Part shown: piece after piece, positions 1 to 38,309 of the stretch
Position numbering within the stretch: position 1 is the first letter of the stretch
Layout: every line of letters starts with the position of its first letter
DNA from: Desulfuromonadaceae bacterium
GTDB taxonomy: Bacteria; Desulfobacterota; Desulfuromonadia; Geobacterales; Pseudopelobacteraceae
Assembly (NCBI GenBank): GCA_028686055.1
Contig: JAQUCU010000005.1
Span: 1 to 38,309 of the forward strand
Direction: 5' to 3'
Length of the DNA stretch: 38,309 nt
Notes under the pieces: model-generated
What the model was told of the DNA's origin: nothing
Seen by the model: only the letters and a program-made list of their open reading frames with translations
Databases searched by the model: none
Translations under genes and position numbers: made by a program

Positions 1-3
1 ACG

Positions 4-52
4 CAAAAAAACCGGGAGCCTTATATCATTTAAAGATATTTCGGCAACCCGG
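4..52 (-). terminator. Riboswitch expression platform: intrinsic terminator mutually exclusive with aptamer P1/P3
   Basis: Minus RNA CCGGG-uu-GCC-gaa-AUAUC-uuuaaau-GAUAU-aa-GGC-u-CCCGG-UUUUUUU. AUAUC and CCGGG are also aptamer strands. Confidence 0.8.
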
Positions 53-119
53 CTGTCTCAGAGAGACCCTGTAGGCTTTCCGCCCCATTCTCGCGAATGG
101 TTGAGTATTATCGTATATC
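35..119 (-). ncRNA. GEMM-I type cyclic-dinucleotide riboswitch aptamer (c-di-GMP or cGAMP class)
   Basis: Minus-strand RNA GAUAU...CAACCAUUC-GCGA-GAAUGGGGCGGAAAGCCUACAGGGUCUCUCUGAGACAGCCGGGUUGCCGAAAUAUC. It has the GEMM hallmarks: P2 with GNRA loop, AAAGCC, P3 ending AGCCGGGUUGCCGA, and P1 pairing GAUAU/AUAUC. Confidence 0.9.
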
Positions 120-150
120 AGTGCATCACTATGTGTAGAGTTGGTGAAGT

Positions 151-179
151 TTTGTACGTTAAAGCATATACAAAGTCAA
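151..179 (-). promoter_or_regulatory. Candidate sigma-70 promoter for the riboswitch transcript (TTGACT-N17-TACAAA)
   Basis: Minus-strand TTGACT (179-174) and TACAAA (156-151) with 17-bp spacing, about 30 bp upstream of the aptamer. Confidence 0.45.
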
Positions 180-338
180 ATCTTATTCCTGTTTCTGCCC
201 ACCTCAACTTTCCTTTAATCACAGGAACCACGTTACATTTGGCAGCAGGAGTTCCGAGACGTCTTCCATATTGGGTTAAGGATAATCGTAACGTTGTGAT
301 GCGGGTTTATGTGCTAATAAATTCATTAAGCCAGTGCA

Positions 339-989
339 TTAATAAGCATACAGCACTGAAAGCCCTGCCTTTTCGACCGGATTAACAGCCGCCTCCCCCT
401 GGACTTCTATCGAATAGATATTAGGTGTCCTTGGTGTCTGGGTGCTGGAACTTGTACCGGCAACCCCCAGACCTCCATCCAGATAATCAATGCCGCTGGC
501 ATCAAGAAGCCCCACTCCCGCCACAGTATCAACGATCTTGGTGTAAACCTTGTACTTACTGCCGGCATTCTGCCCCTGAAGGGTAAAGGTAAGATCCGGC
601 ATATCTTTCGGGTTTACGGTTTTTGACAAGGCTGACGGCCATGCGGACGTTGAAGTGGTGAGTTTTGTATAGAACGCATTAGGGGTGAGCGCATCCGAGG
701 TGAACGCAAGGTTCAGGTTCGTGCCGAAATCGGTTATCAGCGATGCCCTCTTGTCCAAATAGTCAGTGAGAAGGGGGGAGGAGAAGAGCCTCGGTATGAT
801 GGTCTGGGTAATAAACTCGGTACCACCATACGAAGCTTCAAGAGCGCTTCTGTAACGTTTCTGGGCAGCTGACATTTTTGTCCCGGCAAGCACATAATAG
901 AGGAGTGTCATGATCATACCCAGACATATCAAGGTAAACATGAGCGCGGTTATCAGCGCTATGCCGTCCTGGTTTCGCAATACCTTCAT
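339..989 (-). CDS. PilX-like type IV pilus assembly minor pilin
   Basis: ORF 216 aa with N-terminal GIALITALMFTLICLGMIMTLLYYVLAGTK prepilin-like helix; follows pilW/pilV/fimT-like genes. Confidence 0.7.
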   Translation of the reverse strand: MKVLRNQDGIALITALMFTLICLGMIMTLLYYVLAGTKMSAAQKRYRSALEASYGGTEFITQTIIPRLFSSPLLTDYLDKRASLITDFGTNLNLAFTSDALTPNAFYTKLTTSTSAWPSALSKTVNPKDMPDLTFTLQGQNAGSKYKVYTKIVDTVAGVGLLDASGIDYLDGGLGVAGTSSSTQTPRTPNIYSIEVQGEAAVNPVEKAGLSVLYAY

Positions 990-1005
990 AAAATCACCGC
1001 CGTCA

Positions 1006-2154
1006 TTATTGAATCAGATTTTTCGGCCGTATCACGATTGTGTAGACCTTCCATCGGTATTGTTTGTAATCAGCGCCAATATGTGCCAACAGGTCGAAAT
1101 TTCTCCCCTTCAATACGCCGCCAAACCGTTCACCAACTTCGACCGTTTGCGAAGGATAGCTGTAGAATCTATCTTTTTTCCCCTCCTGGGCAAGTATATA
1201 AACTCTAATCTCTTTCAGTTCATCTCTGATTTTAGCTGCATCATAGCCGCTAATGTCAGACGTGTGATAATTGGGATCACTGTAGCTCATGCCGTTGCCC
1301 GACGCATCCAAACCATACACCACCTGCATGTCGGCAACACAGTCAAGTAGAGGCATCTTAGAAAAGTTCCCATCGCCCTGATTGACAATCGCTTTGTAAA
1401 GTATGCCAACCCCTTGGGAGGCACACGTTGCAGGCATCTTGGGCGGCGTTGAGATATAATAGTCGGCCCGGTTGAAGGGCATCCTCAGATCAGTACTGCT
1501 AACGCCGTAAATTTCGAAGGTGTCTCCGCTGTGGTGAGTAGCGGGAGATGAATAGTGAGCAAAGGTACCGGAAAAAACTCCCGCCGAAGAAACAGCCAGT
1601 TCCCGTGTAACGGGAGTGGAAGTCAGAGAATTCTTCACGATGATGACGTGATCATCAGAGGTAAAATCGCGATCAGCAGCGCCCCACTGCTTTCTCGTCC
1701 TCACATCGTCCTTGTCAAACGATACGGTAGTCCATTTTTTGCTGGTGCCGTTGGCAGCAGCCAGGATTGATTTGATAACAAGATAATTTGAAGCACCATC
1801 AGCGCCACTGTTGAATGTGCTGTTTCCACTCACAAAGGCGCGGGGAGGATTACCAGGCCCATCGTTAAAAGTTGAAGGATCAACGCCCGCAACTGTCGAA
1901 GCACTTGCCTCCTGATAGGCAACTCCACTGGAAAAGCTCCACGGCAGCCCAAACCCGGCCTGCTGCAGGTCAGCCCGCATAATTTCCAGGCCGACAATTC
2001 CCTCTATCTGAGTTTCAACTGACTTTGATTGCTGAGAGGATTGATAGACTATCCTTTCAAAGGCTGCTGACGAAATCATGATAACCGTCATGAAAATAGC
2101 CATGACAATGATCAGCTCTATGAGTGTATAGCCTTGTTTATTTTCACAAATCAC
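1006..2154 (-). CDS. PilW-like type IV pilus minor pilin (prepilin N-methylation motif)
   Basis: ORF 382 aa, GYTLIELIIVMAIFMTVIMISS class III signal; PilW-type length and context. Confidence 0.8.
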   Translation of the reverse strand: MICENKQGYTLIELIIVMAIFMTVIMISSAAFERIVYQSSQQSKSVETQIEGIVGLEIMRADLQQAGFGLPWSFSSGVAYQEASASTVAGVDPSTFNDGPGNPPRAFVSGNSTFNSGADGASNYLVIKSILAAANGTSKKWTTVSFDKDDVRTRKQWGAADRDFTSDDHVIIVKNSLTSTPVTRELAVSSAGVFSGTFAHYSSPATHHSGDTFEIYGVSSTDLRMPFNRADYYISTPPKMPATCASQGVGILYKAIVNQGDGNFSKMPLLDCVADMQVVYGLDASGNGMSYSDPNYHTSDISGYDAAKIRDELKEIRVYILAQEGKKDRFYSYPSQTVEVGERFGGVLKGRNFDLLAHIGADYKQYRWKVYTIVIRPKNLIQ

Positions 2155-2198
2155 TTTTCTGTACCTCGAAATACATCCACTCCGGGTTTGTTGTTAAA

Positions 2199-2585
2199 CT
2201 ACTTCTGAGAGATTGGCGCCGACACCCTGTTCTCATAGGTAACGCCTTTGTACGTCCACTTGACCACTATATTAAGCAGTTTGGTATCACTGGCAAGCGA
2301 GGTGGAACTTCTTTCAACGTAGATTTTTTTGCCCGTGCCGCGAATTTTACTGGCAGTCGATAACAATGGATACGTCGGGAGAATATTGTCATAACCACTC
2401 CCTTTCAATTCATTGAGATATTTTTCACCAACAAAGACACCCTCATCGCGAAGATGGTTCTTCAGGTTGTATTCAGTCGCAATGTTTATAGACTGCAGAA
2501 GCCCGAGAAGGCCTACCATCATTATGACAATGGCGACCATCACTTCTATGAGTGTGAAACCTCTATTTTTGATCAATATGGTCAC
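2199..2585 (-). CDS. PilV-like type IV pilus modification protein / minor pilin
   Basis: ORF 128 aa, GFTLIEVMVAIVIMMVGLLGLLQ typical of PilV. Confidence 0.8.
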   Translation of the reverse strand: MTILIKNRGFTLIEVMVAIVIMMVGLLGLLQSINIATEYNLKNHLRDEGVFVGEKYLNELKGSGYDNILPTYPLLSTASKIRGTGKKIYVERSSTSLASDTKLLNIVVKWTYKGVTYENRVSAPISQK

Positions 2586-3051
2586 TATCGCAAACTCCTC
2601 CGGTTCGTTTTCCGAGATTCAGCCTCGTCTGTGAAACAATAATGCTATCTTCAGCCGCCGAATTCAGGACGGCAAGGTCGTTTGTAGGCAGTACGCATAT
2701 GGAGCATATATCACTGGTCACCCCCTGCGAGTTAAAGGTCAGGATCAGGGGATCGCCTCCGTTCGATACAATTGGATACCGAAGCTGTTTGGTTACAATA
2801 GGATCGACAGACGTTTCTGCCGATGAATAGATCTTGAACTGTTGTCCGCTCAGTATCACCCTGCGCGCAGTTTTACTGTACAACGCCTGCAGCCTTATCT
2901 CCGTCAAATCAGCATGAATTTTCTTGATTTCGCTTTCCACGGCAGATTTGAGCTGCATCTCATGCCAGTTGAGTGTTGCAATAGCCATAAGGATCCCCAT
3001 TATTGCGATGGCGATGAGCAGCTCTATCAGTGTAAAACCGTGGTCTCTCAT
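2563..3051 (-). CDS. GspH/FimT family pseudopilin
   Basis: ORF 162 aa, GFTLIELLIAIAIMGILMAIA prepilin motif; GspH/FimT-like body. Confidence 0.8.
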   Translation of the reverse strand: MRDHGFTLIELLIAIAIMGILMAIATLNWHEMQLKSAVESEIKKIHADLTEIRLQALYSKTARRVILSGQQFKIYSSAETSVDPIVTKQLRYPIVSNGGDPLILTFNSQGVTSDICSICVLPTNDLAVLNSAAEDSIIVSQTRLNLGKRTGGVCDSDHIDQK

Positions 3052-3052
3052 A

Positions 3053-6000
3053 TCAATGTTCCTGGATATGCAGAATCTTCTTCAGCGGTTTATTCTGGCT
3101 GCTGCTGACTATTGGCGGTGCATCTGATGGCGGCTTTCCGGTCATCGGCGTCACCATGCGACGGTTCCCCCTGTCAGTGAAAGCTGTGGACAGATCGATT
3201 TCCGCAAACTGACCAGTGGAGAGCTGGACCAGCGCTTTGCCATGCATTACATTGGACGCTGCCTGACCGCCGGTATCATATTTCATCCCCCATAAATATG
3301 AGTTACCTCCGTAGCCACAGAAATCAGCGGTCGGTTTGAACGAGGTGAAAAATACCGTGCCATTTGTCAGTGCTACCGTATCGGTCACCACCCTTTCTGC
3401 TCCTTCAGAGGTTGTCGCACCATCGACTCCGGCGGTCGACGAATTATCAAGGTCAATCTGCCAGCCACCGTCTGTGCTTGCAACGGCTGAAACAGAGCTG
3501 GTCTGATTAACTATAGTTCCGCTCTGCGCCAAAGCACAGTTTCCATCCAGATAGTTTCCTGGTTTTGCATTCGTGTTGTAGCATGGCTCCTTTATGCCGT
3601 ATAATGATCTTCTATTTGAGGGGTCATCCAGAGAGCTAACGTTACGATAATAAAATCGACCAGTGCCAAAGTAAAGCCAGAGGTTTTTATTCTTCCTATC
3701 CTGAAGACGAGCAATGGAAGTTGTCACCGGTCCAATACCATCAATCACCGGACTCCAGGACCAGTTACTGGAACTGGGGCTCTCAGTAATTTGGGTCTCC
3801 TTGGTCATGATCCGACCGACTCCTCCGTCAGTCCAAGTGCCGTCCGTCGCTTTTTTCACATACCCAACATAGATTGCATCATCCTGGTAGTTGCCGGAAG
3901 TAGTCGAATTGTACCGATCAATGTCGATTGAACCGCCAATCATGGTTCCAACAAATGCATTGCTGATCCCTGTATCGATGGTATTGACCAGAGTGCCGGT
4001 ACTAAGATCGACAATAAAAAATTTCAGGTTCTGATCGGATTTACCGAGAAATTGGTGGGAAACAGTATCGACGGGCCCTGTGGGTCCTGAACCGAAGACA
4101 GCATACCAATGACCGTTTTTGGATTTATCCCCGATGCGGACGATAGCTGGCCCGCCAGTAGCATAGCCAAGTGCCGGATCGCTGAACTCCCACAGAAGAT
4201 TAGGATTGCCTGGATCAGTGACGTCGAGAGCAAAATAGGAGGAATATCCTACACCATCTATCGGCGTTTTGACACAGGTGCCGGCAGCAGTATTATCACA
4301 GCTAAAGTCTGTGTTGCGCGAAGCCCCACCAAGACCCATGCCGCCGAGAACAATTGTTCGCCAGGTACTATTGGTCTTCACCTGGTCCCAGTAGTTCCCC
4401 CCGCTTCCGTCATTTCCTATACTGGCATCCATTATGGTCGTCCGCCCGTCAACTGAATAGAGGTGATTGTATAGAGGATCAGCCATGTACTTAAGATAGG
4501 GGAGTGCATTTTTCGGGATGAAGGCCCATTGTTCCTTGCCCAAATCTGTGCCTGAAAGAGTAGCCTTGTTATTGCCCGAAGCCAGCACAGACAGAGAACC
4601 AAAATTGAAAGCATGGAACAAGCCATCGTTCCCCCCCACATAAACCATGCCTCGGCTTTGGTAAGCAGTGGATCTTGTATAGTCTTGGTACGTAGTATCA
4701 TTGTATCCGCCTGGAGGGACAAGATTGTAAGTATTCAGCCGCGCGGAAGATTGTATCCGCGGTGTTGACGAAATAATGTCGCCCAATCTCCAAACCCCGA
4801 TGCTGACAACATTAGTTACAGGATCTTTGATGGCCACTGTCCGGTTCCGGTAGCCGGTCTGATCTGTACCATTGACCCAGTTGATCAAACTCGGCGCGAC
4901 AGTAGCGGTAGTGTTGAGGTAAGAAGCCAGAGTAGCAGCATTGTCGGTGGAAAAATTAATCAATGAAGTGCCGTCAGTGGTAGTCATGATGCTTCGTGGT
5001 GAGGTTGTTAAATTTCTCTGCCAGAGACCCTTTCCAGCCCGCCAGAGACTCTTAACGTAGTCAGGATCAATCGGGCCGCCTACTGCCGTGTCAGGGACAC
5101 CGTCTCCGTTGGTATCCTGGTAAAGCTGGACCATGGTCTTATCTGAATTGGTGTCAAAGAAAAAATTGGCAATGTAGTCATTGATCAGGTTCAGATTAAA
5201 TTTCCCGGCAGTGTCTATCCCGTCAGTTTCTTCCCTGATGGTACTGTTGTTTATGTATGGGTCCACATAGTACCAGAGGTTTTGCATCTCGCCGATCCAG
5301 TTTGCTTGGGTAACCTTACCTGTATTTGGATCGTTGGCAAAGAGTTTTGTAGGATAGAAAACCGCCTGCAAAATGTTCGCCCCGCTCCCCTCGCTATTGC
5401 TGAGAATCGAGGCCGCGGTACCGGATGCAGCGCCGGCGGCTATCTGCTGCAAGGCGGTTTGCAGGGAAGTCCTGAAAGCAATGGGGTCCGCCGGGGTCTG
5501 CAGTGTTGTACCGCCGTTAGCGGCGGTTTTGCTCAACTGGGCATTGGCATCGCACATGTCGGTGGTGGTCGTAGATACAGGTCCGGTATAAACCGCGTAG
5601 GTCTTTATCGTCTGGGCAGTATCGCAGCTGTAGGTGCTGCCGGAGGGAGGGGGGCAAACCTTGCTCGGATCGAAGATGTTCCGGTGCTGGGCAAAGTAGC
5701 TCAGGTCATGGAGATAGGGGGTGCCCGCATAACTGCCACAGGTAGTCGACTCCGTAGTAGTGGTCGGGTCACGGAATGCGCCGGAGGAATCGGTTACCTT
5801 GCCGGTCATGGTGTTGTTCTGATCGGCAGTGGACGCACCGTCCGTAATAAAGAGGATGTTGTTCAACTGGCAGCGGTACTGTATAGGATTCTTGCCTCCA
5901 GCGAAATCTGCGCTATTCAAGGGTGATTTAATCGATGTGGCGGCAGGGGCGAAAGCGGTTGTGTCGAGGTTTGGATTGGTGGCAACGGCATCCTTTGTGA

Positions 6001-7789
6001 AATAGGCTATTGCGTTATAAAAGGCCTCGGCAAAGGGGGTCCAACTACTCGCCGGGACACCATCGATGCTGTTGATAAGCCCGGATGCATGGTTCCCCAC
6101 CGATGGTTTGCAATACTCACCAGCAGGGCACTCTTTATCAACATCGCACGCAGTGGTAGTCGTGGCTGAACATTGGCCCGCTCCGACATAGGATAGCATT
6201 GTACTGCCGTCCTTGTTGGTGACGGCCAAGCACGACACTCCCGAAGAGCAGTCGCTATCGTTCGTACACATCATGCCGTTTATATTTCCGCCACAGAACT
6301 GTGGACAGGGTATCTTCGAGGTTCCGCCGCACTCGGAAGATGAACCGGCATAGTTGAAGGTCATGGCGCCGAAGCGGATCGAGCCGGCGAAATCATTAAT
6401 GATCCCGGTCGGAGGAGCTGAAATGCCTGCCTTGGCATAAAAGAATGTGTCCATGCTTCCAGACGGCCCAACTGGGGTGCCGATGGCCCGGACCCCCGCA
6501 TCCGTCAGGACCGCGGGGATGTTGCCGGTCCCGGCGGAAGAGCCCGATGAGGGGTCGGTCACCTCGGTAAAGTTGACCCCGTAGCAGTAGTGAAGGATCT
6601 CCTGCTTGACGCAAGCGTCATTGCCAGTGAATTTGTCACTAGCGCCTTTCCAACACTGACCGACAAAACCGGTTGTGTCCGTGCCATCCACGTTATAGGG
6701 AGAAGGAGGTGCCACGTGGGTCGCGACACTGGTACATAAATAATTGCCCAGCGTCTTGTCGGTAAGCGCCGACGGAAGAATCGGGTTTTTATTGTCGTTA
6801 TAGATGTTGGTGCAGCCGGTCTCTATATCCTGAACATTGAGCCCATGCCAGATGGCGGCATCGGTCGTCGCCCCTTTGGCTATATTATCCTTTATCACCC
6901 AGCAGGTCTGCTGGGCGTGGTTCAGGGTGGCCAGGGAAGAGTCGGCATTGGTCGTGTCGAGGCAGGACTTGGTGTCGGTGCTCGCCTGGCCGTAATTACC
7001 GCTCGTCCAGTTATAGACCGCGCACTGGCAGGCATCCTGGTTGTACGTTCCCTCAAAGATTTCGATCCTGCTCTCCCCCCCCTGGGTACTCGGGTTATAA
7101 TTCGGTTCCACACTGTTGGGCCCCCGGACCGCAAAGGTAATGCCGGGCAGTACAGGTAGCGCCTTGACGAACCTCCTGCCGTTGCAACCCCTCGATTCTC
7201 CGATCAGCGCCTGTTGTGTCGAGTTGTACTTGCCGCCGGTCAGTATCTTCTTTTCAATATCGAACTTGGAGGAGGCGAGCCAGTTCAGAAACCTGCCGCT
7301 GGCAGCGAATGATGTGACAGTCCTGGTGCTCGGCGTCAAACTGCTGTTGCCGGTCATCGCCACATCCAGATAACTGGTGTGATACGTGCCGCCGGTAGGC
7401 AAAGCAGTGATCTCAACGAATTTCCCCCCCGAATACTGGTATATGGGATAACTAATCGAGATCGGGGTGGTCGTCGTGTTGAGCTTGCTGAAATACCCGT
7501 CATAATCCTTGGTATTATCATAGCTATTGTCATAGCAGGAGGCTCCGACTGGTAGCGTGCACGTGCCGCTCGAAGTGGATGTTGCCCCCGACATGTACCC
7601 CATGTCGAACATACTGGCGGAGTTGTCAATGATCATAAGCAGGTTGGGTGTTCTGTTTGCAGTAGTAAATGCCGGCTGGACACAATAGGAGTTCCCCGAA
7701 TCAGCATGTGCCTGTTGGGAAAAGGATGAAACAAGCAGGGCAACAAGGAAAACCAAAAAGAGTTTTGTGAGAGCAGCTGTATCCTTCAT
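3053..7789 (-). CDS. pilY1: PilY1-like type IV pilus tip/biogenesis protein with N-terminal VWA-like domain
   Basis: ORF 1578 aa with signal peptide, NLLMIIDNSASMFD (DxSxS MIDAS-like), C-terminal propeller region (GMVYVGGNDGLFHAFN, KEQWAFIPKNALPYLKYM) typical of PilY1; about 33 Cys. Confidence 0.9.
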   Translation of the reverse strand: MKDTAALTKLFLVFLVALLVSSFSQQAHADSGNSYCVQPAFTTANRTPNLLMIIDNSASMFDMGYMSGATSTSSGTCTLPVGASCYDNSYDNTKDYDGYFSKLNTTTTPISISYPIYQYSGGKFVEITALPTGGTYHTSYLDVAMTGNSSLTPSTRTVTSFAASGRFLNWLASSKFDIEKKILTGGKYNSTQQALIGESRGCNGRRFVKALPVLPGITFAVRGPNSVEPNYNPSTQGGESRIEIFEGTYNQDACQCAVYNWTSGNYGQASTDTKSCLDTTNADSSLATLNHAQQTCWVIKDNIAKGATTDAAIWHGLNVQDIETGCTNIYNDNKNPILPSALTDKTLGNYLCTSVATHVAPPSPYNVDGTDTTGFVGQCWKGASDKFTGNDACVKQEILHYCYGVNFTEVTDPSSGSSAGTGNIPAVLTDAGVRAIGTPVGPSGSMDTFFYAKAGISAPPTGIINDFAGSIRFGAMTFNYAGSSSECGGTSKIPCPQFCGGNINGMMCTNDSDCSSGVSCLAVTNKDGSTMLSYVGAGQCSATTTTACDVDKECPAGEYCKPSVGNHASGLINSIDGVPASSWTPFAEAFYNAIAYFTKDAVATNPNLDTTAFAPAATSIKSPLNSADFAGGKNPIQYRCQLNNILFITDGASTADQNNTMTGKVTDSSGAFRDPTTTTESTTCGSYAGTPYLHDLSYFAQHRNIFDPSKVCPPPSGSTYSCDTAQTIKTYAVYTGPVSTTTTDMCDANAQLSKTAANGGTTLQTPADPIAFRTSLQTALQQIAAGAASGTAASILSNSEGSGANILQAVFYPTKLFANDPNTGKVTQANWIGEMQNLWYYVDPYINNSTIREETDGIDTAGKFNLNLINDYIANFFFDTNSDKTMVQLYQDTNGDGVPDTAVGGPIDPDYVKSLWRAGKGLWQRNLTTSPRSIMTTTDGTSLINFSTDNAATLASYLNTTATVAPSLINWVNGTDQTGYRNRTVAIKDPVTNVVSIGVWRLGDIISSTPRIQSSARLNTYNLVPPGGYNDTTYQDYTRSTAYQSRGMVYVGGNDGLFHAFNFGSLSVLASGNNKATLSGTDLGKEQWAFIPKNALPYLKYMADPLYNHLYSVDGRTTIMDASIGNDGSGGNYWDQVKTNSTWRTIVLGGMGLGGASRNTDFSCDNTAAGTCVKTPIDGVGYSSYFALDVTDPGNPNLLWEFSDPALGYATGGPAIVRIGDKSKNGHWYAVFGSGPTGPVDTVSHQFLGKSDQNLKFFIVDLSTGTLVNTIDTGISNAFVGTMIGGSIDIDRYNSTTSGNYQDDAIYVGYVKKATDGTWTDGGVGRIMTKETQITESPSSSNWSWSPVIDGIGPVTTSIARLQDRKNKNLWLYFGTGRFYYRNVSSLDDPSNRRSLYGIKEPCYNTNAKPGNYLDGNCALAQSGTIVNQTSSVSAVASTDGGWQIDLDNSSTAGVDGATTSEGAERVVTDTVALTNGTVFFTSFKPTADFCGYGGNSYLWGMKYDTGGQAASNVMHGKALVQLSTGQFAEIDLSTAFTDRGNRRMVTPMTGKPPSDAPPIVSSSQNKPLKKILHIQEH

Positions 7790-7870
7790 AAGTACCTCTA
7801 TGTTTGTTTCATCTTAAGTTGATCTACTCTTTCAAAGAGTTGATACATTTCAGGCGGCAAAACAATTCAT

Positions 7871-7886
7871 AGCAAAATCAGTGCCA
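7871..7886 (-). promoter_or_regulatory. Sigma-54 (-24/-12) promoter candidate upstream of pilY1
   Basis: Minus-strand TGGCAC-TGATT-TTGCT, with GG-N10-GC spacing, about 80 bp upstream of the pilY1 start. Confidence 0.7.
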
Positions 7887-7937
7887 CAGCCAGCCAGACC
7901 ATATCATCCGGGAATAGTTACAGTTTTACACAGCACT

Positions 7938-7971
7938 AGGGAAGCTATGCAATTTGTACATAGTAATCCCT
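7938..7971. promoter_or_regulatory. Dyad CTATG-N9-CATAG (with flanking AGGGA/TCCCT pairing), possible enhancer-binding site
   Basis: AGGGAagCTATGcaatttgtaCATAGtaaTCCCT. Confidence 0.4.
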
Positions 7972-7980
7972 GCATACAGA

Positions 7981-8017
7981 AGCCCCTTGCTATGCAATTT
8001 TTTCATAGCAAGGGGCT
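7981..8017. repeat. 14-bp perfect inverted repeat (AGCCCCTTGCTATG-N9-CATAGCAAGGGGCT) containing a second CTATG-N9-CATAG dyad
   Basis: Direct sequence match. Lies just downstream of the dsbC-like gene, but neither strand has a T-tract after the stem as in a canonical terminator. Confidence 0.85.
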
Positions 8018-8050
8018 GGAATGTGGCACTGATTTCAGCTAAAAGCAAAT

Positions 8051-8836
8051 CTATTTCCGTTCGAGCATCTTCTTCATCGTTTCTGCATCAGGCATTCCGA
8101 CCTGAATTGTGCCGTCCGGCAGAACTATGGTGGGGGTACCGGAAATGCCGTTGGCATTGGCAAATTTAACAATCTCGTCAATCGCCTTTTTACTGCTTTC
8201 CCTGGTCGGCTTGGGAACCTCTTTGCCTTCAAAGGCCTTGTCCAGCAGGTCGAGGCTCTTTGTTTCAAGTGCGGCTCTTGACTTGTCGTAGGAGGCCGGA
8301 TGCATCGGCAGCGGGAAGAGCATGATATGAATCGCCACGTCCGGGGCGATCTTTGCCAGCTTCTTCAGTTCGGCATGCCCTTTTCGGCAGAAGGGACAAT
8401 CGGGGTCGGTAAAGACATAAAGATTTTTGGTACCTTTGGGATTGCCCATAACAATGGCATTTGCCACAGGAATAGTTTTGACATCGACAGGCTTTATCGG
8501 TTTTGGCTGGGGAAGTACATCTTTGAAGGCAATAACCTGCTCAAGCTTTTCCAGATCAAATACGGCTCCCTGGATCAGGTATTTCTTGCCGTAATCCATG
8601 TAGAGAACACCCTTGCGGCCATCTTTTTCGACCAGCAGCTCAAACAAACCCCGTGCTGGGGATTGTCTTACGTCCGTGACGGTTCCGCCGATTTTTTTCA
8701 AGAGACCGGTGGCTTCCTGGGGGGTAAGCGTGTGGCATGATGCACACTCGCCACCGCACCCCTCTTTGGCCATTGCATACGAAGAAGAGGCGACGATAAT
8801 GGTTATTGCTACAGCGATACAGAGTTCTTTCAACAT
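8051..8836 (-). CDS. DsbC-like thiol:disulfide interchange protein with N-terminal CxxCH motif
   Basis: ORF 261 aa; YVFTDPDCPFCRKGH (CxxC active site), GISGTPTIVLPDG cis-Pro region; near the N-terminus EGCGGECASCHTL. Confidence 0.8.
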   Translation of the reverse strand: MLKELCIAVAITIIVASSSYAMAKEGCGGECASCHTLTPQEATGLLKKIGGTVTDVRQSPARGLFELLVEKDGRKGVLYMDYGKKYLIQGAVFDLEKLEQVIAFKDVLPQPKPIKPVDVKTIPVANAIVMGNPKGTKNLYVFTDPDCPFCRKGHAELKKLAKIAPDVAIHIMLFPLPMHPASYDKSRAALETKSLDLLDKAFEGKEVPKPTRESSKKAIDEIVKFANANGISGTPTIVLPDGTIQVGMPDAETMKKMLERK

Positions 8837-8865
8837 GTGTGTTCCTTTCCTCGGTTGGATATACG

Positions 8866-10236
8866 CTACTCTATGCCATATTCTTTGATTTTGTAAAGCA
8901 GCGAACGATGACTTATTTCAAGTATTTTTGCAGCTTGCGTCCGATTGCCGTCGGTTTTGCCAAGCGCTTTCCTTATCAGTTCGCGCTCGATGGCATCTTC
9001 GGCCTTTTTTATCGAGAGATTTTCACCGCCGGCCGATTCACCCGTATAGTTTTCATCAGTCGGGCAGACCGATGGCGGGAGGCATGCGGCGGTTATGCGG
9101 CCACCTTCGCACAGGATGCAGGCACGCTCAACGGCATTTTCAAGCTCGCGAACATTGCCGGGCCAGCGATGTGTCATCAGCCTGCGCATTGCATCAGGCT
9201 CCATGCGTAATACTCCGCTGTCAATACCACTACCGTAGTGGCTCAGAAAATGCTCCGCCAACAACGGAATATCCTCCACACGTTCGCGCAGCGGCGGCAG
9301 CTGCAGGCAAAATACATTCAGCCGGAAATACAGATCTTCCCGAAAGCGGCCGGTGCCAATATCCGCGGATAAATCCCGTGATGTGGCTGAAATAACCCTG
9401 ACATCAACCTTTTGGGGGACACTGCCCCCTACCCTCCGGATTTCGCCTTCCTGAAGAACCCGCAGCAGCTTCACCTGCACTGCTGGCGGCATCTCGCCGA
9501 TTTCATCAAGAAACAGGGTGCCGCCATCAGCCTGTTCAAAAAGTCCGGCTTTGTCACTGGATGCATCGGTAAAAGCACCCCGGACATGGCCGAACAGTTC
9601 ACTTTCAAGCAGGTTTTCCGGGATCGCACCGCAATTAACCGCCACAAAAGGTTTCTGACCCCGACGACCGTTCTGATGAAGGGCGCGGGCGACCAGCTCC
9701 TTTCCGGTGCCGGACTCACCCAGTACAAGTATTGTCGTTTTCAGATCGGCTACCTTGCGGATTTGGCTGAAGATATCCTGCATCCGGGAATTACGGCTGA
9801 GGATCCCACCATATGAGAACCGGCCGGCGACAACTTCCCTCAGTTGGCTGTTTTCCTCTTTCAGTCGCTCCCTCTCCTCGGCTTTTTTGAGCACCATGAC
9901 AATTTCATCTTTTTTGAACGGCTTGGAGATGAAGTCGTAGGCTCCCTTTTTCATGCATTCTATTGCAGTTTCGACGGTACCGTAGGCTGACATCATGATG
10001 ATTGGAGCAGTTACACGCTGTTGCAGTGCCCTCATCAGAAAGGTTTTACCATCCATTTCCGGCATTCGGATATCGCACAGAATATAGTCATAGATGGTAT
10101 CCAAAAGACGGTTCAGCGCTTCTGCACCATCTGCCGCAAGATCAATATTGTACCCCTGACGAGACAGCATTAGTGACAACATGTGGCGCATATTTTCTTC
10201 GTCATCTATGACCAGAATATGCCGGCAGCTGCTCAC
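8866..10236 (-). CDS. pilR: Sigma-54-dependent response regulator, PilR-like (REC-AAA+-Fis HTH)
   Basis: [15 protein letters not shown] receiver, [45 protein letters not shown]-terminal Fis HTH. Likely GTG start at 10236 overlapping the upstream kinase stop (GTGA). Confidence 0.85.
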
Positions 10237-11729
10237 GCTTTTACCCCCCCTTCCATCCGTGCCAGCGGCAGCCATACAGTGAAACAGCTCCCTTCACCGA
10301 CTTTGCTGACGGCTGTGATGCGCCCGCCGAAGCCCTCAACGATACGTGCGGAAATGGCCAGCCCCAGGCCGGTTCCCTTGCCTGGCGGTTTGGTGGTGAA
10401 GAAAGGATCGAAGATATGCTTCATCGACTCATCAGATATGCCTGTGCCGCTGTCTATGACATCCAGGCGGATATGAGCTCCTGTCCCTCCGGCTCTGACC
10501 GTTACGGTCCCGCCGTCAGGAGTCGCGTCGCGGCTGTTGAGGAGCAGGTTGAAAATCACCTGTTGCAGTTGATACTGATCGCACCCTGCAGGCAGTAGAC
10601 CTTCATCTATTTCAGTACTGAGATTCATTTTTTTAAAAACACCCTGCTGCGTCATAAGGTCAACTGTTGAGCAGAGAACGTCGCGGACGTCGGTATTCTC
10701 TTCGCCGGGCGTTCGTGGGCGGGAATAATCAAGTAACCCTCTGACAATCCGGTCGATCCTTGAACAGGCTTCTGTAATACGCCGGGCATAATCCTGAATG
10801 GCAGCGTTATCCGGCTGCTCGCCTGCAGAGAGTTCGGCATATCCCATGATCGATGCGAGCGGCGTACCGATTTCATGCGCCATACCTGCCGCCAGCAGAC
10901 CGATTGAGGCCATTTTTTCGGTATGGATTGTTTCTTCACGGGCCAGATACAGGTCACTGTTTGCCTTTTCAAGAGAGGCCATCTGTTCGGTCACCTGGTG
11001 ATCTTTGGCGAGCAGCTCCAGGGACATTTCGTTAAAGGCAACAGCCAGTCGCGCAAGCTCGGCACTCCCGGTCACATTGAGCCGTTGGCCGTACTGCCCT
11101 CCGGTAATTTTTTCCGTTGCGGTCAGCAGGCGATTAATGGGATTGACAACAATCCGCGACAGAACAAAAGAACCCAATCCAAGCAATAAAATAAAATCCA
11201 GAATAAAATAGGTGTCCAGCATCTGCCGTGATCTATTGATGCGGGCCTTTGCCGGAGCCAGTGAGAGCAGCAGGCCGGCTTTTCCTACGGTTTCAACGCC
11301 GCGTTTAACTGTGATGAGATTGACTACGCCATTTCCGTCCGGGCAAATGTAACTGCCTTCTGCAGTTTTTGAAAGGCCCTGAAACGGAGCATAGACATCA
11401 CTCCCCTCCCGGCCGGCAGTGAAGATGACCGCACCGTTTTTATCGAGCAGGGTCATTCGGCTGAAAGTCGACTCTTCGGAAAGTTTTTGAATATATCTGG
11501 ATGCTTGTGAATCCGGGGGAATGAACCCTTCAGGATAGGTCGGGATTGAATCGGGAAGCAGACTTACAAAAACATTAAGAAGCGTACGGGCATGTTCGCT
11601 TTTTTGCGCGTAAAGATCGTTGGCGGCTGTTTTAAACGCCAGCAGACTGAAGAGAAGCCAGGCCAATACAAGCAGTAACCCCAGAAAGGCCAGGATTGAA
11701 ACGGTCAGACTGGGGCGGTAGTTGGTCAT
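10233..11729 (-). CDS. pilS: Membrane sensor histidine kinase with HAMP, PilS-like
   Basis: ORF 498 aa; two TMs, HAMP, MAHEIGTPLASIMGYAEL H-box, GTGLGLAISARIVEGFGG G-box. Confidence 0.75.
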   Translation of the reverse strand: MTNYRPSLTVSILAFLGLLLVLAWLLFSLLAFKTAANDLYAQKSEHARTLLNVFVSLLPDSIPTYPEGFIPPDSQASRYIQKLSEESTFSRMTLLDKNGAVIFTAGREGSDVYAPFQGLSKTAEGSYICPDGNGVVNLITVKRGVETVGKAGLLLSLAPAKARINRSRQMLDTYFILDFILLLGLGSFVLSRIVVNPINRLLTATEKITGGQYGQRLNVTGSAELARLAVAFNEMSLELLAKDHQVTEQMASLEKANSDLYLAREETIHTEKMASIGLLAAGMAHEIGTPLASIMGYAELSAGEQPDNAAIQDYARRITEACSRIDRIVRGLLDYSRPRTPGEENTDVRDVLCSTVDLMTQQGVFKKMNLSTEIDEGLLPAGCDQYQLQQVIFNLLLNSRDATPDGGTVTVRAGGTGAHIRLDVIDSGTGISDESMKHIFDPFFTTKPPGKGTGLGLAISARIVEGFGGRITAVSKVGEGSCFTVWLPLARMEGGVKA

Positions 11730-11731
11730 GG

Positions 11732-12520
11732 CTACCCCTGATTAAAGCCACTCAGCCCCAGATACCACCGGATGAGCGCGTTTCCGTAGAAAATATAAAG
11801 CAGCGCTCCGAGAGCAAGGTAAGGGCCAAACGGGATCGCCAGTTTTGAATTTTTTTTCTGAACCAGCATGATGGAAACACCGACCAGTGACCCGACCAAT
11901 GAACTGGCAAAGATAATAAAGGGGACAGACTTCCACCCCAGAAAAGCTCCCATCATGGCCAACAGTTTGATATCACCGCCCCCCATACCCTCTTTGCCGG
12001 TAAGACGCTGATACGCGTAGGCAACCAGCAGCAGACTCCCCCCGCCGAGCAGGATTCCAAGCAGTGAATTCAACCAGGAGTGACCCGGAATAAAAAAAGA
12101 CAGGATAAATCCGACAACAATGCCGGGCAGAGATATCTCGTCAGGAATAATCTGGTGTTCGATGTCGATAAAGGTGATCACGACCAGTGCACAACAGAGC
12201 AGGAACAGGGTTGCAAACGCAAGTGTCGGCCCAAAACGGAGAAAAAGAAACATCGTCAACAGCCCGTTTAACAGTTCGACCAACGGGTACTGAATGGAGA
12301 TACGGGTACCGCAGCCACGGCATTTTCCCTTGAGGAACAGATAGCTCAACAGCGGAATATTGTCATACCAGCGGATCTGATAGGAACAGACCGGACAGTG
12401 CGAAGGCGGAGACACGATTGATTCATCTTTTGGCAGGCGGCAAATGCAGACATTCAAAAAAGATCCGACAATCATACCAAAAACGAATGCTAAAACAGCA
12501 TAGTACAGGGAAGGTGTCAT
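11732..12520 (-). CDS. pilD: Prepilin peptidase / N-methyltransferase (A24)
   Basis: FGMIVGSFLNVCICRLP; CPVC...CRGC cysteine pairs; GMGGGDIKLLAMMGAFLG aspartyl motif. Confidence 0.95.
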   Translation of the reverse strand: MTPSLYYAVLAFVFGMIVGSFLNVCICRLPKDESIVSPPSHCPVCSYQIRWYDNIPLLSYLFLKGKCRGCGTRISIQYPLVELLNGLLTMFLFLRFGPTLAFATLFLLCCALVVITFIDIEHQIIPDEISLPGIVVGFILSFFIPGHSWLNSLLGILLGGGSLLLVAYAYQRLTGKEGMGGGDIKLLAMMGAFLGWKSVPFIIFASSLVGSLVGVSIMLVQKKNSKLAIPFGPYLALGALLYIFYGNALIRWYLGLSGFNQG

Positions 12521-14283
12521 CAGTCAATACTTTCGGCTATATCAAAGGTAATTTGGGACTTGAGATACATTTCTACTTCAGCTGCGGTTGAAAAGGCAAA
12601 GCATCCTTCAGCTATTCTGGCGGCACGCTCCAGCGTGCAGCGACGAAGAATCTGTTTAACCCGCAGGATTGACCCGGCTCCCATAGAAAGCTCATCAAAA
12701 CCAAGCCCGAGCAGAACAGGCAGGTAGAGAGGATCACCGGCCATTTCGCCACAGAGACATGCGGGAATTCCAGCGCTGTGAGCGGCCTGGACAACCCGGC
12801 GCAGTGACCTCAAGACCGCGGGATGAAGCGGCTGATACATATGTGACAGCTGTTCGTTGCTTCGATCTATTGCCAGTGTGTATTGAATAAGATCGTTGGT
12901 CCCCACGCTAAAAAAATCAACTTCATGTGCCAGAAGATCCGCCAGGATGAATGCCGCCGGTATTTCAATCATCACACCGACCTTGATATTGCCATCAAAA
13001 GCGGCACCAGAGGCGGTCAATTCCTGTTTGGCTTCTTCGAGCAGCGCTTTTGCCCTGCGGACTTCCTCAATTCCGGAAATCATCGGGAACATGATTTGGA
13101 CAGGCCCGTCAGCGCTGACCCGTAAAATTGCCCGCAGCTGTTTTTTAAATTCATCAGGCATGCTCAATGACAGGCGGATCGCCCGCACCCCCAGGGCCGG
13201 ATTGACCTCGGCGTTCTGGCCCATTCCCTCAAGCAGTTTATCACCGCCGGCATCAAGCGTCCGGATGGTGAGAGGATGTGGTGCAACGGCCTGCTGCATC
13301 GTTCGATATATCATCAACTGTTCTTCTTCATCCGGCATACAGGTACGGTTCATAAAGAGCATCTCGGTACGGTACAAACCGACGCCGCTCCCACCGTGCC
13401 CTAGAACAGAGGCGCCCTCTTCCGGAATCTCGACGTTTCCACGCAGGGACATAGCATGCCCATCAAGCGTAACAGCCGGCAGGTACACGGTTTTCAGAAG
13501 CTCACATTGAACATATTCATAGTGCTGTTTACGACGAAGCAATGACTGAAATGTTTCCTGATCCGGTTCAACAATAACTGCACCGGACAGGCCGTCGACA
13601 ATGACGGTGGCACCATCAAGCAGAAAATCTGTTATCCCCTCAACACCCATAACAGCGGGCATATCAAGGGCGCGTGCAAGTATGGCCGTATGCGAGGTTT
13701 GGCCCCCAATCTCGGTTATGATGGCAAGAACATTATTGCGATTGACCTGGAGCATGTCCGCGGGAGAAAAGTCGTGTGCCGCTATGATTATCTTGCCATC
13801 CTGCTCGGGAAGCGGTTCGACCGTTCCACCGCTCATGCTGTGCAGTACCCGCTCAATGACCGTCTCTACGTCGCTGATGCGTTCACGGAGATAAGGATCC
13901 TCAATGCCGGCAAAAGTTTCACGGTAGCGGTGCATGGCCCGGCGCAAGGCCCCTTCGGCATTAACCATGCCGGTTCTGATAATTTCTGACGTTTCAGCTA
14001 CCAGACGCTCATCAGACAGTATCATCAAGTGGGTTTCGATAAAGAACAGGTGGGCCTCGCCAGTTATTCCTACAAGGCGGGATTTAAGGGTTTCAAGTTC
14101 AACGCGGGTATTTTCAATAGCCTGAACTAAACGTGCTGTTTCATGGCTCACCGCTTCGGAGGAAATCTGATGCTCTGATACTACCGCCCGGCTGCGGTCA
14201 ATAACACACAACCTTCCCATTGCAATCCCGGGCGAAGCCGCGATTCCGGAGAAGGTCCGCATATCACTCTTCACCAAAGCCAT
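12520..14283 (-). CDS. ptsI: Phosphoenolpyruvate-protein phosphotransferase (PTS enzyme I)
   Basis: ORF 587 aa; ITEIGGQTSHTAILARALDMPAVMG phospho-His domain; FFSVGTNDLIQYTLAIDR. Confidence 0.93.
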   Translation of the reverse strand: MALVKSDMRTFSGIAASPGIAMGRLCVIDRSRAVVSEHQISSEAVSHETARLVQAIENTRVELETLKSRLVGITGEAHLFFIETHLMILSDERLVAETSEIIRTGMVNAEGALRRAMHRYRETFAGIEDPYLRERISDVETVIERVLHSMSGGTVEPLPEQDGKIIIAAHDFSPADMLQVNRNNVLAIITEIGGQTSHTAILARALDMPAVMGVEGITDFLLDGATVIVDGLSGAVIVEPDQETFQSLLRRKQHYEYVQCELLKTVYLPAVTLDGHAMSLRGNVEIPEEGASVLGHGGSGVGLYRTEMLFMNRTCMPDEEEQLMIYRTMQQAVAPHPLTIRTLDAGGDKLLEGMGQNAEVNPALGVRAIRLSLSMPDEFKKQLRAILRVSADGPVQIMFPMISGIEEVRRAKALLEEAKQELTASGAAFDGNIKVGVMIEIPAAFILADLLAHEVDFFSVGTNDLIQYTLAIDRSNEQLSHMYQPLHPAVLRSLRRVVQAAHSAGIPACLCGEMAGDPLYLPVLLGLGFDELSMGAGSILRVKQILRRCTLERAARIAEGCFAFSTAAEVEMYLKSQITFDIAESID

Positions 14284-14530
14284 TAGCTATCAGTTCGCTA
14301 ATGGTCTCGAAAGCTTCGGATTCGTCTACGCCATCAACCGTCAGACGAACAGAAGAACCCTTTGAAGCAGCCAGCATCATAATACCCATTATGCTTTTAC
14401 CGTTGACTTCCACCCCTTCGCGGGCCAGTTTGATATCGGAACTGAACCGACTGGATGTTTTCACAAAGAGTGCTGATGCACGAGCGTGCAATCCGAGTTT
14501 ATTTATGATCAATAAATCTTTCTGAAGCAT
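14264..14530 (-). CDS. ptsH: HPr phosphocarrier protein
   Basis: 88 aa; GLHARASALFVK (His15) and GKSIMGIMMLAASKG (Ser46 site). Confidence 0.93.
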   Translation of the reverse strand: MLQKDLLIINKLGLHARASALFVKTSSRFSSDIKLAREGVEVNGKSIMGIMMLAASKGSSVRLTVDGVDESEAFETISELIANGFGEE

Positions 14531-14608
14531 ATATCAGATTTCCTTGCATTTAAGCTCTCCCACCACCCCTCCTGATCAGACAGGGGCCAGGGGGGAGGTT
14601 CAGACTGT

Positions 14609-15001
14609 TCACTTCAACAATTCTCCGGCTACGATTATCCCTTCGCGACCGGCTTGATGCAAATCAGCAGCAAGTTCGGTAACTTGCATCAGTTCACGGC
14701 GTGAGCAGAACTCAATCAGCATCGGCAGATTAACCCCGGTAACAACTTCAATGCACCCCTCTTTTAAAAATGACATCGCCATATTAGAGGGTGTACCGCC
14801 AAACAGATCAGTCATGATAATAGCGCCGTCCGACTTTACTGATTCAACTGCAGCCACTACCCGGGCCATGATATTATCAGCTGGTTCATCGGGAGCAACT
14901 TCTACGGTAACACAGCCGTCAATGGCCCCCACAATCATCTCTGCCGACGCTTTGAGAGCCCTTGCCAGACCGGCGTGGGTAACGAGTACTAATCCTATCA
15001 T
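14609..15001 (-). CDS. PTS EIIA component, mannose family
   Basis: 130 aa; MIGLVLVTHAGLARALKASAEMIVG (His10) and IIMTDLFGGTPSNMAMSF. Confidence 0.9.
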   Translation of the reverse strand: MIGLVLVTHAGLARALKASAEMIVGAIDGCVTVEVAPDEPADNIMARVVAAVESVKSDGAIIMTDLFGGTPSNMAMSFLKEGCIEVVTGVNLPMLIEFCSRRELMQVTELAADLHQAGREGIIVAGELLK

Positions 15002-15861
15002 TTAAGCCCCTTTTCAATATCCCTGTGAATAATTTTCACTGAGGGCCACATTTCCTGTAAGTGCATTACGGTGGCCTCTGCTACGGCAACCGAGCGATGG
15101 CGACCGCCGGTACAGCCGATCGAGATTGTTAAATATGACTTCCCCTCCTGACAATATGCTGGCAACAGCGTATCCAGAAGCGGGAAAAAGTAATCGAGAA
15201 ATTTTGCAGCAACAACGTTATCAAGCACATAGTCACGAACCTTGTCATCAAGACCCGAGCCGTTTTTCAGTTCCGGCACAAAAAACGGGTTCGGAAGAAA
15301 GCGAACATCCATAACAATGCTTGACTCAAGCGGTACACCGTATTTGAACCCAAAGGACTGAACTTCAACTACCAGCTGATTTTCCTTCTCCTCACCTCTG
15401 ACAATTCTCAGGATGAAATCCTTAAGCTGGTGTACCGTAAATTCCGATGTGTCGATTATTCTGGTCGCTATCTGTCGCAAACTGCTCAGGCGGTCCCGTT
15501 CAATACGGATTCCTTCAGCAATTGTGCACTGGTCATCAACAGGGTGGCGCCGCCGCGTTTCAGAAAAGCGCCGCAGCAGGATGTCGTCCATAGCATCAAA
15601 GAAGAATATTTCAACCGTGTGCCCGGCGCCGGACATCCTGTGGAAAGCACTTTCATACCCTTTGAAAAATTCGCGCCCCCGGATATCAGTAACAAGTACG
15701 ATCCCTTTTAAGGCGTCATCCGATTTGCCGATCAAATCGACAAAAGGCTTAAACAGGCGGACCGGCAGATTATCGATGCAGTAGTAGCCTTCATCTTCCA
15801 GGGCTCTGACTGCCGTGGATTTCCCAGAACCGGACACACCGGTGATGACAATTATACGCAT
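14998..15861 (-). CDS. rapZ: RNase adapter RapZ / YvcJ family nucleotide-binding protein
   Basis: IVITGVSGSGKSTAVRALEDEGYYCIDNLP Walker A; SIGCTGGRHRSVAVAE. Confidence 0.93.
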   Translation of the reverse strand: MRIIVITGVSGSGKSTAVRALEDEGYYCIDNLPVRLFKPFVDLIGKSDDALKGIVLVTDIRGREFFKGYESAFHRMSGAGHTVEIFFFDAMDDILLRRFSETRRRHPVDDQCTIAEGIRIERDRLSSLRQIATRIIDTSEFTVHQLKDFILRIVRGEEKENQLVVEVQSFGFKYGVPLESSIVMDVRFLPNPFFVPELKNGSGLDDKVRDYVLDNVVAAKFLDYFFPLLDTLLPAYCQEGKSYLTISIGCTGGRHRSVAVAEATVMHLQEMWPSVKIIHRDIEKGLK

Positions 15862-15864
15862 CGC

Positions 15865-16827
15865 CTACTCTACCTCATCGCCGATGGGTCTTGCTTCGAT
15901 ACGCGCCAGAAGCCGCTCCTGAAAATCGCGGGCCGAATGATACCCCATCCCTTTAAGCAGATTATTACGAGCAGCTACTTCAATAATTGAGCCAAGATTG
16001 CGCCCGGGTCTTACCGGAATAATTATGTGCGGTATCTCTATACCTAAAATTGTCACGGTACGGTCATCTACTCCAAGCCTATCATATTCATACGATTCAT
16101 CCCACTCCACCAACTCAAGCAGAATATCTACAATTTTTTTATCACGGATCGCCGATACGCCGTAAAGATCCTTGATATTGATAATACCAAGTCCACGAAT
16201 CTCCATCAGATACTGAAGAGACTCATCAGCCTGTCCGACCAGTACCGCAGGCATCTTCTTCTTTATGAATACCATGTCGTCAGCAACAAGACGGTGACCA
16301 CGTATCACAAGATCGAGGGCACATTCACTCTTGCCGATGCCGCTTTTCCCGGAGATGAGAACCCCGACTCCCAGCACATCCATCAGTACGCCGTGGAGAT
16401 TGGTCGTCGGCAACAACCGTTCTTCAAGAAATTTGGTTATCAGTGATATAAAGGTTGATGATTGATGAGCGGTTGCAAGCACAGGGATAGAGCGAGCTTC
16501 TGCCAGATCAAGCAGGAGCTGCGGTGGGCGCAGGTTCTTCGTAACGATGAAACAGGATATGGGGAAACTGCAGAGAGCAGCGAGGTTGTCTGCAGCTACA
16601 CGGCTATCAACCTGCTGAATGTAGGAAATTTCAGTGTTGCCGAGCACCTGCAACCTCTCCGGATGCAGGTGCTCGGAGTAACCGGCAAGCGCCAGACCGG
16701 GTTTTTGAATACGAGGGCTGGATACACGATTGGTAAGTCCCTGTTTGCCGGCCAGAAGTGACAAACCGAGACCATACTCATTTTCAGTCAGCAGATCCTG
16801 TATCGAAAGAGAAGAAATAGCGTCCAT
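15865..16827 (-). CDS. hprK: HPr kinase/phosphorylase
   Basis: GVLISGKSGIGKSECALDLVIRGHRLVADD; MEIRGLGIINIKDLYG signature. Confidence 0.95.
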   Translation of the reverse strand: MDAISSLSIQDLLTENEYGLGLSLLAGKQGLTNRVSSPRIQKPGLALAGYSEHLHPERLQVLGNTEISYIQQVDSRVAADNLAALCSFPISCFIVTKNLRPPQLLLDLAEARSIPVLATAHQSSTFISLITKFLEERLLPTTNLHGVLMDVLGVGVLISGKSGIGKSECALDLVIRGHRLVADDMVFIKKKMPAVLVGQADESLQYLMEIRGLGIINIKDLYGVSAIRDKKIVDILLELVEWDESYEYDRLGVDDRTVTILGIEIPHIIIPVRPGRNLGSIIEVAARNNLLKGMGYHSARDFQERLLARIEARPIGDEVE

Positions 16828-16842
16828 GGCGGCTTGGGGTAT

Positions 16843-17391
16843 CTACGCCCGTTGCGGCTCAATCAAGCCGATATTTCCATCTTTACGACGATACATGACA
16901 TTGATTTCACTGCTGTCGGCATCGGTGAACACAATAAAATCTTTATGGAGAAGGTCCATCTGCATAACAGCTTCTTCTACCGACATTGGCTTGACGGTCT
17001 CAGTAGTTGTTCTGATAACTACCGACTCGGTACCGCCTTCAAGACTTTCAGCTTCAAAAATCTTTTTAGAAATCTGACGACCATGTTCATCCCCATTCGG
17101 TTTATGGGCTTTAATTTTTTCCTTGTAGCGAACAAGCTGACGTTCAATCTTGTCGATGACAGCGTCTATAGCGGCATACATGTCGTGAGTGGTATCGGAA
17201 GCCTTGGTACTAATTCCCCTTGAATTAATAACTATCTCGACTACGTGGCGAATCTTTTTTTCTACGGAAAAGTAAACCTGCACATTGATTGGATCATCAA
17301 TATACTTCCTTACCCTCTCGAGTTTTTCTTCAGCATATGCTTTGAGAGCTTCGCTCTGTTCCATGTGCCTGAATGTCATCGCTACCTGCAT
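16843..17391 (-). CDS. hpf: Ribosome hibernation promoting factor, long form
   Basis: MQVAMTFRHMEQSEALKAYAEEKLERV; C-terminal dimerization domain DFIVFTDADSSEINVMYRRKDGNIGLIEP. Confidence 0.93.
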   Translation of the reverse strand: MQVAMTFRHMEQSEALKAYAEEKLERVRKYIDDPINVQVYFSVEKKIRHVVEIVINSRGISTKASDTTHDMYAAIDAVIDKIERQLVRYKEKIKAHKPNGDEHGRQISKKIFEAESLEGGTESVVIRTTTETVKPMSVEEAVMQMDLLHKDFIVFTDADSSEINVMYRRKDGNIGLIEPQRA

Positions 17392-17448
17392 AGAAACCTC
17401 CTGTGTGGTTGGTGCTGTGAAATAGACGACTGCCCGGACAGCAGATCG

Positions 17449-18891
17449 TCAAAAATGTCGTTTACGTTCAGAAGATGATCCATAATTGAGCATCTCGCGA
17501 TATTTGGTTACCGTACGGCGGGCTATATTCACCGTCTGCCCCGTAAGCAACTCGGCAATTTTCTGATCGGAAAGCGGTTTTTTAGGATTTTCCTTTTCGA
17601 TTATCTCTTTAATTCTGTTTTTCACGCTTTCAGATGCAACGAAATCCCCCTCGCTGGTCGAAAGGCCGCTGTTAAAAAAGTATTTCAGCTCCAGTAATCC
17701 CTGAGGCGTCTGCATATATTTATTGGTGGTGACCCGGCTGATCGTTGATTCATGCATGCCTATATCTTCTGCAATATCCCTCAATACCAATGGACGCAGA
17801 TACTCTATACCCTTATCAAAATATTCGCGTTGAAAATGTATTATGCTTTTTGCAACTTTATATATGGTCCGCTGGCGCTGCTGAATACTTTTGATCAACC
17901 AGACCGCTGAACGCATTTTATCATTGATATAATGCTCAGCCTGTGAATCAATTGTACCATTTCCACGAACAGCTGCATACTGGGTGCTGACTTTAAGATT
18001 GGGCAACCCCTCCTCATTCAGCATTACAACATAATCGTTCCCCACTTTATGCACAAAAATGTCGGGAGATATGTAATGCACATCATCGGTACTAAATGAC
18101 GATCCGGGACGCGGATCGAATTCTGAAATAATCCTGGAAGCGGCCAGCACCTGATTCATATCAACCTTTAATGATCGGGCAATCAGTTTATAATTCCGTT
18201 TTTCCAGATCACCAAGATGATTCTGCAGGATACCTTCGACAACACTGCCCTTCAAACCCATATTCCTGGCCTGGATAAGCAGACACTCACGCAGATCTCG
18301 GGCCGCAACTCCTGGTGGATCAAATTCCTGAATACATTCAAGCACATCCTCGACATCCTCTTCCGTCGCAGCACTTGCAGCAGCAATTTCCTGAAGGGAG
18401 GCCCGAAGATAACCCGACTCGTCAATATTGCCGATAATCACCTCACCGACACGAACATCCATTTCAGAATACTGTCCCATATGGAGCTGCCATAACAGGT
18501 GATCGATCAAGGTACCTTTACGCGTCAAAAGGTTTTCAAAGGAAGGGCGTTCATCATCTCCGCCGTACTGCTGCTCTCCGGAACTGTAGTTGTAGCCATC
18601 GAGATAACTGTCCCAGTCGCGCAGGGTTTCCTCTCCAGTTTCCACCTCATGAAAATCCACACTATCCTGCGATGGTTCAAATTCCTGCTCCGCCACTTCA
18701 AGTGTATCCGGTACACGGATTTCTTCCAGTTCAGTGGATTCTTCCAGAAGCGGGTTCTCCTCCAGTTCCTGTAGCACCAGATCCTGAAGTTCCATACGTG
18801 TCAACTGAAGCAGTTTGATAGCCTGTTGCAGTTGGGGAGTCATCACCAGCTGCTGGGACATTTTCAGTTGTTGACGCATCTCCATTGCCAT
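17449..18891 (-). CDS. rpoN: RNA polymerase sigma-54 factor
   Basis: Q-rich N-terminus (MRQQLKMSQQLVMTPQLQQAIKLLQL); RpoN box ARRTVTKYR. Confidence 0.97.
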   Translation of the reverse strand: MAMEMRQQLKMSQQLVMTPQLQQAIKLLQLTRMELQDLVLQELEENPLLEESTELEEIRVPDTLEVAEQEFEPSQDSVDFHEVETGEETLRDWDSYLDGYNYSSGEQQYGGDDERPSFENLLTRKGTLIDHLLWQLHMGQYSEMDVRVGEVIIGNIDESGYLRASLQEIAAASAATEEDVEDVLECIQEFDPPGVAARDLRECLLIQARNMGLKGSVVEGILQNHLGDLEKRNYKLIARSLKVDMNQVLAASRIISEFDPRPGSSFSTDDVHYISPDIFVHKVGNDYVVMLNEEGLPNLKVSTQYAAVRGNGTIDSQAEHYINDKMRSAVWLIKSIQQRQRTIYKVAKSIIHFQREYFDKGIEYLRPLVLRDIAEDIGMHESTISRVTTNKYMQTPQGLLELKYFFNSGLSTSEGDFVASESVKNRIKEIIEKENPKKPLSDQKIAELLTGQTVNIARRTVTKYREMLNYGSSSERKRHF

Positions 18892-18948
18892 GAAAATTTA
18901 ACCTCATACCCGACAGGAGTGAAATCATGCACTATCAATCAGTGCAAA

Positions 18949-19689
18949 CTAGAGACGAAAGTCCTTACCCAGATAAATTTCCTGAGCTTTTTTACTCACA
19001 GCAATCTCATCCGGAGTACCGTGTTCCAGAACAACACCACTGTTCATAATATATGCGGAATCACAGACTCCCAACGTTTCGCGGACGTTGTGATCCGAGA
19101 TCAATACACCAATGTTTTTGTTTTTGAGAGAAATAATCAGCCCCTGAATATCGGCAACAGCAATCGGGTCAATTCCAGCGAACGGCTCATCCAGCAGGAT
19201 GAATAAAGGGTTTGTTATCAGTGCCCTGGCAATTTCAACCCGGCGCCGTTCACCGCCAGAAAGCGCATATCCCTTTGATGCTGCAATGTGAGAAATGGAA
19301 AATTCCTCCAGCAACTGTTCCATCCTCTGTCGACGAAGTCGCTTGTCATGTTCTACTGTTTCAATAATTGCCATCAAATTATCTGCCACAGACAGCTTGC
19401 GGAAAACCGATGCTTCCTGAGGAAGATAGCTAATGCCACGGCGGGCCCGCAGGTACATAGGGAGAGCCGTTATCTCCTCGTCACCCAGAAAGACCTGGCC
19501 ACCGTCCGGCTGCGCCAGTCCGACCACCATGTAAAAGGTCGTTGTTTTACCGGCACCGTTTGGCCCAAGAAGTCCTATAACCGAACCGGATGTGATCGAA
19601 ATATCCACACCACAGACTACCTGACGGCTGCCGTAATTTTTCTTGAGAGATTTTGTCCAGAGCCTGGATACGTCAGCGACTTCCGGCAT
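18949..19689 (-). CDS. lptB: LPS export ABC transporter ATP-binding protein
   Basis: GLLGPNGAGKTTTFYMVVGL, YALSGGERRRVEIARAL. Likely start MPEVADVSRLW at 19689 rather than the ORF-track start at 19827, which runs into lptA. Confidence 0.92.
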   Translation of the reverse strand: MPEVADVSRLWTKSLKKNYGSRQVVCGVDISITSGSVIGLLGPNGAGKTTTFYMVVGLAQPDGGQVFLGDEEITALPMYLRARRGISYLPQEASVFRKLSVADNLMAIIETVEHDKRLRRQRMEQLLEEFSISHIAASKGYALSGGERRRVEIARALITNPLFILLDEPFAGIDPIAVADIQGLIISLKNKNIGVLISDHNVRETLGVCDSAYIMNSGVVLEHGTPDEIAVSKKAQEIYLGKDFRL

Positions 19690-20194
19690 CGTTCTTCCTT
19701 GCTGGCGGATTGATAACCGCTTCGACACGAGCTTTCGGATCGCCGCCGCTGGATACATCACTCTTGTCATCATCGACGTAATAGGTAATAACTTTTCCGC
19801 TGATACTGTCAGTTCCTTGCACAACACGGGGAGTCCCGGTCAAAACAATATGCCCATTGCGGCTGTCATAAACCGCCTTATCAGCAAAACCGGTTCTGTT
19901 CTGCTGGATAATCCTGACATTTCCCAGAGCTTCAACCTTTTCAACCTCTTTGCTTTTATCCGCATAGCTCACGACAAGCTTATCGGAGAATATGGTTATA
20001 TCCCCCTGTTTTGCAACAACCTTTCCGGAAAAAACCGCAGTTTTTCCTTTATTGTCGGCGGTCATATCGTTGGATTTAATAGTAATCGGCAGCTTTGAAC
20101 GATCCTTGCGGACCGCAGGTGCAGCAGGAGCCTCGGACACCGGAAAGAGGCACCACATGCAGACCAATACCATAAAAAATTGTTGTATTCTCAT
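19673..20194 (-). CDS. lptA: LPS transport periplasmic protein LptA (OstA family)
   Basis: Signal peptide; IKSNDMTADNKGKTAVFSGKVVAKQGDITIFSDKLVV OstA-like; adjacent to lptB. Confidence 0.88.
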   Translation of the reverse strand: MRIQQFFMVLVCMWCLFPVSEAPAAPAVRKDRSKLPITIKSNDMTADNKGKTAVFSGKVVAKQGDITIFSDKLVVSYADKSKEVEKVEALGNVRIIQQNRTGFADKAVYDSRNGHIVLTGTPRVVQGTDSISGKVITYYVDDDKSDVSSGGDPKARVEAVINPPARKNDAGSR

Positions 20195-20309
20195 CTTATA
20201 AACCTATAACTAAAGTCCAGGTAACAGTATCAGATGTCAACCGGTAAACAGAAACCTATAAGAAAATAATCAATAAAAAATCCAAAAAAACGACGAATTA
20301 CCTGACTGC

Positions 20310-20879
20310 CTAATTCGGGACAATTGTAGCATTAATCGAAGAAAAGAAACGGGCACGCTGACTATTGACTCCCATATCCATTCCAACCGCTGTAAGCTGC
20401 AGTCTTTGCTGTCTGAAGGCCACCGGATCGCTAGTTGTAAATTTATGAGTCGCGCCCGCATATGTAATAGAATTTGTTTTAAAGCTCGCTCCATCCTCAG
20501 TTTCAATGTGTACATGACCGTTAAGGCGGACGTTTTTTGCAGAATTGGAATAATCTCCACTGTCCGCTGTAACTGTCACCACTCCGTGTGAATGTGTTCG
20601 CTGGAACTCCATACGGATATCTGAGAGATAAGCCATATCTCCGCTCTTATCGTAGTCAACCCGTTCTGCAACGAGCTCCCATACAACAAGACCATCCTGA
20701 ATTTCTGAGAATCGGGCCTTTTTCAGGGCAACATCAATATTGTGGGGAAGCTGCTGATTGACCGACCGGGCCGGTGCTGATTCATGAGAACCATTCCGAT
20801 AAACTGCGGCCGCGATACCAATAATCGCCGCCATCACAAGAAGTGCCAGCAAAGGCTTGATATAAACTGGCGATATCAT
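20310..20879 (-). CDS. lptC: LPS export system protein LptC
   Basis: Single TM N-terminus, OstA-like fold sequence (VWELVAERVDYD...GDYSNSAKNVRLNGHVHIETEDG); operon position. Confidence 0.8.
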   Translation of the reverse strand: MISPVYIKPLLALLVMAAIIGIAAAVYRNGSHESAPARSVNQQLPHNIDVALKKARFSEIQDGLVVWELVAERVDYDKSGDMAYLSDIRMEFQRTHSHGVVTVTADSGDYSNSAKNVRLNGHVHIETEDGASFKTNSITYAGATHKFTTSDPVAFRQQRLQLTAVGMDMGVNSQRARFFSSINATIVPN

Positions 20880-21009
20880 AATAGGTAGGAACTATAGCAT
20901 TGAGGAGTGCAACTGTCCAGCATAACGTGGCAGGATTGATGCTTTTGGCACAAAGATTGTATCCGTCGGTTGCTCTGCTTATCAGAGTCAGCTGGCGGAC
21001 GCTAATAAT

Positions 21010-21525
21010 CTATAACTCATAACGGGCTGCGACCTCATCCCAGAGGCCGCGCCCCTTGAGAATCAGATCACATACTTCACGAACAGCCCCTCGCCCGCCG
21101 GCAAGTGATGTCACATAGTGAGCTGCATTGCGGGCTTCGATAACCCCATCGGCAGGAGACGCAGCAAAAATTACGCGATGCATGACCGGAACATCAATGA
21201 CATCATCTCCCATATAGGCAATCTGACTATCACCAAGCCCGGTTCTCTGTTTCACATCAAGGTAGCTGTCTAGTTTTTTAAGTGCCCCCTGATAAACCAG
21301 TTCAATCCCGAGCTCTCTGGCCCTGAGATCAACAACCGGAGAGGTGCGACCGGTGATGATGCCGACCTCAATGCCATGCCGCTGAAGCATTTTAATGCCA
21401 TGCCCATCCTTGACATTGAATACTTTGGTTTCAACTCCGTTGACATCATAAACAATGCCCCCATCGGTCATAACGCCATCTACATCAAGCAGCAACAGGC
21501 GTATATCCGAAAGTCTGTCACTCAT
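21010..21525 (-). CDS. kdsC: 3-deoxy-D-manno-octulosonate 8-phosphate phosphatase
   Basis: LLLLDVDGVMTDGGIVYD HAD motif; YMGDDVIDVPVM. Confidence 0.93.
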   Translation of the reverse strand: MSDRLSDIRLLLLDVDGVMTDGGIVYDVNGVETKVFNVKDGHGIKMLQRHGIEVGIITGRTSPVVDLRARELGIELVYQGALKKLDSYLDVKQRTGLGDSQIAYMGDDVIDVPVMHRVIFAASPADGVIEARNAAHYVTSLAGGRGAVREVCDLILKGRGLWDEVAARYEL

Positions 21526-22493
21526 CAGGCAATCCCGGACTTGAGAATGTCATGCAGATGGATAATACCGCAAGGAGCAGGACTCTGATCGTTTTCAAAA
21601 ACAAACAGAGAAGTAATGGCGCGTTGCTCCATGATCTGCAGAGCAGCGGCAGCAAGTTCTGACCTCCTGATACGCAGTGGCCCTTGTTTCATGATTTCCG
21701 AAGCACGCCTATTGAGAATATCAAAACCCTTCTCCAGCGACCGGCGCAGGTCCCCGTCCGTAATAACACCTTTCAGAGCGCCGCTTGCATCACAGACACC
21801 GGTTACTCCGAGTCCCTTGGCGGTAATCACAAACAGGGCCTCTTTCATCAGCGTTTCTTCCTTCACCAGTGGAATATCTCCACCGGAGTGCATCAGATCT
21901 TCAACCCTGAGAATCAGCTTTTTACCCAGCGCCCCACCCGGGTGGAATATTGCGAAATCTTCTGCCTTGAAACCCCGTTTAACCAGTAGTGCCACAGCCA
22001 GCGCATCCCCCATTGCCAGCGCGGCAGTTGTCGACGCTGTCGGAGCAAGCCCGAGAGGGCATGCCTCCTCCAGGACTGATACATCGAGAAAAACGTCGCT
22101 TGTGCGGGCCAGGTTTGATGCCGGATTGCCGCTCATGGCAACCAGACGCGCTCCCAGACGCTTGACTGACGGGAGTATTCTCAGGATTTCCTCGGTTTCG
22201 CCACTGTTTGAAATGGCAATCACGACATCACCCTTCATGATCATTCCCAGATCACCGTGTATTCCTTCTGCAGGATGCAGAAAAAAAGCCGGAGTACCTG
22301 TAGAAGCCATGGTGGAGGCGATTTTCTGCCCAACCAGGCCGGATTTGCCCATCCCGCTGACAATCACCCGCCCTGAACTGCCCAATATCAAGTCTATTGC
22401 CCGCTCGAACGAACCGTCAATGCGTTCAGCCATGACAGACAGGGCCTGCGCCTCAACCCGGATTACCCGGCGCGCCTCATCAATAGCTGTCAT
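21525..22493 (-). CDS. kdsD: Arabinose-5-phosphate isomerase (KpsF/GutQ/KdsD)
   Basis: SIS domain [42 protein letters not shown]; paired CBS domains. Confidence 0.93.
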
Positions 22494-23323
22494 ACCGATG
22501 GCCTCTGTTTAATGATAGTGTCCAGTGATTTCAAAGTTTTCAACAGTCCTGGGAGCTCGTTCAGCGGGATCGAGTTAGGACCATCACAGAGCGCCTTGTC
22601 AGGGTCTTCATGCACCTCCATAAAGATGCCGTCAATCCCTGTGGCAACTGCCGCCCGTGACAGATACTCCACAAACTCGCGCTGGCCGCCTGAGCTGTCC
22701 CCCTGACCTCCGGGGAGTTGCACACTGTGAGTCGCGTCAAACACCACCGGATAACCGGTGGAGCGCATGACCGGAAAGCTGCGCATATCCACGACAAGAT
22801 TGTTATAGCCGAAAGAGGCGCCGCGCTCCGTAAGGATGATGTTCTCGTTGCCGCTTGCAGAGATCTTTCCGGCAACGTTTTTCATATCCCAGGGGGCCAG
22901 AAACTGGCCTTTTTTGACGTTGATAATCCTCCCGCTCTTTGCTGCAGCAACCAGAAGATCGGTCTGACGGCAGAGAAAAGCCGGGATCTGCAGGATATCC
23001 AGCACATCCGCCGCCGGCGAAATCTGTTCAATGGAGTGAATATCAGAAATCACCGGAACGCCGAGCGATTCCTTGACCTTGCGTAAAATGGCGAGTCCCT
23101 CTTTCAGGCCTGGCCCGCGGTAGGCATTGATCGAAGTGCGGTTTGCCTTGTCGTAGGATGCCTTGAATATGAGCGGAATTGAAAGACCATTGCAAATCGC
23201 CATCAACCGTTCGGCATGCCGCATAGTTGCTGCCTCGTTCTCGATCACGCATGGTCCGGCGATCAGGACTAGTGGACGATTGCCCCCAATCACCACATTT
23301 CCGGATATAATTTCACGAGTCAT
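22490..23323 (-). CDS. kdsA: 3-deoxy-8-phosphooctulonate synthase
   Basis: [44 protein letters not shown]. Confidence 0.96.
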
Positions 23324-23326
23324 GGT

Positions 23327-24952
<1,626 letters not shown>

Positions 24953-24973
24953 TCAATCAATACAATTAAAGTT

Positions 24974-25738
24974 CTATTTATTTAGCTTTCGATACTGTTC
25001 CTGCGCTTTAAGCAAATCATCCGGGGTATCGACCCCAATCGATTCGAAATCGGACTCAATCACCCGTATTGTGACACCATTTTCAATAGCTCGCAGTTGT
25101 TCCAGCTTCTCGGATATTTCGAGAAATGTCGCCGGCATGGCGGCAAATTTCAGCAAAAAATCACGGCGATAGACATAAAGGCCAACATGCTTGTAGCAGA
25201 GCAGTTTGCCGCTGCAGAATGATTCATCCTTCAGATCCTTCCATTTATCGCGAAAAAATGGGAGCGGAGAACGGGAAAAATAAAGGGCATTGCTTTGGTT
25301 ATCGGTAACGACTTTGACAACATTTGGAGAAAGAAAATCATGCAGGCATTTGATGCGTGTCTTGACGGTCCCCATCAGCAAATCAGGCTCTTCAAGAAAA
25401 GGCTGCAGTGCCAGATCAATCATTGCCGGGTCAATCAGCGGCTCATCACCCTGAACATTGACGATTATATCAGCATCAAGCCCTGCGGCGACTTCTGCCA
25501 GACGGTCGGTGCCGGTTTCATGACTGGTGGAGGTCATGACCGCCTCCCCACCGATCAGTGTAACCGCATCAGCAATGCGAAGGTCGTCAGTAGCAACAAT
25601 AACTCGACTGACGAGCTTTGACTGAGCTGTACGCTCATAGACATGCTGGATCATCGGACGGCCGTCAATTTCCGCCAGGGCCTTGCCGGGAAAACGTGTT
25701 GATGCGTAACGGGCAGGGATAACCGCTGTAATTTTCAT
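24974..25738 (-). CDS. kdsB: 3-deoxy-manno-octulosonate cytidylyltransferase
   Basis: [42 protein letters not shown]. Confidence 0.97.
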
Positions 25739-25945
25739 GCCGGAGAACCTTTTTCAATAACGGGAGTGATGACGACAACGTCAGGCGCCCTGTGGTAGGA
25801 CGTGACAAGCTACCGCAAAAGCAAAGGGGTGTCAAGGTGTGAACAGGAGTACAGAGGCAGAAACTAAGTACGGTAATAAACTGCGAATTTCCTTATCCAA
25901 ACCCAAACAGATACAATTCAGACGCAGTGCCCGATTTCGCCATTT

Positions 25946-26413
25946 TTAAAATCTGAAATCTTTCTTTGTGGAGATTACATAGTCCTTCTGCGCGGCATCC
26001 TTCTTATGACAGCCAAAACAGGTAGTGACCGGATCGAGCCCACTTGGTTTGCCATCGACACCAAAGCCGGCGAAAAGCCACCCCCCGGTTGCAGTCTGGC
26101 GTTTATCCTTTTTCATCAGTACTATCATATTCTTGGGGCCGTCAATGGCAGGGTTGCCCTTGATAGTATATGACTCGACCACAATACGGCTCCCCTCGGC
26201 AAACCTGTTAACGGACAGATAACCTATCTGAGCCTTTTTGTCGGCATATATGTAGTGAATGCCGTAAAAGAGCGAATTTTTATCGGTAACGACTTTGCGG
26301 TCGCTTTTTTTCCAGGAGGTATACCCCTTGGGAAGCGCTGTGGAAGCTGCTCCGGAAACGGCAGCGATAATGCACAGGAACAAAACTGAAAACAGGACGA
26401 CAGTTGATTTCAT
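25946..26413 (-). CDS. Cytochrome P460-like c-type heme protein
   Basis: 155 aa with signal peptide; single C-terminal TCFGCHKKDAAQKDYV; overall P460-family layout. Confidence 0.75.
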   Translation of the reverse strand: MKSTVVLFSVLFLCIIAAVSGAASTALPKGYTSWKKSDRKVVTDKNSLFYGIHYIYADKKAQIGYLSVNRFAEGSRIVVESYTIKGNPAIDGPKNMIVLMKKDKRQTATGGWLFAGFGVDGKPSGLDPVTTCFGCHKKDAAQKDYVISTKKDFRF

Positions 26414-26680
26414 GAGAAAGCTCCATAGGAATTATTATTGGTGGACACTATATCATCAAAAGTTTTTTTGTCACGTACTGATGTGCGGGCAGGGCTGAAA
26501 TCCTCCTAGTGACTACAGATGTAGTTGCGCCTCTTTAAATCAACCCCACAGAGCGTTACCAGCAGATTTACATCAGTGCCGCAGAAAATTATATTGAAAA
26601 AATGGTAACAATATTGACCTGACCGGCAGAGTAAGGTACTTTACCGATAGACTGTATAAAAGGAAGGAAGCACCCTGTAT

Positions 26681-27148
26681 ATGCAACGCCCATCATGGGA
26701 TCAGTACTTCATGGACATCACCCGCCTTGTAGCAACCCGCTCCACCTGCCTGAGACGTCAGGTCGGCGCGATTCTTGTTAAAGAGCGCAACATTCTGGCC
26801 ACAGGTTATAATGGCGTTCCATCTGGTATAAGCCACTGCGACGTTGTCGGCTGCCTGCGGGAGCGCCTCAAAGTTCCCTCCGGCGAACGCCATGAACTTT
26901 GCCGCGGCCTGCATGCTGAGCAGAACGCCATAATCCAGGCCGCCCGCCACGGCATCAACATCGACGGTTCGACCCTCTATTGCACCACTATGCCCTGTAT
27001 TATCTGCACCAAGATGTTGATCAACGCCGGTATCTCAACCGTTGTTTATGCCGAGGGATATGCGGATGATCTGGCACGTGAAATGCTCGCAGAAACCGGT
27101 ATCAGAATTTGTCAGTTTAACCCTGAAGACTCGGAGCACGCAGCGTGA
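26681..27148 (+). CDS. dCMP deaminase (ComEB/deoxycytidylate deaminase family)
   Basis: [14 protein letters not shown] and [15 protein letters not shown] zinc-binding motifs. Confidence 0.92.
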
Positions 27149-27597
27149 AATGTCCTTTCTGCAACAATCTTGACAGCAAGGTCGTAGACTCGCGGCCAGA
27201 CAAGGGCGGAGCCGCCATAAGGCGTCGCCGCGAGTGCGAGCAGTGCAGCAGACGTTTCACCACATTCGAGCGGATCGAAGAAATGCTCCCGCAGGTCTGC
27301 AAGAAGGACGGCCGTCGCGAGCCGTTCGACCGGATAAAGATTATCAACGGGATCGCCAAGGCCTGCGAAAAGCGGCCCATCTCCAAAACGGATATCGAAG
27401 CGTTGGTTGACCGTCTTGAGACGCGGCTGCAGGAGTCTACCGAGCGGGAGATTTCAACGACAGCCATCGGCGAGTGGGTCATGAAGGAGCTGCACGGCAT
27501 GGATGAGGTTGCCTATGTCCGCTTTGCCTCGGTCTACCGCTCATTCCGCGACATCAGCGAGTTTATGCAGGAGCTGCAGGAACTGCTCAAGAAATAA
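27145..27597 (+). CDS. nrdR: Transcriptional repressor NrdR
   Basis: [43 protein letters not shown] zinc ribbon plus ATP-cone; GTG start overlapping the upstream TGA. Confidence 0.97.
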
Positions 27598-27600
27598 TGT

Positions 27601-27667
27601 TGAATTTTGGATTTTAAATGTAGAATTTAAACCCATAATTCAAAATCCATAATTCAAAATTGGGTTT
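27601..27667. repeat. AT-rich direct and inverted repeats between nrdR and ribD
   Basis: CATAATTCAAAATC/CATAATTCAAAATT tandem 14-mers (27634-27661). TGAATTTTGGATTTT (27601-27615) pairs with AAAATCCATAATTCA with one mismatch. AAACCC...GGGTTT flanks. Confidence 0.8.
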
Positions 27668-27669
27668 TT

Positions 27670-28773
27670 ATGTCCATCGACACCAAATATATGAAGCGCG
27701 CCCTGATGCTGGCAAAAAAAGGACGTGGCAAAACATATCCGAATCCGGCGGTCGGATGCGTGATTGTAAAGAATGGCGTGATTATCGGAGAGGGATGGCA
27801 TAAACGGGCAGGTGGGCACCATGCCGAAATTCATGCCCTGGAAATGGCCGGCAATGAAGCGCGAGGAGCTGATGTCTATGTAACACTGGAGCCCTGCAGC
27901 CATACCGGGAAGACCCCCCCCTGCAGCGAGGCTCTGATCCGGGCCGGTGTCAAACGGGTTACAGCCGGCATGAGCGACCCGAATCCCCGGGTCAACGGTG
28001 GAGGTTTAAGGGCTCTGCAACAGGCCGGAATTGCGACCTTCTGTGGAGTACTGGAGAATGAATGCCGCGCCATCAACCGCTCCTTCCTGAAATTCATGAC
28101 CACCGGCCAGCCATACGTCACATATAAATGCGCCATGACGCTGGATGGCAAGATAGCAAGCGTCACCGGCGATTCCCGCTGGATCAGCTGTGAAGCATCG
28201 CGCAGAATAGTTCACCGCATGCGGGCTGACAACAATGCGATAATGGTCGGCGTTGATACGATTATCGCGGACAACCCGCAGCTGACTGTTCGTCACATCA
28301 ACGGGAACAACCCACTCAGGATCATCGTCGACAGCCGCCTGCGCACACCGGAGAGTGTTGCTGTATTAAGCGGGCAAATGGCCGGCGGAACTATGATTGC
28401 CACCACCGAAACAAACCCGAAGGTTCATGCCCGGTATCTCAAGGCAGGGGCCCGCCTGCTGATCTGCAATTCAGACAATGGCAGGGTGGATCTGCATGAT
28501 CTATTGAACAAACTGGGGGGACTCGGCATCCATTCACTTCTGCTGGAGGGAGGAAGCCATCTGGCAGGAGAAGCTCTAAAGCATGGTCTGATTGATGAAT
28601 GCGTATTTTTTTATGCACCCAAGGTGGTCGGCAGTGACGGGTTCTCTCCATTTACGATGACCGGCACCACCGATATGGCTCACTCGATAAATTTTTGCGA
28701 TCTCAACATGCGGCGCGTTGGCACTGATATAATGGTTACTGCACGCCCGGAGCGTCAATGTTCACTGGACTGA
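27670..28773 (+). CDS. ribD: Bifunctional riboflavin deaminase/reductase RibD
   Basis: YPNPAVGCVIVKNG, HAEIHAL, TLEPCSHTGKTPPC; C-terminal reductase domain. Confidence 0.96.
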   Translation: MSIDTKYMKRALMLAKKGRGKTYPNPAVGCVIVKNGVIIGEGWHKRAGGHHAEIHALEMAGNEARGADVYVTLEPCSHTGKTPPCSEALIRAGVKRVTAGMSDPNPRVNGGGLRALQQAGIATFCGVLENECRAINRSFLKFMTTGQPYVTYKCAMTLDGKIASVTGDSRWISCEASRRIVHRMRADNNAIMVGVDTIIADNPQLTVRHINGNNPLRIIVDSRLRTPESVAVLSGQMAGGTMIATTETNPKVHARYLKAGARLLICNSDNGRVDLHDLLNKLGGLGIHSLLLEGGSHLAGEALKHGLIDECVFFYAPKVVGSDGFSPFTMTGTTDMAHSINFCDLNMRRVGTDIMVTARPERQCSLD

Positions 28774-29399
28774 TTGAAGACACCGGCCGTGTGGCATCAT
28801 TTAACCGCCATGGAGAAGCCGGAGTATTAGTAGTAGAAACTTCACTGACGACAGCAGATATTGCCATCGGCGACTCGGTTGCCGTCAACGGAGCATGCCT
28901 GACCGTAATCGCCAGCACCCTCCGCACCCTGACCTTTGATGTTTCTCCGGAAAGCATTTCCCGCACATTGATCGGGAAACTCTACAGCGGCAGCCTCGTC
29001 AATCTGGAGCAGGCCCTCAGGATGGGTGACCGCATGGGTGGTCATATTGTCAGCGGTCACGTCGACTGCACAGGGCAGCTGACCCGATTGGAAAACCGTT
29101 CCGGCAACCACCAGTTACATTTCACCCTGCCCCCTGAACATGCACGGTATCTGGTTGAAAAGGGTTCCGTAACGATCGACGGCATAAGTCTGACGGTCAA
29201 TACGGTCTCTCAGGATGCGTTTTCGGTAAATATCATTCCGCATACGTACTCCAGCACCACTCTCGGACAGCTCAGGGCGGGCGACAAAGTCAATATAGAA
29301 ACCGACATTATCGGAAAGTATGTGGAACGCTTGACCTCCCCCTGGCAATCCGGAGGAGGCCTGAATATGAAAATTCTGGCAGAAAATGGATTTATATAG
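28758..29399 (+). CDS. ribE: Riboflavin synthase alpha chain
   Basis: MFTGLIEDTGRV; NGACLTV; GGHIVSGHVDCTG; duplicated lumazine-binding domain. Confidence 0.96.
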   Translation: MFTGLIEDTGRVASFNRHGEAGVLVVETSLTTADIAIGDSVAVNGACLTVIASTLRTLTFDVSPESISRTLIGKLYSGSLVNLEQALRMGDRMGGHIVSGHVDCTGQLTRLENRSGNHQLHFTLPPEHARYLVEKGSVTIDGISLTVNTVSQDAFSVNIIPHTYSSTTLGQLRAGDKVNIETDIIGKYVERLTSPWQSGGGLNMKILAENGFI

Positions 29400-29488
29400 A
29401 ACAATTTGGGATGTTGCATTCTGACTGTTGATACAAATTCAACCTATTAAACTTAAAATAAAAAATTGCAGTTTAGAAAGGGATTTAA

Positions 29489-30694
29489 ATGTCCGTAGCA
29501 ACTATTGAAGAAGCAATCGAAGATATCCGTCAGGGAAAAATGGTCATTCTGGTTGATGACGAGGACCGTGAGAACGAAGGGGATCTTACTCTGGCAGCCG
29601 AGGCTGCTACACCGGAAAATATCAACTTCATGGCAAAATACGGTCGGGGTCTGATCTGTCTGACTCTGACGACAGAAAAATGCGATGAACTCGGACTGCT
29701 GCCAATGGTGCGCAATAACACCTCCCCCTTCGAGACAGCTTTTACCGTATCGATCGAAGCCAAACATGGTGTAACAACCGGAATCTCAGCGGCTGACCGG
29801 GCCCACACGATTTTAACCGCCGTCGCTGACAATGCCAGCAAAGAAGACTTGGTCAGTCCCGGTCATATTTTCCCCCTCAGAGCCCGCAAAGGCGGCGTAC
29901 TCGTGCGATTGGGACAGACCGAGGGTTCAGTTGATCTGGCGCGTCTGGCTGGAATGAAACCGGCCGGGGTTATATGCGAAATAATGAATGAAGATGGCAC
30001 AATGGCCCGTATGCCGGAATTAAAGGTATTTGCAAAAAAACATGGCATAAAAGTCTGCACAATTGCCGACCTTGTGGCCTACCGCCTTAAGAACGAAAGA
30101 TTGGTACGAACCGTAGCCGAGGCGAACCTGCCATCCTCTTTCGGGGGTGAATGGAAAGCTTTCGGTTTTGAGAGCGACATTGACAAGCTTGAACATATAG
30201 CACTCGTAAAGGGAGAACTTAAAAAAGACCAGCCTGTGCTGGTCAGAGTCCATTCGGAATGTCTGACTGGAGATGTTCTGGGAAGTCAACGCTGCGACTG
30301 CGGCGAGCAACTTCATCGCGCGATGAAGCAGATTGCGGCGGAGGGAAGCGGAGTGATTCTGTACATGCGCCAAGAGGGACGCGGCATCGGCCTGGTCAAC
30401 AAACTGAAAGCGTATGAACTGCAGGACCAGGGGCGTGATACGGTTGAAGCCAATCTGGAGCTCGGTTTCAAGGCTGATCTGCGCGACTACGGGATCGGTG
30501 CCCAGATTCTGCTGGCTCTCGGCATCACCAAGATCCGCCTGCTGACCAACAACCCGAAAAAACTGATCGGTCTGCAAGGGTACGGCATCGATATTGTTGA
30601 GCGGGTCTCTATAGAAACGGAACCGAACGAAACAAACCGGGACTATCTTGAAACCAAACGCAAAAAGATGGGACACATGTTGGAGAACCTGTGA
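29489..30694 (+). CDS. ribBA: Bifunctional DHBP synthase / GTP cyclohydrolase II
   Basis: [49 protein letters not shown]. Confidence 0.96.
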
Positions 30695-31248
30695 TGAGAA
30701 TCCTTCTGCACACCTGCTGTGGGCCATGCGCTCTCTTTCCGCTGCGGCAGTTGCGCGGAGCCGGCCACGATGTGACCGGTTTTTTCTACAACAACAATAT
30801 TCACCCTTATCAGGAGTACGCCAGGCGGCGGGACACAGCTGTGCAAATGGCAGAGCAGGAGGCAATGCCCCTGATGGTGCGCGACGACTACGATCTGGAA
30901 GGTTTTCTGGCGCACGTTGCCGCTGAACCTGACAAACGCTGCAACTACTGCTATTCATCTCGCCTTCGGGCGGCTGCACAGGCTGCTGCTGAAGGCGGTT
31001 TTGAAGCATTTACCGCATCGCTGCTCTACAGCAGGTACCAGAAGCATGATGAAATCAGGGCCCTCGGGGAACAGATCGGTAGTGAATACGGGGTACCGTT
31101 TCACTATCAGGACTTTAGATCAGGATGGCAGGAAGGAATCAGGCTCTCAAAAGAGCTGGGACTGTATCGTCAACAGTACTGCGGCTGCATCTACAGCGAG
31201 AAGGAACGGTATAGGCAACAGGAGAAAGAGTCGAGGAAATCAGGTTAA
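30691..31248 (+). CDS. queH: Epoxyqueuosine reductase QueH (DUF208)
   Basis: [50 protein letters not shown]. Confidence 0.93.
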
Positions 31249-31277
31249 ATACAGGGGATAAGGTATATGGTGCAGAC

Positions 31278-31493
31278 ATGGGGAATTTCGGAAAACCGCT
31301 GATCGTCATGGGACTGTTTCTGACAGTTGCCGGGCTGGTTATCTACTTTAATCCAAAGCTCCCAACCTGGCTCGGCAGACTGCCAGGGGACTTCGCCTTC
31401 AAGCGAGACAATTTCAGCTTTTACTTTCCGCTCGCAACCTGCCTGCTGATCTCAGCAATTCTTTCGTTCGTTCTTTGGCTGTTCAGGAAATAA
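31278..31493 (+). CDS. Small two-TM DUF2905-like protein
   Basis: 71 aa; LIVMGLFLTVAGLVIYF...LPTWLGRLPGDFAFKRDNFSFYFPLATCLLIS. Confidence 0.75.
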   Translation: MGNFGKPLIVMGLFLTVAGLVIYFNPKLPTWLGRLPGDFAFKRDNFSFYFPLATCLLISAILSFVLWLFRK

Positions 31494-31521
31494 ACCGTTT
31501 CTGATTCGGAAATCAAGCAAC

Positions 31522-31550
31522 AAAAAACCCGTGTTGCCACGGGTTTTTTT
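31522..31550. terminator. Bidirectional intrinsic terminator between the DUF2905 gene and the ferredoxin
   Basis: AAAAAACCCGTG-TTGC-CACGGGTTTTTTT. Confidence 0.9.
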
Positions 31551-31573
31551 ATTTACATTGTTATCAATTTCAA

Positions 31574-31741
31574 TTAGGCATGGATAGCGCTTACGGGGCA
31601 GGTATCAACACATGCTCCGCAGTCGATGCAGGTATCTGCGTCGATAACACGCTTTCCGCCCTGCTCGCTGATAGCGTTAACAGGACAGGAATCCTCACAT
31701 GCTGCACAGTTTGTGCAATCATCAGTAATAGTATGGGCCAC
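31574..31741 (-). CDS. 2[4Fe-4S] ferredoxin, 55 aa (absent from ORF track)
   Basis: GTG start at 31741 preceded by AAGGAGG. Translation MAHTITDDCTNCAACEDSCPVNAISEQGGKRVIDADTCIDCGACVDTCPVSAIHA has two CxxCxxCxxxCP clusters. Confidence 0.95.
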   Translation of the reverse strand: MAHTITDDCTNCAACEDSCPVNAISEQGGKRVIDADTCIDCGACVDTCPVSAIHA

Positions 31742-31761
31742 AATTTCACCTCCTTGTTAGA

Positions 31762-31785
31762 TTAGCTCACCGGGTGGTGAGCTAA
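31762..31785. promoter_or_regulatory. 10-bp perfect dyad in the ferredoxin leader (5' UTR hairpin or operator)
   Basis: TTAGCTCACC-GGGT-GGTGAGCTAA, between the ferredoxin RBS and a weak promoter candidate (TGGACA-N17-TACATC, minus, 31818-31790). Confidence 0.75.
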
Positions 31786-31987
31786 GTGTGATGTACCATA
31801 CCGTTTTTTAAATGTCCAGAAAAAGAAATCAGCTCTCAGGCAAATCCACCTGCACATATTTTGTTGAATTCAAATCCTGTTCCGTGTATATATCAAAAAC
31901 AGTTTTATTACAGCTAGTTATTTTAGTTTAGTTGTTTTTTTTTACTTATAGTATAACTAATTCAACGTTTATCTGAAGGGAGCACAC

Positions 31988-33253
31988 ATGATTATCATGG
32001 CACTGAACTGCGGAAGCTCATCAGTAAAATACCAGCTTTTTGATTGGCATAAAATGGAGGTTGTCGCAAAAGGCATGGTAGAACGCGTTATTATCGGCGG
32101 TTCATTTATCATGCACGAAATCCCCGGTCGTGATAATTTTCATCATGAGCAGGAGTGCGCCAATCATCAGGAAGCAATCGACCTGGTCATCAAGACCGTT
32201 ATAGATCCGGTTCATGGTGTTCTGAAAAGCGTTGACGAGATATCTGCAGTCGGTCACAGGGTCGTGCATGGCGGCGAAAAGTTCACCTGTTCCGTACTGA
32301 TCGATGAAAGTGTGCTGGATGCGGTCAAAGATGTGCAGCATCTGGCCCCCCTGCACAATCCGCCTAATATAGAAGGTATAGAAGCGGCACAGGCCCTCAT
32401 GCCGAACGTGCCGCATGTTGCCATTTTTGACACCGCTTTTCATCAGACTATGCCTGAGCACGCCTACATCTATCCCCTACCCTATGAATGGTATGAGAAG
32501 CACCAGGTTCGCCGCTACGGTTTCCATGGCACATCTCACCTGTATGTATCCAAGCGCGCTGCAGTTCTGCTCGGCAAGGACCCAAAAGAAACAAACATCA
32601 TCACGATGCATATAGGCAATGGAGTTTCACATTGCGCCATTAAAAACGGCATTTCAGTAGACACCACCATGGGACTTACCCCTCTTGAAGGTGCGGTCAT
32701 GGGCACACGTTGCGGTGATATCGACCCGGCAATCCCGGCTTTCATGATGCAGAAGGACAATCTTTCAGCCAAGGAAATTGACAGCATTCTTAACAAAAAA
32801 AGCGGAGTAATGGGTATTACCGGCCGCTTCACGGATCGCCGTGACGTTATTGAGCATGCCAATGCAGGAGATAAACGCTGCCAACTGTCTCTGGACATTG
32901 AATCATACCGATTAAAAAAGTACATCGGGGCTTTCATGGCTGCAGTTGGCAAAATTGATGCGGTAGTGTTCACTGCCGGTGTCGGAGAAATGGGCTCTGT
33001 GATACGCGAAAAAGCGATCGAAGGACTTGAACATATCGGTATTATCCTCGACCGTGAGCGGAACAACGGTGCCATGACCCGTAAGCGGGAAACACTGATT
33101 ACAACTGATGACTCTCCGGTCAAGGTGTTCGTAATCCCGACCGATGAGGAACTGGTTTTTACCGAAGATGTCGTTGGCATACTGAACGGGACCTACACCG
33201 ATCATATGCATTTCCAGTATTCATTTGCAAAACCTGATTTCGTCAGGAAATAA
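31988..33253 (+). CDS. ackA: Acetate kinase
   Basis: ALNCGSSSVKYQLF; GHRVVHGG; FDTAFHQTMPE; TGVGEMG-like C-terminal region. Confidence 0.97.
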   Translation: MIIMALNCGSSSVKYQLFDWHKMEVVAKGMVERVIIGGSFIMHEIPGRDNFHHEQECANHQEAIDLVIKTVIDPVHGVLKSVDEISAVGHRVVHGGEKFTCSVLIDESVLDAVKDVQHLAPLHNPPNIEGIEAAQALMPNVPHVAIFDTAFHQTMPEHAYIYPLPYEWYEKHQVRRYGFHGTSHLYVSKRAAVLLGKDPKETNIITMHIGNGVSHCAIKNGISVDTTMGLTPLEGAVMGTRCGDIDPAIPAFMMQKDNLSAKEIDSILNKKSGVMGITGRFTDRRDVIEHANAGDKRCQLSLDIESYRLKKYIGAFMAAVGKIDAVVFTAGVGEMGSVIREKAIEGLEHIGIILDRERNNGAMTRKRETLITTDDSPVKVFVIPTDEELVFTEDVVGILNGTYTDHMHFQYSFAKPDFVRK

Positions 33254-33278
33254 TCGGGTTTATCATTGAGATGAACGA

Positions 33279-33307
33279 GAAAAACCGGCGCTATGCCGGT
33301 TTTTTTG
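33279..33307. terminator. Bidirectional intrinsic terminator between ackA and truD
   Basis: AAAAACCGGC-GCTAT-GCCGGTTTTTTT. Confidence 0.9.
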
Positions 33308-33376
33308 TGGGAAAAATAAAGACTCGGAGAAATAAAACTGGTAAAACTTGGCGCGGTAAAAATTTTATTTTTAAAT

Positions 33377-34615
33377 TCAAAAACTTTTAGTAATCTCCCG
33401 AAGCAGCGATGTAGCATATGATCCTTTCGGCAGAGTAAATTCCACCGTCACAGTATCACCTGAAGAGCTCCAGGACATATCGCTCGGCGGGACCCGCAGC
33501 GGTCTCCGTTCACCCTCCATCCGCAGACCACCCGACAGGTCAAAGGCAGGCAGATCCAACCCAGCCTGTTCAAGAACTTCACGTTCGAGCTCCCACACCG
33601 CACCTTCCGGACGCTTCATGCTGCAGCCGAACATCGGCCCACTGGCCGATATTTCAAACGCTGCAGCCCTTTCTGCCTCAGCAGCAACATCTTCAACAAG
33701 AAAACAGGCGCCGTTGACATGTTTAAAGGCCAGATCACCGGTCTTCAAACCGTCAAGATGTTCAATCCTTCGTGCCACAACCTGATCGAAAAGAAAAGAC
33801 TGTGCCGCAGACAGATACAGTTTTTTCAGACGGGGATGAACAGCGGAGAAGGCTTTTTCATATCCTTCCGGACGGGAGATCAGACGCTGCAGCACGTCAC
33901 GCTCGGTGCGACAGTGACGAGGGAACAGACGGAGCGCTTCCTCCGGGTCACCATGACGATAGGCACTGATTGCAGATGACCAGTCCTGGTCACGCACAGC
34001 ATCCTGTGCACCGATCAGGTGATCCACGCATCCCCGCCAATCCCGCCGCAGTATGGCCGCACCGACCAAATGAGAATTACTCTGGGCACCATAGCGCTGA
34101 TAGCCGAAATAATTCGGAACGCCACGCTTGGCAAGTATATCCAGAATCGCCGGCACACGTTGTACGTCAGCGTTTGAAACACCACGAACCACGACACGGA
34201 AGCGATTCCCCCTGAGATGCCCGATCTTGAGCTTGTTTGAGTGTCGCACTGCCGAGATTACTTTGACTCCGTCCAAATCCAGGGCGAGCGCACTCTCCGG
34301 TTTAACCCACTGGATGGAAATGGTCTGGCGGGTAATGCCGACGGCATCCTTCATGCCGGCATAGCCGATGTTGTGTTCCGGGACCTTCAGACCCTGCGCA
34401 ATGCGGCGGATTGCCTCCAGGGTTGTGATGCCGCATTTCTCAATAGTCAGGTAGCAGTGTTCGCCGGAACCGCATGGTAAATAGGCCGGGATTTCCGTTA
34501 CAATAAAATCGACGGGAGATTCTTTTATGATCCCGCCGATGCCGGGAATCTGACCAGTCAGATATGAATGGCGCAGTGTCGCACCGGAGTATTCAATCAC
34601 CTGATCCCTCCGCAT
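33377..34615 (-). CDS. truD: tRNA pseudouridine(13) synthase TruD
   Basis: GYAGMKDAVGITRQTISI; GNRFRVVVRG; RGVPNYFGYQRYG. Confidence 0.95.
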   Translation of the reverse strand: MRRDQVIEYSGATLRHSYLTGQIPGIGGIIKESPVDFIVTEIPAYLPCGSGEHCYLTIEKCGITTLEAIRRIAQGLKVPEHNIGYAGMKDAVGITRQTISIQWVKPESALALDLDGVKVISAVRHSNKLKIGHLRGNRFRVVVRGVSNADVQRVPAILDILAKRGVPNYFGYQRYGAQSNSHLVGAAILRRDWRGCVDHLIGAQDAVRDQDWSSAISAYRHGDPEEALRLFPRHCRTERDVLQRLISRPEGYEKAFSAVHPRLKKLYLSAAQSFLFDQVVARRIEHLDGLKTGDLAFKHVNGACFLVEDVAAEAERAAAFEISASGPMFGCSMKRPEGAVWELEREVLEQAGLDLPAFDLSGGLRMEGERRPLRVPPSDMSWSSSGDTVTVEFTLPKGSYATSLLREITKSF

Positions 34616-35061
34616 TGACGCAACGCTTCATACAGCACGATTCCGGCCGAGGTGGAAAGATTGAGACTGCGCACTTTATCCGACGGCATCGGAATAGTAA
34701 ATGATGTATCGGGGTTGGCACGCAGGAGATCTTCAGGCAACCCCTTCGTCTCTTTACCGAAAACGATGTAATCCCCCGGTTGAAACCCTGCACTCAGATA
34801 GCTCCGCTCAACCTTGGTGCTCAGATAGAAGAAGCGTCCCCCCGAAGCGGCAGATTGCAGCGTTTCCAGATTAGGCCACAGCTTGAGAGAGACAAATTCC
34901 CAGTAGTCGAGGCCGGCCCGTTTGAGGTACCGGTCATCGAGGGAGAATCCGAGTTTCCCCACCAGATGGAGCATTGTGCCGGTAGCAGCACACAAACGGG
35001 CTATATTGCCGGTGTTGGGAGGGATTTCAGGTTCGATAAGCACGATATTGAATGGTTTCAT
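34597..35061 (-). CDS. trmL: tRNA (cytidine(34)-2'-O)-methyltransferase TrmL (SPOUT family)
   Basis: FNIVLIEPEIPPNTGNIARLCAATG; VFGKETKGLPEDLL; RSLNLSTSAGIVLYEALRQ. Start taken at MKPFNIV. Confidence 0.93.
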   Translation of the reverse strand: MKPFNIVLIEPEIPPNTGNIARLCAATGTMLHLVGKLGFSLDDRYLKRAGLDYWEFVSLKLWPNLETLQSAASGGRFFYLSTKVERSYLSAGFQPGDYIVFGKETKGLPEDLLRANPDTSFTIPMPSDKVRSLNLSTSAGIVLYEALRQCGGIR

Positions 35062-35162
35062 GGTTCGAATGTATACCACTATTTACCGCCCGCATGCTTG
35101 CATTTTTTTCTCTGCAGGGCTATTGTGCAAGATCAAATTCCATAGCATCCGGAGATTCGATC

Positions 35163-36788
35163 ATGAAGATAATTGTAACTGATGAAGTTTCAGCAGAGGG
35201 GCTGGCGCTTTTAACCCAGGAACCCCGTATCCAGCTTGACGTAAAGCTTGGCTTGAAAAAAGAGGAGTTGCTGGCGGTTATCGGCAACTATGACGTCATC
35301 ATCACCCGCAGCGGCACAACAGTTGACAAGCCGCTTCTGGATGCAGCCACACGTTTGAAGATGGTAGCCAGAGCCGGAGTCGGCATCGACAATGTCGATG
35401 TTGACTATGCCAGCTCAAAAGGAGTGATCGTTGTCAACGCCCCCTTCGGTAACACTAACAGCGCCGCAGAACATACGATGGCGCTGCTGCTGTCATTCTG
35501 CCGCAACGTACCCAAAGCGTGCAACAGCCTTAAAGCCGGCGAATGGAAACGGGCACCTTTTACGGGTATTGAACTAAAGGGGAAGGTTGCCGGTGTGATC
35601 GGTCTCGGCAAGGTCGGCGGACGGGTAGCAACCCGTTTGAAAGCCTTTGAGTGCGAGGTTTTTGCCTGTGACCCCTATATCGCCGTCAAGCGCGCCAATG
35701 ATCTGGGAGTCAAACTGCTTTCGCACGATGAGATCTACAAAAATTGCGACATCATCACCGTGCATACTCCGATGACCGATGAAACCCGTGGAATGATCGG
35801 AGCGCGTGAATTCGGTTTGATGAAAACCGGCGTTATTGTTCTGGATGTTGCACGCGGCGGCATTATTGACGAGAAGGCCTGGCTTGACAATCTGAATTCA
35901 GGAAAGGTAACTGGTGGTGCCTGTGATGTCTGGAGCAAGGAACCGCCTGATACCGAAACTCTAAAAGCTCTTATTGCCCATGATCGCCTTGTGGTTACCC
36001 CGCACTTGGGTGCCAACACGTTTGAGGCGCAGGTCAATGTTGCAATCGACGTATCAAAAGAAATAATAAACTATCTGGATGATAAACCGCTGGAGAATGC
36101 CCTTAATATCCCCCGTTTTGACATAGCCCTGATGGATCAGATGCGGCCGTTCCTCAATCTGATGAGCGTCATCTGCGATTTTGGTGTTCAGCTGGTCGAT
36201 ACTAACCTGGAAAAGGTCACCTTCGGTTTCAGCGGAGCGATTGCCCACTACGACTGTTCACCACTTTCAGTCTGCGGACTTTCGGCGCTCCTCAATCATA
36301 AACTTGATCAGGACGTCAATATGGTCAATGCATCTTTGATTGCCGAACAGATGGGAATAATCGTTGAAGAGGCTAAGTCCACACAATCTGATGCGTTCTC
36401 CAATGTCATCACCCTCACCCTCGAAGGACAGGGTAAACGGCGACTGGTTGCCGGCACCCTCTTTGACGGGCAGCCACGCATCGTCCGGCTGCGGGATTAT
36501 TCGATGGACTTCACCCCGGACGAACACATGCTGATGCTGAATTACGAAGACCGTCCCGGCATGATCGGCAGGATCGGGACCATCATGGGACAGCACGACA
36601 TCAACATCGCATCCATGAACCTCGGGCGCCGCGAGAAAAAGGGTGAAGCAATGGTAATCCTGTCACTTGACTCCCCGGTACCCGCACCCGTTGTTGACGA
36701 ACTCCGTGCGGCCACCGAAGCGTCGTTTATAAAGGCCCTCAAAATGAAGAGTGGCGCCTGCTCCCGCAATTGCGGCTGTGGTTTATAG
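35163..36788 (+). CDS. serA: D-3-phosphoglycerate dehydrogenase with ACT domain
   Basis: MKIIVTDEVSAEGLALL; GVIGLGKVGGRVATRL; ARGGIIDEKAW; C-terminal ACT (MLNYEDRPGMIGRIGTIMGQHDINIASMNLGR). Start at 35163, not the ORF-track 35052. Confidence 0.97.
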   Translation: MKIIVTDEVSAEGLALLTQEPRIQLDVKLGLKKEELLAVIGNYDVIITRSGTTVDKPLLDAATRLKMVARAGVGIDNVDVDYASSKGVIVVNAPFGNTNSAAEHTMALLLSFCRNVPKACNSLKAGEWKRAPFTGIELKGKVAGVIGLGKVGGRVATRLKAFECEVFACDPYIAVKRANDLGVKLLSHDEIYKNCDIITVHTPMTDETRGMIGAREFGLMKTGVIVLDVARGGIIDEKAWLDNLNSGKVTGGACDVWSKEPPDTETLKALIAHDRLVVTPHLGANTFEAQVNVAIDVSKEIINYLDDKPLENALNIPRFDIALMDQMRPFLNLMSVICDFGVQLVDTNLEKVTFGFSGAIAHYDCSPLSVCGLSALLNHKLDQDVNMVNASLIAEQMGIIVEEAKSTQSDAFSNVITLTLEGQGKRRLVAGTLFDGQPRIVRLRDYSMDFTPDEHMLMLNYEDRPGMIGRIGTIMGQHDINIASMNLGRREKKGEAMVILSLDSPVPAPVVDELRAATEASFIKALKMKSGACSRNCGCGL

Positions 36789-36810
36789 CCAAAAGGATTA
36801 GTAAGCTTCC

Positions 36811-37593
36811 ATGCAATTTCCGCACATTGATCCCGTATTCCTGAGCATCGGCCCGCTCCAGTTCCGCTGGTACGGGCTGATGTACGTCCTGGCATTTATC
36901 GCCACCTATTTCATCATCAGGTCCGAAGTCACACGCAAGCGGCTCCCGCTGACAAAGGACGATGTCGCCGATCTGGTTTTTTACGGCGCCCTCGGTGTTG
37001 TCCTCGGTGGACGGATCGGCTATATCCTGTTCTACAACCTCGGCTTTTACCTGGCAAATCCACTTAAACTCTTTGCTGTCTGGGAAGGGGGAATGTCGTT
37101 CCATGGTGGTTTCTTGGGAGTCGTGTTGGCCTTTGTACTCTTCGCACGCCGCAAGAAGGTTCCCTTTCTGGCACTGATTGATATGGCGGCTCTATGCGCT
37201 CCGGTCGGATTGGGGCTCGGAAGGATCGGCAACTTCATAAACGGGGAATTGTACGGCAGGCCAACGGATGTCCCCTGGGGGATGATTTTCCCCGGTAGTG
37301 ACGGAGTTCCCCGTCACCCTTCGCAACTCTACGAAGCTTTTCTGGAAGGGCTTGTGCTGTTTTTGATTGTGCGCCTGATGTCGCGCAGGTATTCCGCGAC
37401 AGGAATTGCCGGATGGTCATTTGTTGCCGGGTATGGCCTTTTTCGCTTCATTGTCGAGTTTTTCAGGCAGCCCGACGCCCAGATAGGTACTTTCCTCAAT
37501 CTGTTTTCCATGGGCCAACTGCTCAGCCTGCCGATGTTTATCACAGGGACCTGTGCAGTACTGCTGCTGTCACGCCGCAAACCAGTGCAATAG
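36811..37593 (+). CDS. lgt: Prolipoprotein diacylglyceryl transferase
   Basis: IRWYGLMY-like FRWYGLMYVLAF; GRIGNFINGELYGRPT; HPSQLYEAFLEG. Confidence 0.97.
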   Translation: MQFPHIDPVFLSIGPLQFRWYGLMYVLAFIATYFIIRSEVTRKRLPLTKDDVADLVFYGALGVVLGGRIGYILFYNLGFYLANPLKLFAVWEGGMSFHGGFLGVVLAFVLFARRKKVPFLALIDMAALCAPVGLGLGRIGNFINGELYGRPTDVPWGMIFPGSDGVPRHPSQLYEAFLEGLVLFLIVRLMSRRYSATGIAGWSFVAGYGLFRFIVEFFRQPDAQIGTFLNLFSMGQLLSLPMFITGTCAVLLLSRRKPVQ

Positions 37594-37634
37594 TTGAGTC
37601 ATCAGTCTAAAAAAAACCCGGGAGGTTTACGAGC

Positions 37635-38156
37635 ATGATCAGTAAAAAAATGTCAGATGCGCTTAACACCCACATGAGCCTGGAGCTTTTCTCTGCCCAC
37701 CTGTACCTGGTCATGTCTTCCTGCGCCAACGACCTGGGGCTTAAAGGAGCTGCCAACTGGTTCTTTGTGCAGTACCGCGAAGAGATGATTCACTTCATGA
37801 AATTTTATACCTATCTGACCGACCAGGGAGTTGTCATTTCGATTCCGGCCAGCAAGGCCGTGCCGAACAAATACAAATCACTACTGGATATGATGCAGAA
37901 GACCCTTGAACACGAACGGCTGATAACCTCCTGCATCAACAACCTGAGTGAGCAGGCGGTCCAGGAGAAGGATCACGCCACCCAGATCTTCCTGCAATGG
38001 TTCGTAACCGAGCAGATTGAAGAGGAGAATAATGATCGCGATCTGATTGCCAAGCTGAAGCTGGTTGGTGACAATGGACACGGCATCCTTATGATCGATG
38101 GAGAAATGGCTCTGCGGGTCTTTGTTGCCCCCGTAGGTTCACCACTGGCGGTGTAG
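37635..38156 (+). CDS. ftnA: Non-heme ferritin
   Basis: MSLELFSAHLYLVMSSCANDLGLKGAANWFFVQYREEMIHFMKFYTYLTDQG; WFVTEQIEEE. Confidence 0.93.
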   Translation: MISKKMSDALNTHMSLELFSAHLYLVMSSCANDLGLKGAANWFFVQYREEMIHFMKFYTYLTDQGVVISIPASKAVPNKYKSLLDMMQKTLEHERLITSCINNLSEQAVQEKDHATQIFLQWFVTEQIEEENNDRDLIAKLKLVGDNGHGILMIDGEMALRVFVAPVGSPLAV

Positions 38157-38157
38157 C

Positions 38158-38309
38158 GTGAAAATTCGTTTTTGCGAACATAACAAGGGGAAAGGAAAGG
38201 TGGTCCGGCGGTTGGAAGAGGAATTTCCAGAGCTGAACATCAAGATAAAGAACTGTGTCAAACAGTGCGGCAGCTGTCGCGAGATGCCGATGGCTGTTGT
38301 TGATAAAGT
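38158..38309 (+). CDS. DUF1450-like small protein, truncated by the window end
   Basis: GTG start directly after the ferritin stop: VKIRFCEHNKGKGKVVRRLEEEFPELNIKIKNCVKQCGSCREMPMAVVDK... Confidence 0.6.
   Translation, partial: MKIRFCEHNKGKGKVVRRLEEEFPELNIKIKNCVKQCGSCREMPMAVVDK

Follow-up and report, generated by a model that had tools for sequence, protein, structure and literature searches.

The pilM operon of Geobacter metallireducens is preceded by a riboswitch described as a cGAMP ON-switch, in which aptamer and terminator are mutually exclusive; cGAMP riboswitches can also bind c-di-GMP, and changes in the lower part of P2 shift their selectivity (PMC9262584). The subclass GEMM-Ib has been described together with its regulon in G. 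sulfurreducens, where expression is cGAMP-dependent, the Hypr GGDEF enzyme is GacA, and the targets include pgcA (GSU1761) and a regulator plus pilMNOP (PMC6456294). Deletion of gacA in that organism lowers "a transcriptional regulator" and the pilMNOP genes 2-3 fold, as against 10-16 fold for pgcA and omcAHG (PMC6456294). None of the papers searched mentions GSU2033.

The window – the whole stretch of 38,309 nucleotides analysed here – is one entire contig (C127) of a draft genome from the Geobacter order. On the minus strand of its left end lies a genuine ortholog of the pilM riboswitch previously studied in Geobacter: real, well formed and essentially known, in a new genome. In silico we found the aptamer, an A at position 20, overlap of the aptamer with a terminator, a pilM operon on an overlapping contig, and a GacA-like gene. 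Very probably the element belongs to GEMM-Ib (3',3'-cGAMP) and acts as an ON switch of transcription in the leader of an operon made up of an XRE regulator and pilMNOP, the ligand and the direction of the effect being predictions. With the G. metallireducens switch it shares, by published description, a GEMM-type aptamer before the pilM operon, a terminator that recruits the P1 3' strand and the C that pairs with the ligand, and (here as a prediction) cGAMP ON logic; the species and the sequence differ (PMC9262584). G. sulfurreducens has 17 GEMM-I copies (PMC6456294) and this genome 18 matches. The original prediction for this DNA mentioned neither the G. metallireducens study (PMC9262584) nor a promoter-like element downstream of the riboswitch, which is what is new here and which may let the operon bypass the switch. 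The locus links pilus assembly with cGAMP signalling in a further lineage of Geobacterales, and an annotation as a c-di-GMP riboswitch becomes a specific prediction of cGAMP as ligand, ON logic and a bypass promoter. The features of the locus are as follows.

339-7789, minus strand: upstream pilin-like gene cluster (N_methyl proteins, a PilW-like protein, a large ORF in the PilY1 position), from Pfam
151-179, minus strand: possible riboswitch promoter TTGACT-N17-TACAAA, proposed from 9/12 consensus matches
115-119, minus strand: P1 5' strand GAUAU, from the sequence
40-116, minus strand: GEMM-I aptamer, predicted GEMM-Ib (cGAMP) type, from RF01051 and our own model R1 (74.7 bits, the window being among the sequences used to build R1)
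106, minus strand: specificity position (equivalent of Vc2 nucleotide 20), A, in model column 11 of the Rfam and our own alignments
85-100, minus strand: P2 hairpin CCAUUC-GCGA-GAAUGG
46-77, minus strand: P3 hairpin (AGCC...GGUU, GUCUC/GAGAC)
35-39, minus strand: P1 3' strand AUAUC, common to P1 and terminator, from sequence and folds
12-52, minus strand: intrinsic terminator hairpin using the P3 3' CCGGG, the P1 3' strand, and the GCC that includes the ligand-pairing C, from folding
5-11, minus strand: U7 tract of the terminator, from the sequence
1-470, equal to 3301-3772 of contig C300: overlap of the two contigs at 98% identity

A GEMM core on the minus strand had been proposed from the letters alone, and the covariance model bears this out: RF01051 (c-di-GMP-I, GEMM-I), the sole Rfam family above threshold in the window, matches positions 116-40 (minus strand) over the full model (1-87) with 42.5 bits, the gathering cut-off being 35 bits. 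The P2 and P3 helices of a GEMM-I RNA are present with the conserved core. Among orthologs P2 is paired in 100% of cells, with two pairs showing changes on both sides, and P3 in 92-95%; the P1 helix is conserved only in part (70% of cells paired). Aptamer nucleotides for which a bare terminator has no need are conserved across three families of the order.

In overall fold and family model the RNA is like the GEMM-Ia (c-di-GMP) riboswitches of RF01051, but where these have G at position 20 the window has A. This base, A106, is unpaired, adjoins the pairs C105-G80 and U104-G81, and stands just before the two-base lower helix. The column was read in the Rfam alignment and in our own 30-sequence model; by the Vc2 structure, we take column 11 to be nucleotide 20 of Vc2. 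It is established for this family, reportedly by Kellenberger et al. and Nelson et al. in 2015, that an A in place of G at this nucleotide marks GEMM-Ib, the subclass that prefers cGAMP. The original prediction had called the specificity base ambiguous; the column aligns as A, of the cGAMP type. Nor are the sequence departures that it saw as peculiar in fact so: ACUCAACC and GCGGAAAGCC are the consensus for this subclass within the order, whose common A forms share CGAUAAUACUMAACC and GGRCGGAAAGCC. The unusual J1/2 together with GCGGAAAGCC was considered as a new aptamer variant and rejected, since both match the subclass consensus. An A occupies the specificity column in 14 of the 18 GEMM matches of this genome (G in the other four) and in 8/8 full-length GEMMs from loci other than the window's in the first pilM set. 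From A106 we infer that the window RNA is of the GEMM-Ib, cGAMP-sensing type, an A at position 20 being compatible with c-di-GMP binding.

The genome also encodes a candidate synthase (locus L161, 634-1998), a 454-aa protein with a response receiver and a GGDEF domain that carries a GHLVGS motif, YGGDEY where GGDEF is expected, and Ser at the selectivity position, a residue that marks Hypr enzymes. The best PDB match of its GGDEF domain is 6d9m (208 bits, against 99 bits for PleD), an entry for a lysozyme fusion of a response receiver sensor diguanylate cyclase and presumably a Geobacter Hypr domain. We take the protein as the GacA ortholog and, by its sequence, as a likely cGAMP synthase; such a gene is supporting context for a GEMM-Ib assignment and not a property of the RNA.

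All the pairing segments that had been proposed were confirmed by direct reading of the minus strand: GAUAU at 119-115, AUAUC at 39-35, GAUAU at 27-23, CCGGG at 52-48, CCCGG at 16-12 and U7 at 11-5. The terminator is built from the 3' strands of P3 and P1, and the mutually exclusive aptamer and terminator of the original prediction are supported by sequence and folds, the aptamer-consuming hairpin with its U run recurring in 19/19 pilM orthologs (equalled by at most 1.3% of shuffles) and in 11 further A20 GEMMs of this genome. Folding of the terminator hairpin (window 56-12) gives -17.6 kcal/mol compared to -8.4 +/- 2.7 in shuffles (z -3.4), and when the tail after the aptamer alone is shuffled none of 300 sequences is as stable as the native terminator. 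Shuffled-tail folding replaced pair counting for the terminator 3' arms because their alignment is too gappy. In model energies the cost of keeping the aptamer grows with the emerging terminator arm, from 4.8 to 18.8 kcal/mol: the aptamer would lose as the arm is transcribed, which supports the ligand-ON logic predicted earlier. A simple promoter and terminator scan of window 1-400 found nothing, since neither the bulged terminator nor the TACAAA hexamer of the possible riboswitch promoter satisfies its strict rules; promoter-like sites occur at a similar distance upstream of the aptamer in about half of the orthologs.

The controlled gene had been placed to the left of the window without a name. 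Contig C300 of the same genome overlaps the left 470 bases of the window (463/472 identical, with nine differences), and both contigs terminate at this shared 472-base stretch. Beyond the overlap C300 encodes a 68-aa XRE-type regulator and then pilM, pilN, pilO and pilP (Pfam matches HTH_3, PilM, PilN, PilO and PilP), so that the identity of the operon, absent from the earlier reading, is now supplied. The assembly has a single pilM and a single copy of the window's PilW-like gene, and the window and C300 would therefore most simply be opposite ends of a single locus that strain variation has split, joined through their 98%-identical overlap. An overlap of this identity between two contigs of one assembly itself points to a mixture of strains in the draft genome. 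On the other side, a position downstream of minor-pilin genes holds in part: three ORFs neighboring the riboswitch have the type IV pilin N_methyl motif (Pfam) and one a sub-threshold match to PilW, whereas the ORF nearest the riboswitch (989-339, minus strand) has no match in family searches and the 1578-aa ORF at 3053-7789 (minus strand, PilY1 position) none in Pfam or NCBIfam.

The relatives used for comparison are mostly metagenome assemblies named Geobacteraceae and Desulfuromonadaceae. A riboswitch is present at 19 of the 66 pilM loci with enough upstream sequence – loci that are not a random sample, and at which absence was judged under default search filters – and the order riboswitch-regulator-pilM occurs at 19 loci, the window's own included. 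On a quick tree of PilM the riboswitch is scattered (11 changes, at least four of them forced by well-supported branches). One locus (L077, near 5500-5552) holds a decayed GEMM remnant of 23.6 bits that has lost the P2 region, upstream of an intact regulator-pilM pair; it is a riboswitch loss in progress.

Downstream of the riboswitch site and ahead of the XRE gene, an invariant TTGAC(A/T) is found at 58/58 loci with a readable regulator, riboswitch or none, 59-74 bases before the regulator's start codon. A -10 region resembling GTAAAT comes after it, and most loci also have ATAATTA about 12 bases upstream of it. The -10 matches TATAAT at only 2-4 of six positions, so the label of sigma-70 promoter is a tentative one. 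Searched across the genome, ATAATTA-N11/12-TTGAC occurs at three sites compared to one for the reversed pattern, with only one at pilM, and no wider regulon is therefore claimed. If the element is a promoter, then pilMNOP has a basal supply to which cGAMP adds, and the weak dependence of pilMNOP on GacA – the modest effect reported for the gacA deletion – would be explained. The riboswitch at pilM may thus be an optional cGAMP booster and not the sole gate. Whether Geobacterales pilM operons have a conserved riboswitch-independent promoter, with the riboswitch a booster gained or lost several times and the basal promoter perhaps XRE-autoregulated, we judge to be evenly balanced. On C300 (minus strand, before the XRE start at 3170) a perfect 9-bp inverted repeat, CTATGAAAT-TAAT-ATTTCATAG, lies after the promoter-like element and ahead of the start codon and is a possible operator of the XRE regulator; similar repeats occur at L074, L080 and L113 and are absent from most other loci.

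In the mechanism we propose, RNA polymerase would transcribe the aptamer first. If cGAMP binds, then P1, P2 and P3 would hold, A106 and the CC at 44-43 lining the pocket, and the bound aptamer would keep CCGGG, GCC and AUAUC from the downstream CCCGG, GGC and GAUAU; no terminator would form, and transcription would continue into the XRE-regulator-pilMNOP operon. If no ligand binds, CCGGG, GCC and AUAUC would refold into the terminator and transcription would stop at U7. The cGAMP would probably come from the GacA-like Hypr cyclase of the same genome. The conserved promoter-like element after the terminator would allow riboswitch-independent transcription, the switch presumably boosting rather than gating the operon.

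This element also gives weight to a different reading, in which the structure serves chiefly to end transcription of the upstream pilin cluster, the operon has its own promoter and ligand control matters little. The constancy of TTGAC(A/T) with its GTAAAT at 58/58 loci, the lack of a riboswitch at most pilM loci, and the 2-3 fold effect of gacA on pilMNOP against 10-16 fold on pgcA and omcAHG (PMC6456294) speak for it, and the switch could be minor in practice. However, aptamer nucleotides that a bare terminator could do without are conserved over three families, about half of the orthologs have a promoter-like site just upstream of the aptamer, and the G. metallireducens counterpart is described as a cGAMP ON-switch (PMC9262584); we regard this reading as unlikely. 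Slightly less likely again is an aptamer of the c-di-GMP (GEMM-Ia) type, or a promiscuous one, with an operon that answers to c-di-GMP or to both messengers. The matching family model is that of c-di-GMP-I, and since the genome encodes numerous canonical GGDEF domains and has four GEMMs with G20, both messengers are probably present in the organism; the c-di-GMP binding of cGAMP riboswitches, and the lower-P2 mutations that shift their selectivity, point the same way (PMC9262584). Against this stand the A rather than G at the specificity position, in a subclass consensus context, the Hypr-type cyclase gene, and the description of the G. metallireducens pilM riboswitch as cGAMP-sensing (PMC9262584).

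The remaining alternative concerns the join. If the window and C300 were two paralogous copies – and the nine differences within the shared stretch, at which both contigs end, might be read in this manner – then the window riboswitch would control some other gene. Yet pilM and the PilW-like gene each occur just once in the assembly, the stretches at the ends of the overlap are identical, as a strain bubble would give, and the riboswitch-regulator-pilM order recurs in relatives; we consider paralogy highly improbable. A single locus, with a cGAMP-type ON riboswitch before the XRE regulator and pilMNOP, is thus the reading we prefer.

Other GEMMs show some variety. The one at L069 (contig C23, 1522-1663) has G20 and a long insert in P3; its ON-type terminator is very strong (-28.3 kcal/mol), and it is perhaps a c-di-GMP ON switch. 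That at L061 (contig C118, 424-498) has A at position 20, yet its lower pair is GC/GC as in the c-di-GMP type, and fold analysis gave no clear aptamer-consuming terminator. At L062 (contig C185, 850-926 and 1052-1127) two A-type GEMMs stand in tandem, each with its own terminator, ahead of a 445-aa ORF with a lipoprotein-like start.
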